Assembly (NCBI RefSeq): GCF_007746795.1
Contig: NZ_CP036343.1
Coordinates: 6,113,357 to 6,177,356, forward strand
Source of the DNA: Gimesia algae
GTDB lineage: Bacteria > Planctomycetota > Planctomycetia > Planctomycetales > Planctomycetaceae
Direction of reading: 5' to 3'
DNA: 64,000 nt
The notes beneath the pieces were generated by a model. It saw only the letters and a program-made list of their open reading frames with translations. It searched no databases and was not told the DNA's origin. Numbering within the stretch: the stretch's first letter is position 1; each line of letters opens with the position of its first letter. Made by a program: the position numbers and the translations under genes. Shown piece by piece: positions 1 to 64,000 of the stretch.

Positions 1-37
1 CATTCATCAACTTGATGCGTACTTCACTGATCTCCAT
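1..37 (-). CDS. spoVG: SpoVG-family regulator, N-terminal 12 codons only (runs off the window)
   Basis: The complement of the first 37 bases reads MEISEVRIKLMN after an ATG at position 37, which matches the conserved start of SpoVG (usually M-E-[IV]-x-[ED]-V-R). A GGAG lies about 8 bases before the ATG. SpoVG is a small site-specific DNA/RNA-binding regulator of about 90-100 residues. It lies downstream of ispE on the same strand with a 38-base gap, so the two are probably co-transcribed. In Bacillus subtilis spoVG also lies downstream of ispE, so the neighbourhood supports the call. Only the start is visible, and nothing can be said about the C-terminus. Confidence 0.75.
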   Translation of the reverse strand, partial: MEISEVRIKLMN

Positions 38-75
38 GGCCTCACTCCATTTGTGCCAAATTTTAAAATGCTCAT

Positions 76-990
76 CTATAGGCGGTTCTGGACGACAAAT
101 ACATGCCCTTTCACTGTGGATCGTAATCGCGCAGCAATTTGAGATGCCTGTGCTCTGTTTTGGCAGACTCCAAAGTAGGCAGTCCCACTTCCACTCATCA
201 TATGCCCCAAAACGGACTGTTTTGAGAAGAAATCTTTTATTTTTAGTATATCGGAATTCAGTTTTTCGGCGGGTGCCTGCAGATCATTCAGCATCAGGTT
301 GGATACTGCATGAAATTGACCAGAAGACAGATTACGAACCAGTTGCTCCACCTGATTTTTCGAGTGGCTTCCCACTCGACAGTGCCGATAAACGTCTGCC
401 GTTGATAAACCCGACTGAGGTCGAACAACCACAAAATGCAGACATTGGGGAACGGAAACAGGTTCAATGATCTCCCCTCTCCCGCGACAGATGGCACTAT
501 GGCTGGCTGTCAAAAAGAAAGGAATATCACTGCCCAGTTTTGCCGCGATCTCACATAATTCTGAAAGCGACAATCCCAAACGCCAAAGTTTATTGGCAGC
601 AAATAAGGCTGCAGCGGCATCACTCGATCCCCCTCCCAGGCCGGCTTCTGCTGGAATTCGTTTGATCAACTCAATTTGAATTCCCTGACGTTGCCCCGTC
701 TGTTCCTGAAGTAACCGGATTGCTCTGACAACCAGATTCTCTTCACCCGCGGGGATACGCTGCTGGTTTTTCTGGGGGGTGAGAAGTGAATTGGCTTCGG
801 CAACACGCAACTCGACTTCTGCTGAAGGTTCCTCCGTGAAAACTAAAGTGTCGTATATTCCTACCGAAAGCATCAACGAAGTAATTTCGTGAAAGCCATC
901 GGTTCGTTTATCATCGATGCTTAAGTACAAATTTAACTTGGCAGGAGCGTGAACGATCAGGGTGCCAGGATTGGAGTAAGCGAATAGCAT
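76..990 (-). CDS. ispE: 4-diphosphocytidyl-2-C-methyl-D-erythritol kinase
   Basis: IspE phosphorylates 4-diphosphocytidyl-2-C-methylerythritol with ATP in the MEP isoprenoid pathway (cytosol). The 304-residue protein has the IspE N-terminal motif APAKLNLYL (about residues 15-23) and the GHMP-kinase glycine-rich motif AGLGGGSSDAAAA (about 116-128). A C-terminal MSGSGTAYFG segment is the third GHMP motif. Family length is usually 280-310, so the gene is full length. The start is an ATG at 990 without a strong Shine-Dalgarno. It precedes spoVG by 38 bases, suggesting an ispE-spoVG unit. The 260 bases upstream, before uvrA ends, hold no convincing gene. Confidence 0.95.
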   Translation of the reverse strand: MLFAYSNPGTLIVHAPAKLNLYLSIDDKRTDGFHEITSLMLSVGIYDTLVFTEEPSAEVELRVAEANSLLTPQKNQQRIPAGEENLVVRAIRLLQEQTGQRQGIQIELIKRIPAEAGLGGGSSDAAAALFAANKLWRLGLSLSELCEIAAKLGSDIPFFLTASHSAICRGRGEIIEPVSVPQCLHFVVVRPQSGLSTADVYRHCRVGSHSKNQVEQLVRNLSSGQFHAVSNLMLNDLQAPAEKLNSDILKIKDFFSKQSVLGHMMSGSGTAYFGVCQNRAQASQIAARLRSTVKGHVFVVQNRL

Positions 991-1251
991 CCGTCACAAT
1001 TCCAAAATTCCTACTTTAAAAACGAGGCTTTCCTCGTTTATTGAACAGGTCCCCACCTTTTGAGTTGTGAGAGAAAAGAGCAGCTTGACCTGATAAAGAT
1101 TCGACTTGTATACGACGCGGTAACATTAAGACCGTTACCACAAGAAGTATCCTATCTGTTCCTTGAAAAAACGTCAACATCTTTTCCCGGTTGAGCTGAT
1201 TTCCCTCTAGCAAACAGGGGAATTCCGCAAGCAGTTCTCGCAGCGCGTCAC

Positions 1252-4200
1252 TTAAGTAATTGATGTCAGCAGCGCTTTGAACGATTTAGACTCGACCTGT
1301 TTTTTCTGCGTGAACCGAATCCGGGCCTGTTCTTTGCCTCGTGCATCCGTTTTTATTTCCCGCTCGCCCCCCAAGTCAGCAATTTTACCTAAAGTAATCT
1401 TACCCGCCGTTCCCTGTAGCGTCAGATCCACACCTTCCCGGCGTTTGGTATGCACAGTGAGAAATGGTTTCTTTTTCCCGGCGTGCGACAGATTGACCAG
1501 TGACTTACTGTCCCACTGATATGCTGCATCCGGATAAATCTGCTCCAGCAGATTAAATAACGACTCCAGCAGTTCCGCATCCCACTGGACACGTTTATTG
1601 TTCGGAAAGCCCTTTCGGGAGAGATGCCATTTTTTCTTCAGTACTTTCCAGGGCATGATCTCTTCAGGCTTAATTTCCTCACGGTGAATCAGACCGAGAT
1701 ACGCTTCGCAGGCGGTTTCCAGAAACTCCTGGAATCCGGGAGTCTCGATCTCTTCCTGCCAGTGGATCGTCAGGCTGACTTCCTGCCAGGGACCTTTCAG
1801 ATTTTTGACGCGGACCCGATTGGAGCGACCATAAATCGGCAGTTCATCCAGTTCGTCCAGAGACTTTAAGGACAGCTGGTCGCGGAGTTCATCCTGTTTG
1901 AACGTATTCCGTTTCACGCGGAAGCTGAGGCGGAGCAGCCATTCATCGCCGGTATTCGCATGCAGGAACCAGCCCTGTTTTTTCACCGGGCCATTGACTT
2001 CGACGATGCTGCGATGATTCCAGTTAATCTCGCCGAAGCCCTCTTTGTTTTCGATAAAGTCAATCACACTTTCCAGAGCCGCGCCTTCCCACTGACAGGC
2101 AGCGCCTGCCAGGGAAACGTGATCCTGGGTATGCCAGCGACGTCCCTCTTTCTGCCACGGCATCTTGGCATCGCGACCAATCTGCCTGAGATCGAGATCG
2201 CCTTCCTGCTTTTCACTCAGACTTTGCGCGTCAAAGATTTCGCGCTCAACGCGTTTACCTGTTGAGATAATCGGCTGCAGAATTTCGCCGGTATAAGATC
2301 TGAGCAACGGTTCCTGGCTGGTTTTTCGTGCTTTGGCAGACTTACTGGTCGCCTTGCCCTGTTTCTGAAAACGCTCCGCATGTTCGACCAGCTTCTCAGG
2401 CGTCCCCGCGGCGATGATCTGTCCGCCCTCACTGCCGGCTTCCGGCCCCACGTCGACCAGCCAGTCTGCCGTTTTAATCACATCCAGATTATGTTCGATG
2501 ACAATGACCGTATTTCCGAGCTCGACCAGGCTGTTCAACACTTTCAACAGCTTGGCGATATCATCGAAATGCAAACCAGTAGTCGGTTCATCGAGCAGGT
2601 ACAGCGTCTTTCCGGTACTGGGCCGCGCCAGTTCCGCAGCCAGCTTCACCCGCTGCGATTCCCCGCCTGAGAGGGTCGGCGCGGATTGCCCCAATGTCAG
2701 ATAGTCCAGACCGATCGCACACAGTGTTTCCATCGTACGGCGGATCGCAGGGATATTGTTAAACAGCGCAGCGACATCTCCGATTGACATCTCCAGCACA
2801 TCCGCAATAGATTTTCCTTTGTATTTAACCGAGAGCGTCTCCTGGTTATAACGCTTGCCATTACAGGTCTCGCAGGTCACCCAGACATCAGGCAGGAAGT
2901 GCATTTCGATGCAACGCTGTCCGTTACCTTCACAGTCTTCACAGCGACCGCCGGAACGATTGAAGCTGAAGCGGCCCGGCTGATAGCCACGCACTTTGGC
3001 ATCCGGCAAGCGTGAGAACAGTTCGCGGATCTGATCGAAGACGCCCGTATAAGTCGCCGGGTTGGAAGCGGGCGTGTTTCCCAGCGGTTTCTGATCGACG
3101 ATAATCGCTTTATTGATCTGTTCCAGCCCCAGCAGATCGTCATACGGTCCCGGTGCTTCTTTGGAACGATGCAATTTTTTGGTCACGGCCCGGGCCAGTG
3201 TTTCTTCCACCAGTGAGCTTTTGCCCGATCCTGAGACGCCGGTGATGCAGGTGAACGACCCCAGGGGGATTTTCAGATCGACGGACTTCAGATTGTGCTG
3301 CCGTGCGCCTTTCAATTCCAGCCAGTGACCGGTGGGGGAAACAGGCGTTTCCGTCTTGCCCTGTGTTTCATAAGTGACGCGGCGTTCCTGAGGCAGCGGG
3401 ATCGTGAGCTGATCCGACAGATACTGGCCGGTGAGTGACTTCTTTTTGCGTTTCAGTTGTTTCGGCGAGCCTTTACCGACGATAGTGCCCCCGAAGCGGC
3501 CTGCGCCGGGTCCAAAATCATACAGACAGTCCGAAGCTTCCAGAACTTCCCTATCATGCTCGACCATCACGATTGTATTGCCGATATCGCGGAGTTTTTT
3601 CAGCGTGTTGATCAAACGCGTGTTATCGCGGGGATGCAGGCCAATCGTCGGTTCATCCAAAACATACAACACCCCCGTTAGCGAGCGTCCTACCTGCCCC
3701 GCCAGACGAATTCGCTGACTTTCACCGCCAGACAGTGTGGGCAGCGGTCGACTCAACGTCAGGTATTCGAGTCCCACATCGACCAGAAACTGCAGGCGGC
3801 TCGTGGCTTCTTTGATTAAGTCTCCCGCGATCTGCTTTTGCCGTTTGTCGAGTTTTGCCGTTTTGATAAACGCCAGCGCAGCTTTCAAGGGGAGATCACA
3901 AAACTGACCGACGGTCTTTCCGTGAAAGCGGACCGCGGCGGCATCCGTGCGCAGGCGACTGCCGTTACAGACTGAACAGGGAACTTCGCCCGTCATCTCC
4001 TGCAGGCGACTGCGAAAGCCAAACGAAAGCCGAGAGGCTTCTTCAATGGCCGGGTACAGACCTTTGTATTGAAACTGAACCGTGCCTGCTTCGTCGAGGG
4101 GAATCCAGCGATCTTCATCGCCATACAAGACAAAACGCTGCTGCTTGACACTCAGTTGATTAAAGGGGACATCCAGGGGAATCCGGAATTGTTTTGCAAT

Positions 4201-7200
4201 CGCGGTCAGCGTCTTGTTGAATTCAGAATTGGTTCGCGGATCAGGCCAGGCAGCAATGGCGGCGTCCTGCAGACAGCGGTTGGGATCAGGAATCAACTCG
4301 GACAGGTTGGTACCCAGTTCGGTTCCCAGCCCTTCACAATATTCACACCAGCCCAGCGGACTGTTAAAGGAATAATTGTGAGGCGTCAGTTCTTCAAAGC
4401 TTTGACCACACTGATCGCAGAAGTAGAACAGGCTGAAGGTTTCGAAATCCCATTCCTGTTCGGGAACTTCATCGTCGCAGTAACAGGCATACATCAGGCC
4501 TTCGCCCAGCGCTAATGCAGATTCCACTGAATCGGCAATGCGTGAACGGTTTTTGGCAGCGACGGTGATGCGGTCCAGCACGACTTCCACTTCATGACGA
4601 CGTCGGCGATCAATATCGGGAACGTCTTCCAGGCGATACGTCACTCCATCGATGCGGACACGCAGAAAGCCTTGAGTACGTAATTTTTCCCAGAGCGTTT
4701 CGTAAGCCTGACCTACGGTGATATCCACGGGTGCCAGAATCAGCAGTTTGGTGCCTGCGTCCATCGCGAGAATGCGTTCGATCACTTCGTCGGTGGTCTG
4801 CGTTTCGACGGGAACATCGCAGTCAGGGCAGTACATGGTTCCCAGGCGGGCGTAGAGCACGCGCAGGTAATCATAGATTTCCGTAACGGTGCCGACTGTG
4901 GAACGGGGGGAATGCCCGGTTGTTTTCTGTTCAATGGCGATCGCCGGGGAAAGGCCGTGAATGTGCTCGAATTTGGGTTTTGGCATCTGGCCCAGGAACT
5001 GCCGTGCATACGCAGACAGAGATTCCACATAACGACGCTGACCTTCCGCATACAGGGTATCCATGGCCAGAGACGATTTGCCACTGCCGCTCGGGCCACA
5101 GAAGACATTCATCTGGTCGCGGGTAATCTGCAGATCCAGGTTCTGCAGGTTATGCTGGCCTGCGCCGCGGATCGTGATCTGCGTGCTGTCGCCGTTGGAT
5201 TTCCTGTTTTGTTTCGCATTGGCAGACTGCCAGCGCAAATGTGGGTTGTTCAGAATCAGCGTCTGTTTTTTCTTTCCTTTGACCTTTTTCGCGGGAACCA
5301 GATCGGTCTGTTCTTTCAGCGCCAGTCCGGTATAGGACCAGGGACAAGCGGCAACTTCTTCCGGTGTGCCTTCTACCAGAATGGTGCCTCCCCCTTCGCC
5401 TCCTTCGGGACCGAGGTCAATCACCCAGTCGGCGGTTTTAATGACATCCAGATGATGTTCGACCACGAGTACCGTATTCCCGGCATCCGCCAGATGATGC
5501 AGCACTTTGAGCAGTAGTTTCACATCGGCAAAATGCAAGCCGGTCGTCGGTTCATCCAGCAGATAGAAGGTGCTGCCTGTGGATCGCTTTCCCAGTTCGC
5601 GTGCCAGTTTGACCCGCTGTGCTTCCCCTCCGGAGAGGGTCGGCGAAGGTTGCCCGAGTTTCAGATAGTCCAGGCCGACATCATGCAGGGATTCCAGCAG
5701 TTTTAAGATTTTGGGGACGTTCTGGAAATGCGCAATCGCCTGCTGAATGTCCATCTCCAGCACTTCAGCGATATTCGCGTCTTTATAGCGAATCTCCAGC
5801 GTCTCATGATGAAAGCGACGGCCTTCGCATACCGGACAGGGAACCCAGACATCCGCCAGAAAGTCCATTTCCAGTTTATTGGCGCCATGTCCCTCACAGG
5901 CTTCACAGCGACCGCCGGCCACATTGAAGCTGAAACGTCCCGCTTTATAGCCCCGCATCCGGGAATCGGGGAGTTTCGCATACAGGTCCCGAATCAGATC
6001 GAATACTTTCACATAAGTCGCCGGATTGGATCTGGGAGTACGGCCGATGGGAGACTGATCAATGTCGATGGCTTTATCGATCAGTTCCAGTCCGGTTACT
6101 TTCTGATGTGCACCGGGATTGCCTTTGCCTCGATTCACTTTTTGATTCAGAACCGGCCAGAGAATATCATTGATGAGAGAACTTTTCCCGGACCCGCTCA
6201 CGCCGGTCACGCAGATCAGCCCTTTGGTGGGGATGTGGGCGGTGATGTCTTTAAGGTTATGATGTTTCGCCCCTTTAATCACAATCGAGTCTTTTTTAAC
6301 GAGTGACCGGCGTTCTGCAGGAATCTCGATTTTTTCTTTACCGGCGAGAAACTGTCCGGTGACGCTCTCTTTGGCTTTGAGAATTTTCTGATACGAGCCT
6401 TCTGCAACGATAAAACCGCCACGCACACCGGGGCCGGGTCCGAAGTCCACAATATGATCGGCGGCGCGCATGGTTTCTTCATCGTGTTCGACGACAATCA
6501 CCGTATTACCCTGATCGCGCAGGTCGCAGAGACTTTCCAGCAACATGGTATTGTCGCGGGGATGCAGTCCAATCGAGGGTTCATCCAGAATATAGACGAC
6601 ACCGACCAGGCCACAGCCGATCTGCCCGGCCAGACGAATTCGCTGACTTTCTCCCCCGGAGAGTGTGGGCGCAGTGCGATCGAGTGTCAGATAATTCAGG
6701 CCGCAACGCAGCAGAAATCCGAGTCGCCCGCGGATCTCCTTGAGGACTTCGTCGGCGATCAGCAGCCCGGTTTCATCCAGATCCAGTGTTTCAAAGAAAT
6801 CGGCGGCTTCCTCAATACTGAAAGCACAGACTTCGGGCAGCGTTTTTGAATTGTGTGTCTGTTGGCTGGTGTGCGCATCACTGAGAGAGGTAATCCGCAC
6901 ATGCCGGGCCTGTGAATTCAGGCGGGCTCCGTGACAGCTCGAACATTCCACAAATTCCATGTATTTTTCGAGCTGTTTCCGCCGCATGGGATTGCTGGTT
7001 TTGCGGTAACTTTCCAGCAGTTCTTCGATATAGCCGTCCCAGGTACCACCATGTTTCCAGACCCCGCCGGAATGCCGCCAGCTGAAGGTAATATTGCGAT
7101 CGCCGGTCCCGTAGAGAAACTGCTGTTGCGCTGCTGCTGGCAGTTCGTTCCAGGGCGTTTTCAGAAAACTGTCTTCGGTCAGATTCAGATCGTTTTCAAT

Positions 7201-8223
7201 AGAACGGGCGACGCCGTTATAAATGTGCCGTCGCCATTTTCCGACTTTGCTGAGCGGCCCCAGCAGTTCGAAAGCTCCTTTTTGAATCGACACGGTCTCT
7301 TTGGAAATCAATGCGTCGAGTGGAAAATCGTACCGCATGCCCAGTCCGTTACATTCGCCGCACATTCCCAGCGGACTGTTGAAGCTGAACAGTTGCGGCG
7401 TGGGTGGTTCGTAGCTGATGCCACAATCGGTGCAGGCATAGCGGGAACTGTAGAGTTTGTCCTGCAGGCTTTCTTCGCTGTCACTGTTCTCTGTTTTTTT
7501 AGAGACTTCGGTCGCAACAATCAGGGTGCCATTTGCGAGTTTCAACGCGAGTTCGACGGACTCTGCCAGGCGGGCCCGGCTGACTTTGCCGGCGACGAGT
7601 CGGTCGATGACCACTTCAATCGTGTGACGCATCTGGCGGTCGAGCTGTAGTTGATCGGACAGTTGAATAATACGACCATCCACGCGGGCTCGGAGAAAGC
7701 CCTGTTTGAGCAAATCGTCAAAGAGGTCTTTGTATTCCCCCTTCTGCTGTTGAATCAGAGGTGCCAGAATCGAATACCGGGTCTTATCCGGGATCAGTGA
7801 GATCGAATCAATAATGCGTTCGCTACTCTGCGAGCTGATCGGCTTGCCGCAATTCTCACAGAAGCCCTGTCCGACGCGGGCAAACAGGACGCGGAGGTAA
7901 TCGTAGATTTCCGTGATCGTCCCCACCGTACTGCGGGGATTGCGTCCACTCATTTTCTGCTGAATGGAAATCGAAGGTGCCAGGCCGGAAATGGAATCGA
8001 CTTCGGGTTTGGGCATCTGTCCGAGAAACTGGCGGGCGTAACTGGACAGTGATTCGACATAGCGCCTTTGACCTTCAGCATACAGGGTATCAAAGGCGAG
8101 TGAACTTTTGCCGGAGCCGCTCACGCCGGTCATGACGATCAGCTGATTACGGGGGAGTCGAACGCTGACATTCTGCAGATTGTGCTCGCGAGCACCGGTA
8201 ATAATGATATCTTTTTGTGACAT
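1252..8223 (-). CDS. uvrA: Tandem-duplicated excinuclease ABC subunit A with C-terminal extension
   Basis: UvrA is the damage-sensing ATPase of nucleotide excision repair. This 2323-residue protein holds two complete UvrA copies (about 1-970 and 1010-1920), so it has four nucleotide-binding domains. Walker A motifs (GxSGSGKSS) lie near residues 33, 673, 1043 and 1662, and LSGGE signatures near 521, 862, 1497 and 1851. Both copies keep the paired CxxC zinc modules, for example CTDCG...CGECNG and CEACEG...CPVCEG in copy 1. The third Walker A reads GPSGSGKSS instead of GVSGSGKSS. After residue 1990 come about 330 residues that belong to no part of UvrA I recognise. A standard UvrA has about 940 residues; duplicated UvrA is known in chlamydiae. 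I chose the ATG at 8223 because the protein then begins [16 protein letters not shown], as in other UvrAs; a TTG at 8283 would add 20 unlikely residues. Confidence 0.95.
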
Positions 8224-8310
8224 GGGCCGCGTTATACCAAACGGCTGACGCCGCGCTGAAAATCGCTGGTGGAATGAAATCAAATCGAACGCAGGGCATT
8301 CAAAACAGGT

Positions 8311-8745
8311 TTACAGTAACCCGCCCCCGAATGTGTCTTCCTCTTCTTCGGAATGCTTCGGGGTTTCTGTTTCTGAAGGAGTCGGGGGAGCAGCTTGTGG
8401 CTCCTCAGTGGGAGTTGTTGAAGCCACTTCATTTATAGAGTGATCGGCGACATTGTCAACTGGTGTATCAACGGGTGCCGTATCAGGCTCATCAATGGAG
8501 CGGGCAGCAGCAGCGGCGCGTTCAGAAGAAGACTGATCGTGTGCCGGCGGCTCATAGTATTCGAAATGGAACGGATCTCGATACCGACTGCGTTGCTCTT
8601 CTACCAGTTGCATAAAGACGGTTTTGCCGTCCACTTCCACTGATTTTGCAGTGACATCTCCACTTAAGCGGATCGTCTGTCCGGTCTGGGGGCATTTCCA
8701 GAGCCGTCTGACATCTAGATCCAGCTTTAATCCGGGGCCTTTCAT
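8311..8745 (-). CDS. Hypothetical protein with acidic, Pro/Thr/Glu-rich tail
   Basis: Unrecognised 144-residue protein. The N-terminal half is compact and contains LWKCPQTGQTIRLSGDVTAK and a Y/F-rich stretch ending in DPFHFEYYEPP. The C-terminal half is low-complexity, rich in Ala, Glu, Pro and Thr, and probably disordered. No signal peptide or membrane segment is seen, so it is likely cytosolic. I chose the ATG at 8745; a GTG at 8799 would add 18 residues. It lies just upstream of uvrA on the same strand and 174 bases from the divergent DUF368 gene. A single CPxT knuckle is not enough to call a zinc ribbon. Confidence 0.6.
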   Translation of the reverse strand: MKGPGLKLDLDVRRLWKCPQTGQTIRLSGDVTAKSVEVDGKTVFMQLVEEQRSRYRDPFHFEYYEPPAHDQSSSERAAAAARSIDEPDTAPVDTPVDNVADHSINEVASTTPTEEPQAAPPTPSETETPKHSEEEEDTFGGGLL

Positions 8746-8918
8746 AGTACACTTCGCTTTGCTGCTGGAGTTCCAGAAATCAACACTTTTCAGAATCACC
8801 TGACTACACTACACTCTCGGCTCTATGAAAGATACCTGATCCCGTATGCCCGGTTCAATTGCTGGCATAGAAATAATTGCGGCGAAAGTTCTTTTGTTCA
8901 TTAAATCAAGGTTTATTG

Positions 8919-9938
8919 ATGTCAGATTCCAAACAACCTGTCACACAGTCTCCCTCAAAGTTCCCTGCAAAATCTGACCTGATCCAGGTTGGTCGCGGGC
9001 TGTTGATGGGGGGTGCCGACATCATTCCCGGCGTTTCCGGGGGCACCGTGGCTTTGATTCTGGGGATCTATGAGCGTCTGGTGACCGCCATTAGCCACTG
9101 TGATGCCCGGCTGTTTCAGCTCCTGGCGAAACGACAGTGGTCTGAAGTCGCAGCGCATCTGGATCTGCGGTTTGTGCTCCCCCTGGGTGTGGGAATTCTA
9201 ACGGGTGTAGTGAGCCTGGCCAGCCTGATGCATTATCTGCTCGATTATCATCTGCAGCTGACACTGTCTGTGTTCTTCGGTTTGATCCTGGCATCAAGTT
9301 ACCTGGTCGCACAGATGGTCAACCGCTGGACCGTATTAAATGTGCTGGCGTTTCTGGCTTCGCTGGCAGGCGTTTATATTCTGGTCGGCGAACATTCGAT
9401 CCAGCCTCCGGAAGGGAATCTGTATGTCTTTTTCTGTGGGATGATTGCTATCTGCGCCATGATTCTGCCGGGCATCAGTGGTGCCCTGATTCTGATCCTG
9501 CTGGGTAAATATCACGATGTCACAGGCCTGTTGAAAACGATTCCGAAAGAACTGCTCAAAGGAAACATCGACTGGAGTGGCCTTGTGACTGTATTCGTGT
9601 TTGTTCTGGGCTGCCTGATCGGACTGATTCTGTTCAGCAAAGTGTTGCGCTGGCTGTTGCACAACTACCATACATTGACGATGGCAGTGTTATGCGGACT
9701 GATGGTGGGCTCGCTACGTCGGATCTGGCCGTTCAAAGTGGATATTACGCCCTACACCGCCGACCAGACTCCGGAGATGGTGCCATTCAAACATCGGATC
9801 TACGAAAATGTCTGGCCCACAGCATTCGACGGCACGTTCTGGACTTCGATTGTCCTGATCATCGTTGCCGCCGTTTTAATCTGGGGACTGGATTATCTCT
9901 CTCAAAAATATGCCATGCATGGAACGTCAGAACTCTGA
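8919..9938 (+). CDS. DUF368 membrane protein (undecaprenyl-phosphate translocase family)
   Basis: A 339-residue polytopic membrane protein. The conserved DUF368 N-terminal block GGADIIPGVSGGTVALILGIYE follows residue 20, and the second block, MILPGISGALILILLGKY, lies near residue 190. About eight to nine hydrophobic segments fill the rest. DUF368 proteins such as PopT have been shown to recycle undecaprenyl phosphate across the cytoplasmic membrane; that this protein does so is inferred from the family. The ATG at 8919 follows an AAGG about 8 bases upstream; a TTG at 8877 lacks such support. It converges with the FG-GAP gene with only 11 bases between stops. Confidence 0.9.
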   Translation: MSDSKQPVTQSPSKFPAKSDLIQVGRGLLMGGADIIPGVSGGTVALILGIYERLVTAISHCDARLFQLLAKRQWSEVAAHLDLRFVLPLGVGILTGVVSLASLMHYLLDYHLQLTLSVFFGLILASSYLVAQMVNRWTVLNVLAFLASLAGVYILVGEHSIQPPEGNLYVFFCGMIAICAMILPGISGALILILLGKYHDVTGLLKTIPKELLKGNIDWSGLVTVFVFVLGCLIGLILFSKVLRWLLHNYHTLTMAVLCGLMVGSLRRIWPFKVDITPYTADQTPEMVPFKHRIYENVWPTAFDGTFWTSIVLIIVAAVLIWGLDYLSQKYAMHGTSEL

Positions 9939-9949
9939 TCGATTCGCGA

Positions 9950-12280
9950 TTATTTTTTGCCGTCATCCTGAGGGTAAAGTAACACGCGATCGTGGCAGAG
10001 CAGGATGAGATCTTTTCGATTATCACCGGTCAGGTCGGCGATGACTGCTTCCCGTGGATCCGAGCCCGACCGGTTGGATCGGGAAAATGTTTTCTCTTCG
10101 AAGACTTTGAAGTTCAAAGCGTGCTTCAGGCCCTCGTGTTCCTGGAAACTCAGGATTTCCACATGATGCGTGCGCAAGTCCAGGATGACAACGTCCGACT
10201 GACCATCGCCGTTCAGATCACCGGCGACGGAGTCGGTAAAATAGGCCTGCGGAATTTTCGATTCATATGAGGCCACATCTTTTAAAGTGGGAGGTGTCTG
10301 GCCTGAGTAGAGGATCCCGAACTGGCCACGACCGAACAAAACCAGATCGGGCTGTTGATCTCCATTCAAGTCAGCGACATGCGCGGACAGGAAGGGAAAT
10401 TCGCCGATCTCCACTTCTTTCCAGGGACGATAGACATTGGCTTCTTTTCGCAGGATGCGCAGTTTCTGCACACCCAGATCGACCAGCACGATTTCATCAC
10501 CGGGCTCGCCATCCAGGTTAATGTTGACGGCCCCGACCACGCGGGCTTTACTTTCGGGTGCATTAAATTGATCGAGCACCTGCCACTGATTGTCGGAATT
10601 CAAAACCAGCCTGCGGGCAAAATTGTTCTGCGCCGTCAGAATCCAGTCCCGTTTCGGGCCGCCAATGAAAATGGATTCCGGTTTAATTTCATCCAGATTG
10701 ATCCCCCCGGATGGGGTAATCAGTTGTGGCGTCTGTTTGGGGGTCAGGGTGACCATTTTGGGAGAACGGGAGAGCCCGTAAAACGCCATCAGTTCAAACA
10801 CTCCATCGCCGTTGGCATCAAGTTTGACTAATGATTTCGGGGAATCCAGGTTGGGTGGATCACTGGGAAACTGATAGTCGGACCAGGAACCGTCTGGATT
10901 TAACTTTAATGCCCGGAGCTCAGACATATTCCTGTTGTTCCGTGCGACATAGATTAATTCGGGTGACTTGTTGCCATCCAGGTCTGCCATTTCAAAGGCA
11001 ACGGGCTCACCTTTGATCGGCAGGATCTTGGGAAAGGCGAGCCGCTGATTTTCAAATGAGCTGACGCCGATAATCTTTTCCCGTTCGCTGAGGACGAACA
11101 CTTCCGCCCGTCCATCGCCGTTGATATCTTCAATGCGTAACTGTTCTACCCCCTGCAGCCCCGGGTAGGTCTGCCCCAGATCCAGGCCCCGGTCTTTCGA
11201 CTGCAGATACACCAGCATCTGTGCAGTTTCCGGGTCAGACACAACGACGTCGGTGATTCCGTCGCCGTTAATATCTCCCAGATCAAAACCGCGATTCCGT
11301 CCTGACCCTTCTTCGCCGAAACCATACAGGGTCAGTCGTTTGGAAAGATCGCCATTGAGAGTCGACGAATTTTCGAGCTGTTGAATTCTCATTCTCCCGG
11401 TCTGCGAATCGATCGTGAGAATTTCTGAACCTGGTTTGCTATCGATGTCTGCCAATGTGACCGAACGTGGATTCGAAAGTTCAAACCGGATTTCCGGTCC
11501 CAGGTTGCCGTCCGGTTTCTGCAGTCGAGCGCAGAGCATCTGATCTTTGCCGTCGCGGGTGGCATACGTAAAATCGTTGCGTCCATCCCCGTTCAGATCG
11601 GCGATGGCAGCGAGCCCGAGTTTAGGTGACGTATTCAGAATCGGCCGTGGCGTTTCCAGTTCCCCTTTCTGATCCTGCAGGATGACATAGGTATGGTTCG
11701 TGCCCAGAACGATCAAATCGGTTTTCTGATCATTGTTCAAATCGCCAGCAGCGATCGTCCACTGGGTTGACTGCAGGTCCGCCAGTCGAATGCGTTTGCG
11801 ATCGGACCATTCGCCTGTTTTGGACTGATAGCGGATAATCAGCCGGTCCGGTTCCGCCAGGTAAGCCAGATCATTCAAGCCGTCGCCATTGAAGTCACCC
11901 ACTGTCAGTGCAGAAATGGAGACATCCACGGGGATTTTGATGTGTTTTAAACGTGCATCGTTGGGAATGCCGTTGACTTCTTCTGTCATCTCATCGGGAG
12001 AGACTTTTTCGCCGGGTGCCCGTTGCTGCAGCACATCAATGCGGCTGTTACTGTTGTCAATCAGGATCAGATCATGCAGTCCATCCCCGTTCAGATCGTG
12101 GGCCAGCATATTGGAGGACCGGTCGGAGAGCTTGAAGAGTTCCAGTGGTTTAAAGCCATACGAATCTCCCAGCTTTGCTTTATCGTCTGCGATAACAGGC
12201 GTTTCTGCGCCTGCGACGCAGTAGACAGCCAGCAGCGTCAGGCAGAGAACTCTGATTGATTTACTTGAGCCGTTTAACAT
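9950..12280 (-). CDS. Secreted FG-GAP/VCBS repeat protein
   Basis: A 776-residue exported protein with an N-terminal signal peptide (hydrophobic stretch about residues 9-25, then AGAE). The mature part is a run of FG-GAP/VCBS repeats, seen as repeated D-[LI]-N-G-D-G or D-x-D-x-D-G calcium-binding loops (for example HDLNGDGLHDLILI, GDFNGDGLNDLAYL, GDINGDGITDVVVS, GDLNGDGQSDVVIL). This pattern predicts a calcium-stabilised beta-propeller outside the cytoplasm. The substrate or partner is unknown. The ATG at 12280 has a clear AAGGAG 6 bases upstream, better than the in-frame start at 12304. It lies downstream of sppA on the same strand with a 72-base gap. Confidence 0.88.
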   Translation of the reverse strand: MLNGSSKSIRVLCLTLLAVYCVAGAETPVIADDKAKLGDSYGFKPLELFKLSDRSSNMLAHDLNGDGLHDLILIDNSNSRIDVLQQRAPGEKVSPDEMTEEVNGIPNDARLKHIKIPVDVSISALTVGDFNGDGLNDLAYLAEPDRLIIRYQSKTGEWSDRKRIRLADLQSTQWTIAAGDLNNDQKTDLIVLGTNHTYVILQDQKGELETPRPILNTSPKLGLAAIADLNGDGRNDFTYATRDGKDQMLCARLQKPDGNLGPEIRFELSNPRSVTLADIDSKPGSEILTIDSQTGRMRIQQLENSSTLNGDLSKRLTLYGFGEEGSGRNRGFDLGDINGDGITDVVVSDPETAQMLVYLQSKDRGLDLGQTYPGLQGVEQLRIEDINGDGRAEVFVLSEREKIIGVSSFENQRLAFPKILPIKGEPVAFEMADLDGNKSPELIYVARNNRNMSELRALKLNPDGSWSDYQFPSDPPNLDSPKSLVKLDANGDGVFELMAFYGLSRSPKMVTLTPKQTPQLITPSGGINLDEIKPESIFIGGPKRDWILTAQNNFARRLVLNSDNQWQVLDQFNAPESKARVVGAVNINLDGEPGDEIVLVDLGVQKLRILRKEANVYRPWKEVEIGEFPFLSAHVADLNGDQQPDLVLFGRGQFGILYSGQTPPTLKDVASYESKIPQAYFTDSVAGDLNGDGQSDVVILDLRTHHVEILSFQEHEGLKHALNFKVFEEKTFSRSNRSGSDPREAVIADLTGDNRKDLILLCHDRVLLYPQDDGKK

Positions 12281-12352
12281 CCTGTCTCCTTGCTGTATTT
12301 CCAAACTGCGACGAGTTGATTTTCTGTATTTCGATCAGCATAACCAGAAACT

Positions 12353-14161
12353 TTACTGGACGCGAATCTCGAACGGCATAATTGTCAGTGACTTTTCCCG
12401 TGCCAGTAAATTGATCAGGTCCATTTTTTTCAGCTGTTCGGCCAGACCCGGTGCAATGGAATCCAGCATGCGTGAGATCTGCTGACGCTGCTGTGTCTCA
12501 CCATCGGCAGAGCCGAACAACTGCTCGAACGGGCTGGTCGGTCGGGGGAGAATCAGTTTTTCAAACTTCTCACCATCTTTGATTTTTCCGAGTTTGCGTG
12601 CATGTTCGATGGCTTCATCCAGTGTTCCCAACTGGTCCACGAGCCCTAATTTCAGCGCCATTTCTCCGGTATAGACCCGACCTCGCGCCAGTGCTTCCAG
12701 TTTGTCGTAATCCATTTTGCGGCCGGTGGCTGCTTTTTCGGTAAACTGTTTATAGATGGCGTTCAGCATTCCCGTCACGGCGACGCGTTCCGATTCCGTA
12801 AAACCACTCAGCGGGCTGAAGGTTCCACTGTTACTGCCGCGCGAAATCACACTGGTTGTGATCCCGATTTTCTTGTAGAGGCCTTCAATCGCCAGTTTGC
12901 CGCCCACCACGCCAATCGAACCGGTCAGTGTACCGGGTTCGGCAAAAATGCGTTCTGCCCCCATGGAAATATAGTAACCACCACTGGCGGCGACATCACC
13001 CATGCTGACGACAACCGGCTTCCCGGCTTCTTCGAGTGCGCGCCACATCAGATCACTGGCGAGGGCGCTGCCTCCCGGACTGTCGACACGCAGGACTATG
13101 GCTTTGACCTGATCATCGTCGGCCGCTTTTTTGACCGCCTTGATAAACGTGTCTGAACCCAGGACATTGCCTCCCATGAGACCTCCCTGAGCAGACGAAC
13201 CGGACATAATGGCCCCCGTGGCATAAATCACAGCAATCCGCGGTCCCGAACCGATGCGCTGTGAGGAATCGATGCCGGCCAGCAGGTCCATCAGTTTGAT
13301 CAGCCCGGCGATACCGGAGAAATCGGTGTCGGCCCGTTTTTTCGCATACTTTTTGATCAGCTTGACTTCGTTTTTACTTTTGTCCCCCGTGAGCAGTCTG
13401 GGCAGCTGATCTTCATAGGCAATGTGATCAATCAGTCCCAGCTTCTTTGCTTCTGCTGCCATATAGGGACCACCGTTGATGGCCGCTTCGACTTTTTCAG
13501 CAGACAATCCCCGGGATTCGGAGATCATATCCGTAATCTGTCCGAAATAATTATCGAGCAATGCTTCCATTTCTTCGCGAAACGCCTCGCTCATTTCGGT
13601 ACGCGTGTAAGGTTCTGCAGCAGACTTGTATTTGCCGACCCGCAGGATATCCGGTTTGATATCAAGAATATCGAACAGATTCTTATAAAAACTGACTTCC
13701 GCCCGCAGCCCCAGCAGGATCAGTGAAGCCGACTCGGGCATCACGATCTGATCACAGGCGGATGCGATCAGGTAATCTTTGGTCATCCCCGATTCAATCC
13801 AGGCGAAAACTTTCTTGTCGTTCTTGCGAACTTTTTTAATCGCCTGTCGCAATTCATTCAATTTGGCCCAGCCGAGCTCAGTCCCTTTGAAATGCAGTAC
13901 GACGCCGGTCAGCGATTTATCTTCCGCCGCCTTTTCCAGCCGTGAGACTACTTTGGACAATGATTCGGTGACATCGCCAAACAGGCCGGGCATCTGCGGA
14001 CCTTCAGGATACGAGCCTTTGATCACCATGTGAGCCCAGTTTTCGCGAGTGGGCTTCTTTTCCTCTTCCGCAGCAGAAGCCGAGTTTTGAGTTAGAATGA
14101 ACGCACATCCCAGCAGCAATGCAACAAGGAACCCACAATTTTTATGAACAGGCATCGACAT
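12353..14161 (-). CDS. sppA: Signal peptide peptidase SppA, long (67-kDa) type
   Basis: A 602-residue serine protease that degrades cleaved signal peptides at the cytoplasmic membrane. It has a signal peptide or anchor (about residues 8-30) and two tandem S49 domains, as in E. coli SppA. The catalytic dyad can be placed: Lys179 in the GKYKSAAEPYTR segment and Ser393 in MGDVAASGGYY. The RVDSPGGS motif (about 358-365) and the TGSIGV block are also present. The ATG at 14161 has GGAG 7 bases upstream. The downstream FG-GAP gene may share its transcript. Confidence 0.93.
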   Translation of the reverse strand: MSMPVHKNCGFLVALLLGCAFILTQNSASAAEEEKKPTRENWAHMVIKGSYPEGPQMPGLFGDVTESLSKVVSRLEKAAEDKSLTGVVLHFKGTELGWAKLNELRQAIKKVRKNDKKVFAWIESGMTKDYLIASACDQIVMPESASLILLGLRAEVSFYKNLFDILDIKPDILRVGKYKSAAEPYTRTEMSEAFREEMEALLDNYFGQITDMISESRGLSAEKVEAAINGGPYMAAEAKKLGLIDHIAYEDQLPRLLTGDKSKNEVKLIKKYAKKRADTDFSGIAGLIKLMDLLAGIDSSQRIGSGPRIAVIYATGAIMSGSSAQGGLMGGNVLGSDTFIKAVKKAADDDQVKAIVLRVDSPGGSALASDLMWRALEEAGKPVVVSMGDVAASGGYYISMGAERIFAEPGTLTGSIGVVGGKLAIEGLYKKIGITTSVISRGSNSGTFSPLSGFTESERVAVTGMLNAIYKQFTEKAATGRKMDYDKLEALARGRVYTGEMALKLGLVDQLGTLDEAIEHARKLGKIKDGEKFEKLILPRPTSPFEQLFGSADGETQQRQQISRMLDSIAPGLAEQLKKMDLINLLAREKSLTIMPFEIRVQ

Positions 14162-14482
14162 CAGAAATCTCCAGAACAGGGACGTATGTATTGTTTGCAG
14201 AGTCAGAAGCGTTGTGCTGCAGCAGAAGAGATCACTCTGGAAAACGTTAAATTCGTATTAACTGCTATAAGCAGTCTAAGTGGAACGACAGGCTACGGTC
14301 AAGAAAGAGTTGACTGATGCTCCCGTTATACGCCCTGAAATGTCTTTGCTTTAGAAAATTCCTGCGGGAAAAACCAAAAAGTGTTGTCAGAGGATGCTTC
14401 ATTTGTCACACTGGAACCGCTGGATTCGCGCGTGATCTCTGGTCTCTGCTTCTTTCCCTGTACTCACTGTGGTTTATCAAAC
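14162..14482. other. Divergent intergenic region between sppA and a secreted-protein gene
   Basis: These 321 bases separate two divergently transcribed genes and should hold both promoters. An in-frame extension of the rightward gene covers its right part but lacks a signal peptide and looks non-coding. No reliable -35/-10 pair or repeat was found. Confidence 0.4.
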
Positions 14483-15301
14483 ATGTCTGTACGTGCTTTA
14501 TTTCTGTCACTGCTCTGCGTTGTTTCTTTCTCGGGTCCCCTGTCTGCACAGGGACTGATCTGGGAACTGCCCGCCGATGGCTCCTGGGTCCGCTATGAAG
14601 GGACCTATGAAAAAGAGATGCCGGGCCCGGAATCCAATGATTTGAACGTCAAGCTACAATGGACGCGGCATCTGGTCATCAGTTCCGTAGGCTCTGAAAT
14701 GGCAGATTTCGACGGGGCACAGACTGCCTGTCGCTGGCTGGAGTTCAAATGCATCACCGGCAAATCAACGGAATCCGGAGTGGCTCCCGGGGTTTCCGGA
14801 CCTCGAATTTATAAGGTGCTGGTTCCAGAAAAAGCGATCAACGGTGAGATCAAAGAGACGATTGGTAAAAATGAACTGCCGATTACCTTTCTGCCGATCA
14901 TTCGCGGCTATCGAAAAACCGGCGACCGGCCTGTCGAGCCACTGAAAACCAACGTGCTGCGATTCTACCCCATGATCACCATGCTGGAACACTACACCCA
15001 ATGGGATTCCGTAGGAGAGCCTGCCAGTATGGAAACACCGGCTGCGACTGTCTCCGCGCGGGAATACCAGGGGACCTTCATCAGTGAAAGCACCACGACC
15101 CGGTCCAAAAACCAGGGCAAAATCTGGAGAACATCCGAAATTCCGTTCGGCGTGGCCAAATGGTCCGTGGTCATCACACGCGAAACCAAGGGGGGAACCC
15201 AGCCCCGAACCGAGTTCAAACAGACCTCCCTGATTCAGGTGAACATGTCGGCCCACGAAGTGGGTAAAAATGCAGAGAGCGAACTGCCGGCCTCACACTG
15301 A
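14483..15301 (+). CDS. Secreted protein of unknown function
   Basis: Unrecognised 272-residue protein. From the ATG at 14483 it starts with a typical signal peptide (MSVRALFLSLLCVVSFSGPL, then SAQG), so this start is preferred to the one 34 codons upstream, which would bury the signal. The mature part begins WELPADGSWVRYEG and is a beta-rich globular region with few charged repeats. No catalytic motif or lipobox is evident. A location in the periplasm or at the surface is inferred from the signal only. The next gene on the same strand starts 244 bases downstream. Confidence 0.7.
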   Translation: MSVRALFLSLLCVVSFSGPLSAQGLIWELPADGSWVRYEGTYEKEMPGPESNDLNVKLQWTRHLVISSVGSEMADFDGAQTACRWLEFKCITGKSTESGVAPGVSGPRIYKVLVPEKAINGEIKETIGKNELPITFLPIIRGYRKTGDRPVEPLKTNVLRFYPMITMLEHYTQWDSVGEPASMETPAATVSAREYQGTFISESTTTRSKNQGKIWRTSEIPFGVAKWSVVITRETKGGTQPRTEFKQTSLIQVNMSAHEVGKNAESELPASH

Positions 15302-15544
15302 AGGTTACTGGCCTGCTCAGAGTCGAGTCTCCCCTGTCCTGCCTGACCCGATTTCAGGCGGGATTCCTGTTCGATTTGCAAACAATGCCACCCGAGACTT
15401 GACGCTGTCCTCACAGGTGAAAAGAATCAGGTGTTTACGAACATCTTTGCTTCCCCGGTGTCTGCGGGGGGGGAACTCCCGAGATCTGATATCGGTTTTC
15501 AGATCCACCCACTTTTATTCATTCAGAGAACAAAGATCACCATT

Positions 15545-16744
15545 ATGTCGATGCAGCTCTCAGCTACTGTTCAGAAACTCAAACCTTCCGCGACCATTGC
15601 CGCTGCAGCAAAAGCCAAGGAATTAAAAAGTACCGGCGTCAAAGTCTACGAGTTCACCCTGGGAGAGCCCGACTTCACCACCCCTGCTCATATCTGCCAG
15701 GCAGCAAAGGACGCGATGGATGCTGGCCAGACCCATTATACACCGGCGGCCGGAACGCTCGAAGTCAAACAGGCGATCTGCGATGCCTACCAGCGTGACT
15801 ATGGTTTGAGCTATCAGCCAAACCAGGTGGTCGTCTCCAACGGGGCCAAGCATTCGATTCATAATGTATTGACCGCCTTGTGTGGACCCGGCGATGAAGT
15901 CATCATCCCGACTCCCTACTGGGTGAGCTACAGTGCCCTGGTTGAACTGACCGGTGCCACTCCCGTGATGGTCGAAACATCAGAAGAGAGCGGCTTCTGC
16001 ATGAACGCAGAACAGTTCGCTGCTGCCATCACTCCGAAAACCAAACTGATGATGCTCAATAACCCGTGTAACCCGACCGGAGCCGCCTACCCGGTGGAAA
16101 CACTGGAAGCACTGGCGAAAGTCGCGGTTGAAAAAGATGTGGCGGTCCTCTCGGACGAGATCTATGAAAAGCTGATCTACGAAGGTTCCGAATTCCGCAG
16201 CTTCGCTTCCTTTGGCCCCGAAGTCGCTGCATTAACGATTATTGTGAGTGGCGTCAGTAAAGCCTACGCGATGACCGGCTGGCGTATTGGCTGGACGCTG
16301 GCCAGCCCCGAGTTAACCGCCGCGATGACCAAGCTGCAGAGCCAGGAGACATCCAATCCCTGCAGCATCAGCCAGGCCGCGACGATCGCTGCCCTGTCCG
16401 GTCCCCAGGAAAGTGTGGCCGACATGCTGACCGCGTTCAAAGAACGTCGGGCGTATGTTCTGGAACGCCTGCGAAAATTCCCGGACATCAGCTTCGCGGA
16501 ACCAGGGGGTGCGTTTTACGCCTTCTTCAATGTGAGTGCCCACTTCAACAAACCACTGGGTGGTGGCAAAGTGGTAACCGATTCCAGCGAATTCTGCACC
16601 GCGCTGCTGGAAGAAGCCCACGTGGCACTGGTGACCGGCGATGCCTTTGGGGCACCGGGTTATGTCCGTCTGTCGTTTGCAACGGACCTGAAAACCCTCG
16701 AGGCCGGCCTGGATCGCATCGAGCAGTTTCTGTCACCGGCTTAA
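15545..16744 (+). CDS. PLP-dependent aminotransferase class I (aspartate aminotransferase type)
   Basis: A 399-residue fold-type I aminotransferase, probably an aspartate or aromatic aminotransferase of the Ib subgroup. Visible family motifs are the substrate loop YEFTLGEPDFTTP (near residue 36), NPCNPTGAAYP (PLP ring and carboxylate contacts), DEIYEKLIYEG, and SGVSKAYAMTGWRIGW, whose Lys forms the Schiff base. A C-terminal FATDLKTLEAGLDRI matches the family end. The ATG at 15545 gives normal family length; the preceding 38 in-frame codons are atypical. It ends just before a strong hairpin terminator. Confidence 0.92.
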   Translation: MSMQLSATVQKLKPSATIAAAAKAKELKSTGVKVYEFTLGEPDFTTPAHICQAAKDAMDAGQTHYTPAAGTLEVKQAICDAYQRDYGLSYQPNQVVVSNGAKHSIHNVLTALCGPGDEVIIPTPYWVSYSALVELTGATPVMVETSEESGFCMNAEQFAAAITPKTKLMMLNNPCNPTGAAYPVETLEALAKVAVEKDVAVLSDEIYEKLIYEGSEFRSFASFGPEVAALTIIVSGVSKAYAMTGWRIGWTLASPELTAAMTKLQSQETSNPCSISQAATIAALSGPQESVADMLTAFKERRAYVLERLRKFPDISFAEPGGAFYAFFNVSAHFNKPLGGGKVVTDSSEFCTALLEEAHVALVTGDAFGAPGYVRLSFATDLKTLEAGLDRIEQFLSPA

Positions 16745-16776
16745 CAGTCGCCTGATTTCAACTGACACAACAATAA

Positions 16777-16810
16777 AAAACACCATCCCGATTTCCCGGG
16801 ATGGTGTTTT
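16777..16810. terminator. Bidirectional intrinsic terminator
   Basis: A perfect 14-bp inverted repeat (AAAACACCATCCCG and its complement) with a 6-base loop, preceded by an A-run and followed by a T-rich stretch. It sits between the aminotransferase stop (16744) and the convergent stop of the beta-helix gene (16851), so it can end transcripts from both sides. Confidence 0.9.
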
Positions 16811-16850
16811 TGTTTTTCACTGATACTCAGATCAGACGAGTGTCTTGATC

Positions 16851-19800
16851 TTAGTACTGTCCCCAGCCATAAGGCATTTCGCCAGGAATGACCCCACCAT
16901 AGTAGATACCGCGGGCATCGTCGGTTTCGAGGTAGGGATCTATGTCCATGGTAAAGATCCCGCCAATGTCACCTGAGGTATCAAGACGGAAGGTACTGGC
17001 TCCCATTCCTGAGTAGAGGAAGTTCCCTGCACCCGGATCAATATAGTCTGGGATACGAGCAGCCTGACGTTGAGCATTACGACGTCGTGTAGTCGAAGTG
17101 AATGGTCCATCGAAGGGAGGGCTGGTGGTATTCAAACGTGATTTGAAGGTATCTGCATTGTTGTAGAAGGCTCCGACATTAGTCGTATCAGATGAGATGA
17201 CTGTGTTATTATCCCACAACAGGTCCAGTCGAGCGAGTGCATCGGACTGGAAGGTATTGATGACGGTCGGGTCGATAGTGGCTCCCCAGGTTCCGGCTGA
17301 TGCAGCCGGATCAACCGTTGATGTGAAGGACTCAAAGTAGACATCATCACCCAGGTTACCTGTCAGGGTATTATTTGTGACAGACATAATCACACCTGAT
17401 GTATCGAAGACACCCGCACCATTGCTGGCAAACCCACCGTCATTCTGTGAACCGCCGGTTCCAGTAAAGGCGCGAGTGGTACCGACTCGAACGACCAGAC
17501 CAGTTGAACTGAAACCGCTGTCGCGACCGTTGTCGATGATCTGGTTATTATCCATATCCATTCTCAGAAAAACATCCTGGAAGAGGCTTCCGTCGGAAGC
17601 CAGAGCAGTCGTCGCGGGGTCTGTCTGGTTCTGTGTGAGCGATGCAGTGTAGACCACATATACCCCTTCCAGGCGGTTTTCATTCACGATGTTATTGTTA
17701 AAGTCGATGTTGATGGTAGATGCTGAACCAACGAGACCAGGTCGAGCCAGGACATCGAAGCCACGACCGCCGTTGAAGTCAATCACGTTGCCATCAATAT
17801 TCAGGTCATAAAGCCCTGACAGGACATTCATGAATTCAATACCGTCTCCACCGTTGCGGGTGATATCGTTGTTGGTAATGGTCATGTTGTTATAGCCTGG
17901 CAGATCCATATCGATACCGATTTCAGCATTCTCTGCGATATAGTTGCGAGCAATCGTGACAGTACCAGCGCCCGTGATGCCGATACCGTCGACACCGTTA
18001 TCTACGATCATGTTGCCCAGAGCAGAATCTGCCGCGTTACCGATGACGAGTCCATCAGAGGCAGCTGCCAGTTGGATACCATCGCCAGCGTTTTCAGCAA
18101 TGTAGTTGCGGGTCCAGTCTCCGGTGACACCCCGGGCGTCTCCTCCAGAATTAGTAAGCTCAGTGGTGCGAATACCATTGGTGTCGTTACCGGTAATGAA
18201 GTTGCTGTCAATATCAGCAGATAAGACGGCGTCCGATTCGACCCTGATATCAATACCGTTCAGAGTATTATCCGTGATTGTATTATTGTTGATGGTGTAG
18301 GTATCAGTTTTGTTGGCAGCAGACGCTGTCAAATCGATACCATCCAGAGTATTTGTGGTAAAGGTGTTGTAGCTGATGTCGATATCGGTCATCACGCCAT
18401 CAGAGGTACGTTCCATTTCAAGGCCGTTGCCTCCATTGTTTGTGAACAGGTTTCCGAAGTCAGAAGAGCTGCCACCAATTGTGATGTTGTCGATCGTACC
18501 GAAGTCACCCAGGTTGTTCCCGGTCACGGTCATCAACAGACCGGACGCAGCACTGTTCTGGATGACGCTCCGCTGAATCGTGCTGTTCGTTAAGGTAGCA
18601 GTATCCCGCACGATAAATCCGACCCCCTCACCGGTAAACTCACTGCTTAAAGTGGTGTCAAAGGTGGTATCAAAGTTGTGCTGATCAATGTCAACCTGGT
18701 TGGTTGTATTCCCGATTAACATCAACCCGATATGGGCATCGCCGTTGTTCTGAAATGTATTGGTCAGAGCATTATCGATGGCTGCCAGATCACCAAACTC
18801 CAGGGTCACGCCGCCATTCCCGCCGATGGTCGTTGTACCATCAACCGTACCGCCGACACCGAAACCGGAACCGTCATCACCATTGGGCAGATCCGGAGCG
18901 CGACCGACAAAGGTATTCCTTGTGATGGATGCCGTTGTCCGAACATCGCTCGTATCAAACGAGATCCCGTCGGTTCCTGTCAGGTTGCGATTGAAATTGT
19001 TGGAATCGATACTGCCCAGCGTATTGACGGCTGTATCAGTTCCCCCCAGAGCTTCTCCGCCCAGGAACATACCGGCTGCTGTATTGTTACTGAAATCGTT
19101 CTCAGAAATCAGGGAGGTTGTGAAGACACCGCCGGTGTTGTTCACAATACTCATCCCGTGACGGGTATTGCCTGTGAATGAGTTACTGCCGATGGAAGGC
19201 GAACCAAAGCCGGTCAGATCAATCGTACCTGTGGTTAGAGTAATGGCTAAACCATCCTGTGTGTTACCGGTGGCAGTGTTGTTGATAATACTGCCGCCGA
19301 TCGCACCATCGTTTGTTGTATTCAGGCTGATACCGTTCTGACCGTTACTGCTGAAGACGTTTGCCGTCGAGTTGATATTACCGATATTCAGATTGATGGT
19401 TGAACCGGTACCATCCGATGTGGCAACAAAACCATCAATCGCGTTGTTACTGGCATTGATGTTTGTCATACCCAGATTATCTACACCATCTGATAAAGCA
19501 GACAATGTACCGCCGGCAGTCGCATTAAAACCGATACCGTAGCCTGAGTTGTTGCTGGCTATGATCGTATCAAAGCTGTTGAAGTCGATGGTGCTCGCAT
19601 TGGAATTCACTTGCAGACCACCCCTTGTGGCATTGATATTATTGCTGAAAGTATTGGTGGAGAAATCCGTATCAATCGTAGAACCACCATTGGCAGTCAT
19701 GATCATCCCGGTCCCGTTGGCATTTGCTGTATTTCCGGTGATACCCAGGGTGGTGACACCATCCGTGGCAGTGCCTACCCCATCAATAGAACTTCCGCCG

Positions 19801-21677
19801 TTCGCGATGATTTCAAACCCGGTTCCTGTTCCTGGAGGAACCACTCCCAGATTATTCGTGGCCGTATTGTCATGGAACGCCAGTTCCAGAGTACCAGCCG
19901 TTTGTGTGATACGGGCACCATGTAAAGAATTGGCACCATCTCCTGTAAAGGTGTTACTGGAGAGATTACCAGTTTCACTGGCAGTATTAACAACATCTAC
20001 GCCGCGGTTATACAGTACAAAGGTATTACGGTTGATATCAAAGCCACGTGTCCCGGCCGAATAGATACCATAGTTATGTGGCGTTCCCGCTGTCCGGGCC
20101 CCGCTGATATTGAAACCAGAAACTTCCCAGGCGCCCCCCTCCCCGATGACCACAGCTTCTGCCGCTCCACCTGCACCAGCGGAGTTGCTGAGTGTGGGTC
20201 GGCTGGCATCCGGATTGTATCCTGGCAGAGTAATACTGACGACGTTTCCATCGTTATCCAGTGTGTTAAAGCTATGCACGACTGCTTCACTCAACAGACG
20301 CTGACCGGTGACGCCACCGATCCCTCCGCCGTTATCCAGCAGGGTGATCTGACCATCCAGGTTCAGCTCATTACCGTCCTGAACGAAGATGATATCAGTG
20401 GTGGTGGTTGGTGGAGAAGCATTATAAGCGGTAACAGAACCGAATGGTGTTTCATAGGTACCATCGCCGGTTGCTCCGTAATCAGGGTCAATGTGGGCGA
20501 CGGTATAAGGCAGGCCGTCATCAGGATTGATGGCCACCTCGTTCGTCGTGGTCTCTTTCACGTTGGCCACAACGCGGTAATTACGATTCATAGGCTGGTA
20601 CATCCGCTGTTGCAGCGTTTTCGGTCGCATCCACTTGTCAGATCGACCTTCTGGAATCGAAAGGGTTACATTCATCCAGGCGTTAGAACCGAAGACATCA
20701 TCCTTGGCGTAGCTGACACTCATCTGCCACCAGTCGTTGATATTTGCTTCTGCACGGAACTTAACACCTGCCGCACTCTTGTCGTGGTCAGAGTTGTAAT
20801 AGTAGCCCCCCACAAAGCCATCAATACCAAACTTTCCGAGGACAGGCAGCGGACCACCGATCTCGGCGTCGACACCACCATAAGACGACTCAGATCGTCG
20901 CGTACGGTTCAGATAAATTCGATTTGACTGGAAGTAGGCACTGCCAGACAGGTTATTAGAGATAATGAGCTCATTGTTATTGATAGGGAAATATCCGTTA
21001 ACACGCGTTGTCAGATACTGACCAATCACTTCACCACTCAGACCGAGCTGATGGTAATCCTGATAGTGTCCGTCATCATAATCGTACCAGCCTGCCACTG
21101 TAAAAATCTTATCAAGATTATCACTGTAGGCCCGCCAGCCAGCCCCGAGGTTGACACCACCGGCCCCCTCGTCGGTGACCATTGCCCGCAGATCAAGGAA
21201 GAGCATGCTCTGCTCAGGATTGATTGTGAACGGCAGTAAGACACCCAGGTTTGAATAACCATCGTCGTAACCAATACCGCCACCAATGCCTTTATCCAGG
21301 CGGAAGATGGGATGGAACTCATCCACTTCCATGGGCTGATACCCGTTTCCATTATCGACGAATTCATGGACTTCCATGCTCCGAGGATCAGGATATTTGT
21401 AGGGAGCATACCCCTGTAAGTTGTCCTGGTAACTTACATCCTTCATGGTTGTAAAACCAGGAACATCATTTCTCTGGACTGTGTTCGCAGGAATAAAATC
21501 ATGCCTGAACACACCGGAAGAAACATTTCCTACGATAGCAGAACCTGCTGGCTCACCAATCGTCGCTTGTCCCTCTGTTTGATTACCTTCAGAGGACGCT
21601 GGATCTGCAAATACAGATACCAGTACGTACTGAGAGGCTAAAAAGAAGCAGGCCAGGCTGACACTTAATTTCTTCAT
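16851..21677 (-). CDS. Giant surface protein: inverse-autotransporter-like barrel plus parallel beta-helix
   Basis: A 1608-residue exported protein. After a signal peptide (MKKLSVSLACFFLASQYVLV...) and a linker, residues about 120-350 resemble the outer-membrane beta-domain of inverse autotransporters (intimin/invasin): alternating hydrophobic strands with the landmarks GVNLGAGWR, VAGWYDYDDG and NGYFPINNN. From about residue 400 to 1500 follow many Asn/Gly-rich turns (patterns such as N-x-F-x-x-N-x-x-x-G-[IL]), typical of right-handed parallel beta-helix repeats. The barrel at the N-terminus and passenger at the C-terminus is the inverse-autotransporter order. A role in adhesion is inferred. 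The ATG at 21677 has GGAG 8 bases upstream; an in-frame TTG lies at 21689. Base use is more AT-rich and repetitive than in neighbouring genes. Confidence 0.82.
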   Translation of the reverse strand: MKKLSVSLACFFLASQYVLVSVFADPASSEGNQTEGQATIGEPAGSAIVGNVSSGVFRHDFIPANTVQRNDVPGFTTMKDVSYQDNLQGYAPYKYPDPRSMEVHEFVDNGNGYQPMEVDEFHPIFRLDKGIGGGIGYDDGYSNLGVLLPFTINPEQSMLFLDLRAMVTDEGAGGVNLGAGWRAYSDNLDKIFTVAGWYDYDDGHYQDYHQLGLSGEVIGQYLTTRVNGYFPINNNELIISNNLSGSAYFQSNRIYLNRTRRSESSYGGVDAEIGGPLPVLGKFGIDGFVGGYYYNSDHDKSAAGVKFRAEANINDWWQMSVSYAKDDVFGSNAWMNVTLSIPEGRSDKWMRPKTLQQRMYQPMNRNYRVVANVKETTTNEVAINPDDGLPYTVAHIDPDYGATGDGTYETPFGSVTAYNASPPTTTTDIIFVQDGNELNLDGQITLLDNGGGIGGVTGQRLLSEAVVHSFNTLDNDGNVVSITLPGYNPDASRPTLSNSAGAGGAAEAVVIGEGGAWEVSGFNISGARTAGTPHNYGIYSAGTRGFDINRNTFVLYNRGVDVVNTASETGNLSSNTFTGDGANSLHGARITQTAGTLELAFHDNTATNNLGVVPPGTGTGFEIIANGGSSIDGVGTATDGVTTLGITGNTANANGTGMIMTANGGSTIDTDFSTNTFSNNINATRGGLQVNSNASTIDFNSFDTIIASNNSGYGIGFNATAGGTLSALSDGVDNLGMTNINASNNAIDGFVATSDGTGSTINLNIGNINSTANVFSSNGQNGISLNTTNDGAIGGSIINNTATGNTQDGLAITLTTGTIDLTGFGSPSIGSNSFTGNTRHGMSIVNNTGGVFTTSLISENDFSNNTAAGMFLGGEALGGTDTAVNTLGSIDSNNFNRNLTGTDGISFDTSDVRTTASITRNTFVGRAPDLPNGDDGSGFGVGGTVDGTTTIGGNGGVTLEFGDLAAIDNALTNTFQNNGDAHIGLMLIGNTTNQVDIDQHNFDTTFDTTLSSEFTGEGVGFIVRDTATLTNSTIQRSVIQNSAASGLLMTVTGNNLGDFGTIDNITIGGSSSDFGNLFTNNGGNGLEMERTSDGVMTDIDISYNTFTTNTLDGIDLTASAANKTDTYTINNNTITDNTLNGIDIRVESDAVLSADIDSNFITGNDTNGIRTTELTNSGGDARGVTGDWTRNYIAENAGDGIQLAAASDGLVIGNAADSALGNMIVDNGVDGIGITGAGTVTIARNYIAENAEIGIDMDLPGYNNMTITNNDITRNGGDGIEFMNVLSGLYDLNIDGNVIDFNGGRGFDVLARPGLVGSASTINIDFNNNIVNENRLEGVYVVYTASLTQNQTDPATTALASDGSLFQDVFLRMDMDNNQIIDNGRDSGFSSTGLVVRVGTTRAFTGTGGSQNDGGFASNGAGVFDTSGVIMSVTNNTLTGNLGDDVYFESFTSTVDPAASAGTWGATIDPTVINTFQSDALARLDLLWDNNTVISSDTTNVGAFYNNADTFKSRLNTTSPPFDGPFTSTTRRRNAQRQAARIPDYIDPGAGNFLYSGMGASTFRLDTSGDIGGIFTMDIDPYLETDDARGIYYGGVIPGEMPYGWGQY

Positions 21678-22218
21678 CGAATGCTCCAACGTCGATGTAT
21701 AACTCGTCTCTTACGATTTCAGACGATCAACTTCGTTCCTCATCATCTCCCGCTCTTTCACTCACAGGATGTCTGATCCTCTGTGTGCAAAACCGGTCGA
21801 AGAGAACAGGCGGGTGGAACCCGGTCCATTCTTCCACTCATCCCGGGTCGGATGTAAAACTATTCCGATTATCCGGGTACAAGCGGTTATTCTGATCTTT
21901 CGGAATAATCGCATTGTGAAGTTGAGACGAAATATGCTAATCGTAGGGGTGCTGAGAAAACCCAGCAGGTAAGAAGTGAAATCGCGCTATACTCAACAAA
22001 TCGCAAGTACTTACATTTCATACCTTTAAAACATTCCCGAACAATCAACAGAGAGGCGGGACCCGGAAGAATCTGATTAAAAAATTAATCAATATTTTTG
22101 GGTCGAAAAGCAGGGTCACCAGCGATGAATGCATGAAACATTGATCACTACCGTTAGTAACGATTCGCTGGACCATAGAACACAGGTCATATGGGTAATT
22201 TACGATAGAAGATAGGGA
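21678..22218. other. Long intergenic region upstream of the beta-helix gene
   Basis: These 541 bases lie between two leftward genes and should carry the promoter of the giant surface-protein gene and the end of the TPR gene. Possible reading frames here lack coding character. A short AT-rich inverted repeat (GATTAA, 4-base loop, TTAATC) lies at 22075-22090. No convincing promoter was found. Confidence 0.4.
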
Positions 22219-23601
22219 TTACTCAAACCAGATTGTGTCGGCTTCCCATTTTCCATTGACGGGGATCAGTGTCGTCAGTGTTCGACCATTTTTCATCTTG
22301 ATTTTTGCCTGGAGAGTCCCGTCGATTTCCTGGATTTCAATATCATGGACGAGTTCCTCCGGTGTGGCTGATTCAGCTTGTGCTTTCGCTTGATTGAGTG
22401 ATTCTTTTGTGATCAACTTTCTGACACGCTCCGTAAAATAAGGCTGCATGGAGGCCACATCTCCCTCACGAATATACTGCAATTGCTTCTCGATAATCTC
22501 CCTCGATTTCAGTTTCAGCTGATCTACCAGTTCCTGTTTCTGAGCGACCGTCAGTTTCGCTGTTTCGGGATGAGCCAGAATCAGCTCCGCTGCCTTCAGC
22601 TTGTTGATCCATTGCTCACGATCAGCTGCTTTGAGAGGCAGTTTTCGTGTGACATATCCCAGGCGATGCAGATCCCGCCCGCCGCGCACCATTCTGTTGA
22701 TCTCATGCTGTGCGGGTGTTTTGTCACTTTTGGCAACCCGCCATTCATACAGAATATCATTCTCACCGTCCTCAATGACATTCCACTCTTCCAGTTCATA
22801 CGACTTTTCAACCAGGGTCTTCATACGGTTCATCATTTCCCTGGCAGAGAGCTGCTCGCCGAGTTTGAACAGACGTTGTGTGGAGAACAGTTGCTGATAC
22901 TTCTGGACTGTTTCTTCGGGAAGCACGAATTCGGTCAGCGCGCTGGTTGAATTCATCATGCGATAGCCTTCCCGCCAGGGAGCCCCCAGATGAAATTTCA
23001 TCGACTTGATGGCGGACATATATTTCGCTGACAATCCCCGTGTATCTATCACGGCATACAGACTCGCATTACGAAAGTTGAGCCACATGAATCCGTAAAT
23101 TAACTGGGTTTCACCTTTATTCTCCCGCTGACTGTCAGGTTTCCCCAGGAATTTGAGCACTTCAACCTCTGGCGTCCCGACATTCAGGATCCCTTTACGA
23201 TCGAAAAAACTCCAGAATTTATAGAAATCCTGAGCTGCCCGTTTATTTTCGGTGTCCAACTGGACCGCTTTGCGGATCTCAATCCAGCTTTTACTGGCCT
23301 GGGAACCTTCCAGATATGCAACACTCAGCAGATAATGTAACATGCTGTTTTCAGGCTGTAATTCAACTGATTTTTCGAATTCAGTGATTGCACCTTTCCA
23401 GTCTTTCTGCTTGAGCAGTGCCTGTCCCTGTTGCGCATGAGCCAATGCTTCTTTTCGTTTTTCCAGCGTCTCGGCAGACGGAGTTTCCGGCTTCACTGTG
23501 GGCTTCGCGTCTTGAGACAGACAGACTTCGGAGTGCAGAAACGGGACGATCAGTATCGCCAGCGAAAGGTTGAGGCAGCAGGCAGACAGGTTCCATTTCA
23601 T
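22219..23601 (-). CDS. Exported TPR-containing protein
   Basis: A 460-residue protein with a signal peptide (about residues 1-29) and at least two tetratricopeptide units near residues 52-120 (for example AQQGQALLKQKDWKGAITEF and the next helix pair). The remaining 330 residues are a globular region of unknown family. TPRs mediate protein contacts, so a periplasmic or membrane-associated scaffold is likely. The ATG at 23601 is preceded by an AAGGA about 12 bases away. Another secreted TPR gene lies upstream on the same strand (74-base gap), so the pair probably forms one unit. Confidence 0.75.
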   Translation of the reverse strand: MKWNLSACCLNLSLAILIVPFLHSEVCLSQDAKPTVKPETPSAETLEKRKEALAHAQQGQALLKQKDWKGAITEFEKSVELQPENSMLHYLLSVAYLEGSQASKSWIEIRKAVQLDTENKRAAQDFYKFWSFFDRKGILNVGTPEVEVLKFLGKPDSQRENKGETQLIYGFMWLNFRNASLYAVIDTRGLSAKYMSAIKSMKFHLGAPWREGYRMMNSTSALTEFVLPEETVQKYQQLFSTQRLFKLGEQLSAREMMNRMKTLVEKSYELEEWNVIEDGENDILYEWRVAKSDKTPAQHEINRMVRGGRDLHRLGYVTRKLPLKAADREQWINKLKAAELILAHPETAKLTVAQKQELVDQLKLKSREIIEKQLQYIREGDVASMQPYFTERVRKLITKESLNQAKAQAESATPEELVHDIEIQEIDGTLQAKIKMKNGRTLTTLIPVNGKWEADTIWFE

Positions 23602-23675
23602 CGCGGAGGAATTCCTTCAAGTACGACGCAAGACTGGCCTTGAGTCTCTCTGTTTGAGAGAACAGGCTGAGTTTA

Positions 23676-24485
23676 TTATTCCGACTTTGTTTCCGGTTTC
23701 CTGTTCGGCCCTGTCAGTAATTGTAGCTCAAGCCGCCCGGTATGCCACATATAATTCGGGCCAAACCCGGCAGCCGGGCCCCAGTCATTCTCAACTGACT
23801 TTTTGAGAAATTTCCGCGCCTGTTCCTGGTGTCCCTGCAGCGATTCATTTAAGCCGATATAGAGATACGCATAAAAATAGCGTTTGCTGCGTTCCTGTGC
23901 ATCAATCTTTGCGGACTCAATATTTTTTACAACGGTTTCCGGAGCCGTCTTGCCTTGAAACATCCGATACAGATCGGGAAAAGGTTCACGATCGTCCTTT
24001 TCATACTTGAGGAGTCCCTGCTGCGCTGCAGCGGCACCTTTAGCCTTGTACTGTGAAAAGAACCGCCAGATGCCATTTTCACGATCGACGTTATCAAATG
24101 AATGATAGTTTTCGAACTGTTTCGCCGCTTCTGTATACTGTTTCGCATAATAACAGGCAATCCCCCGTCTCCAGTGAGCGGCGGAGATCGAAGGGTTCAG
24201 CTCGACCATTTTGTTGTAATCAGCGACTGCTGCCTTGAAATCTCCATTAAAGAAGTAGGCATCACCGCGGCGGGAATAGAGGGCTGTCTCTCCAGGCGTC
24301 GATTCGATTTGCTCAGACAGTTGCTTGATCGTCTGTTTCAATTTGAGCTGCAACCGGGCTGTTTCCTCATCTGCTTTAGGATTGACCAGCGGTTCTTCCC
24401 CCTGAATTATCCCTATCGCACAAACCAGGCAGACGAAGGAACAGAGCCTCAATCGCAAAATCCAGTATCGCATCAATGCATCCAT
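23676..24485 (-). CDS. Exported TPR-containing protein
   Basis: A 269-residue protein with a hydrophobic N-terminus (about residues 6-28) and TPR-like helix pairs: ALYSRRGDAYFFNGDFKAAV and AAHWRRGIACYYAKQYTEAA. A further helical repeat lies near the C-terminus (YLYIGLNESLQGHQEQARKF). The N-x-A/Y-G-x-A pattern supports a periplasmic TPR domain. The start is either the ATG at 24485 or the one at 24473; neither has a strong Shine-Dalgarno. It is followed by the other TPR gene on the same strand. Confidence 0.75.
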   Translation of the reverse strand: MDALMRYWILRLRLCSFVCLVCAIGIIQGEEPLVNPKADEETARLQLKLKQTIKQLSEQIESTPGETALYSRRGDAYFFNGDFKAAVADYNKMVELNPSISAAHWRRGIACYYAKQYTEAAKQFENYHSFDNVDRENGIWRFFSQYKAKGAAAAQQGLLKYEKDDREPFPDLYRMFQGKTAPETVVKNIESAKIDAQERSKRYFYAYLYIGLNESLQGHQEQARKFLKKSVENDWGPAAGFGPNYMWHTGRLELQLLTGPNRKPETKSE

Positions 24486-24614
24486 TCCCGGGAAAAGTAA
24501 ACTATGGCTGAACGATTCCGGCGAACCGGTCCTGTTTATATACTGTCATACTTGCAAACAGCTTAAAAGTGTGAAACAGACCAAAAAGAATAGAAAATTC
24601 TCTCCCTGATCGAC

Positions 24615-24642
24615 TTGGCTTACGGGAAAAATTCCCTATAAT
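24615..24642 (+). promoter_or_regulatory. Housekeeping promoter of tRNA-Gln
   Basis: A perfect -10 box TATAAT (24637-24642) lies 16 bases after a -35-like TTGGCT (24615-24620). Transcription would start near 24649, about 60 bases before the tRNA. The pattern is sigma-70-like; use of the promoter is inferred. Confidence 0.6.
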
Positions 24643-24708
24643 GGCCAGAGAAAGCTGCAAGTGATGCTATCCACTGAGCTTATCAATGAAATATCAGACG
24701 CTAAGTAT

Positions 24709-24779
24709 TGCCTGATAGTGTAACGGTAGCACGAGTGACTCTGACTCACTTAGTCTAGGTTCGAATCCTAGTCGGGCAA
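24709..24779 (+). tRNA. tRNA-Gln (anticodon CTG)
   Basis: The cloverleaf folds without strain: acceptor TGCCTGA/TCGGGCA with one wobble pair, D-stem GTGT/GCAC, anticodon stem AGTGA/TCACT with loop CTCTGAC (anticodon CTG, codon CAG), and T-stem CTAGG/CCTAG with loop TTCGAAT. The discriminator base is A at 24779 and no CCA is encoded, so CCA must be added after transcription. Length is 71 bases. A promoter lies upstream and a terminator directly downstream, so it is a single-gene unit. Confidence 0.95.
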
Positions 24780-24783
24780 CTTG

Positions 24784-24820
24784 AAACGTCCTGAACCAGT
24801 TCTGGTTCAGGACGTTTTTT
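24784..24820 (+). terminator. Intrinsic terminator of tRNA-Gln
   Basis: A long inverted repeat (AACGTCCTGAACCAG with its complement) followed by six T residues starts five bases after the tRNA. The stem is about 15 bp with a small loop. It has the canonical form for rho-independent termination. Confidence 0.9.
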
Positions 24821-24967
24821 ATTTCCATAAATGGGACACAGCACAAGTTTACTGGAATGTGCCCCTGTGCCTGGTCTGAACGGCTTGTCCGACGGTGCCG
24901 AATGGGTGTGGGGAGTGTGGTTCCGAGTGGTATGTGGCAGCTGTGACCTCCTGCTCGCTGCGCTCGG

Positions 24968-24984
24968 CCCGAATTGCATTCGGG
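24968..24984. repeat. Extragenic palindrome, single hairpin form
   Basis: A perfect 7-bp hairpin with a 3-base loop: CCCGAAT, TGC, ATTCGGG. It is related to one half of the double hairpins at 25176-25212 and 41174-41205. Nearby, at about 24997-25030 in reverse orientation, is a copy of the CTACCACGAAAAGCACGAAA motif. Confidence 0.6.
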
Positions 24985-25090
24985 ATTACCCATTTACTTC
25001 TTTCGTGCCTTTTCGTGTTGTTCGAGGTAGAAAATTCAACTTTGCTGGTTTCATCGGTATCCATAGAAGGGCGAAACCAATTCGCACATC

Positions 25091-25222
25091 GCCAGGTGGG
25101 CGGACATGTGGGTACCGCTACTACAGGAGGGCAGGTTGGTGACCTGAAACTTAATTGTATGCCTGCCCTGGCAGTTTCCTGTTGTCTGCGACAACCCCGA
25201 ATTGCATTGGGGCTATCCGATT
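25091..25222. repeat. Direct repeat unit 1 (about 132 bp) ending in a double hairpin
   Basis: Shares clear similarity with 25424-25556. Common landmarks, in order, are a CCAGG..GGCGGA..CATGTG block, a GGCAGGTTG block, GTGAAACTT-like DNA, TTTCCTGTTGTCTG, and GGGGCTATCCG. The right end holds adjacent hairpins, TTGTC/GACAA type and CCCC-AAT/ATT-GGGG type. The hairpins match those at 41174-41205 in the opposite orientation. Confidence 0.7.
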
Positions 25223-25233
25223 CTTTCTCGAAA

Positions 25234-25260
25234 ATTAGCCGTACGGCATTAGCCGCGGTT
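25234..25260. repeat. 27-bp palindromic repeat core, copy 1
   Basis: This 27-base element starts ATTAGCCG and ends CGGTT. It aligns without gaps with 41086-41112, and both keep ATTAGCCG, a central TTAGC and a terminal CGGTT. The internal GCCGTACGGC is a perfect palindrome. Confidence 0.6.
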
Positions 25261-25423
25261 TTTTGCGAACTGGGAAAAAAAACGAGGCTCATCTGGGGTG
25301 ATCTATGATGAATATCGATGACACCTTTTTGATCCTTCTTTTTGAGCATTCAGTGGTTCGGGATTTTCATCTGCGGGGCTTGGGAACCGATCTTTATAAT
25401 TTGATGTGATCCAGGTTCGAACA

Positions 25424-25556
25424 CCACCAGGCAGGCGGATACATGTGTCGCGTCTCTACACCAGGGCAGGTTGATAACGTGAAACTTGATGGGGTGATTT
25501 CCCTGACAGTTTCCTGTTGTCTGTGACAACTCCAGATTACATCCGGGGCTATCCGT
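25424..25556. repeat. Direct repeat unit 2 (about 133 bp), degenerate copy
   Basis: A second, diverged copy of the unit at 25091-25222 in the same orientation. The block TTTCCTGTTGTCTG is identical, and GGGGCTATCCG also matches. The hairpin arms carry substitutions (TCCAGAT..ATCCGGGG), so this copy is probably older. Confidence 0.65.
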
Positions 25557-25577
25557 TGATTCAGGAGATTAATTTTT

Positions 25578-25606
25578 CTACCACGAAAAGAACGAAATCA
25601 CACGAA
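25578..25606. repeat. CACGAAA-type dispersed repeat
   Basis: CTACCACGAAAAGAACGAAA followed by TCACACGAAC. It matches the 20-base motif at 41021-41040 except for one base, and a reverse-oriented relative is at about 24997-25030. Similar CACGAA-rich strings are common between genes in many environmental bacteria; their function is unknown. Confidence 0.55.
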
Positions 25607-26224
25607 CATTTCATGCACCCTTACAGAATAAGGATTGAATGAGAGTGAGTGACTGTTTCGATAAATTATTCACTTATCAGTTTTGTGAGAAAGCTGATTC
25701 CAGGATCAGTTTAGTTTCATTATTCGCAGGAAAATCTTATGCAGGGGCATGAGGGCGTCAAGGGGGGATGAACAGAATCGGGTGGCGATGTTTGTTGATC
25801 CGGGTACGATGCTGGTGTGAGCAGTGGCGGTTCAGTGATGAAAGACTGCGAAGTGCGGCGACCCGCAGGCATACATTCGGAACAGGAGCGATTATGAGAA
25901 CTGATTATCTGGAAAAAACAGGCTGTTTTATGGTGAAGATCAGGAACAACTGTCGCGTGTTTCAGTGCACTGTAAACTGGGCACGCGCGCGACACAATTC
26001 AGCGTTTATCGCTGTTGGCGCGGCGGCGTCAAGTCGAAAATGATCAGGGTGTCAGCGAATGATTCACCAGTCGAATGGGCAACATCAGTTTCAGGCTGTT
26101 TCGAGTGGCTGTTGTTCACATAAATCCAGCAGATAATTGACAATCCCTGTTTGATCGCTGATGATAAACCATACAATCTTGTTTTATCAGTTTCATCTGG
26201 TTCCTGTAGTGAAGAGTCTCATCC

Positions 26225-27760
26225 ATGCATCGATTTCTGCTCGCGCTTAGTCTTGTTCTTCTCTCGTACCTCTGTCATAGCCATGATGTGCAGGCCGCAG
26301 ACCAGCGGCCCAATATTCTATGGATCATCGCCGAAGACATGGGACCCGAGCTGGGCTGTTATGGAACTCCCGAAGTCAAAACGCCGACGTTGGATCGTCT
26401 GGCAAAAAACGGGATGCAGTTCCAGAACGCATTCACGGTGACTCCTGTCTGTTCTACCAGTCGCTCCTCATTTATGACGGGCATGTATGCGATGTCGATC
26501 GACGCACAGAATCATCGCTCGCATCGTGAGGGAACGAATCCGCTGCCTGAAGGCGTGCGGGTCATCACCGACTGGTTCCGTCCTGCCGGCTATACGACGG
26601 CAAACATTAAAAATCTGACGGACGATAAAAAGCTGGCAAAGTTTTACAAGGGGACTGGTAAGACCGACTGGAACTTCACGTACCCCAAAGGCAAACAGCC
26701 CTTTGATCTCAAGGACTGGGACGAATTAAAGCAGCATCAACCGTTCTATGCACAAATCAATTTTTCGGAAACGCATCGAGGCGGAGCCTGGAATACGTCT
26801 CACGAACACATCGGCTATCAGGCGGACCCTGCCAAAGTTGAGATTCCGCCTTACTATCCCGATCATGCCGTCACCCGCGGCGTGTGGGCACAATATCTGA
26901 ATGCGGTGATGGCGGTGGATAAGAAAGTCGCCTTCATCATGGATTTATTGAAGCGGGACAAGCTCGACAAGAATACAATTGTGGTTTTCCTGGGCGATCA
27001 TGGCCGGGCCATGCCGCGCGGCAAACAGTGGCCTTACGACAGCGGCTTGCATATTCCTCTCATCATTTACTGGCCCGAAGGAAATTCTGCACTACCAGTT
27101 CCCGCACATTACCAGCGGGGTCAAAAAAGTGAGCAGCTCATTTCTTCCATCGATTTGAGTGCCACCTCTTTAGCGGTCGCCGGCATCACCAAGCCTGAAA
27201 AAATGCAGGGCCAGGTCTTCCTGGGCGCACAGGCAGAGCCACCACGCGAATGCCTGTTTGGCGGACGCGATCGAGGCGATGAAACGGTGTTTAACATTCG
27301 CACGGTGCGAGACAAGCAATATCGCTACCTGCGAAACAAGTATCCCGAACGGCCGTTCCTGCAGATCAATCGTTACAAGGAAAAGTCGTATCCGATTATC
27401 GGACTCTTACGAGATCTGCAGAGCAGAGGAGAACTGATCGGGCCGCCTCTCAAACTGATGGCGGAGACTCGACCGGAAGAAGAGTTGTATGATTTAACGC
27501 TGGATCCCTGGGAGACGAATAACCTGGTAGATTCTCCGGCACATCAGGAGACGAAGCAAAGAATGGCATCTGCTTTGAATACCTGGATGGAAGAAATCGA
27601 TGACCAAGGCCGCATTCCGGAAGATCCTTCCATTCCCGAATACTGGGACGAACGGGCAATTCGCGTCTATTCAGACAATCTCAAGAACCGCCCCAAAGAC
27701 TGGTTTCTCAGAGATGCGGCTCTGGGGCCTTATAAAGTTGAAAGTAAGAAAGACGATTAA
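26225..27760 (+). CDS. Secreted sulfatase with variant CSTSR active-site motif
   Basis: A 511-residue arylsulfatase-family (S1) enzyme with a signal peptide (residues about 1-25). The metal and active-site landmarks are NILWIIAEDMG (Asp38) and FLGDHG in the C-terminal half. The formylglycine position is Cys76 in VCSTSRSSFMTG. The usual core is C-x-[PA]-S-R; here the third residue is Thr. The overall layout resembles sulfamidase-like enzymes, but the substrate cannot be set from sequence. Planctomycetes use such enzymes on sulfated polysaccharides. The ATG at 26225 is preceded by GAAGAG. No sulfatase-maturing enzyme gene is visible in the window. Confidence 0.9.
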   Translation: MHRFLLALSLVLLSYLCHSHDVQAADQRPNILWIIAEDMGPELGCYGTPEVKTPTLDRLAKNGMQFQNAFTVTPVCSTSRSSFMTGMYAMSIDAQNHRSHREGTNPLPEGVRVITDWFRPAGYTTANIKNLTDDKKLAKFYKGTGKTDWNFTYPKGKQPFDLKDWDELKQHQPFYAQINFSETHRGGAWNTSHEHIGYQADPAKVEIPPYYPDHAVTRGVWAQYLNAVMAVDKKVAFIMDLLKRDKLDKNTIVVFLGDHGRAMPRGKQWPYDSGLHIPLIIYWPEGNSALPVPAHYQRGQKSEQLISSIDLSATSLAVAGITKPEKMQGQVFLGAQAEPPRECLFGGRDRGDETVFNIRTVRDKQYRYLRNKYPERPFLQINRYKEKSYPIIGLLRDLQSRGELIGPPLKLMAETRPEEELYDLTLDPWETNNLVDSPAHQETKQRMASALNTWMEEIDDQGRIPEDPSIPEYWDERAIRVYSDNLKNRPKDWFLRDAALGPYKVESKKDD

Positions 27761-27796
27761 GCCGTATATAGTGAATAGACAAAACCATTCGTGTGT

Positions 27797-28080
27797 TTAC
27801 AGCAAATCTTCCCACTGTCTTGCACCATGTAGGATGCGAAGTACCTGAATTCCATTTTCGACAGGTTCATAGAAAATAAGATAGTTGCCGATGGGAAAAC
27901 AGCGAAGGTCCTTACGATATTGATCCTGCTTTGCTCCCATCCCCGGATGAGTGGCCAGTTGCTGGAGTAAATCATTGATTCGCAAGATCAATCAACAGCT
28001 GCTTTATCGTGCGTGGCAATATAATCCCAGATGCTTAAGACATCCTCATTTGCCTGTCTGGTACGAAGAATGCGCGGCAT
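27797..28080 (-). pseudogene. ParE/RelE-family toxin, broken by a frameshift
   Basis: From an ATG at 28080 the frame reads MPRILRTRQANEDVLSIWDY, then IATHDKAAVD, and hits TGA at 27990-27988. The expected continuation, RINDLLQQLATHPGMG through LIFYEPVENGIQVLRILHGAR and QWEDLL, lies in another frame that overlaps the break and ends at 27797. Together the parts give about 94 residues, the normal ParE length, so a small deletion near 27990 is the simplest cause. The toxin ATG overlaps the antitoxin stop by one base (TAATG), as in intact toxin-antitoxin operons. A sequencing error remains possible. If real, the toxin is inactive. Confidence 0.8.
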
Positions 28081-28337
28081 TACTCAGACTTTGCAGCGTG
28101 ACGGAGGTGCGCTTCTTTGAGAATGGATTCCACATCCCATTCTGCAACCTCACCCGCATCCGCTTCGTCAAAGCCGATCTGCAATTCCCGACGTAACTCG
28201 GCGTCCACCCATTGCCTGAAATTTTCCTGAGGGATTAAAAGATAGGTCTTTTGCGTCTGATCATCCTCAATTTTGAGAGGCCGATCCGGCTGCTGGTTCA
28301 AAGCCTGTCGCATTTCTTCAGTAATTTCAGGAGCCAT
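28080..28337 (-). CDS. Antitoxin of a ParDE-like type II system
   Basis: An 85-residue protein directly upstream of the broken parE-like gene and coupled to it by a TAATG overlap. The C-terminal part (EADAGEVAEWDVESILKEAH) has the acidic, helix-forming pattern of toxin-wrapping antitoxin tails. The N-terminal part (MAPEITEEMRQAL...PLKIEDDQT) is not a clear ribbon-helix-helix, so the DNA-binding type is unresolved. Its role rests mainly on position and tail. It appears intact although its toxin does not. Confidence 0.75.
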   Translation of the reverse strand: MAPEITEEMRQALNQQPDRPLKIEDDQTQKTYLLIPQENFRQWVDAELRRELQIGFDEADAGEVAEWDVESILKEAHLRHAAKSE

Positions 28338-28508
28338 TTATGCGTCTCATGCTAAAAGCAGAACCAATTATTAAAGTTTATGGACCCAGAATACCCGTCC
28401 ATTCCCGTTCTCTATCAATTATATCACCGGGCATCTCTATAAGCTATAAAGATCTTTTTCCTGCTGAATTTGAAACGAATTCAGAAAGCATGCGAAATGA
28501 TCGTGAAA

Positions 28509-28548
28509 AAAAAACCTCAACCGGCATGATACGCTGGCTGAGGTTTTT
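28509..28548 (-). terminator. Intrinsic terminator downstream of cysC
   Basis: Read leftward, a GC-containing stem (AAAACCTCAGCC paired with GGTTGAGGTTTT, one bulge) is followed by a run of about nine T residues. It starts about 30 bases past the cysC stop. Confidence 0.8.
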
Positions 28549-28578
28549 GTTTTTCAAGCATCTGACTGCAAACGCGAC

Positions 28579-29193
<615 letters not shown>

Positions 29194-29651
29194 CGAGGAA
29201 TTTCTCCTTGCTCATTAAAAAATATCTGTGGAAACGAAATCTATCTTTAAGCCGGAACAGAGGCAGATTCATGCGCCTCAGTGGCTGTTCGGATTCAAAT
29301 CTCCGTGGGGATACCGGGGCGTTCCAGGGAATGCACTCGGGTTCCAGCAGTGAAAATTGCGCTGGAATCGGGTATCTTGAATGCGTATTTGCACGATCCT
29401 AGAGAAACTGCACTCTTGATGGAAGCCCACTGATTGGGATTTTCTATGAACATTCTCGTTCCGGGCTACTGGAACTACGGTTTTTTAGCTGTTAGAGTAC
29501 GCGCAAGGGATATTTTGCGGGAAGAAATCATTCACCGTTTGGTGAGGACCTGCCTGTGTTTTGATTCCGCGCTAGTGATGGATCATATACTTAAACTGTT
29601 AATAGCATACACATTACGCACTAAACCATCGAATTCAGAAAAACAGGAACC
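29194..29651. other. Divergent intergenic region cysC/hisG
   Basis: These 458 bases should hold the promoters of cysC (left) and hisG (right). A TATACT-like hexamer at about 29585, with a TTGATT 19 bases upstream, is a weak candidate for hisG. A frame at 29434-29670 lacks coding character. No repeat or attenuator-like His-codon leader was found. Confidence 0.35.
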
Positions 29652-30530
29652 ATGTCCGACAAGGTCTTAAAACTCGGTATTCCCGCGGGAAGTTTACAGG
29701 AATCGACGGCTGAACTCTTCAAACGAGCCGGCTATGTCATCAAATTTTCATCCCGTTCCTACTACCCGACGATTGATGATGACGAAATCGAGTGCCTGCT
29801 GATCCGGGCGCAGGAGATGGCCCGCTACGTCGATCAGGGAATCCTGGATGCAGGGATTACCGGTTACGACTGGATCCTGGAAACCAATGCCGACGTTCAG
29901 GAAATCTGCGAACTACAGTTCTCCAAAGTCAGCCGCCGTCCGGTCCGCTGGGTACTCTGTGTGCCTGAAGATTCACCCATCCAGTCGGTCAAAGACCTTG
30001 AGGGTAAACGCATTGCCACCGAAGTCGTCGGCATGACAGAACGCTACCTGGAAAAGCATGGCGTGAAAGCCAATGTGGAATTTTCCTGGGGTGCGACAGA
30101 AGTCAAACCTCCCAAGCTGGCTGATGCGATTGTCGAGGTGACCGAAACCGGTTCTTCACTGCGGGCCAACAACCTGCGGATCGTGGAAGAGTTGATGCAG
30201 AGCACAACCCGGTTCATCGCCAACAAACAGGCATACGAAGATCCCTGGAAGCGCGAGAAGCTTGAGAACATCGCGATGATGCTGGAATCCTGCCTGGCTG
30301 CAGAAGGTAAAGTCTGCGTGATGATGAACGTGGTTCGCACCGATCTGGAGAAAGTTCTGAATCTGCTGCCGGCATTGCAGAAGCCGACGGTTTCTTCACT
30401 CTCCGATCCGGACTGGGTCGCTATCAGCACGATCATGGAAGAATCGGTAGTCCGTACGATTGTTCCCAAACTGAAAGCAGCGGGCGCATGTGGCATTGTG
30501 GAATATCAGATTTCCAAAATCATCGACTGA
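29652..30530 (+). CDS. hisG: ATP phosphoribosyltransferase, long (HisG-L) form
   Basis: HisG joins ATP and PRPP in the first step of histidine synthesis. At 292 residues this is the long form: a two-lobed catalytic domain (about 1-215) plus a C-terminal regulatory ACT-like domain (about 215-292), so it needs no HisZ and should be inhibited by histidine. Family features are [13 protein letters not shown] at the start, [12 protein letters not shown], and the PRPP-binding [19 protein letters not shown] lies just before the ATG at 29652. It is followed 53 bases later by an amino-acid-kinase-family gene on the same strand. Confidence 0.95.
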
Positions 30531-30583
30531 CGTTCGCACGTTGAGACAGTCAACCGTCCGCTTGCTACGCTGGATTGAAATAG

Positions 30584-31228
30584 ATGAAGATCAGTGTCTT
30601 AAAACTCGGAGGCAGCCTGTTCGATCTTCCTGATCTGAAAAACAGGCTCTCTGAGTTTCTGAGACAGCTGAAGAATAGCAAACCTCTGCTGATTTGTGGT
30701 GGTGGCAGCACCGCCGATCTGGTACGCCACTGGGATGCCGTTCATCAGTTGGATGCCACCACCGCACACTGGCTGGCGATTGCGGCGATGAAATTGAATG
30801 AACGACTGTTGTGCCAGCTACTGCCGAGTGCTTGTGTTGTCTCAAATCAGGAAAATGCAGAACAGGCCTGGCAGCAGAATCAGATTCCCATACTCTGTGC
30901 GGAACATTACCTGCAAACGACAACTTCAGAAGATTTCGAACAGTTACCCGCATCCTGGGATGTGACCAGTGATTCCATCGCGGCCTGGGTGACATTAACC
31001 TGGCCCGCGGATGAGCTGATCCTGCTGAAGTCAATTGAATTACCCGCCGAGTTTACGGTGGCGTCACTGGCTGCTGTGGGAGCCGTCGATGCTTACCTGC
31101 CTGTGCTCGCAGATCAACTGCCTGCTTTACGCTGGTACAATCTGCGAACAGATCAATTGCCGGTCGCTGCCACCACCGTGATCAGAGGCAGCAGTTTCCA
31201 GAGTACAAACGCGACCGGACCGGCATAA
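30584..31228 (+). CDS. Small amino-acid-kinase-family protein (MfnE-like candidate)
   Basis: A 214-residue protein with the amino-acid-kinase fold: N-terminal VLKLGGSL (phosphate loop), LLICGGGSTADLVR, and the nucleotide-site motif DVTSDSIAAW near residues 126-135. It is too short for aspartate or glutamate kinase. Its size and motifs fit small kinases such as MfnE, which phosphorylates an aminomethylfuran precursor of methanofuran. Many planctomycetes carry C1-transfer genes of the H4MPT/methanofuran type, but none is seen nearby, so the substrate is only a guess. Its last 76 bases overlap cdsA on the other strand. Confidence 0.65.
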   Translation: MKISVLKLGGSLFDLPDLKNRLSEFLRQLKNSKPLLICGGGSTADLVRHWDAVHQLDATTAHWLAIAAMKLNERLLCQLLPSACVVSNQENAEQAWQQNQIPILCAEHYLQTTTSEDFEQLPASWDVTSDSIAAWVTLTWPADELILLKSIELPAEFTVASLAAVGAVDAYLPVLADQLPALRWYNLRTDQLPVAATTVIRGSSFQSTNATGPA

Positions 31229-32064
31229 AGCGGGCTATCCAGCAGATCGAGCAGACCGCCAAATCCGGGCAGTAGTTCCGCGGAGTCTTTTTTCCCGACA
31301 TCCCGTTTGATCAACGATTCACACAGATCCCCGACCAGTCCCACCAGACCGATGATGGCTCCAAACAGGATCGCCCACAGCCAGCTGCTGCCAGTCCAGA
31401 GTGAATTAAACAAAGCAGGCGTAAATTGAAACCAGAGCAGCGATCCGATCGCGGCTCCGAAAATGGCACCGAATCCACCTACCCAGGTCTTCCCCGGACT
31501 GAGTCGCGGCACCAGTTTTTTCTTCCCCCACAATCGACCAAAAGTATAACCGCCAATGTCTCCCATTTTAGCGCTGATGATTAATGAACCTAATGCCAGG
31601 TAACCGGTCTCTGGTCCTGCCACCCAGCGTAGTTCCGCCAGTATCGCCAGAAGAAAGCCCAAATAGGAAACAGAGAGTATTTCCGCCCCCATGTTTTCCA
31701 TACTCTGTCCCGGCTCCTGAAAGCGGATCGCCCCTTTCAGAAAGATTAACAGAATTGAGATGGAAAAGCCGACCGACATCAGCGCCAGCGAGCTCTCTTG
31801 TGCGCTGCCTGCATCGGAATCACTGAAATAAGGCAACCAGGCCAGCGTGCAGATCAACAATGAAAGCAGACTGACGATGGCATATCCGGGCTGCAGATTG
31901 CGCACCGTCAACAGGCGCGTTAATTCCCAACAACCTCGAAAGACAATCAGGCAACACAAACCATACAGATAGGGAGCAGAAGTCCCCGCGCGTTGATCCA
32001 GATAAAACAGACCGAACAGGAGTGGAATCAGGATCACTGAAACGAGTAACCGCCAGCCCAGCAT
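31153..32064 (-). CDS. cdsA: Phosphatidate cytidylyltransferase
   Basis: CdsA makes CDP-diacylglycerol from phosphatidate and CTP in the cytoplasmic membrane. The 303-residue protein has about eight membrane segments and the family signature near the C-terminus: SLIKRDVGKKDSAELLPGFG then GLLDLLDS. Against the usual KD..PGHGG..DR.D, the His is Phe and the Arg is Leu, while the Lys and Asp residues remain. It lies 7 bases downstream of uppS on the same strand, so they form an operon. Its 3' end overlaps the 3' end of the convergent kinase gene by 76 bases. Confidence 0.9.
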   Translation of the reverse strand: MLGWRLLVSVILIPLLFGLFYLDQRAGTSAPYLYGLCCLIVFRGCWELTRLLTVRNLQPGYAIVSLLSLLICTLAWLPYFSDSDAGSAQESSLALMSVGFSISILLIFLKGAIRFQEPGQSMENMGAEILSVSYLGFLLAILAELRWVAGPETGYLALGSLIISAKMGDIGGYTFGRLWGKKKLVPRLSPGKTWVGGFGAIFGAAIGSLLWFQFTPALFNSLWTGSSWLWAILFGAIIGLVGLVGDLCESLIKRDVGKKDSAELLPGFGGLLDLLDSPLYAGPVAFVLWKLLPLITVVAATGN

Positions 32065-32071
32065 GCTGCGT

Positions 32072-32824
32072 TTATCCTTTCAAACCACCAAAGCGGCGGT
32101 CACGGGAGGCAAAGTCACGCAGGGCCTGCCAGTAATCAGCAACTTTGAAGTCTGGCCAGTATGTTTGGGTCACCCATAACTCGGCATAGCTGATCTGCCA
32201 TAATAGAAAATTGCTGACCCGCATTTCTCCCGCAGTACGAATGACGAGATCGGGGTCGGGCATACCAGCGGTATAAAGATGTGCTGAGATCACTTCTTCA
32301 TTAATCTCTTCCTGTTTCAGGTTTCCCTCTTCCACATCGGCGACAATTGATTTGACGGCGTCCACAATTTCCGATCGACTGCCATAGTTCAACGCCAGAC
32401 AGAGCTGCATTCCGGTATTGTCCTGGCTTTCGCGAATCGTTTTATCGACTTCGACCAGTACATCGCGGGGCAGATCACTGCGACGACCGATGGTAGTGAA
32501 GCGAATATTCTGACGCATAATCTCTTCACGTTCACCGATAACAAACTTTTTTAACAGCTGCATCAGTAGATTGAGTTCCAGTGCCGGTCGCTTCCAGTTC
32601 TCGCTACTGAGGCAATACAGCGTAAGTTGTCCGATTCCCAGACGCGTGGATTCTTCCACGACCGTGCGCACACTGTTTACCCCCTGACGATGCCCCTCAA
32701 TGCGTGGAAAGCCACGCCGAGAAGCCCAGCGACCATTGCCATCCATGATGATCGCAATATGTCGCGGCAGTTGCTGTGACTCCAGCCCCAGCGACTCCCC
32801 ATCTTGTTCCGATATGGCGGGCAC
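32072..32824 (-). CDS. uppS: Undecaprenyl (isoprenyl) diphosphate synthase
   Basis: UppS extends farnesyl diphosphate with cis-isoprene units to make the carrier lipid of peptidoglycan synthesis. The conserved HIAIIMDGNGRWA motif with the catalytic Asp is near the N-terminus, followed by GHRQGV, TLYCLSSENWKRP, and the C-terminal PDLVIRTAGEMRVSNFLLWQ and YAELWVT blocks. A GTG at 32824 with GTGAGG 6 bases upstream gives 250 residues, the normal length. A longer frame from a GTG at 32974 is unlikely. In the usual family motif RxSGExRxSNF the Ser is Ala here (RTAGE). Confidence 0.93.
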   Translation of the reverse strand: MPAISEQDGESLGLESQQLPRHIAIIMDGNGRWASRRGFPRIEGHRQGVNSVRTVVEESTRLGIGQLTLYCLSSENWKRPALELNLLMQLLKKFVIGEREEIMRQNIRFTTIGRRSDLPRDVLVEVDKTIRESQDNTGMQLCLALNYGSRSEIVDAVKSIVADVEEGNLKQEEINEEVISAHLYTAGMPDPDLVIRTAGEMRVSNFLLWQISYAELWVTQTYWPDFKVADYWQALRDFASRDRRFGGLKG

Positions 32825-33062
32825 AATAAGCCTCACAGTGATTGCTAGATAAATGAACGACGTTTCCGGCAGGTGGCAGCTGACTTTACAACCAGTGTTG
32901 CCAGAACCAGACGCTGACACACCTATTGTGAGAAATTTCAGCTCCAACGCCAAGGCTGCGCGGCTGGAAAGCACAGCTTCTTAAGAGAAAGAAAGCGAAT
33001 CTGACATTCAGGATAAACCATCCAGAGAAAGTTCTCTTCAGAAAGTCAGCTGAAGGAGTGGC

Positions 33063-33254
33063 TCAGCCACTGATTTCGACGGACTCTAATTCTTCAGAGT
33101 GGTCCAGGTACACCGTTTCCTCCCAATAGGCAGGTTCCGCTCCCGGTGTCTCAATGGACAGTTTGACGCGATCCTCACACACTTCAAGTACTTTAACAAT
33201 CGTATGTTCCCCAATGAGGATACTCTCATTCGCACCACGAGAGATAATATGCAT
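33063..33254 (-). CDS. csrA: CsrA/RsmA-family protein lacking the second key RNA-binding Arg
   Basis: A 63-residue protein. MHIISRGANESILIG aligns with the CsrA start MLILTRKxGExIxIG, and VKVLEVCEDRVKLSIETPG matches the central strands. CsrA dimers bind GGA motifs in mRNA leaders and control translation and stability. Two residues are critical in E. coli: Arg6 (kept here) and Arg44 in VHREEIY. Here the matching segment is AYWEETVY, so Trp stands at the Arg44 position. RNA specificity may therefore differ. GAGG lies 7 bases before the ATG at 33254. It is not adjacent to flagellar genes. Confidence 0.8.
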   Translation of the reverse strand: MHIISRGANESILIGEHTIVKVLEVCEDRVKLSIETPGAEPAYWEETVYLDHSEELESVEISG

Positions 33255-33572
33255 TCGCTCGCCTCAAAGATATTTCAGATGTGAATCTGTGAATTGTGAA
33301 AAGTTATTGTGAAAGCCATTCTGACGAACTCGAATCAGAAGGACAAGCTGAAAGTAATCAAAAAATGAAACGATTTTTAAGGAGGTTTCTTTTCTACGAA
33401 TCTCACTTGACAAAATTGATTTCATCATATCTGACAAATGAGTTACGTTTTATTTTCACTCTCACATGACGTATGAGCCTTGTTCCTCTTCCATTTTCCT
33501 CGTGTCATTCTGTCGCAGAATTTTTATTCTAACTTTGTGATGAACTTCATTGAAACATCACAAAAAGAATGC
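33255..33572. other. Intergenic region upstream of csrA
   Basis: These 318 bases lie between csrA and the end of tadA and should hold the csrA promoter. At 33379-33410 a string beginning AAGGAGGTTTCTTTTC and ending ACGAATCTCACTTG resembles 34208-34240 upstream of the beta-helix gene (GGGGGTTTCTTTTC...CGAATCTCGCCTG). No open frame follows it, so it is not a ribosome-binding site for a visible gene. Confidence 0.35.
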
Positions 33573-34088
33573 TTATTTTTTTCCTTCTGCGCGTTTACGA
33601 CGAAAGAATTCCTGAAGAATGGCGCGACACTCTTCCTGCATGACACCACTGATGACCGTACTCTGATGATTCAACCGGGCATCGTTGGTAATCTGAAACA
33701 GGGAGTGGCAGGCGCCTGCTTTTTCATCTCGGGTACCATAAATCACCAGCGGAATCCGTGATTGAATAATTGCACCCGCGCACATGGGACAGGGCTCAAG
33801 AGTCACATATAAAATGCAGTCAGCAAGACGCCAGCTCCCCAGTGATTCTGCAGCCTGCGTGATTGCAATCATTTCCGCATGCGCGGTGGGATCGCTCAAC
33901 ATTTCGCGCTGATTGTGTGCAGCAGCGATGATGCGATCCTGGTAAACAATGACGGCGCCGACAGGGACTTCATCTTCTTCAAATGCGGCGCGCGCTTCAT
34001 CAAAGGCAAACCGCATCCAGCGCGTATGTAACTGTAACAGGTCACGGTCGCCGGGCGAGATTTCGGAATCATCAGGTCGGTCAATCAT
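33573..34088 (-). CDS. tadA: tRNA-specific adenosine deaminase
   Basis: TadA converts A34 to inosine in tRNA-Arg(ACG). The 171-residue protein has the zinc deaminase motifs HAE (His70, Glu72) and PCPMCAGAI (Cys100, Cys103). Substrate-loop features typical of TadA are also present: VPVGAVIV near residue 41 and the C-terminal LQEFFRRKR helix. Start chosen at the ATG at 34088. No close partner gene is seen. Confidence 0.92.
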
Positions 34089-34331
34089 CAAGCTACATTT
34101 CTAACAGAAAAAGAGAAGGTCCATCCTGCACAACATAATCCAGAATCGCATGGAAATAAAGTCGCTGATGCCAGGTTCCAATCTGAAACCTGCAAACCTC
34201 TCCTTCTCTCTGGGGGTTTCTTTTCACGAATCTCGCCTGTGCGTTTGTGATTTAATGGCGTACCGACTTAGAATGTAGCTGAGAACCTTCCCTAATTAAT
34301 TCCCCCCTGCTCTACAACAAGGTAATGACAC

Positions 34332-35747
34332 ATGCGTGGAACTCTGATCTGTATTTCAACACTGCTGGTCCTGGGTTATCTGATTTATTCTGCCGAGAAC
34401 AGTAAATCGCAAACCAGCCCTGCGTCTGTCGAACCGGCCATGGTAATGACTGTCAGATCTTTTGGCGCGACAGGAGACGGAAAAACGGACGATTCAGCCG
34501 CACTCCAACGTGCCGTCGATTCCAAAATCGGTCAGATCACTTTTCCCAAAGGAGTCTACCGGATCACGAAAACCATTAATATCAATCTGGATCAACTGGG
34601 CCCGACCTCTCTCAGTTCCGATGGTACGGCCACTATCATCATGGCAGGTGCAGGCCCTGCGTTTCGTTTCATTGGCACACATGAAGGGACTGCCAGTCCA
34701 CATACAGTCAAAGAAAATGTCTGGCTGAATCAGCGTTCGCCTATGGTGGATGGCCTGGAAATTGTCGGCGATCATCCGGAAGCCTGTGGAGTTGAAGCGA
34801 CCGGCACGATGCAGATCACTCTTACGCGACTGACCATCCGCCGCACTCTGCACGCAATTCATTTTGTAAAACGCAACCGGAATGTGATTGTTTCCAATTG
34901 TCATATTTATGAAAACCGGGGAGCTGGCGTGTATTACGATAAAGTCAGTATTCATCAGTCGAATGTCGTGGGATGTCACATTTCCTATAACGCGGGTGGC
35001 GGAGTGGTTGTTAACAAGGGAGATATTCGCAATCTTCAGATTGGCACCTGTGATATCGAAGGAAACATGGGTGACAAAGATTCGAAACCGACGGCGAATG
35101 TGCTGATCGATTCCGAAGGAGCGATGGTGGGCGAGATTGCCATCGTGGGTTGCACGATTCAACATGATCATTTCGCCCCGGGCTCTGCTAATATTCGTAT
35201 TAATGAAAACGCGTACATCCGCCCGCACTCTCCCGAACACCGTGACGGGAATATCACGATCGCCGATAACGTACTATCCGACGTGCAGACCAACATTGAA
35301 ATTACCAGCGCGCGCGGCGTTACGGTTACCGGGAATACCATGTGGAAAGGTTACACCCATAACATCCGCATACACGACTGCCATAATATTCTGATCTCCA
35401 ATAACGTACTCGATCGCAGCCCCCGCTATCATTACGCTGACGGCGCTACGGCCCAGGTAGGTATGCTGTTAACCGACTGCGATGGCATCTCTTTAAACGG
35501 TAACCTGATTAATGGCACGGGTGATGAAACACCGGCGCTGGAAATTCGTGATTCCCGGCGGATGAATATCACCGCTTGTACGATTCTCGATTATTCCACT
35601 ATTGGACTCTTGTTGAAAAACGTGTCCGACAGCCGCGTTTCCGATTGCCTGATTCGCACCGATTTGCCGGACAGTGAGGACGCTCAAGCCGTCCAGATCA
35701 TCGGCGGCAAGGATAATCAAATCGTGAACAACCTTTATAAAAAGTAA
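34332..35747 (+). CDS. Exported right-handed beta-helix protein (pectate-lyase superfamily N-terminus)
   Basis: A 471-residue protein with an N-terminal signal or anchor (about residues 4-20). The segment VRSFGATGDGKTDDSAALQR (about 40-59) is the start typical of Pectate_lyase_3 and GH28-like beta-helices. The rest has PbH1-like turns such as SNCHIYENRGAGVYY and ISNNVLDRS. This architecture is used by polysaccharide lyases, hydrolases and epimerases. No catalytic residues can be assigned, so activity is open. AAGG lies 9 bases before the ATG. It is followed by an oxidoreductase gene on the same strand. Confidence 0.82.
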   Translation: MRGTLICISTLLVLGYLIYSAENSKSQTSPASVEPAMVMTVRSFGATGDGKTDDSAALQRAVDSKIGQITFPKGVYRITKTININLDQLGPTSLSSDGTATIIMAGAGPAFRFIGTHEGTASPHTVKENVWLNQRSPMVDGLEIVGDHPEACGVEATGTMQITLTRLTIRRTLHAIHFVKRNRNVIVSNCHIYENRGAGVYYDKVSIHQSNVVGCHISYNAGGGVVVNKGDIRNLQIGTCDIEGNMGDKDSKPTANVLIDSEGAMVGEIAIVGCTIQHDHFAPGSANIRINENAYIRPHSPEHRDGNITIADNVLSDVQTNIEITSARGVTVTGNTMWKGYTHNIRIHDCHNILISNNVLDRSPRYHYADGATAQVGMLLTDCDGISLNGNLINGTGDETPALEIRDSRRMNITACTILDYSTIGLLLKNVSDSRVSDCLIRTDLPDSEDAQAVQIIGGKDNQIVNNLYKK

Positions 35748-35946
35748 TCCCGAAAATAGAATCCCGAGTTCACTAGCCGCGCCCCCCTCGTCGCATCAAA
35801 ATCGGTTGTTCTGTCCGATCTGAATCTGTTTGACTCAGGTCCGGGTGCTGCTATGATAAGTGCCCCGTGAAAGAACTATCAGGCGAGATTTCTACGGGAA
35901 CTTCACCAGTCATCCATATTTATTTCGTCGCTCGAGGAGTCTGTTT

Positions 35947-37239
35947 ATGTCCAATCTGTCACGCCGCAACTTTCTGAAAAAATCTGTCTATGGCGGGCTG
36001 TTCATGGGGCTGAGTGCCAAAAGCTATCGCTCCACTTTTGCTGCAGTCCCTCCCAGCGAACGCGTGCGGGTCGGCATGATTGGTGTCGGCAACCAGGGGG
36101 GACCGCGAAATAACATGAAGTACTTCCTCAATAATATTGAAGCACTTTGTGACTTGGATCAGAATTACCTGGCGGAAGCAGATTCCTATCTCAAGAAAAA
36201 TGCCAACAAGTCGGCAATGTTGACCGACGACTATCGCAGACTACTCGATTCCAAAGACCTCGATGCCGTCGTTGTGACAGTCCCCGATCAATGGCACGCC
36301 AAGATGACCGTCGAAGCCTGCCGTGCCGGCAAAGATGTCTATTGTGAAAAACCGCTGACACTCGTCGTGGATGAAGGCCCCCTCATGATTGATGAGGCAC
36401 GGAAACACAAGCGGGTCGTCCAGACAGGCACCATGCAGCGTAGTGGAAAGGAATTCATCCTGGCAACGCAACTGGTCCAGTCCGGTCTGCTCGGCAAGAT
36501 CCATACCGTGAACGTGACGCTGCCCGGGCCCAACTGGATCGCACGCGCCGGCAAACCGGTTCCCGACAGTGCACCTCCCCAGGGCTTCGACTTTGACCGC
36601 TGGCTCGGACCGGCACCAGAACGACCCTACAACAAAAATCGCGTGCACTACCTGTTCCGTTTCTTCTGGGATTACAGCGGCGGTCAGCAGACTAACTTTG
36701 GTGCCCACCATCTGGACATCGCACAATGGGGACTCGGCATGGACGAAAGCGGCCCTGTCAGCGCGGAAGGTTCGGCGACCTTTAATCCCGATGGCTGGTA
36801 CGAAACACCCGACTCAACCAATATTAAATACACGTATGACAACGGCGTCGTGCTGAATTGTCGACAGGTTCCCGGCATCGCGAGTAAAAAACAGGGAACG
36901 GAGTTCGTCGGTGAAAAGGGCAGCCTGTTCGTCTATCGCGGTGGCATCATCGCTAATCCGCCTGAGCTGTTGAAATCAGTCGAAGTACCCAAGATTGTGA
37001 ACCGTGATGCGAACATCGCGCACGTCGACAATTTCATTGAGTGTATCAAGACCCGCAAGAAACCGGTTGCCGACATCAGCATCGGACACCGCTCCGCAAC
37101 GGTTTGCCACCTCGGTAATATTGCCGTGCGGACGGGTAAGAAAATTCAATGGAATCCGCAACAGCAAACCATCGTCGGTGATGCGGATGCCGCCAAATGG
37201 CTCTCCAAAGAATATCGCAAACCTTACGAACTGGCGTAA
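35947..37239 (+). CDS. TAT-exported Gfo/Idh/MocA-family oxidoreductase
   Basis: A 430-residue NAD(P)-dependent sugar dehydrogenase-like protein. It starts with a twin-arginine signal (SRRNFLKKSVYGGLF), then the Rossmann motif VGMIGVGNQG (about residues 42-51) and the family motif YCEKPLTL with its catalytic Lys. The motif NFGAHHLDIAQWG carries the active-site His pair. The start at 35947 has GAGGAG upstream; 29 preceding in-frame codons are discarded. TAT export of this family is common in planctomycetes and suggests action on sugars outside the cytoplasm; the substrate is unknown. Confidence 0.92.
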   Translation: MSNLSRRNFLKKSVYGGLFMGLSAKSYRSTFAAVPPSERVRVGMIGVGNQGGPRNNMKYFLNNIEALCDLDQNYLAEADSYLKKNANKSAMLTDDYRRLLDSKDLDAVVVTVPDQWHAKMTVEACRAGKDVYCEKPLTLVVDEGPLMIDEARKHKRVVQTGTMQRSGKEFILATQLVQSGLLGKIHTVNVTLPGPNWIARAGKPVPDSAPPQGFDFDRWLGPAPERPYNKNRVHYLFRFFWDYSGGQQTNFGAHHLDIAQWGLGMDESGPVSAEGSATFNPDGWYETPDSTNIKYTYDNGVVLNCRQVPGIASKKQGTEFVGEKGSLFVYRGGIIANPPELLKSVEVPKIVNRDANIAHVDNFIECIKTRKKPVADISIGHRSATVCHLGNIAVRTGKKIQWNPQQQTIVGDADAAKWLSKEYRKPYELA

Positions 37240-37259
37240 GCCATTTTTTTCAAAGTTCA

Positions 37260-37296
37260 CCAGGCTGTTCCCTGCATCAAAGCCTGGCGACTTTTT
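37260..37296 (+). terminator. Probable intrinsic terminator after the oxidoreductase gene
   Basis: A 7-bp stem (CCAGGCT / AGCCTGG) with a 14-base loop is followed three bases later by five T residues. It starts 21 bases after the stop. Confidence 0.6.
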
Positions 37297-37640
37297 CAGG
37301 TAATTAATTCGGTTCTCTCGGAATCCATAATGACATGACGAGGCAGCCAACAATCATATCTTGCAGTTGCCACATATTGATTGCACTTACCGCATCTTAG
37401 ATTGGGGCCATCACAGCCATCCAGGTCACAGCAACCATTAATACGAGACGATTCTTCGGTGACTGTCATCGACAGGATATCCTTTGAATTGATAGCCCAG
37501 TTGTCACCGGACCAGTCTTCCACTTTATTTGTGATTCCTTCCGGTAATAAGTCTTCGCCATCTGCCTCACAATAATCGACCTGAGTGTCGATCAGATCCT
37601 TTGTGAGACTATTTTTACAAGATCTACAAATGAACTTCAT
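37296..37640 (-). CDS. Small Cys-rich, probably zinc-binding hypothetical protein
   Basis: A 114-residue protein of unknown function. It opens with MKFICRSCKN (CxxC), and a second cluster near residues 68-83 (CCDLDGCDGPNLRCGKC) supplies further Cys pairs, so at least one zinc site is likely. It ends with a Trp-Asp-rich segment (DCWLPRHVIMD). No signal peptide is seen. It converges with the oxidoreductase gene. The pattern is that of a small conserved family rather than a chance frame, but I cannot name it. Confidence 0.65.
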   Translation of the reverse strand: MKFICRSCKNSLTKDLIDTQVDYCEADGEDLLPEGITNKVEDWSGDNWAINSKDILSMTVTEESSRINGCCDLDGCDGPNLRCGKCNQYVATARYDCWLPRHVIMDSERTELIT

Positions 37641-37915
37641 GATTTGCCAGATTATTTAGAATTACAGGATGACGTGTCGAGATTGATCTCGTTCCTCACG
37701 TTGCGAAAATGGTCCCACGCAGGACTTATTACCAATATGATACATGAAGCACCGCCAGGTTCAGTATCCTTGATTGCAGAACCTGCATCTAGACAAGAAA
37801 TTTCACTTCACCCCGATTTTCTTAACTATCTTCAGTAGCGACCTGATTTTGATTCTGCTTACAATGAGGGAAACGTTCCTCCTGTTTCCCCACCTGATCA
37901 AAATCGAGTTTTCCC

Positions 37916-39442
37916 ATGAAGATGCGCTTCCTGCTTTGTCATGCTGTCACGCTTTGTGTCCTGATTCTTACCGCAACAAACCTCCAGGCGGCAGAGACGC
38001 CTCAAGTCAAAGTCGGTTTCGCCGAACGCGATATCACGCCCGAGATCGGCATGGAACAGCCGGGCGGTTACGGGAAATCGTTTCATCGTTCGTTTCACGA
38101 TCCCTGCAAAACACGGGCAGCGGTTTTTGATAACGGAAAGAACGTCGTCGCAGTAGTCAGTCTGGATGCCCTGTTTATCCGTCGTGTGACCGTAGATGAA
38201 ATTCGTAAACGTGTAGAGGCAAAATGCAAGATTCCGGCACACTCGATCCTGCTGCATGCGACGCATTCGCACTCTTCAGGGCCGATGGGCATGATCCTGC
38301 CCGGCGAATATGATCACGCTTCGAAATTCGTACAGGAACTGGCCTACGAAAAATCATCGACTGCAGACAAAGCGTATCTGGAAACGGTCGTCGACCAGAG
38401 TGTGGAAGCGATCTGTGAAGCCTATCAGAAACGAAGTTCCTCTGAATGTGGTGCGGGAGTGGGGATTGAGGAACAGGTGGCCTTCAACCGACGATTCTTC
38501 ATGCGGAACGGCATCACGTATACACATCCACGCCCCGGCAATCCGGATATCGTCAAACCGGCCGGCCCCGTTGATCCCGAAGTCGGTGTGATCGGCGTCT
38601 GGGATGAACAGGGGCAACTCAAAGGCTGCCTGGTCAACTTCGTCTGTCATGCCACGACCAACCCGGGCGGTATCTCGGCGAATTACATTTATTATGTCGA
38701 ACAGGTGATTCGTGGTTTCTTTGGAAAAGATACGGTCGTGGTTTTCCTGGCGGGGGCATCGGGAGACGTAACACAGGTCGATAATCTCTCGAAATTTCAA
38801 CGTCGCCCCAGTGAAGAATCATCGCGCTTTGTCGGAGGTCGCGTAGGAGCGGAAGCAGTTAAGGTTCTGCTCTCGATGCCGCGTGGTAACTTTGAAACCA
38901 TCGCCAGCAAAACGAAAATGCTGAAAATCCCCCGCCGTAAACCCAGTAAAGAACATCTGGAAGAAGCGCTGGAACAGGTGAAAGCCGGACCGGGCAAAGC
39001 GGGAGCCACCAACTGGATCTTCGCGAAAGAGACCGTGTTGCTGGATGCCCGGCTGGAAAAAGAGCCTGTGGCTGACGTCGAGGTACAAGCAGTCCAACTG
39101 GGACCGGTGATCCTGTTAACCGACCCTGCGGAATTCTTCTGTCAGCTCGGCCTGGATATCAAAGCCGGCAGTCCGTTCCCAATCACGTTCCCGGTCTCAC
39201 TGGCAAACGGTTGTGTCGGATATGTGCCTACCAAAGAAGCCTTCGACAAAAACGGCGGCGGATACGAAACCCGGCTCTCCAGTTACAGTAACCTCGAAAT
39301 CACCGCCGGCCCGCAGATGGTCGACGCAGCGGTCGAACTTTCCAAACAACTTACTCCCGACAAACTGGCTGAGCGGCCTGCCGCTCCCGCGTTCAACAAC
39401 AATCCCTGGGAATACGGGAACCTGCCGCCACAGGTGGATTGA
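37916..39442 (+). CDS. Secreted neutral-ceramidase-like protein
   Basis: A 508-residue exported protein (signal peptide about residues 1-25). It begins VGFAERDITPEIGMEQPGGYG, and the landmarks ILLHATHSHSSGP, VNFVCHATTNPGG and FLAGASGDVTQVD match the zinc-binding His motifs and the family layout of the neutral/alkaline ceramidase N-terminal domain. It lacks most of the second ceramidase domain, as is common for the many bacterial relatives annotated as hypothetical. Hydrolysis of ceramide is not established; another amide bond is possible. No operon partner is evident. Confidence 0.82.
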   Translation: MKMRFLLCHAVTLCVLILTATNLQAAETPQVKVGFAERDITPEIGMEQPGGYGKSFHRSFHDPCKTRAAVFDNGKNVVAVVSLDALFIRRVTVDEIRKRVEAKCKIPAHSILLHATHSHSSGPMGMILPGEYDHASKFVQELAYEKSSTADKAYLETVVDQSVEAICEAYQKRSSSECGAGVGIEEQVAFNRRFFMRNGITYTHPRPGNPDIVKPAGPVDPEVGVIGVWDEQGQLKGCLVNFVCHATTNPGGISANYIYYVEQVIRGFFGKDTVVVFLAGASGDVTQVDNLSKFQRRPSEESSRFVGGRVGAEAVKVLLSMPRGNFETIASKTKMLKIPRRKPSKEHLEEALEQVKAGPGKAGATNWIFAKETVLLDARLEKEPVADVEVQAVQLGPVILLTDPAEFFCQLGLDIKAGSPFPITFPVSLANGCVGYVPTKEAFDKNGGGYETRLSSYSNLEITAGPQMVDAAVELSKQLTPDKLAERPAAPAFNNNPWEYGNLPPQVD

Positions 39443-39501
39443 AGGCTGCTTTGCTTTCGATGCTGCGAATTCAAATTCTGTGTGAATAGAAAGAGCTTAA
39501 C

Positions 39502-39713
39502 ATGCCACGTTTTCTGGGACTTATTTTGGGGATCATCGCCGGAGCCGTTTTAAGATCGCAGTGATTATCCCCAGCATGAAGGGAGGCGGTCAGGGAGTTT
39601 ATGGAGCAGCCGCAATCACAGGCATGATTTGCGGAATATCCGGAGCAGCAATTGGACTTACGATTGGGGGGTTTATTTACTACGCAGGACTGATCGGCGG
39701 GTCGCGTTTTTGA
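39502..39713 (+). pseudogene. Small membrane protein gene with a frameshift
   Basis: From an ATG at 39502 the frame reads MPRFLGLILGIIAGAV and then stops at 39562. Shifting frame at about 39550 continues with KIAVIIPSMKGGGQGVYGAA, then AITGMICGISGAAIGLTIGG, and ends FIYYAGLIGGSRF at TGA 39711. The joined product has about 70 residues and two Gly-rich transmembrane helices. One missing base in the T-run (GTTTTAAG) would explain it. It is either a recent null mutation or a sequencing error. It does not fit a canonical slippery heptamer, so programmed frameshifting is unlikely. Confidence 0.55.
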
Positions 39714-39762
39714 CTGGCGAATAGCGAATGAAAACAAGCGATCTTATTTTCAATCGATCTGC

Positions 39763-40830
39763 TTAGAAGCTGATTCCCGAGCGAAGCAAAAGTGTGTTAT
39801 CAATCTTAATGTCAGGCACGCCGTTATCAAATTCAAACTTTCGGCCGAATACGTAACCAATCTCTGCGTTGAGCCTCGTGCCACTGGAACCAAAGCTTCC
39901 CGGCTTTTTAGGGGGAGTGGATTCCCATCCAAATACAAAGCGAAACTCGCGATAGTTGAGACGCTCTCCCAGTCCATTGGCACGGCGGTAGGCCCATGTG
40001 CCTCCCGAGAATCCGCCGCCTACATAGGCCCAGTGCTGACGCGACTCAGACTCGGATACGAGCAGAGAGATCCTGGGATTGGGTAGCATCAAATCGACTT
40101 TGAGCGAAGGTCGCGGCTGCCAGATCGCTCCCAGAACCGGCAGAACTGGAACGTCATTCTGACCGGTGGCGAGTGCCCCAAACGCGAAATTCCAGGTCTC
40201 ATTGGGACGATACATGGCAAACATGCCGCCTCGTACCTGCCAGGCGGTACTGCCGGTATTATCCATATCCGATGCGAAGGCCCCATTCAGCATATAACGG
40301 GCCATCCATTTTTCATTGATCGGGCGCATCCAGGACATCCCCAACGAAAATTCATTCAGACTCTGTGGCAAATCCAATGCAGCGGGAGCGTCGATCTGAG
40401 TGAACGAATAGCCGAAATTGATGAACGGAGGCGGAGGTCCGAAAATCGGGTAGACGGGTATCTTCATCGATAAGTCATAGGAACTGATTGCGACTCCGCC
40501 GACCTCAGGTTCCCATTCGGCTGAACTGTCAAACCGCGGCCGCATGAGAGATTTTAAATCTAGTGGTCGCTCTGGAGAGGGTGTTTCCTTGTCCCCAGGA
40601 TCAAAGAGTTCATCCATAGGGTCGTCCGAAGGAGGAATCACACGATTCAGAGGAAGACCATCTTCTACCCGTAAGCTGCGATCGATCGGCAGAAATCCAG
40701 CCAGAATAGTTCCCGGCTCTGCTGAAGAGTCTGTGTGTGCCTGTGTTTCAGACTGCGCGTATAGTCTCTGCTGGATACTGAAGACGTCTCCGAGAAGAGA
40801 GCAGATTAAAAAAAGGCGTAGCAAGAACAT
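39763..40830 (-). CDS. Outer-membrane beta-barrel protein, DUF6268-like
   Basis: A 355-residue exported protein with a signal peptide (about residues 1-25) and a Pro/Asp-rich linker. From about residue 105 it is a series of amphipathic strands. The last residues, LLLRSGISF, end in Phe with alternating hydrophobics, the usual barrel-assembly signal. Features such as INFGYSFTQIDAPAALDLP and LATGQNDVPVLPVLGAIWQP fit the planctomycetal DUF6268 barrels. Cargo or function is unknown. It lies next to the repeat-rich spacer at 40831-41224. Confidence 0.75.
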   Translation of the reverse strand: MFLLRLFLICSLLGDVFSIQQRLYAQSETQAHTDSSAEPGTILAGFLPIDRSLRVEDGLPLNRVIPPSDDPMDELFDPGDKETPSPERPLDLKSLMRPRFDSSAEWEPEVGGVAISSYDLSMKIPVYPIFGPPPPFINFGYSFTQIDAPAALDLPQSLNEFSLGMSWMRPINEKWMARYMLNGAFASDMDNTGSTAWQVRGGMFAMYRPNETWNFAFGALATGQNDVPVLPVLGAIWQPRPSLKVDLMLPNPRISLLVSESESRQHWAYVGGGFSGGTWAYRRANGLGERLNYREFRFVFGWESTPPKKPGSFGSSGTRLNAEIGYVFGRKFEFDNGVPDIKIDNTLLLRSGISF

Positions 40831-41020
40831 CTGTCGTCCGTGACATCAGTTTTGGTCGAGAGGAGAACGCAACGAGAAGAGCAGGTGGGTTGTGCAATGT
40901 TATAGTACAAGACAGGATTTTGATCGAGGAATTATTTCATTTTGTCATATTTACAACAAAAGCCCGTCTTTCTGTTTCACTAGACTCGCCTGTGAATTTG
41001 CTGTATCTGGCTCTTTTTTA

Positions 41021-41040
41021 CTACCACGAAAAGCACGAAA
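41021..41040. repeat. CACGAAA-type dispersed repeat
   Basis: CTACCACGAAAAGCACGAAA; differs at one base from 25578-25597. Confidence 0.55.
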
Positions 41041-41085
41041 GTAAAAGTGGGTGGTGGCAGTGTAATAAACCGAAGAGCATTCTCT

Positions 41086-41112
41086 ATTAGCCGCAGAGCG
41101 TTAGCGCCGGTT
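41086..41112. repeat. 27-bp palindromic repeat core, copy 2
   Basis: Ungapped counterpart of 25234-25260: ATTAGCCG, four variable bases, GC-TTAGC, then CCGGTT. Same orientation as copy 1. Confidence 0.6.
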
Positions 41113-41173
41113 GTCTCCCGACCTGCAGAAACCGCGACCAACTCTGTACGGCTCATGTGAAAGAAAGGGTGCC

Positions 41174-41205
41174 CCCGGATGTAATCCGGGGTTGTCGCAG
41201 ACAAC
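41174..41205. repeat. REP-like double hairpin
   Basis: Two hairpins follow each other without a gap: CCCCGGAT-GTA-ATCCGGGG (8-bp stem) and TTGTC-GCA-GACAA (5-bp stem). The same pair in reverse orientation ends the direct repeat units at 25091-25222 and, degenerated, at 25424-25556. The form resembles repetitive extragenic palindromes. Confidence 0.7.
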
Positions 41206-41224
41206 AGGAGACCACACGAAACGT

Positions 41225-41818
41225 TCATTCGCCGACGAACAGAAACTGCACGGCGTCGGCAATCACGTATTTTCCCTCGGTGCCGTCGGTGGAAATTTTC
41301 ACCCAGCCTGCTTTCCCTTTGTCGAAGCGAAAGGTGCCCAGACTGCGGAACAGTTTGTTGTGTGCGGGGATCTGCTGCTGGTTAATGCGGATTGTTTTAT
41401 CACCGTCGGCGTGGTGAATGGTCACCGGGGTGTTGGTCGATCTGCGGATATTGTAACAGTGCGAGAGCCGGACTTCGTAGCGGCCGGGCTTTGGCAGATC
41501 GGGAGTGAAGATAACCGCTTTCTCCCCCTTCCCTTTTTTCTGATCGTGCAGGTAGCCGAGACCGACATAGGGGGGCGTGTGCGTCGAATACTGCCAGACG
41601 CCGATCAGCTTTGCCTGGGTTTCATCGACGACGATACCTTTCAACTTCGCGGGGTCGACCACGATGAAGGGAACCAGTTCGGGCTTATCGACTTTGCCGG
41701 GGGCGTGGGTGTTGGCGACCGCGTCGGGGTGGGGTTTCAGTTTTGGCTCTGCTGCATGAACGGTAAATATTCTCATCAACATTAAGAACAGTAGTACCGT
41801 TGCTGGAGTCGCTCTCAT
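41225..41818 (-). CDS. Secreted golvesin-like domain protein
   Basis: A 197-residue exported protein (signal peptide about residues 1-22). The segment IVVDETQAKLIGVWQYSTHT, followed by GYLHDQKKGKGEKAVIFTPD and then LPKPGRYEVRL, matches the golvesin C-terminal-like beta-sandwich, which usually sits at the end of larger enzymes. The family ending IADAVQFL is also present. Here the domain stands alone. Its start overlaps the stop of the upstream methyltransferase gene by four bases (ATGA), so the two are translationally coupled. It may bind a carbohydrate or surface polymer; this is inferred. Confidence 0.8.
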   Translation of the reverse strand: MRATPATVLLFLMLMRIFTVHAAEPKLKPHPDAVANTHAPGKVDKPELVPFIVVDPAKLKGIVVDETQAKLIGVWQYSTHTPPYVGLGYLHDQKKGKGEKAVIFTPDLPKPGRYEVRLSHCYNIRRSTNTPVTIHHADGDKTIRINQQQIPAHNKLFRSLGTFRFDKGKAGWVKISTDGTEGKYVIADAVQFLFVGE

Positions 41819-42408
41819 GATTCCTGTATCTTCCCAATGGCCTGGACGATGGCCCCGACGCCGGTATGATTGGAACCTTCGATGATTTCGCGTTCCAGTT
41901 CTTCCAAATGACTGAAAGCCAGTCCGGAGACCTCTTCGAGCAGTAGTGCTTTAGACATCATCGATTCTATATCGGGAGGCCCGCCCGTGCCATGCTTTAA
42001 CTGCCGGGGCGTGTAGGCTTCCAGCAGAAAAACACCACCGGATTTAAGACTCGCGGCAATTTTGCCGTGTATTCTTTTTCGAATCTTTTGGGGAACATGA
42101 CAAAAAATAGAGACAATGCCATCCCACTGTTTCTCGCCGAGATCAAAGGTTGCCAGATCGGCATGGATGGTTTCGATTGAGGTCTGATATTTCTCAGCCA
42201 GCCGTCGTGCCTTCTGCAACCCGACTTCCGAGGCGTCAACGGCAGTCACCTGGTATCCCTGCCGGGCCAGGAAGACTGCATTTCTGCCTTCTCCTTCGGC
42301 GAGACACAGGACTTTACCTTTCGGTAAGCAGTCAACATGTTCCTGCAAAAAGGTATTAGGTTCTTCGCCATACACATAATGCGCGGCGCTGTATTTTTCA
42401 TCCCACAT
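41815..42408 (-). CDS. Class I SAM-dependent methyltransferase (TehB-like)
   Basis: A 197-residue cytosolic methyltransferase. SAM motif I is KVLCLAEGEGRNAVFLARQG (about residues 32-51), followed by VTAVDAS with the ribose-binding acidic residue and a later GGVFLLEAYTPRQL motif. Size and pattern resemble TehB or thiopurine-type methyltransferases that act on small molecules or metalloids. The substrate is unknown. AGGAGA lies 6 bases before the ATG at 42408. It is coupled to the secreted golvesin-domain gene, an unusual pairing. Confidence 0.88.
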   Translation of the reverse strand: MWDEKYSAAHYVYGEEPNTFLQEHVDCLPKGKVLCLAEGEGRNAVFLARQGYQVTAVDASEVGLQKARRLAEKYQTSIETIHADLATFDLGEKQWDGIVSIFCHVPQKIRKRIHGKIAASLKSGGVFLLEAYTPRQLKHGTGGPPDIESMMSKALLLEEVSGLAFSHLEELEREIIEGSNHTGVGAIVQAIGKIQES

Positions 42409-42615
42409 TGTTTCTCTCCTATGTTTCAGCCTGGGAATTCACTGAAATCATAGCATGAAACCAGCGCTGGCCAATCAGAGGAAAATCAGGGCATACAGAA
42501 AACAAGGAAAAATCGGTGAAGAGACTGATTAATGCACATCAAAAGATTGAGGGTAATACCAGACATTTCGAAAACTGCCAACCCAAGAGTCAGACCTTCC
42601 CCACCTCTGCTTATA

Positions 42616-44454
42616 TCAGGCAGTTGGCATCAGCACCTGGGGTTCCGGTTTGGCTTCGGGAGTTTCTTCAGCCAGCACGGTATCGCAGAAGAACATCAGC
42701 AGTTGTTTGAAGTCTTCGTTCTCGACGCTTTCCGCCAGTTCCTCGGCCCGGGCCCGTGATTTATCGACCAGGGCTTCGGCTTTGTTAAAGACATCGCAGT
42801 CCTGATAGATCTGACGCAGGCGACCGATGCGTGCCCCATCGCTGGGATGTCCCTGCAGAATAATATCTTTGAGATCGGCCTTCTGCTGATCGTCGGCGGT
42901 CTGGAGTGCCAGCGCCAACAGCAGCGTCGGTCGCATCGCCAGTGCATCCTGTCCGGAGATCAGCTTGTTATCGTCATCTCCCTGCCAGTCTTTGAGGTCA
43001 TTCAGAATCTGAAAACCGACGCCAATATGCCGAGAGAAAGATGAGATCAACGCTTCATACTTGCCGACAGAACCAGTCATACGAATGCCGGCATAGAGGG
43101 CGGCTTCGAAAGCCGGTGATGTTTTGAGAGCGTAGATCTGCAACGCGTCGAGCGGTGCCAGCTCGAAGGTCTCGCTCTCCTGCCAGGCCATTTCGGCTCC
43201 CTGCCCTTCGCAAAGTTTGATATGGGCGGCAGACATCTTTTCGATCAGGTCGGAGGCGGCTTCGGCTCCGATATCGGCCCGGGCCTCATTCAGCAGCCGA
43301 TAGCCCACACCAATCAGGTAGTCGCCGATATTGATGGCCATGCCCGTGCCATGCTGACGATGCAGGGTTTCGCGACCGTAACGGTACTGGTCATCGTCTT
43401 CGATGTCATCGTGAATCAGTGAAGCCTTGTGGAAGACTTCAATGGCCATGGCAGCTTTCTGCACGCCCAGTGGATAGGTGGTCTCTGCTGCTTCATCAGA
43501 CTGCTGTGCTTTGATGAGCGCATCGTAAGCGGCCAGCGTGATAAAGGGACGGAACCGTTTTCCGCCATGCTTGAGCCAATCGTAGGAAATCGCTTCGGTC
43601 TTACCCAGTGGAGTTCGAGCCGCGGCTTCGGATTTGGTACGCAGCGGAGGCAGAACCTGATCGAAGTTATCTTCAAACAGCGCATTGGCGGCACGCATGG
43701 TAGGCAGATAGCTGCGGGTCAGCGGCTGTTCCAGAGGACGATATTCTTCCAGGACTTCCCAGATCCAGGGTTCATCCATTTTCGTGTTTTTACAGTCGCC
43801 GGAATGCAGGGGAACCGCGTAGGACGGAACACCGGCGATGAGGACTTTATCGATTGATTTTTCCAGGACGTTCAGACAGGCGACACCCAGAATGCCATCC
43901 ACGTAACCGCCGACGATGATCTTGAGGACGACGGGTGAGCCTTCTGCAACGAGTACTTTGTATCCCAGCTGTTCGGCTCTGACTTTGTAGTCGGCGATCG
44001 AACACGCGCCGCACTTTTCACAATCGAGGCCGAACTCATCGTATTCTGCGGGACAACCTTCGGCGTGCTTCAGGCAGTGAGGCAACAGCAGGAGGCGGCG
44101 TTCGAAAGGAATCGCCAGGAACTGTCGTTTCCAGAAAAAGTTTCCAATCAGGACCATCATGAAGCCCAGAAACTTTTCGGGCTGATCCAGCTGTTCCAGC
44201 AATTCGCGGGACCAGGCTTCCAGCGTTGTTTTGTTGAAGGGATTAGAACAGTCGAGCGTCTCGACGAACTTTTCCGCTTCGGCTTTCATTTCTTCGCGCA
44301 GCGCAGAGGTTTCCGGTACCGCTTTCAGATGGCTGGTACTCTGGCGTTTTCTTTTGACCGGTTTTTTGTTATCGGAAGAGTGTACTTCAGCTTTGCTTGA
44401 GCCGGGTACAATTTTATCTTCAGAACTTTCCTGGTCTAAAGGTGCAATGGACAC
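42616..44454 (-). CDS. DUF116-polyprenyl diphosphate synthase fusion
   Basis: A 612-residue two-domain protein. Residues about 50-235 match DUF116, with Cys at 127, 134, 145, 148, 151, 193 and 221 in the typical C-x6-CPA...C-x2-CGAC arrangement, suggesting a metal or Fe-S site. Residues about 270-590 are a trans-isoprenyl diphosphate synthase: GGKRFRP (297-303), first Asp-rich motif DDIEDDD (349-355) and second motif NDLKD (485-489), whose first Asp is Asn. The synthase should condense isopentenyl with allylic diphosphates; chain length is not evident. The start is GTG with GAGGAG 7 bases upstream. It is the last gene of a four-gene leftward operon. Confidence 0.9.
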
Positions 44455-44535
44455 GGAACACTCCTCTATGGTTAGTAACTCAATCGAGCGATCGTTGATG
44501 GATTGAATTCAAATGGGGTTGGAAACAGGATGTAT

Positions 44536-46398
44536 CTACTTTTCCTTAGCGCTCATTATAGGGTAATCTTCGTCTTCAAGCGACAATCTTAAATTGCCAT
44601 CCGCAGATTTTTTCAAAACGGCTTCCACACGGTGCAGGGCTGAAACAGTGAAGACAATTGGATAAAGTTGTTCGAAATACCAGAGTTTGGCAAAGTAAAA
44701 GCCGATCGGCGTTGTTTCTGTATAGGTGCCTGACTCAACCCGCTCCAGCAGCCAGTTGAGCCCCTGGGCGACTACGGGGTCCTCAAGTTCCAGCCCCACC
44801 ATCAGCAGAGTATCCACGGCAAGTGCCGTCTCTTCCACGCTGGAAGGGGCACCGGTTGCGCCGCCCCAACCGCCATCGAGATTCTGGACGGATTTCAGAA
44901 ACAGGATTCCCTGCTCTGCCTGATTAGACTCACGTTCTGTTCCTTTGGCATAGGCGGCCAGAACCCGCGCCGTTCCGTAAACCGGATTTTCATCATTCTC
45001 GACGTGCTGATTTCCGAACCAGAGTGGCAGCCAGGAACCGTCATTGCGTTGGACCGTCGCCAGATACTGAAAGCAGCGTCTGACAGCGCGCTCTACTCGA
45101 AGTCGTAAATCGGTTTCTTCTGAGTGAGGATCTGTCTTCAACCAGGCCTGCAATGCGCGAATTACATGTGCCGAAATATCAGCGGCACTCTGATCAAAGG
45201 GGAGTGCGCCCCAGCCTCGACAGAATGTCGGCCAGCCCCCATTACTGTTCTGCAGGTCGAGCAGCCAGCGAACACCGTTTCGAAGTGCCGTTTGCAAATC
45301 GCCAGCCTGTTGTGCATCGGGTTCTTCCGGTTGAAGATTTAATAACGCCAGGAGTGCACCAGGGGTGTCGTCGCCATCAGGTACGCCACCAGGCAAATCG
45401 GTCCATGCCCAGCCTCCAGGCTCTGCAGAAGTGTAGGGATGCAATTCTTTGTACTGCTGCTGCAGCAGCCACTCGCGAATGGGTGCTTTCTCAAATTCCG
45501 AGAGTGTTCCCTCAATGGCATTCACTGATAGCGTCGTCGTCCAGGTGGCGAGGTTGGTATCAATGGGCCAGCTCCCGTCGGGTCTGACCGAGTCGAGCAG
45601 AAACTGCAGTCCTTTCTGCACGACGGGGTGATCGGTCAACCCCATGCCTGCCAGACTCATGGTGACAAAACTGGTCAGCGGTGCTGCTTCCAGAAATCCG
45701 CCGTTTGTGGGTTGGATGGAAATCAGTTTTTTCAGGCTGCGTTTGACTGAGAGATTTCGAATGAGCCTCGTGATCGGGTTACGTGGTTTGCGAAAGTGGT
45801 GTCTGACCTGTCCAATGGCGATCAGCGCGGGTAATGCATAGCTGACAACAGGCAGGCGCACCGTTTTATAGAATCGTGCCGGCAGACAGGCAAGTTCGAA
45901 GGGAAGTGCGGGGATCGTCTTCCATTTGACGAGCCCGGCCAGGGCGCAATGGGTCAGAATCGGAACCGAGAAGGTTTTGTCTTTTCCGTAGCGCGCGACG
46001 ACCGCTTCCACTCCCCCCACGCGGTCGATGTACTGTCGGGCGTTAACGACATGCGCGACGTACTTTTCTGTATTTTTTGTCGCGTGGAAGACAGCATGAC
46101 AGAGCATCGAAGTAGAAATATTACTGAAGCTTTTGACAGTGTCTCCCCAGCCGCCATCCTCGTTCTGATGCTCAGCCAGCCAGCGGATACCGTTATCAAT
46201 ATAGGTATTGAGAGAAACATCGTCGGCAGGTCTTTTCCGGCGGATCATCTCAAGCGCCATGATGGCGGTCGCAGTGGAAAGTGCCGACGTGGAAAGTTCC
46301 CCTGTCCAGTGGCCGGCCTTGTTACGAAAAGACAATAATTCCGCACGTGACCGCTGGTACGCTGCCTGAACTCGCTGGCAGGGGATTGTCTCAGTCAT
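44536..46398 (-). CDS. Class II terpene cyclase of the squalene-hopene cyclase family
   Basis: A 620-residue (alpha/alpha)6 double-barrel protein. The catalytic proton-donor motif DxDD is DGDDTPGAL (residues 341-344 for DGDD). Squalene-hopene cyclases usually read DVDDT, so this is a divergent subgroup. QW-like repeats are visible: QNEDGGWGD (about 78), RPDGSWP (272), QNSNGGWP, QRNDGSWLPLWFG and QNLDGGWGG. It should protonate a linear polyprenyl chain and form polycyclic products; squalene is only one possible substrate. It lies between the ferredoxin-like gene (42-base gap) and the prenyl synthase fusion (81-base gap), which may supply its substrate. Confidence 0.88.
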   Translation of the reverse strand: MTETIPCQRVQAAYQRSRAELLSFRNKAGHWTGELSTSALSTATAIMALEMIRRKRPADDVSLNTYIDNGIRWLAEHQNEDGGWGDTVKSFSNISTSMLCHAVFHATKNTEKYVAHVVNARQYIDRVGGVEAVVARYGKDKTFSVPILTHCALAGLVKWKTIPALPFELACLPARFYKTVRLPVVSYALPALIAIGQVRHHFRKPRNPITRLIRNLSVKRSLKKLISIQPTNGGFLEAAPLTSFVTMSLAGMGLTDHPVVQKGLQFLLDSVRPDGSWPIDTNLATWTTTLSVNAIEGTLSEFEKAPIREWLLQQQYKELHPYTSAEPGGWAWTDLPGGVPDGDDTPGALLALLNLQPEEPDAQQAGDLQTALRNGVRWLLDLQNSNGGWPTFCRGWGALPFDQSAADISAHVIRALQAWLKTDPHSEETDLRLRVERAVRRCFQYLATVQRNDGSWLPLWFGNQHVENDENPVYGTARVLAAYAKGTERESNQAEQGILFLKSVQNLDGGWGGATGAPSSVEETALAVDTLLMVGLELEDPVVAQGLNWLLERVESGTYTETTPIGFYFAKLWYFEQLYPIVFTVSALHRVEAVLKKSADGNLRLSLEDEDYPIMSAKEK

Positions 46399-46440
46399 AC
46401 AGGTCTCTATGATACGAGGGTCAGGATTATACTCTGGCGT

Positions 46441-47478
<1,038 letters not shown>

Positions 47479-47529
47479 TCCGTAAACCTTTTTCAACATG
47501 AAACAACAGCACTGCAGTACTGAACCGTT

Positions 47530-47982
47530 TTAGTTGAGTTGTCCCTTAATAATGCGCTGGGTCTGTTCCCAGCCGTCATCTAATACTTGCAGATATTCAG
47601 CAGGCGTCAACCATTGTGCATCAGCTTCCATTTCAAACAACCAGCCTTTATCGTAGTTATCCGCCTGATTGATGGCAGAGGGATCATTTAATAATTCCTC
47701 ATTAAATTCCAGAATCCTGCCGCCGGCGGGAACATAGAGATCAGACAGTGCTTTCGAACTTTCGATCTCACCAATCTTCTGCTTCTCCTGTACATTCGTA
47801 AATGGATCGATAAACCAGTCCAGAAAATAGACATCCTGCAGTAACCGAACCGAGTAGGCAGTAAACCCCACGCGCCAGTGGTCAGCAGTCTGCTGAAACC
47901 ACAGGTGTGATTTACTATAAACACGGTCCTGAGGAATTCGGGCTTCGAAATTCCCCATCATAAAGACAAGATCGTCAGGCAT
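47530..47982 (-). CDS. GcvH-like lipoyl-carrier protein
   Basis: A 150-residue relative of glycine cleavage H protein. The lipoylation segment KIGEIESSKALSDLYVPAGG carries Lys77 in the place of the lipoyl-lysine of GcvH (E-S-x-K-A), and the end of the fold (NEELLNDPSAINQADNYDKG followed by WLFEME) is conserved. No other glycine cleavage gene (gcvP, gcvT) is nearby. It is the first gene of a leftward operon with an Fe-S protein, a terpene cyclase and a prenyl synthase. It is therefore probably a dedicated carrier rather than part of glycine breakdown, like the GcvH-like LbpA proteins of sulfur oxidation. Confidence 0.83.
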   Translation of the reverse strand: MPDDLVFMMGNFEARIPQDRVYSKSHLWFQQTADHWRVGFTAYSVRLLQDVYFLDWFIDPFTNVQEKQKIGEIESSKALSDLYVPAGGRILEFNEELLNDPSAINQADNYDKGWLFEMEADAQWLTPAEYLQVLDDGWEQTQRIIKGQLN

Positions 47983-48543
47983 GATTCAATTTGCTGGGGG
48001 TCAGTTTTGTTCTAAACCCAAGGTGAAACGGGAGTTTATCCCGAGATTCAGATAAGGTAGGAATTTTCGCAATATACACTACTTAAATAGTAGAAACAGT
48101 TTATTCACGGGATGCAAGCAGGATTCCGTCACGAATATCGGGAACGAATAATTTTCTGTTGAAGACTCCGCAGACTCTACACTGCACAGCAGATGGCAAC
48201 TCCGCTTCTCGAATGCAATCTCAGGGTATTCTGTGAGCAGGGATCCTTTTTTTTATCATAGGCTGAGGAATGAATATTCCCTGCGGAAATAACGGCTTTC
48301 TCACATTCCTGATTGTACGGAACATAAAAATGGACAATCCTGTATGGCTTTGGTACCTACTTTTTAAACATAAAACTGGTACCATCCTGGTTGCCTCGAG
48401 TGATTCCATTCAACTTTATTTCCGATAATACTTATTTTACAGGACAGTATCTCATCAAAATTTATTTGACAGGCGACAATTCAATTGTACCATATTGTAC
48501 GTACCTATTCTAAACATCACCTCAATCCCGGGAAGCATTCCAG
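47983..48543. other. Divergent regulatory region between the cyclase operon and a regulator gene
   Basis: A gene-free stretch of 561 bases that should hold the promoters of both the leftward GcvH-like operon and the rightward regulator gene. A short frame at 48221-48409 has no coding character. Repeated GTAC-centred motifs are present in the right half. Confidence 0.5.
48313..48504. promoter_or_regulatory. Cluster of GTAC-centred palindromes, possible operators
   Basis: Copies are TTGTAC at 48313, GGTACC at 48352, TGGTACCA at 48377 (perfect 8-base palindrome), and TTGTAC at 48485 and 48495 followed directly by GTACC. The last pair lies about 45 bases before the regulator start. Such spacing fits autoregulation by the GntR/LacI hybrid encoded next door, but binding is inferred. 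Confidence 0.4.
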
Positions 48544-49725
48544 TTGTTATCAGCCAGTGAATTTTTAGAGACAACCGCTCTGTCGGATGATCGCGAATCA
48601 AATTCTTCCCGCGCGAAATACGAACGCATCCAGGAACATCTCAAAAAACAGATCCTTGAAGGCGGTCTTCCACCTGGAACGGCACTCCCCTCTGAACAGC
48701 AGTTGGCAACCCTGTTTGAGAGTGCCCGCAGTACGATCCGTCAGGCCATGGGGATGCTCGAACGGGAAGGCCTGGTGAGCCGCGTTCAGGGAAAAGGCAC
48801 ATTCGTACACGAAAACGCGAACCAAAGACTGGCCAGCGGTCTGGATATTCTGGCGTTGGTGATCCCCGAAGTGTTTTCGGGCTATTACCCCTCTCTGCAG
48901 CACAGCTTTGAAGAATCGTCCAGCCAGACTCAGAACCAGATGCTGGTCTGCTGCACACGAAACAATATTGATAAACAAGGCAATGCGATCCTGCAATTGA
49001 TCGACAACCAGGTGGGAGGCGTCGCGATTGTACCGGCCAGTACGCCACCAACTCCCGCGTATCAGATTCGCCAGTTGCAGAAAGCGGGAATCCCTGTGGT
49101 ATTGTGTCACAGGCCTGTCGAGGGCATCACTGCGCCGCTGCTGGGACTTCCGTTTCAACAGATCGGCGGACTGGCGGGTGATGCCTTAGTGAAGCAGGGA
49201 CATCGTCGCGTCTCTTTTTTCGCGCCGCACTGCACGCAGACAACCGATCTCTACCTGGAGGGTTTTCGCAAAGCGCTGGCTAACGTCAACTGTGAACTGG
49301 CAGCCGAACACTGCTACTTCGGTGCAGATGGCGCCATTGACATGCAGGAACTGGACAACGAAATTGAGGTGGCTCTGCAGCGAATCTTGAATCAACCTGA
49401 TCGCCCCACCGCAATCTTCACCAGTTTTGACTCGATGGCGGAGCGGATTTACCTGCATCTGACAAGAATGGGTCTGCGAATGCCGGACGACATTTCCCTG
49501 ATTGGAGTGGGAGATCAGATTCGACACAGTGTGCTTCAGCAACAGATCGCCTCGGTCACCGTTAACGAAACTCAACTGGGACATCGCGCGGTGGAACTGT
49601 TAAACCAGATGCGCAGCGGCGAACTCCCGATTGAAACGTCCGCAACCAGCATCATGCCTGCAGAAGTTTATACAGGAATGACACTGGGACCGGTACCGGA
49701 AATGATAAAACCACCGAACCAATAA
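48544..49725 (+). CDS. GntR-LacI hybrid transcriptional regulator (AraR type)
   Basis: A 393-residue regulator. Residues about 24-92 are a GntR winged helix (KYERIQEHLKKQILEG, LPSEQQLATLFESARSTIRQ, AMGMLEREGLVSRVQGKGTF). Residues about 100-380 are a LacI-type periplasmic-binding-like sensor (LALVIPEVFSGYY, GLAGDALVKQGHRRVSFF, TAIFTSFDSMAERIYLHLTR, DDISLIGVGD). This AraR-like build senses a sugar or related ligand and represses transcription. The start is TTG at 48544; the next in-frame ATG would cut the DNA-binding domain. It precedes a DUF1559 gene and may regulate it, itself or the divergent operon. Confidence 0.88.
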   Translation: MLSASEFLETTALSDDRESNSSRAKYERIQEHLKKQILEGGLPPGTALPSEQQLATLFESARSTIRQAMGMLEREGLVSRVQGKGTFVHENANQRLASGLDILALVIPEVFSGYYPSLQHSFEESSSQTQNQMLVCCTRNNIDKQGNAILQLIDNQVGGVAIVPASTPPTPAYQIRQLQKAGIPVVLCHRPVEGITAPLLGLPFQQIGGLAGDALVKQGHRRVSFFAPHCTQTTDLYLEGFRKALANVNCELAAEHCYFGADGAIDMQELDNEIEVALQRILNQPDRPTAIFTSFDSMAERIYLHLTRMGLRMPDDISLIGVGDQIRHSVLQQQIASVTVNETQLGHRAVELLNQMRSGELPIETSATSIMPAEVYTGMTLGPVPEMIKPPNQ

Positions 49726-49867
49726 ACACTGAATCAGAAAGCTCAGTCTATCGCTTCGTAATTAAATATATCTTTATCTATCGCTGTCAGGTTTTGTACG
49801 TCTGCTTTCGCGCCATCTTCCGGGCGGGCCTGTGTAGTCACTTTAAACTGTTTGAGAGGGACCAAAG

Positions 49868-50821
49868 ATGAAACACTCCATCTTTAAGAATCGCGGATTC
49901 ACGCTCATCGAACTCCTGGTTGTGATCGCCATTATCGCGATCCTGATTGCCTTACTGTTGCCTGCCGTTCAACAGGCCCGGGAAGCGGCTCGCCGAAGCC
50001 AGTGTAAAAACAATCTGAAACAGCTGGGCCTGGCTACACACAACTACCACGACAGTCACAATGTATTTCCCATCAGCCACGGCGATACGGGAAATTCGTT
50101 CGGCTGGCGGGCCATGATCCTGCCTTATGTAGATCAGGGTCCCCTGTATAACAAAATCAATTTCAACGGAAATATTGTGGATGCCGGCAACCTGGAAGTC
50201 GCGCAGACCCCCCTGGGCCTGTATCACTGTCCCAGTGATCCAACGGCAAACAATGTGAGTGGGGGAAATCAGGTCTGGTCGAACTGGTGTTTCCCGGCCT
50301 CCTGCCCGGCCGCCTCACGCAATAATATTGCCGTGACGACTTACAAAGGAGTCGATGGTCGCGCTTTTGACCAGTCACTGACGGCTTCCCCCATGCCCCA
50401 TGGGATGTTTGACCGCCGAATGGGACTGCAGGCGAGCGGAGGCGGAAACAGTCTCATCACTCCCAACCGGACCATGAAGATGCGTGATGTGCTTGATGGC
50501 ACTTCGAATGTGCTGTTTGTGGGAGAGAATTCCCCCGGATTCCATGCCTGGTCCTCCTGGGCTGCCTGGCATTCTCCGATGACCACCGCTTATCCCATCA
50601 ATCACCCGTTTGCGGTCTGGGGAAGCGCGCAGACGCGTATCAGTTCCGGCGCCCATGGCTGGATAGACGGCTTCGCCGCTTCCAGTTACCACGAAGGAGG
50701 AGCGCATTTCCTCATGGTGGATGGCAGCGTGCATTTCTTTAGCGAAAACATGGATTTTCTCACCTATCAACACCTGGGACATCCACAAAATGGCCTGCCG
50801 GTCGGTGGTTTCAGCTACTGA
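49868..50821 (+). CDS. DUF1559 pseudopilin-like protein
   Basis: A 317-residue exported protein of the large planctomycetal DUF1559 family. It starts with a type IV prepilin-like leader (GFTLIELLVVIAIIAIL), followed by ALLLPAVQQAREAARRSQC. The DUF1559 body ends with an H-x9-DG-type motif (YHEGGAHFLMVDGSVHFF). Processing by a prepilin peptidase and a surface or secretion role are inferred from the leader. A Shine-Dalgarno-like GAGAGGG precedes the ATG. It lies 50 bases upstream of a lipoprotein gene on the same strand. Confidence 0.93.
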   Translation: MKHSIFKNRGFTLIELLVVIAIIAILIALLLPAVQQAREAARRSQCKNNLKQLGLATHNYHDSHNVFPISHGDTGNSFGWRAMILPYVDQGPLYNKINFNGNIVDAGNLEVAQTPLGLYHCPSDPTANNVSGGNQVWSNWCFPASCPAASRNNIAVTTYKGVDGRAFDQSLTASPMPHGMFDRRMGLQASGGGNSLITPNRTMKMRDVLDGTSNVLFVGENSPGFHAWSSWAAWHSPMTTAYPINHPFAVWGSAQTRISSGAHGWIDGFAASSYHEGGAHFLMVDGSVHFFSENMDFLTYQHLGHPQNGLPVGGFSY

Positions 50822-50871
50822 GTGACAGACATTACATTCGAAGTTGCTCAGGAATTCTGAGGGAGATACAG

Positions 50872-51291
50872 ATGCTGATCATGCAGAAGCTTACCCGGAC
50901 GGGACTACTCTTTTCTCTTGCCTGCTGGTGTAGTGGTTGTGGCGGTGGTCTGGATGAAGATCTGCCGGAAACCGTTGCCGTGAGCGGAGTCGTAACCTAC
51001 CAGGGTAAACCGGTAACCGATGCGTCGATCATGTTTTATCCCATGCAGGGGCGTAAACCAGCGACGGGACGATCAGATACAGAGGGGAAATTCACGTTGC
51101 GAACCTTTGAGGAGAATGATGGCGCTATTCCCGGCGAGCATCAGGTGACCGTAAACGCCTATGAATCCACGCCGGAAGGGGTCTCGATGAAAAGCGCCAT
51201 TCCGATCAAATACAGTAGCCCGACGACTTCGCCACTCAAGATCACAGTGACTGAGACAAACCCGGAAATCAAACTGGAACTGATTGACTGA
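50872..51291 (+). CDS. Small lipoprotein with a carboxypeptidase-regulatory-like beta domain
   Basis: A 139-residue protein with a lipoprotein-type signal ending CWCSGC; the last Cys would be lipidated. The mature part (VSGVVTYQGKPVTDASIMFY, GRSDTEGKFTLRTF, PGEHQVTV) is a transthyretin-like beta-sandwich found in carboxypeptidase-regulatory-like domains, very common downstream of DUF1559 genes in planctomycetes. GGGAGA lies before the ATG at 50872. It converges with the DUF817 gene, with 18 bases between stops. Confidence 0.82.
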   Translation: MLIMQKLTRTGLLFSLACWCSGCGGGLDEDLPETVAVSGVVTYQGKPVTDASIMFYPMQGRKPATGRSDTEGKFTLRTFEENDGAIPGEHQVTVNAYESTPEGVSMKSAIPIKYSSPTTSPLKITVTETNPEIKLELID

Positions 51292-51309
51292 AAACGGGAA
51301 GAAGTTTGC

Positions 51310-52032
51310 TCAGCTATGGCTGTCAGCCTGCAGTGTGGGATCACCGATCTGCAAAGGTCGGTTTACCAGTGATACCAGTACAAAACTGAGCATCATCAGC
51401 AGATACCAGGCAACCAGTTTCGAAAGTGAAACCAGTTGCCAGTGATGTTTCTGCATGGGGTAGATCCAGACATTAGCGTATGTCGCCAGGTTTTCCGCGA
51501 ACCAGATAAACAACGCGACGAGCAGCCAGCCCAGCACCAGAGGCATGCGTCGATGGACGCGGTTCATTTTAAAATAGATCATCACTCTGCCAAACATCAA
51601 CAGGCTGGCGGCGATGAGTGCCCAGCGAATATCGATCACGTAGTGGTGTGTAAAAAAATTGGCATAAATCAGTGTCACGAGCACGACTGTGCTCCAGAAG
51701 GGGGGGTAACTGGAGTAGCGAAAGTCAAAGATTCGCCAGACCCGGGCGATATAACTGCCGACCGCGCTATACATGAAGCCGGCAAACAGAGGCACATTGG
51801 CAATACCAATCTCAAACGGCTCCGGGTATTGCCAGGAACGAATGCCGTCCGAAGTTTTAAACAACTCCATCACCGTCGCGACAAAGTGAAAAATCAGAAT
51901 CACGACGGCCTCGCGCGGGGATTCCAATCGAAAACAGAGCAGGAAGATCTGAAAGGCGACCGCTGCCAGAAACAGAAAATCGTATCGATAGAGAAAATCG
52001 ATGGGATACCAGAACCGCGTGATGATCATCAA
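51310..52032 (-). CDS. DUF817 membrane protein, conserved N-terminus lies upstream of the first usual start codon
   Basis: A polytopic membrane protein with about seven hydrophobic segments. The [25 protein letters not shown] block and the WYP motif are typical of DUF817. From the first usual start (TTG 52032, then ATG 52029) it has 240 residues. The same frame stays open upstream and encodes [20 protein letters not shown], which looks like the true DUF817 N-terminal helix. No ATG, GTG or TTG occurs there before an in-frame TAG; a CTG at 52113 is the only near-start and would give 267 residues. Either a rare start is used or the original start is lost. Function of DUF817 is unknown. Confidence 0.78.
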
Positions 52033-52197
52033 AGCCAGCAGAAAACCGCCGAAGATACAGGCTGACGCCTGCTTGATGCCGAACAGCCAGAATTCATGGA
52101 GAAAGGTTTTCAGGAGTTTCGATCCGTTCTGAGCTGAGAAACAAGGAGTATGATACTTAAATTCCTATTGTAGTGTACCGGCTGAAATGACACCACC

Positions 52198-52228
52198 AAA
52201 AAAGGGAGCAGACAATTTGCCTGCTCCC
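52198..52228 (-). terminator. Intrinsic terminator of the CARDB-protein gene
   Basis: Read leftward, a perfect 8-bp stem GGGAGCAG/CTGCTCCC with a 9-base loop is followed by six T residues. It lies about 45 bases past the stop. Confidence 0.88.
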
Positions 52229-52240
52229 TGTTCGGAACCC

Positions 52241-52261
52241 GGGATGGCTCCAAGCCATCCC
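52241..52261. repeat. Perfect 9-bp hairpin between stop codon and terminator
   Basis: GGGATGGCT, a 3-base loop, AGCCATCCC, located 14 bases after the stop of the CARDB-protein gene. It could stabilise the mRNA 3' end or be a remnant repeat. Confidence 0.55.
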
Positions 52262-52274
52262 ACGCACACTTCCG

Positions 52275-54377
52275 TTACTCAGCACTGACAGCAGCGATCT
52301 GCGGTGCCAGTTGCATATCAAGCGGATTCGATGCGGCTCCATCGCCACGCACAATCACGAAGGTGGCATCCGCTGCATCCAACAGAGGCAGTTCAGGCAG
52401 TTGGATGCGAACACCCAGATCATACCAGCCATAGATTTCCGCTTCGAAGTTCATGCCATTCAGAGACATCAAGACTTTACCTGGTTCCGGTCCCAGACCT
52501 TCACCGGCCAGATTGACCATTCCGCCACTGAAGACAACATCGGAATCAGCAGAGAACAGAGCCGGATCGACGGGCAGTACATCAACACGAGCCACGACAG
52601 AACCGTTGTTTTCTTCGAAGGCTTCTGGAATTTCCCGGTGTGAATCGATCAGCACATGCAGCTGTTCGAAGGGAACCTGATTTCCTTCTGCATCCAAAGA
52701 GAGCGTGCTGGCAGCGAACGGCAGACGAATATCGACGGACTGAATCTGTCCTGCTGCGATATTATCAACGCGTGTTCCTGCTTCTGGCACTCCGGCGACC
52801 GCTTCCCGTGAGTTTGAAGCCAGCAGCATGACGTTGAAAGGCTGGTTGATATCCACCACACTGTTGTTGCGGAACCAGACGCGGAACCGAGGTCCCAGCT
52901 CTTCTTCAGGATGACCGGAGTCAACAAAGCGTACTGCCAGCATCTGCAGGTCGAGTCCACTGTCGATGACGATTGGTTCAATATCCACCCAGGTACCACA
53001 GGTCACGATGGGGAGCGGCTGCCAGACGGGGCAGTCGTACCAGACCCAGGGAACACAGGGATCACAGATGATCGGACGACAGATCAGGGGACGAGGATCA
53101 CAGATGGGGTGACACCAGTCCCACCAGCACCAGTCCACCCAGGCAGACCAGTGAGGGCTCCAGCAGTAGCTGGGGTACATGCCGGGTCCGGCGTACCAGC
53201 AGCCGAAGTGAGTGTGAGTGAAGGAGTTTGCCATGTTGCCAAACAACGTTCGATTTCTCCAACCGCCATGTTTGAGCAGATGATTATTCAGCTTTAACTG
53301 ACGGGCGACATCGCCTTTCTTATGCAGTTCGAACTGCTTTTTCAGTTTCCACTGTTTGTTATTCTTACTGTTAATCAGAGCGTTAAATTTTCCGGCCTGC
53401 AACTGTTTATCCAGATTCAGTTTGAGTGGTTTGATACTATGGTTTTTGAAAAGATCTTTATTCAAAGGCACGCCATTTTTACCGAGCCATTTCTTGGAAG
53501 GACCAAACTGTTTCCCTTTGGAAAAATCTTTGTGACCAGGCAGATCTTTACCCTTAGGCAGTTTGCCGATCTGGTGCGGCTTTTTACCGGGCTTCTGAAT
53601 ATTATTTCCAGGTTTGAATACGTTGTTACCGTTTCCTGGCTTGAATATATCATTACCTTTACCAGGCTTCGAATCGAATTTGCCTTTCCCTGGTTTAAAG
53701 ACGTTATTGCCAAAACCAGGTTGAGATGGCTTTGTGTTTTTTCCTGGTTTGGGCACAAACTTACCAGGACCAACTTTCCGGTCGGGAACCTTCAGGTTCG
53801 GAGTTTTACGATCGGGTACTTTCCGGTCCGGAATTTTGTGATTCGGGATTTTTCTGTCTGGTCTTTTGTACTCAGGAATTTTGAGATTGGGCACTTTCCG
53901 GCCTGGTACTTTGCGATCGGGAATCCGTGGATTCAGATGTTTTGTATCCAGCTTAATGCCGTTCTGTTTTCCAAACTGAGGCATTTTGAAGTCAGGTCGT
54001 TTTGTCTGCGGAGTCACTTTGAATGACTTTGAAGGTCGGCTGGCCCCTTTATGATTAACTTTGGGACTGACATTTCCGGAGAAGTTTTTGATACTTTTAC
54101 CGGAGGGACGCGACAGACTCTTTGATGTAGAAGAGGACTTTGGGCGAGTGGTTTGGGGGCGTGTGAAACTTTGTGGCCGACTGGTTGAACGTTGTGGCCG
54201 AGAGGATTTTGAGCTGCTTTGGCTTTTCTGACTACTGCGACTGGAACTGCGGCTTTTGCGATCTGATGACTTATCAGCCGCCATCAAGGGAGCACTACAG
54301 ATTCCCACTACCAGTGCCAATGACAGTAACATGCGAAACGGCCGTTTGAAGTAACGGACTTTATTCTGGATCATCAT
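52275..54377 (-). CDS. Secreted, very basic repeat protein with Trp/Cys-rich segment and CARDB-like domain
   Basis: A 700-residue exported protein. Signal peptide about residues 14-33, then a Ser/Arg/Lys-rich stretch (35-125). Residues 152-201 are ten tandem pentapeptides of the form [IVRT]-P-x-x-K, such as IPDRK and VPNLK. Residues about 220-265 carry five FKPGxGN-like repeats. Residues 393-463 are extremely rich in Trp, Cys, Pro and Tyr. Residues about 478-610 resemble a CARDB beta-sandwich (RVWFRNNSVVDINQPFNVML, DSHREIPEAFEENN), and an IPT-like fold ends the protein. The basic part could bind nucleic acid or acidic polysaccharide. GGGGAGAG precedes the ATG at 54377. Confidence 0.85.
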   Translation of the reverse strand: MMIQNKVRYFKRPFRMLLSLALVVGICSAPLMAADKSSDRKSRSSSRSSQKSQSSSKSSRPQRSTSRPQSFTRPQTTRPKSSSTSKSLSRPSGKSIKNFSGNVSPKVNHKGASRPSKSFKVTPQTKRPDFKMPQFGKQNGIKLDTKHLNPRIPDRKVPGRKVPNLKIPEYKRPDRKIPNHKIPDRKVPDRKTPNLKVPDRKVGPGKFVPKPGKNTKPSQPGFGNNVFKPGKGKFDSKPGKGNDIFKPGNGNNVFKPGNNIQKPGKKPHQIGKLPKGKDLPGHKDFSKGKQFGPSKKWLGKNGVPLNKDLFKNHSIKPLKLNLDKQLQAGKFNALINSKNNKQWKLKKQFELHKKGDVARQLKLNNHLLKHGGWRNRTLFGNMANSFTHTHFGCWYAGPGMYPSYCWSPHWSAWVDWCWWDWCHPICDPRPLICRPIICDPCVPWVWYDCPVWQPLPIVTCGTWVDIEPIVIDSGLDLQMLAVRFVDSGHPEEELGPRFRVWFRNNSVVDINQPFNVMLLASNSREAVAGVPEAGTRVDNIAAGQIQSVDIRLPFAASTLSLDAEGNQVPFEQLHVLIDSHREIPEAFEENNGSVVARVDVLPVDPALFSADSDVVFSGGMVNLAGEGLGPEPGKVLMSLNGMNFEAEIYGWYDLGVRIQLPELPLLDAADATFVIVRGDGAASNPLDMQLAPQIAAVSAE
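53775..53924 (-). repeat. Ten 15-bp coding repeats (pentapeptide array)
   Basis: This block of 150 bases inside the CARDB-protein gene encodes the ten x-P-x-x-K pentapeptides in unbroken phase. The codons vary between units, so the array is kept by selection on the protein rather than being freshly expanded. Confidence 0.8.
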
Positions 54378-54642
54378 GACTCTCTCCCCTTTGGTTAAAC
54401 CGTTGCTGCCCGCGTTGTGATGTGAACGGTTTAAGAGAAGAGCGTAATATATGCCAATTATATCGATTTGATGTCAGCGGAAGAGAGCACATCTCCTTAA
54501 AACATTTTAAAATAAGGAGTTAAGTTTTTTTACACCAGACAGACTGTCCAGCAGAGAAGTTTGTAAAATCCACACGAGACTGTTTTGCGCCATCAGAATG
54601 ATTTCAAGTAGAACTCATTTTCGCGGCAGTGCGAAGAGAGTC

Positions 54643-56082
54643 TCAGGAATTTTCTGCCGCTTGTTTCAGAGAAGGATCGTCCTGTTTTTTCCGCCAGGCA
54701 TTCAACTGGTCCAGAAGTTTCTCACGCACCTGCTGATGCACGGCATCTCCTGACAGGTCGTGTTGCTCCAGCGGATCATGTTTGAGATCAAACAGCTGCA
54801 CCCGGTCCAGATGGGGGTAGTAGATGAGCTTCCAGCGATCTGTGCGGATCATTCGCTGGAAGTTGCGGAAGTAACAGTAGACTTCATCGTAGATGATATC
54901 CTGCTCTCCTGTAAGTACCGGCTTGAGACTCTTGCCTTCGACCGTCTTCGGAATGGGGACACCGGCCAGATCACAACTGGTGGGATACAGGTCGCGGAGG
55001 TAGCATTGTGCAGTCGATATCGAGTCAGCAGGAATACCGGGCCCGACCAAAATCATGGGAACATTAACCGTATGCTCATACATGTTCTGTTTGCCTCGCA
55101 GGCCATGACTGCCCATTGCCAGACCATGGTCACTGGAATAAATCAGAATCGTATTGTCCCACTCGCCTGATTTTTTCAATGCGTCTACAATTCTCCCGAC
55201 CTGCGCATCGAGATGCGAAATGACTGAGTAATACAGGGAGAGATCGTTCTGCACAATCTGTTTTGTGCGCGGCCAGGGGAGTAACGCTTCATCGCGGCCA
55301 TCAAAATTGCCATGATCAAAAGGATGCTGTGGCAGAAAGTTCGCGGGGACGGGAATTTTATTGGGATCGTAGTACTGCTCATACCCTATGGGCATTAAAA
55401 GCGGATCATGGGGTGCCGTGAAGCAGACATGCAGAAAGAACGGTTTTTCATGCTCTCTCTCGACGAATTCAATGGCGGCGTCGGCAAAGTGTTCGCTGAT
55501 ATTCGAAGTCAGCCCGACCCCTTTCTCGGGAAAGAAATGGCGTTCGTCATCCTGAAAGATCCAGCCGCGATAGCCTGTGACCAGTACACCATTGCCATCA
55601 TACGAGGGAACCGCCCAGCGTCCACCCCCTCCGGTAAACAGACCCAGAGTCTCATCGTAACCACGCAGGACGGGTTTGCCATCATTGTGCCATTTCCCAA
55701 CATACCAGGTGTTATATCCAGCTTTCGAGAGGGTCTGGGACCAGGTGGGAAGTTCCTTCTTAATCGGCTTGCCGAAATCCATGGAGCCGTTATGAAATCC
55801 ACTGACTCCAGAAAGAATCTCAGCCCGGCTGGGAGTGCAGATCGGGTTGGCACACACCGCACGGGTGAAGCTGGTTCCCGCTTTGACCAACTGATCGAGG
55901 TGCGGGGTTTTAATGATCGGATTGCCCAGGGCAGCGATGGTATCAGGCCGCTGGTCATCACTGAGCAGGAAGACGATGTTCGGGCGAGTGGCTCTGGTAT
56001 CTGCCTGCTTTGGGGCAGCGAAGCTGAAACCACAGAAACTGAGGCATAAAATAACCAGAAACCCACGAATCACAGTCGGCAT
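54643..56082 (-). CDS. Secreted sulfatase with canonical CTPSR motif
   Basis: A 479-residue S1-family sulfatase with a signal peptide (about residues 1-25). Visible active-site parts are NIVFLLSDDQRPD (metal Asp pair near 42-43), the formylglycine site Cys82 in CTPSRAEILSG, and IYSSDHGLAMGSHG in the C-terminal half. The EVYCYFRNFQRMIRTDRWKL and LFDLKHDPLEQHDL segments are typical of choline-sulfatase- and iduronate-sulfatase-like groups; substrate unknown. I chose the ATG at 56082 because GGGAG lies 6 bases before it; another ATG is at 56088. Confidence 0.93.
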   Translation of the reverse strand: MPTVIRGFLVILCLSFCGFSFAAPKQADTRATRPNIVFLLSDDQRPDTIAALGNPIIKTPHLDQLVKAGTSFTRAVCANPICTPSRAEILSGVSGFHNGSMDFGKPIKKELPTWSQTLSKAGYNTWYVGKWHNDGKPVLRGYDETLGLFTGGGGRWAVPSYDGNGVLVTGYRGWIFQDDERHFFPEKGVGLTSNISEHFADAAIEFVEREHEKPFFLHVCFTAPHDPLLMPIGYEQYYDPNKIPVPANFLPQHPFDHGNFDGRDEALLPWPRTKQIVQNDLSLYYSVISHLDAQVGRIVDALKKSGEWDNTILIYSSDHGLAMGSHGLRGKQNMYEHTVNVPMILVGPGIPADSISTAQCYLRDLYPTSCDLAGVPIPKTVEGKSLKPVLTGEQDIIYDEVYCYFRNFQRMIRTDRWKLIYYPHLDRVQLFDLKHDPLEQHDLSGDAVHQQVREKLLDQLNAWRKKQDDPSLKQAAENS

Positions 56083-56229
56083 TATCATCTCCCTTGTAAA
56101 GAAGAATTGGCAACTGAGGAGCCGAATTCGTCTTTCACTAAATCGGTATTACTGATAAGTTTTGCATCTCAAAATGAGTGGAAACCCCTCATTCGTTAGC
56201 TTTCTTTATCTATTCTGGACAATGTCGCC

Positions 56230-57363
56230 ATGCAGGGCAAGCGTTATATCAGCTGGATGCTGGGAATTATGATACTGGCGTGGACCGGCTGGTCATTCTG
56301 GGTCAAACGCCAGGAAGCCATTGAAGTCGCTGAGGACAAGGCTCCCCCCAAGCCTGCTGCGGTCGTGAAACCACTGGATAACCCCATTCAGGTACAAAAT
56401 GCCTCGCTGCGAGACGAAAAAGTGGAGGTGCTGGAATTGAACCTGGAGGTCAACCAGCGATTTCCGATGATCAAAACCGTAGAACAGAAGCTTTCTCAGG
56501 CTTCTGCTGCCGGCATTATCCACAGTACATCAAAACTGGAGCTGATCCTGGCGCTGACGGTGGAAGAACTGCGTGAAGACGGCCATAAACGGTTCAAAGT
56601 GCTTTACACTGGCGTGAAATACACACATGACATTGCCGGCGAACAGGTACACTATGACTCCAATCGCACTTCCGGACCGGTACCTCCGGAAGTTCAGGCC
56701 TATCAACGACTGGTGAATAACGGGTTTTCATTCTGGATTGGAGCCGATAACAAAATCGTGGAACTGGTGGGCTTTGATGATTTTATTAAACGCTGCCTGC
56801 AGAATACCGCTGCCAGCCAGCGGGAAACAGTCCTGGCCAAAATTTCGGAATCGTCGGGCGATGATGGTGTCGCCAATTTTATTGACGACAGTATTGGCCT
56901 GCTGCCTTACAACATTGATGAGAACCACAAAGGAGGCGCCATCCGCGTGGGAGAGACCTGGATCAAAACCCGCCGCCTGACGCAACCGATCCCGATGGTC
57001 CTCAAAACCGAGTATACGCTCCGCGAGTTAAACGACAGTATCGCCCGCATCAATATTGCCGGGGATATCGCCGCGTCCAAAATCAGCAGCCCGATTAACC
57101 AGCATGGAAAATCGGTTCAACTCTACATCCGAGGCGGAAAATCGTTCGGCTCCTGCCTGATCGATCGTAAAACGGGGTTGCCTCTCGAATCGAAAATCGA
57201 ACGTTTCCTGGAAACTACGGTGAAGCTGGCGAGCGGCAAAGAATTCGAACAGCAGAAACAGATCGTGACTACGATCCGGGCTTTTCCCCATCAGGAAGAA
57301 CGCCCACTGGGTCCCGCTGCGAAGTTGACCCGCCCCCGCAATCTGAAACCGGCAGCGAACTGA
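56230..57363 (+). CDS. Membrane-anchored protein, DUF6263-like
   Basis: A 377-residue protein with one N-terminal membrane segment (about residues 8-24), a Pro/Ala/Lys linker, and a large extracytoplasmic beta-rich region. Features such as LELNLEVNQRFPMIKTVEQK and TWIKTRRLTQPIPMVLKTEY, followed by TLRELN, fit the planctomycetal DUF6263 family, which has no known function. It is divergent from the sulfatase gene with about 150 bases between starts. No lipobox is present. Confidence 0.7.
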   Translation: MQGKRYISWMLGIMILAWTGWSFWVKRQEAIEVAEDKAPPKPAAVVKPLDNPIQVQNASLRDEKVEVLELNLEVNQRFPMIKTVEQKLSQASAAGIIHSTSKLELILALTVEELREDGHKRFKVLYTGVKYTHDIAGEQVHYDSNRTSGPVPPEVQAYQRLVNNGFSFWIGADNKIVELVGFDDFIKRCLQNTAASQRETVLAKISESSGDDGVANFIDDSIGLLPYNIDENHKGGAIRVGETWIKTRRLTQPIPMVLKTEYTLRELNDSIARINIAGDIAASKISSPINQHGKSVQLYIRGGKSFGSCLIDRKTGLPLESKIERFLETTVKLASGKEFEQQKQIVTTIRAFPHQEERPLGPAAKLTRPRNLKPAAN

Positions 57364-57747
57364 ACCGCACGGTTTACACTGGTGCCTGATATTCATCTCC
57401 CCGCCATGTGAGACTTTTCAGTATGATGCGATTGTCTGCTGCTACTGGATCATCTTGAAAGCCATAAATAATCCGCCCGAAAGTGGTAATAATCGGGTGG
57501 GCAATGTCGAGAATCAGGCTTGAAGAAGTGCTGAACTTGGTTTGAAAGCGTCCCGAAACGCAGTTTTACGCAAGCGAAAATAGTGCTCAAACCAGAGTGG
57601 TTTTCTCAGCGAGAACACTTTGGCCCCTAAAAACAGGAGCTTTCGCAGTGCTGATTTGCCACCGGGATGCAGTCAGTCAGTAGAAAGAAATAATTTCTAC
57701 AACACCAAAACACGGACGAGGTAAACCAGGCAGATTAGAGAAGCCGC
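57364..57747. other. Intergenic region with a possible decayed transposase fragment
   Basis: These 384 bases lie between two convergent genes. A 50-codon leftward fragment at 57514-57666 is the only part with protein-like character. No terminator or inverted repeats of an insertion sequence were found. Confidence 0.45.
57514..57666 (-). pseudogene. Possible remnant of an IS110-type transposase C-terminus
   Basis: Read leftward, the frame gives PGGKSALRKLLFLGAKVFSL then RKPLWFEHYFRLRK before a stop at 57514. The G-x-x-x-L-R-[RK]-L-L-[FY]-L-[GA]-A pattern with a downstream Y-x-R-L resembles the Transposase_20 end of IS110-family proteins. No start codon or catalytic residues remain. Chance similarity is possible. 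Confidence 0.3.
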
Positions 57748-58728
57748 TCAGGCAGCAGCACGCAATTCAGTAGGTTCTTCGTCCTCCTGATCAGAGGCGA
57801 ACTGCTGGCATTCCTTCACAACTTCAGCGACATGCTGTTTTGCGGTCAGATGCTCACGCAGATAGCTGGCGACTTTGGAAAAGCGTGATGAGAGATACCG
57901 GGGACGCAGGTGATAGCGCAGGGCTGTTGCCTGGCTGAGAACCTGGATGGTCTGCTGATAGTTATTGTAATCGATTTTGAGTTCCCTGCTGTCACTGCAG
58001 GAAAAGAGCATTTGCAGATAAGGATCTTCTTTCGATCCGAACTGTACTTCCAGTTGGAAGCCACAGCTTTCCGCGAGCATCTTCAGGCTGGACGGAGTGA
58101 AATTATGAATGTGAGCGTAATGAAACATTTTACTGCGACGGGCAAACGGTGCCGCGATATTGGGACACTCCACATAGAACAATCCGTTATCCGCCAGCAT
58201 GCCTCGTATGTATTCCAGGGCGCGGCGTGGCGACTTGAAATGTTCGATCACATGTACCAGCAGCACCAGTTCGCGGCTATGATCGCGAGGCTGTTCAAAC
58301 AGATCCCCGCGCACTACGTTTGTCAGCAGACGCTGCTGCGAGTAATCCTGAAAGCCTTCACCCGGCTCGATTCCTGTCGACTGATGACCGTTGAGTTCGA
58401 ATACTTTCACGGTACAACCGATGCCGGCTCCGACTTCAAAGACATCTGCCACTGGCTCGATATGTGGTTGCAACTGACGAAATATACGTTCGCCATTTTT
58501 CCAGGCACGCATCACTCTGCGATCCGAGGGGATCATTTCGCCATGATAACTCTGACGGTATTCTGTGGCGTAGTAGTCAGCGAGTTCCTCATCGGTTGGA
58601 ATGTTGCCGTGCGCGACCAGACCGCAGGACTTGCAGATCACAGACTCCAGCGCATTCCCGTGCCGGTCCCGATCACCTATTTGTTCGAACTCAGTTCCTG
58701 CACACAGATCACACTGTTTTTGTACCAT
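57748..58728 (-). CDS. SAM-dependent methyltransferase with N-terminal zinc ribbon
   Basis: A 326-residue protein. The N-terminus has a four-Cys ribbon (CDLCAG, CKSCGL), as in C-methyltransferases acting on nucleotide-linked sugars. A class I methyltransferase domain follows (DVFEVGAGIGCTVKVFELNG, motif I near residues 95-103; LVLLVHVIEHFKSP). The pattern after it, VECPNIAAPF and HIHNFTPSSLKMLAESCGF, is common in enzymes for surface polysaccharides. Acceptor unknown. The ATG at 58728 is preferred over a GTG at 58740. It converges with the DUF6263-like gene. Confidence 0.87.
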   Translation of the reverse strand: MVQKQCDLCAGTEFEQIGDRDRHGNALESVICKSCGLVAHGNIPTDEELADYYATEYRQSYHGEMIPSDRRVMRAWKNGERIFRQLQPHIEPVADVFEVGAGIGCTVKVFELNGHQSTGIEPGEGFQDYSQQRLLTNVVRGDLFEQPRDHSRELVLLVHVIEHFKSPRRALEYIRGMLADNGLFYVECPNIAAPFARRSKMFHYAHIHNFTPSSLKMLAESCGFQLEVQFGSKEDPYLQMLFSCSDSRELKIDYNNYQQTIQVLSQATALRYHLRPRYLSSRFSKVASYLREHLTAKQHVAEVVKECQQFASDQEDEEPTELRAAA

Positions 58729-59084
58729 TGGGTTTACCACATTTATTCGCCAGAATTCAATGATTTCTATCGCTTCAGGCCCTTGAAACTCAAGCCAGCG
58801 GCAATAGAACGGGTCAGATTGGCGTGAACACTAATCGGAGCGGGAAATCAGGTCAAGATGAATCATTTTAAGGCTGTTTCCAAAAAGGATTTGGCTAAAT
58901 AATCCGATCATCGGGGCCCCCGGAGATTGTGTTCGGATGAGAAATAGCCTGATGGGGTGCGATGCATTGTTTTTCCGGGCTCATGCATGTACCCTAATGA
59001 CCATTGGACCGAAGAAATATTCAACAGGAATGACCCGGCCTACCAGCCTTCAAGCCGAAAGTATACAAAGAGTTAGGAAGTTTC
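58729..59084. other. Divergent intergenic region methyltransferase/pyruvate carboxylase
   Basis: These 356 bases should contain the promoters of both neighbours. A small GC-rich inverted repeat (GGGGCCCC type) lies near 58913. An AGGA precedes the pyruvate carboxylase ATG by 7 bases. No clear -35/-10 pair was found. Confidence 0.35.
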
Positions 59085-62000
59085 ATGTCTGAGGGTAAAA
59101 TCAAAAAGCTGCTCGTCGCCAACCGTAGTGAAATTGCCATTCGAATTTTTCGAAGTACGCATGAATTGGGAATTCGCACGGTCGGTATCTATACCCATGA
59201 AGACCGTTATGCCCTGCACCGCACGAAAGCCGATGAGGCCTATCAGATTGGCAAGCCGGGGCATCCCGTGAAATCGTATCTCGATATTGATGCGATTATC
59301 ACGCTGGCCAAGCAGAAAAAGATTGATGCGATCCACCCGGGTTACGGGTTTCTCTCAGAAAATGCGGATTTTGCACAAGCGTGTGAAGACGCCGGGATTA
59401 TCTTTATTGGTCCCCGCGTGGAAACGCTGAAAGCACTGGGAGATAAGATCTCGGCTCGCAAAATTGCCGAAAAGGTCGGCGTTCCGGTTTTGGGGGGAAG
59501 TGGCGAAGCGATCGTCGATGCAGCCTCGGGACGAAAGACAGCAAACGAGATTGGTTTCCCGATTATTCTGAAAGCAGCGCACGGCGGCGGTGGTCGCGGG
59601 ATGCGCGTGGTTCAGAAAGAAGAAGAGTTTGATGCGTCTTACGAACTGGCACGCAGCGAATCTCTCTCAGCGTTTGGTAGTGAGGATGTGTTCGTTGAGA
59701 AATTTATCTCTCGTGCCCGACACATTGAAGTGCAGTTGCTGGGTGACAAGCATGGCGGTCTGGTGCATCTTTACGAACGTGACTGTTCGGTTCAACGACG
59801 TCACCAGAAGGTGGTAGAAATTGCGCCGGCTCCGAATCTTGATCCAGCCGTCAGAGACGCGTTGTGCGAGGCGGCTTTGAAAATTGGTCGGAGTGTGAAT
59901 TATGAACTGGCGGGAACGGTTGAGTTTCTGCTGGACGCCGATACGAATCAGTTTTACTTCATCGAAGTCAATCCGCGGATTCAGGTCGAGCATACTGTGA
60001 CCGAAGAAGTCACCGGTGTCGATATTGTGAAATCGCAGATCCTGCTGGCGCAAGGGGCCAAGCTGAATGACCCGGGAATTCGCATCAATTCTCAGGAAGA
60101 ACTGCAGACACATGGATTTGCGCTGCAGTGCCGCGTGACGACGGAAGACCCAACAAACAACTTCATGCCCGACTACGGACGCGTGGCGCATTACCGGTCT
60201 GCCAGCGGCATGGGCGTGCGTCTGGATGCCGGGACGGCGTTCTCGGGTGCGATGGTCTTCCCGTATTACGATTCATTGCTGGTGAAAGTCACCACGTGGG
60301 CACGAACCTTCAAAGATGCGGCGGCCCGCACGGAACGATGCTTACAGGAGTTTCGAATTCGGGGCGTAAAGACGAATATTCCGTTCGTGCTGAAACTGAT
60401 CGCGCATCCGACTTTCCTGAACGGAGATTGTTATACCCGGTTCATTGATGACACGCCGGAGCTGTTCAAGTTTCCGAAGCGGCATGACCGGGCGACGAAG
60501 CTGTTAACGTATCTGGCAGAAACCGTCGTCAACGGCAATCCGATGGTGAAGGACCGACCGAAGGCAGTTCGGCGGACGCCGGCACCGGTGCCTGAATATA
60601 ACAAAAAAGAACTGTCTCCCCCTGATGGGATGCGACAAAAGCTGCTGGAACTGGGTGCGGAGAAATTCGGCAAGTGGATTCTGGATCAAAAAGAACTGCT
60701 GCTGACCGATACCTCGTTCCGCGACGCGCATCAGTCGTTGTACGCGACGCGTTTCCGTACGCATGACATGCTGGAGATCGCGGAAGTCTACGCACATAAC
60801 TGCCCTCAATTGTTCTCACTGGAAATGTGGGGCGGTGCGACATTTGATACATCGATGCGATTCCTGAAAGAATCGCCTTGGCAGCGATTGGCCGAGATGC
60901 GAACCCGCGTGCCGAACATACTGTTCCAGATGCTGATTCGGGCTTCGAGTGCCGTTGGTTATACGAACTACCCGGATAACGTGGTGCGTGCCTTCGTGAA
61001 AGAAGCCGCTGATGCGGGCATTGATGTGTTCCGCGTGTTCGACGCGCTCAACTGGGTGCCGAACATGAAAGTGGCAATGGAAGAAGTTCAAAAGAGTGGT
61101 GCGATCTGCGAAGCCAGTATCTGTTATACGGGCGATATTCTGGATCCTTCGAAGTCGAAGTACGATCTGAAATATTACGTCAACATGGCAAAAGAGCTGG
61201 AGAACATGGGTGCGCATATACTGGCGATTAAAGATATGGCCGGACTCTGCAAGCCGTATGCAGCCGAGCTGCTGGTGAAAACGCTGAAGCAGGAAATCGG
61301 CATTCCAATTCATTTCCACACGCATGACACAAGCGGCGGACAGGCGGCTTCGATTTTGAAAGCTGCCGAAGCCGGGCTGGACATTGCTGACGGTGCGGTG
61401 CCTTCGATGTCGGGTGGAACTTCACAACCGAACCTGACGACCGTTGTGGAAGCGCAGCGTTTTAAAGAACATCAGCCAACGGTTGAAGTCGAACACCTGG
61501 ATAATATTTCCGAATACTGGCGTGCGGTTCGCAATTACTACACGGCGTTTGAGAGCCCTGTACTTCCCGCGGGTGCGAATTTGTACGAACATCAAATGCC
61601 CGGCGGTCAATATACGAACCTGCTGCAGCAGGCGCAATCGCTGGGGCTGGGTGATCGCTGGTCGGAAGTCTGTCATGTGTATGCGGAAGTGAATCAGCTG
61701 CTGGGCGATATTGTGAAAGTCACACCGACTTCGAAAGCGGTCGGCGATATGGCGCTGTTCCTGGTTGCGAATGATATCAGTTGCGACGAAGTGATGACTT
61801 CTGATCGGGACCTGGCGTTTCCGGAATCGGTGTTGGATCTGATTAGCGGACGCATGGGGCAGACGCCGGGCGGTTTCCCGGCAGATGTACAGAAGAAGAT
61901 TTTGCGAGGTGAAGCGCCGTTAACCGAACGACCGGGAAGTATACTTCCGCCAGCCGATTTTGAAGACGCTGCCAAGGTGGTTCAGAAAATGATCAACCGC

Positions 62001-62537
62001 ACGCCGACTGATCAGGAAGTAGTGACCTACCTGCTGTACCCCAAGGTTTACGAAGATTTTACGATACATCAAAAAGCGTATTATGATACGAGTGGCCTGC
62101 CGACATATGCGTTCTTCAACGGCATGGAACCGGAGGAAGAAATCTCAGTTGATATTGCACCGGGTAAAACGTTGATCATCAAATTCCTGGCGGTTGGTAA
62201 GCCACAAACCGATGGTTGTCGCACCGTATTCTTCGAACTGAATGGTCAGCCACGCGAAGTGGTGATTGTGGATAAATCATTGAAGCCACAAGGTGACACA
62301 CGCCGCCGCGCAGACTTGTCTGATCCCAAACAAATTGGCGCAGTCATGCCGGGCGTGATTGTGTCTATAACGGTGAAAGTGGGTGGCAAGGTAAAAGCCG
62401 GCGATCAACTACTGATGCTGGAAGCGATGAAGATGCAGACGAGTGTGATTTCGGAGCAGGATGGCGTGGTAAAAGAAGTGGTCGCAGACGCGGGCACGCA
62501 GGTGGAATCGGGTGATCTGTTAATCGTGCTTGAGTAG
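59085..62537 (+). CDS. pyc: Pyruvate carboxylase
   Basis: A 1150-residue single-chain enzyme that carboxylates pyruvate to oxaloacetate (anaplerosis, gluconeogenesis). Order of domains: biotin carboxylase (about 1-455; LKAAHGGGGRGMR glycine loop, EVNPRIQVEHTVTEEVTG), carboxyltransferase (about 530-810; DTSFRDAHQSLYATRFRTHD, metal-site HFHTHDTSGG), allosteric and linker part, and a C-terminal biotinyl domain with Lys1116 in EAMKM. Length is normal for the single-chain form. It is probably monocistronic, since 400 bases follow before the next small gene. Confidence 0.97.
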   Translation: MSEGKIKKLLVANRSEIAIRIFRSTHELGIRTVGIYTHEDRYALHRTKADEAYQIGKPGHPVKSYLDIDAIITLAKQKKIDAIHPGYGFLSENADFAQACEDAGIIFIGPRVETLKALGDKISARKIAEKVGVPVLGGSGEAIVDAASGRKTANEIGFPIILKAAHGGGGRGMRVVQKEEEFDASYELARSESLSAFGSEDVFVEKFISRARHIEVQLLGDKHGGLVHLYERDCSVQRRHQKVVEIAPAPNLDPAVRDALCEAALKIGRSVNYELAGTVEFLLDADTNQFYFIEVNPRIQVEHTVTEEVTGVDIVKSQILLAQGAKLNDPGIRINSQEELQTHGFALQCRVTTEDPTNNFMPDYGRVAHYRSASGMGVRLDAGTAFSGAMVFPYYDSLLVKVTTWARTFKDAAARTERCLQEFRIRGVKTNIPFVLKLIAHPTFLNGDCYTRFIDDTPELFKFPKRHDRATKLLTYLAETVVNGNPMVKDRPKAVRRTPAPVPEYNKKELSPPDGMRQKLLELGAEKFGKWILDQKELLLTDTSFRDAHQSLYATRFRTHDMLEIAEVYAHNCPQLFSLEMWGGATFDTSMRFLKESPWQRLAEMRTRVPNILFQMLIRASSAVGYTNYPDNVVRAFVKEAADAGIDVFRVFDALNWVPNMKVAMEEVQKSGAICEASICYTGDILDPSKSKYDLKYYVNMAKELENMGAHILAIKDMAGLCKPYAAELLVKTLKQEIGIPIHFHTHDTSGGQAASILKAAEAGLDIADGAVPSMSGGTSQPNLTTVVEAQRFKEHQPTVEVEHLDNISEYWRAVRNYYTAFESPVLPAGANLYEHQMPGGQYTNLLQQAQSLGLGDRWSEVCHVYAEVNQLLGDIVKVTPTSKAVGDMALFLVANDISCDEVMTSDRDLAFPESVLDLISGRMGQTPGGFPADVQKKILRGEAPLTERPGSILPPADFEDAAKVVQKMINRTPTDQEVVTYLLYPKVYEDFTIHQKAYYDTSGLPTYAFFNGMEPEEEISVDIAPGKTLIIKFLAVGKPQTDGCRTVFFELNGQPREVVIVDKSLKPQGDTRRRADLSDPKQIGAVMPGVIVSITVKVGGKVKAGDQLLMLEAMKMQTSVISEQDGVVKEVVADAGTQVESGDLLIVLE

Positions 62538-62944
62538 ACTCTGTTCATTGATCAACAAGTGTCTGAAGACTGGGTAATTTCCCCCATTAAAATCAGAGTG
62601 CGTGTTTTTACTACAGGTAAATACCTCAGACATGTGTAGTAAAAAACTGCAAAAACAAGTTCGATTTCAACGGATCTGTTTTGCTGTTAGCCGACCAGGC
62701 GCCATCCCATTTTACCCAGCCATGCCAGCGTGATCCTGGTCGGTTTTGCAAATCTAAAAACAGGATTCATTTTGCGACTATCGGCTAGAGAAATTCAATG
62801 CGGGCATAAATCTACGCCGATAGATTAGTTAACAGGTAATCTTTACCAGCCTTATTCAGGTCTGGCCCACTAACTTCTCTATCGGAACAAAAGAACAGAA
62901 GCAGTTTGCTATCTTTTCTTTGAAGTATTTGGAGTACTCGGCGA
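62538..62944. other. Intergenic region with two stem-loops
   Basis: A gene-free stretch of 407 bases. A 12-bp stem with an inner GGTA-AA-TACC hairpin spans 62604-62647, and a second 9-bp stem with a long loop spans 62691-62743. They may end pyc transcription or form a structured leader of the next gene. No tRNA- or riboswitch-like consensus was recognised. Confidence 0.4.
62691..62747 (+). terminator. Possible terminator downstream of pyc
   Basis: CCGACCAGG pairs perfectly with CCTGGTCGG across a 35-base loop and is followed by four T residues. The loop is long for an intrinsic terminator. Confidence 0.35.
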
Positions 62945-63241
62945 ATGACTGGAGCGCGTCAATCCATTCAACCCCCTCATTTTGTAATTTCCAGTGAGGG
63001 AGAGCTTCTAGGTGAAGATACCCCCGAGAATCAGGAATTAGTCCGTCGCGTCGTTGCTTGTGTGAATGCCTGTGACGGGATCACCACTGAAGAACTGGAG
63101 AGTGGCATTATCAAAGACATGCGGAGTGTGATTGCCCAGACAGCACCACTGCTGCAGGAACGCAGTCAAATGACCGAACTGCTACGGCGTGAAATTCGCT
63201 CAGAAATGAATGCGCGCAATAAGAAGAATCAGGACGGTTGA
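62945..63241 (+). CDS. Small hypothetical protein
   Basis: A 98-residue soluble protein. The central segment (ELVRRVVACVNACDGITTEE, then LESGIIKDM) is a compact helical motif that also appears in short proteins often seen in phage-derived or mobile regions; no phage gene is visible here. No signal peptide or catalytic motif is seen. GGAG lies about 10 bases before the ATG. Its stop is 14 bases from the stop of the next, convergent gene. Codon use looks like that of the neighbours. Confidence 0.6.
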   Translation: MTGARQSIQPPHFVISSEGELLGEDTPENQELVRRVVACVNACDGITTEELESGIIKDMRSVIAQTAPLLQERSQMTELLRREIRSEMNARNKKNQDG

Positions 63242-63255
63242 TCCACAATTGGGAA

Positions 63256-63951
63256 TCAATTTGAGCCGCGCTTGATGTAACCACTGATGCGGACTTTCAA
63301 CTTGCCGGTTGACTTATGCCCGGCGGGTAGATTCAGACCAATCATCAGCACGCCATCATCTTTCGGTGTATACTCTGCTTTTTCGCCAATCAGAAATGGC
63401 TTCCCCATCTTAGGTTTGCCCTTCTCCTGAGAGATTACGATTCCCATCAGTGCTCCAGTGGGAATTCCCTCTGCCAGCTCTTTCATGGCAGCTGCATGCG
63501 GTAAGCCTTCCACGCTGGTTTTGATGTCAGCGATGAAATCGTATGACCCGGCCGCTTGAATGCGAACCATTTTCCCTTTTGCCACCAGCCCTGCAGGTAC
63601 GCTCCAGTTGCGTGCGACATCAATATCGAAATCAGAAGAGTTGGAACTCATCAGCTTTTCGTTAAGTTGCGTGATCATGGCCTTCACGCCAGGAACATCT
63701 TTTTGAAGACTCTGAATTGATTCCAGCATCTCGCGGGATTTTTCATAGTCTCCGGCATCAGAATATTTCCGGGCAATTTCTGCCGACTGTCTGATGAAGG
63801 TGTCGCGCAGTTTATCAGCCTGCACATTGAGCTGTTTGACATTCGTTTTTTTTGAACTCTGTGCCACAGCGGGTTCTGAAATCAGCAGTAATGACAGAGT
63901 ACTTCCCAGTAACAGTAATTGAACATTCCGACCAGCTCTGAAATTAAACAC
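63256..63951 (-). CDS. Secreted protein with coiled N-terminal helices and a beta-domain
   Basis: A 231-residue exported protein (signal peptide about residues 1-31, ending AVAQ). Residues 35-105 are helical, with a repeat-like ARKYSDAGDYEKSREMLESI segment close to half a TPR. The rest (NWSVPAGLVAKGKMVRIQAA through LMIGLNLPAGHKSTGKLKVR) resembles a carbohydrate-binding jelly-roll such as the LecA-type domain; sugar binding is not proven. The start is GTG at 63951 with AGAGGA 7 bases upstream. Upstream lies the window end. Confidence 0.72.
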   Translation of the reverse strand: MFNFRAGRNVQLLLLGSTLSLLLISEPAVAQSSKKTNVKQLNVQADKLRDTFIRQSAEIARKYSDAGDYEKSREMLESIQSLQKDVPGVKAMITQLNEKLMSSNSSDFDIDVARNWSVPAGLVAKGKMVRIQAAGSYDFIADIKTSVEGLPHAAAMKELAEGIPTGALMGIVISQEKGKPKMGKPFLIGEKAEYTPKDDGVLMIGLNLPAGHKSTGKLKVRISGYIKRGSN

Positions 63952-64000
63952 GATTGGTTCCTCTACTCTTTAAAAACAGATGTGAATGCCTTTATTATGA

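Follow-up and report, generated by a model that had tools for sequence, protein, structure and literature searches.

The ends of IS200/IS605 elements are hairpins of one strand on which an HUH/Y1 transposase acts. REPIN/RAYT systems, represented by the E. coli REPtron and the Pseudomonas REPINs in the parts of two papers drawn on here (PMC6006769, PMC8049555), are built from short extragenic palindromes with a GTAG-like foot that are complete as inverted pairs; one type of RAYT is flanked by its own REPs, and single REPs represent decaying remnants. In the relevant sections of PMC3733652, GTAG repeats are described from many phyla, with repeat-specific REPtrons in species harboring several GTAG families, and degenerate feet, including GTGG, are known for some families. 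The same sections describe double inverted repeats beside two Pseudomonas transposase genes, the double palindromic TIRs of the P. putida 607 gene and the P. fluorescens 4255 gene, in which a GTAG-type palindrome together with a second stem-loop flanks a tyrosine transposase gene; they are dispersed and reach hundreds of copies. A rare Y1 class with atypical structures is placed mainly in Planctomycetes, Acidobacteria, and Proteobacteria (PMC6006769, in part), and REPINs of E. coli are commoner with a RAYT and persist without one (PMC8049555, in part). Among the matches listed from the open-access literature, none dealt with Gimesia REPs or RAYTs.

The repeats described here were identified in a 64,000-nucleotide stretch of the Gimesia algae chromosome (referred to as the window). 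We file the family as new, the kind of repeat (REP/REPIN with RAYT) being already known. Read from the foot, an end consists of GGGTR, an 8-bp main stem with a 3-base loop, a second hairpin, and CAGGA. The second hairpin exists in two types, TTGTC-loop-GACAA ("dh") or CGAGC-loop-GCGAG ("G"), and the middle pairs of the G-type second stem are G.A mismatches. With the REPIN/RAYT systems, the family shares short extragenic palindromes, a possibly GTAG-like foot, completeness as inverted pairs, its own REPs on the flanks of one RAYT type (T4), and single REPs as decaying remnants. However, the Gimesia ends carry a second hairpin or stem between main stem and interior, all complete pairs found combine unlike ends (dh and G), about half of the units have an exact GTAG or GTGG foot, and no T4 gene was found in the host. 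Like IS200/IS605, the system combines an HUH/Y1 transposase with hairpin ends on one strand; unlike them, dispersed Gimesia copies lack a transposase between the ends, and the T4 protein reaches 28.7 bits on the IS200 model, which is under the cut-off of 55. The double palindromic TIRs of Pseudomonas are similar in layout, but they come from another phylum, their GTAG unit is degenerate and their second stem-loop unrelated, and the comparison is one of published descriptions only (PMC3733652, in part).

In the 25-kb region of the window, two direct repeats of 132 nt each (25081-25212 and 25416-25547) are 74% identical (BLAST E-value of copy 2 against copy 1 of 7.6e-21), with starts 335 bp apart. 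The preliminary description of this DNA had proposed a unit of about 130 bp in two tandem copies. The two copies were recovered in head-to-tail orientation, but they are not contiguous, and the unit turned out to be a mosaic of several repeats (Table 1). Its further observation that the double hairpin recurs, inverted, at 41 kb was borne out by TTGTCTGCGACAACCCCGGATTGCATCCGGGG, which matches 41173-41204 apart from 1 mismatch (none of 100 dinucleotide shuffles gave such a match; both 25-kb copies exceed 3 mismatches), as was the presence of the CACGAAA motif at both loci. The related 46-nt G-type end, placed at 24949-24994 in the repeat comparison, shows 72% and 61% identity to the other two copies of the 25-kb region. 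The three ends within 24.9-25.6 kb share one direction, and the end-pairing scan of the window revealed four REP ends and no complete inverted pair. Folded as ssDNA, three of these ends were no better than shuffles (z-values of -0.51 at 24.95 kb, -0.60 at 25.2 kb, and -0.76 at 25.5 kb); the 41-kb end folded better (z-value of -3.18). At the site orthologous to this 41-kb locus, a longer composite (dh-C-B-K-A) is present in the related genome G012, and a shortened form is common to the host and its relative G008. Directly upstream of the 25-kb repeats lies a tRNA-Gln gene (24709-24780) followed by a terminator-like hairpin, and an intrinsic-terminator scan of 24600-26000 returned only this post-tRNA hairpin (24783-24818) and part of the same, and none of the REP hairpins of this region.

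Table 1. Repeat ends and modules at the two loci of the window
Feature	Position	Strand	Remarks
G-type REP end, single	24946..24991	-	foot GGGTAA, stem CCCGAAT/ATTCGGG, GCA loop, CCGAGCGCAGCGAG, CAGGAGGT; ends of this kind lie beside the T4 RAYT genes of five relatives
Module A, CACGAAA-type repeat, degenerate	25001..25033	-	arm of inverted pair I1
Module K, GTTTC..GAAAC-type inverted repeat of the composite	25048..25077	-	
Module B, degenerate, resembles T5-RAYT-adjacent repeat GTAGGGGCGGACCCATGTGTCCGCCCGC plus one inserted base	25090..25124	-	local score 27 (best of 1000 shuffles 23; below the substitution-only scan threshold)
dh REP end no. 1	25172..25219	-	foot GGATAG, imperfect main stem, TTGTC/GACAA hairpin, CAGGAAACTG
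Module D, one copy of the T7-RAYT-adjacent repeat kind (TTAGCCG..GCCGCGGTT)	25235..25261	+	
Module E, repeat GTGGTTCGGGATTTTCATCTGCGGGG..TTTATAAT	25353..25400	+	about 40 per genome by sampling (2 matches/400 kb)
Module B copy 2, degenerate	25425..25459	-	local score 26
dh REP end no. 2	25507..25555	-	
Module A copy 2, CACGAAA	25577..25606	+	inverted relative to 25001-25033; I1 arms 76% complementary
Module A, second site, CACGAAA	41020..41041	+	
Module D, second site	41087..41113	+	
dh REP end no. 3	41168..41209	+	near-consensus stems

Other identities for the repeats were considered and rejected. Integron attC arrays, considered for the 335-440-bp periods, were dropped given the inverted REPINs and the dedicated RAYT described below. 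Positions 25410-25421 resemble the T-loop region of a tRNA, but 27 of 30 host loci lacked any tRNA according to ARAGORN, which speaks against a tRNA-derived element. A plasmid origin was rejected for lack of a match in the plasmid collection, and the tRNA was the only known RNA family detected at gathering thresholds.

The stems of the ends were compared across 126 distinct units, which had been selected by the inner two main-stem pairs or else by the second hairpin, together with a 3-base main loop, leaving the outer six pairs as the test of covariation. A perfect 8-bp main stem was present in 86 of these units, compared to 12.2 on average and 23 at most when the arms were randomly re-dealt 500 times, a statistic that pools dh and G ends and does not control for kinship among units. 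Pairs vary between C-G, G-C, and T-A, between C-G and A-T, or between G-C and A-T at different positions of the stem, and the outermost pair is C-G in 63, G-C in 43, and T-A in eight units. The REP palindrome is kept by compensatory change. Feet of the type GGGTGG (42 units) and GGGTAG (20 units) contain GTGG or GTAG and together account for 62 of the 126 units, whereas GGGTGA (24) and GGGTAA (18) do not contain either, all within a search that itself required GGRTR. The main loop reads GCA, GTA, or GAA in 101 units, and the second loop reads GCA, GGA, GTA, or GAA in 83. GNA triloops are unusually stable in DNA hairpins, according to the part of PMC6479982 relevant here. As this GNA reading is found on the foot-carrying strand, we infer that the foot strand, as DNA, may be the active form.

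The repeats recur far beyond the window. With 25081-25222 as query, at least 45 BLAST matches were found in the closed 7.93-Mb host genome, 40 of 60 candidates having been scored; they are distributed chromosome-wide, frequently clustered in small arrays. Twenty systematically sampled stretches (400 kb in total) contained 11 dh and nine G ends, compared to one and zero in shuffled sequence that preserves base composition in 200-base blocks only; extrapolation yields about 200 ends of each type per host genome. The exact core matched 31 times in the host and its reversed control pattern not at all. The host numbers lie within the tens to hundreds of copies per genome expected of REPs. REP ends are mostly extragenic, as only three of 17 sampled ends lay inside ORFs of at least 150 aa, although such ORFs, taken in six frames, cover 80% of the sample. 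The family was matched in 14 of 17 genomes of the genus, host included, and in none of 13 others. Exact cores numbered 45, 21, 12, 8, and 5 in the five T4-bearing genomes and 60, 31 (host), 11, 10, 9, 2, 1, 1, 1, 0, 0, and 0 in the genus genomes without T4, counts for which several assemblies are fragmented or incomplete, the genome with 60 being an 80-contig assembly. Across the 17 genus genomes, we found no simple link between the presence of a RAYT and the number of REPs.

In complete copies of the host, a G and a dh end face each other in inverted orientation around an interior of either 95-116 bp or 219-220 bp, and each complete pair found combines one G and one dh end. Four complete pairs were present among the 17 sampled ends; 21 rows (18 distinct) of host loci and 26 in G008 contained such pairs, the loci of both genomes having been chosen for their dh ends. 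The REPIN at G000:C1:2889033, for example, is 185 bp long. The complete element is a heterodimeric REPIN of about 185-210 bp. A second form is represented by composites, which read dh - C - B - K - A - G inward from the dh end, with every end in one direction. Among 43 distinct host dh ends, five were accompanied by all five modules, 14 by an inverted G partner only, six by none, and the rest by fewer modules or by combinations, as judged with loose thresholds at loci picked for dh ends. The order C, B, K, A, G was unchanged in all rows listed, in any group. The same two forms occur in G008 (48 ends), G012 (40 ends), and G006 (three ends); of 35 dh ends in other genomes of the genus, 25 are paired with an inverted partner, a direct one (C-G) being seen just once. 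Some modules resemble repeats beside other RAYT types: module B matches the repeat beside the T5 gene of G005 over 28 exact bases plus one inserted base in locus L002, and module D matches the repeat beside T7 genes. The window copies are old insertions, partly duplicated and decayed. Since the window ends are single and the cognate T4 was not found in the host, they are to be regarded as remnants.

A further possibility, which we consider rather unlikely, is that in the G000/G008/G012 lineage the block of about 230 bp between two direct T4 REPs (dh - C - B - K - A - G) itself transposes, with REPs on the same strand used like IS200/IS605 ends and the foreign repeats carried as cargo.

The 17 genus genomes contain 53 places that match the Y1 transposase model (PF01797, Y1_Tnp), and the host accounts for four. 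This number is a floor, because the host T7 gene described below was missed by PF01797 at an E-value of 0.001, which renders both the census of 53 and the set of 47 control genes incomplete. By sequence motifs, 51 of 52 readable genes fell into seven types (T1-T7), and G016_4303, which has a broken frame, stayed untyped and was counted among the 47 non-T4 genes. The T4 RAYT of about 170 aa was found in G001, G005, G008, G010, and G014, the gene of G010 being broken. Both dh and G ends were present on both sides of all five T4 genes, and neither was found beside any of the 47 other Y1 genes, in a scan of up to 500 bp on each side that covered 52 of the 53 places (one lay outside a locus, and in six cases one flank was shorter than 500 bp). 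Regarding the HUH motif and the catalytic Tyr region, MPDHVH and YxHMNP are present in all five translated T4 frames. The T4 protein of G008, the only copy scanned, matched the REP-associated tyrosine transposase model NF047646 with 123.9 bits (cut-off 80) and was similar to TnpArep in PDB entry 4er8 (E-value of 1.2e-5). In G008 and G001, the T4 stop codon lies at the loop of the downstream end (GGG TGG CCC CGG ATG TAA; L153 3773-3797 and L150); the frame therefore ends in its own downstream REP loop, and its last residues are repeat-encoded.

Other RAYT types are accompanied by other palindromes, which applies to T6 (5/5), T7 (2/2), T3 (8/10), T1 (7/9), and T5 (1/2), all motif matches of these types depending on the mismatch thresholds chosen. 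A visibly related but changed palindrome lies beside the second T5 gene. The T3 palindrome is of the GTGGCACTGTTGGCTTGCCCAACAGTG type. Less exclusive is the T1 palindrome, which was also found beside six of 18 T2 genes, one of two T5 genes, and the untyped gene, and the T7 repeat also lies beside one of the 18 T2 genes. To T2, no motif of its own was assigned; AAAGGGGTCAGG, which is similar to the T1 palindrome, is common to nine of 18 T2 genes. Regarding side observations, a loose pattern for module A (CACGAAA) was detected within 500 bp of six of ten T3 RAYTs and one of 42 other Y1 genes (L034, L161-L168, L193). The host contains three T1 RAYTs (L031, L032, L033) flanked by AAGGTGTCAGGAACCTT palindromes, two of them in near-identical blocks with a frame that by eye is leucine-rich-repeat-like, and this near-identity suggests that the block was probably duplicated recently.

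T4 itself was not found in the host by a protein search of the 17 genus genomes that detects it in five. The T4 neighborhood is nonetheless syntenic there, with G000:C1:2880001-2900000 being about 91% identical to G008. In G008, the locus reads left flank - REPIN - RAYT gene - REPIN - spacer GGAAATTGTTGATTCGCATAAAATAGC - REPIN, and so on; the orthologous host locus reads left flank - REPIN - spacer GAGAATTGTTGATTCGCATAAAATAGC - part of a REPIN. Judged from this alignment, the host T4 gene would most simply have been lost by a recombination deletion between its two flanking direct REPINs. The T4 gene of G008 lies on the opposite side of an adjacent gene block compared to those of G001, G010, and G014, so that the gene may have moved in the G008 lineage; a deletion in the host is thus the simplest but not the sole reading.

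Further sites differ between host and G008. One site has a single REPIN in the host and four in tandem plus a further G end in G008, and at the tRNA-Gln site, the dh ends number two in the host and three in G008. A segment of about 210 bp, which starts with a foot and G end and finishes with a decayed dh end on its right, is present in G008 and absent in the host, gain versus loss being unproven for this case. Host-versus-G008 comparisons by assumed collinearity, one run of which covered 17 of 18 chosen G008 stretches and two host stretches, yielded no empty site at which both ends are intact. Locus L021 and its G008 counterpart have common flanks and differ in their intergenic content. L021 also contains, at 923-1332, a longer repeated stretch with many copies of 71-86% identity in the host, G008, G012, and G006. 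A separate repeat of about 95 bp (CTAGACTGTGTCCAGTTTTACTGTAGCGTCT..AGACGCTATGGTTAAATGTGATGCGCTCTAG) shows up to 94% identity between species of the genus, occurs in G012 at the window's 40.85-kb site, and, with 12 copies in the 400-kb sample, is estimated at about 240 per host genome. At one site, it is filled in G008 (L298) and empty in the host (L019, position 1477), and it looks like a MITE; within the window, none was found at the scan threshold.

Two further Y1 genes of the host were inspected for the same ends. T5 was not found in the host by a query that detects it in five of the 17 genus genomes. A T7 frame of 166 aa is present (G000:C1:3260032-3260508, L317) and is 80% identical to the G011 protein; its 3.5-kb locus contains four module D matches downstream and none upstream. 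Two fragments of a T7 gene lie within 4 kb of it. As this T7 looks intact and is accompanied by D repeats, the D family may still be mobile in the host. A decayed T2 gene lies at 2.102 Mb, and neither dh nor G ends were found near these two Y1 genes (T7 and decayed T2).

Taken together, we consider it very likely that the double hairpins are the ends of a non-autonomous single-strand element, i.e., a heterodimeric REPIN linked to a T4-type RAYT, and that the window copies are remnants of it in a mosaic. The T4 HUH/Y1 transposase would recognize foot and hairpins when the strand is single-stranded, e.g., during replication, and would cut and rejoin at the ends, thereby spreading REPINs between genes; this step is modeled on established knowledge of TnpA_REP. 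T4 would then have been lost from the host, leaving a single REPIN where G008 has REPIN-RAYT-REPIN. The remnant ends sit in a mosaic whose other repeats include some similar to the neighbors of T5, which was not found in the host, and of T7, which the host does have; parts of this mosaic are seen in fixed order at further sites and are in part tandemly duplicated. The REP-like family suggested in the preliminary description is thus supported by multiple copies in the host and matches in 14 of the 17 genus genomes (the count it had proposed as a check), by the mostly extragenic location, by the covarying main stem, and by a dedicated RAYT with the same ends on both sides in five of five cases; its motifs do occur elsewhere in the genome. 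Its further suggestion of mobilization in trans by a RAYT encoded elsewhere holds insofar as a cognate RAYT type exists in five relatives. In the host, this type was not found (the best match is 35% identical and of another type), and any mobilization in trans would therefore belong to the past rather than the present. Several findings run against our main reading: copy number does not track T4 (60 and 31 cores in T4-less genomes), empty sites with two intact ends were not found, an exact GTAG or GTGG foot is limited to 62 of 126 units, T4 lies on different sides of the adjacent gene block in different relatives, and three of the four window ends fold no better than shuffles.

Alternatively, the repeats could have spread by passive duplication, i.e., tandem duplication, gene conversion, or repeat recombination, with no transposase involved and the RAYT merely being among them. 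The variable number of units in arrays (two versus three dh ends at the tRNA-Gln site, one versus four REPINs) and the fixed module order of composite copies would fit this explanation. However, T4 and the ends coincide in five of five cases and in none of the 47 other Y1 genes, and the similarity between unrelated host sites (42 segments) peaks over the end itself, where about 28 other sites are similar, and drops to about 1-6 just past the foot; inward, it continues at about seven sites for segments without an inverted partner and to 1-4 for REPINs. We therefore regard passive duplication as very improbable. Even less is to be said for a continued mobilization of the ends in the host by the remaining T3-type RAYT. 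It is the host's closest match to T4, the two being 35% identical, but eight of ten T3 genes are accompanied by another palindrome (GTGGCACTGTTGGCTTGCCCAACAGTG type) and none of the ten by dh or G ends at the thresholds used, which leaves this idea with only a very slight chance. The slightest chance of all is given to hairpins being kept as functional sites of the host (terminators, RNA stability, or protein binding), i.e., by constraint instead of mobility, since their extragenic position, their covarying stems, and similar roles proposed for REPs elsewhere (PMC3733652, in part) are opposed by a terminator scan that found only the post-tRNA hairpin and part of it, by exact cores ranging from 0 to 60 per species, by the decay of three of the four window ends, and by the carriage of these ends by one RAYT type, which such a role leaves unexplained.

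Regarding its wider meaning, the heterodimeric REPIN represents a planctomycete repeat family tied to its own transposase type. With seven kinds of RAYT, the majority of which are accompanied by their own palindrome, the genus offers a good test set for how REPs are chosen, and the GNA triloops predict which strand is active. The REPIN-RAYT-REPIN locus and its counterpart with a lone REPIN can be compared base by base, so that one can trace what becomes of REPINs once their transposase is absent. If the block between direct REPs did transpose, RAYTs could mobilize other DNA between two direct REPs, beyond inverted REPINs.
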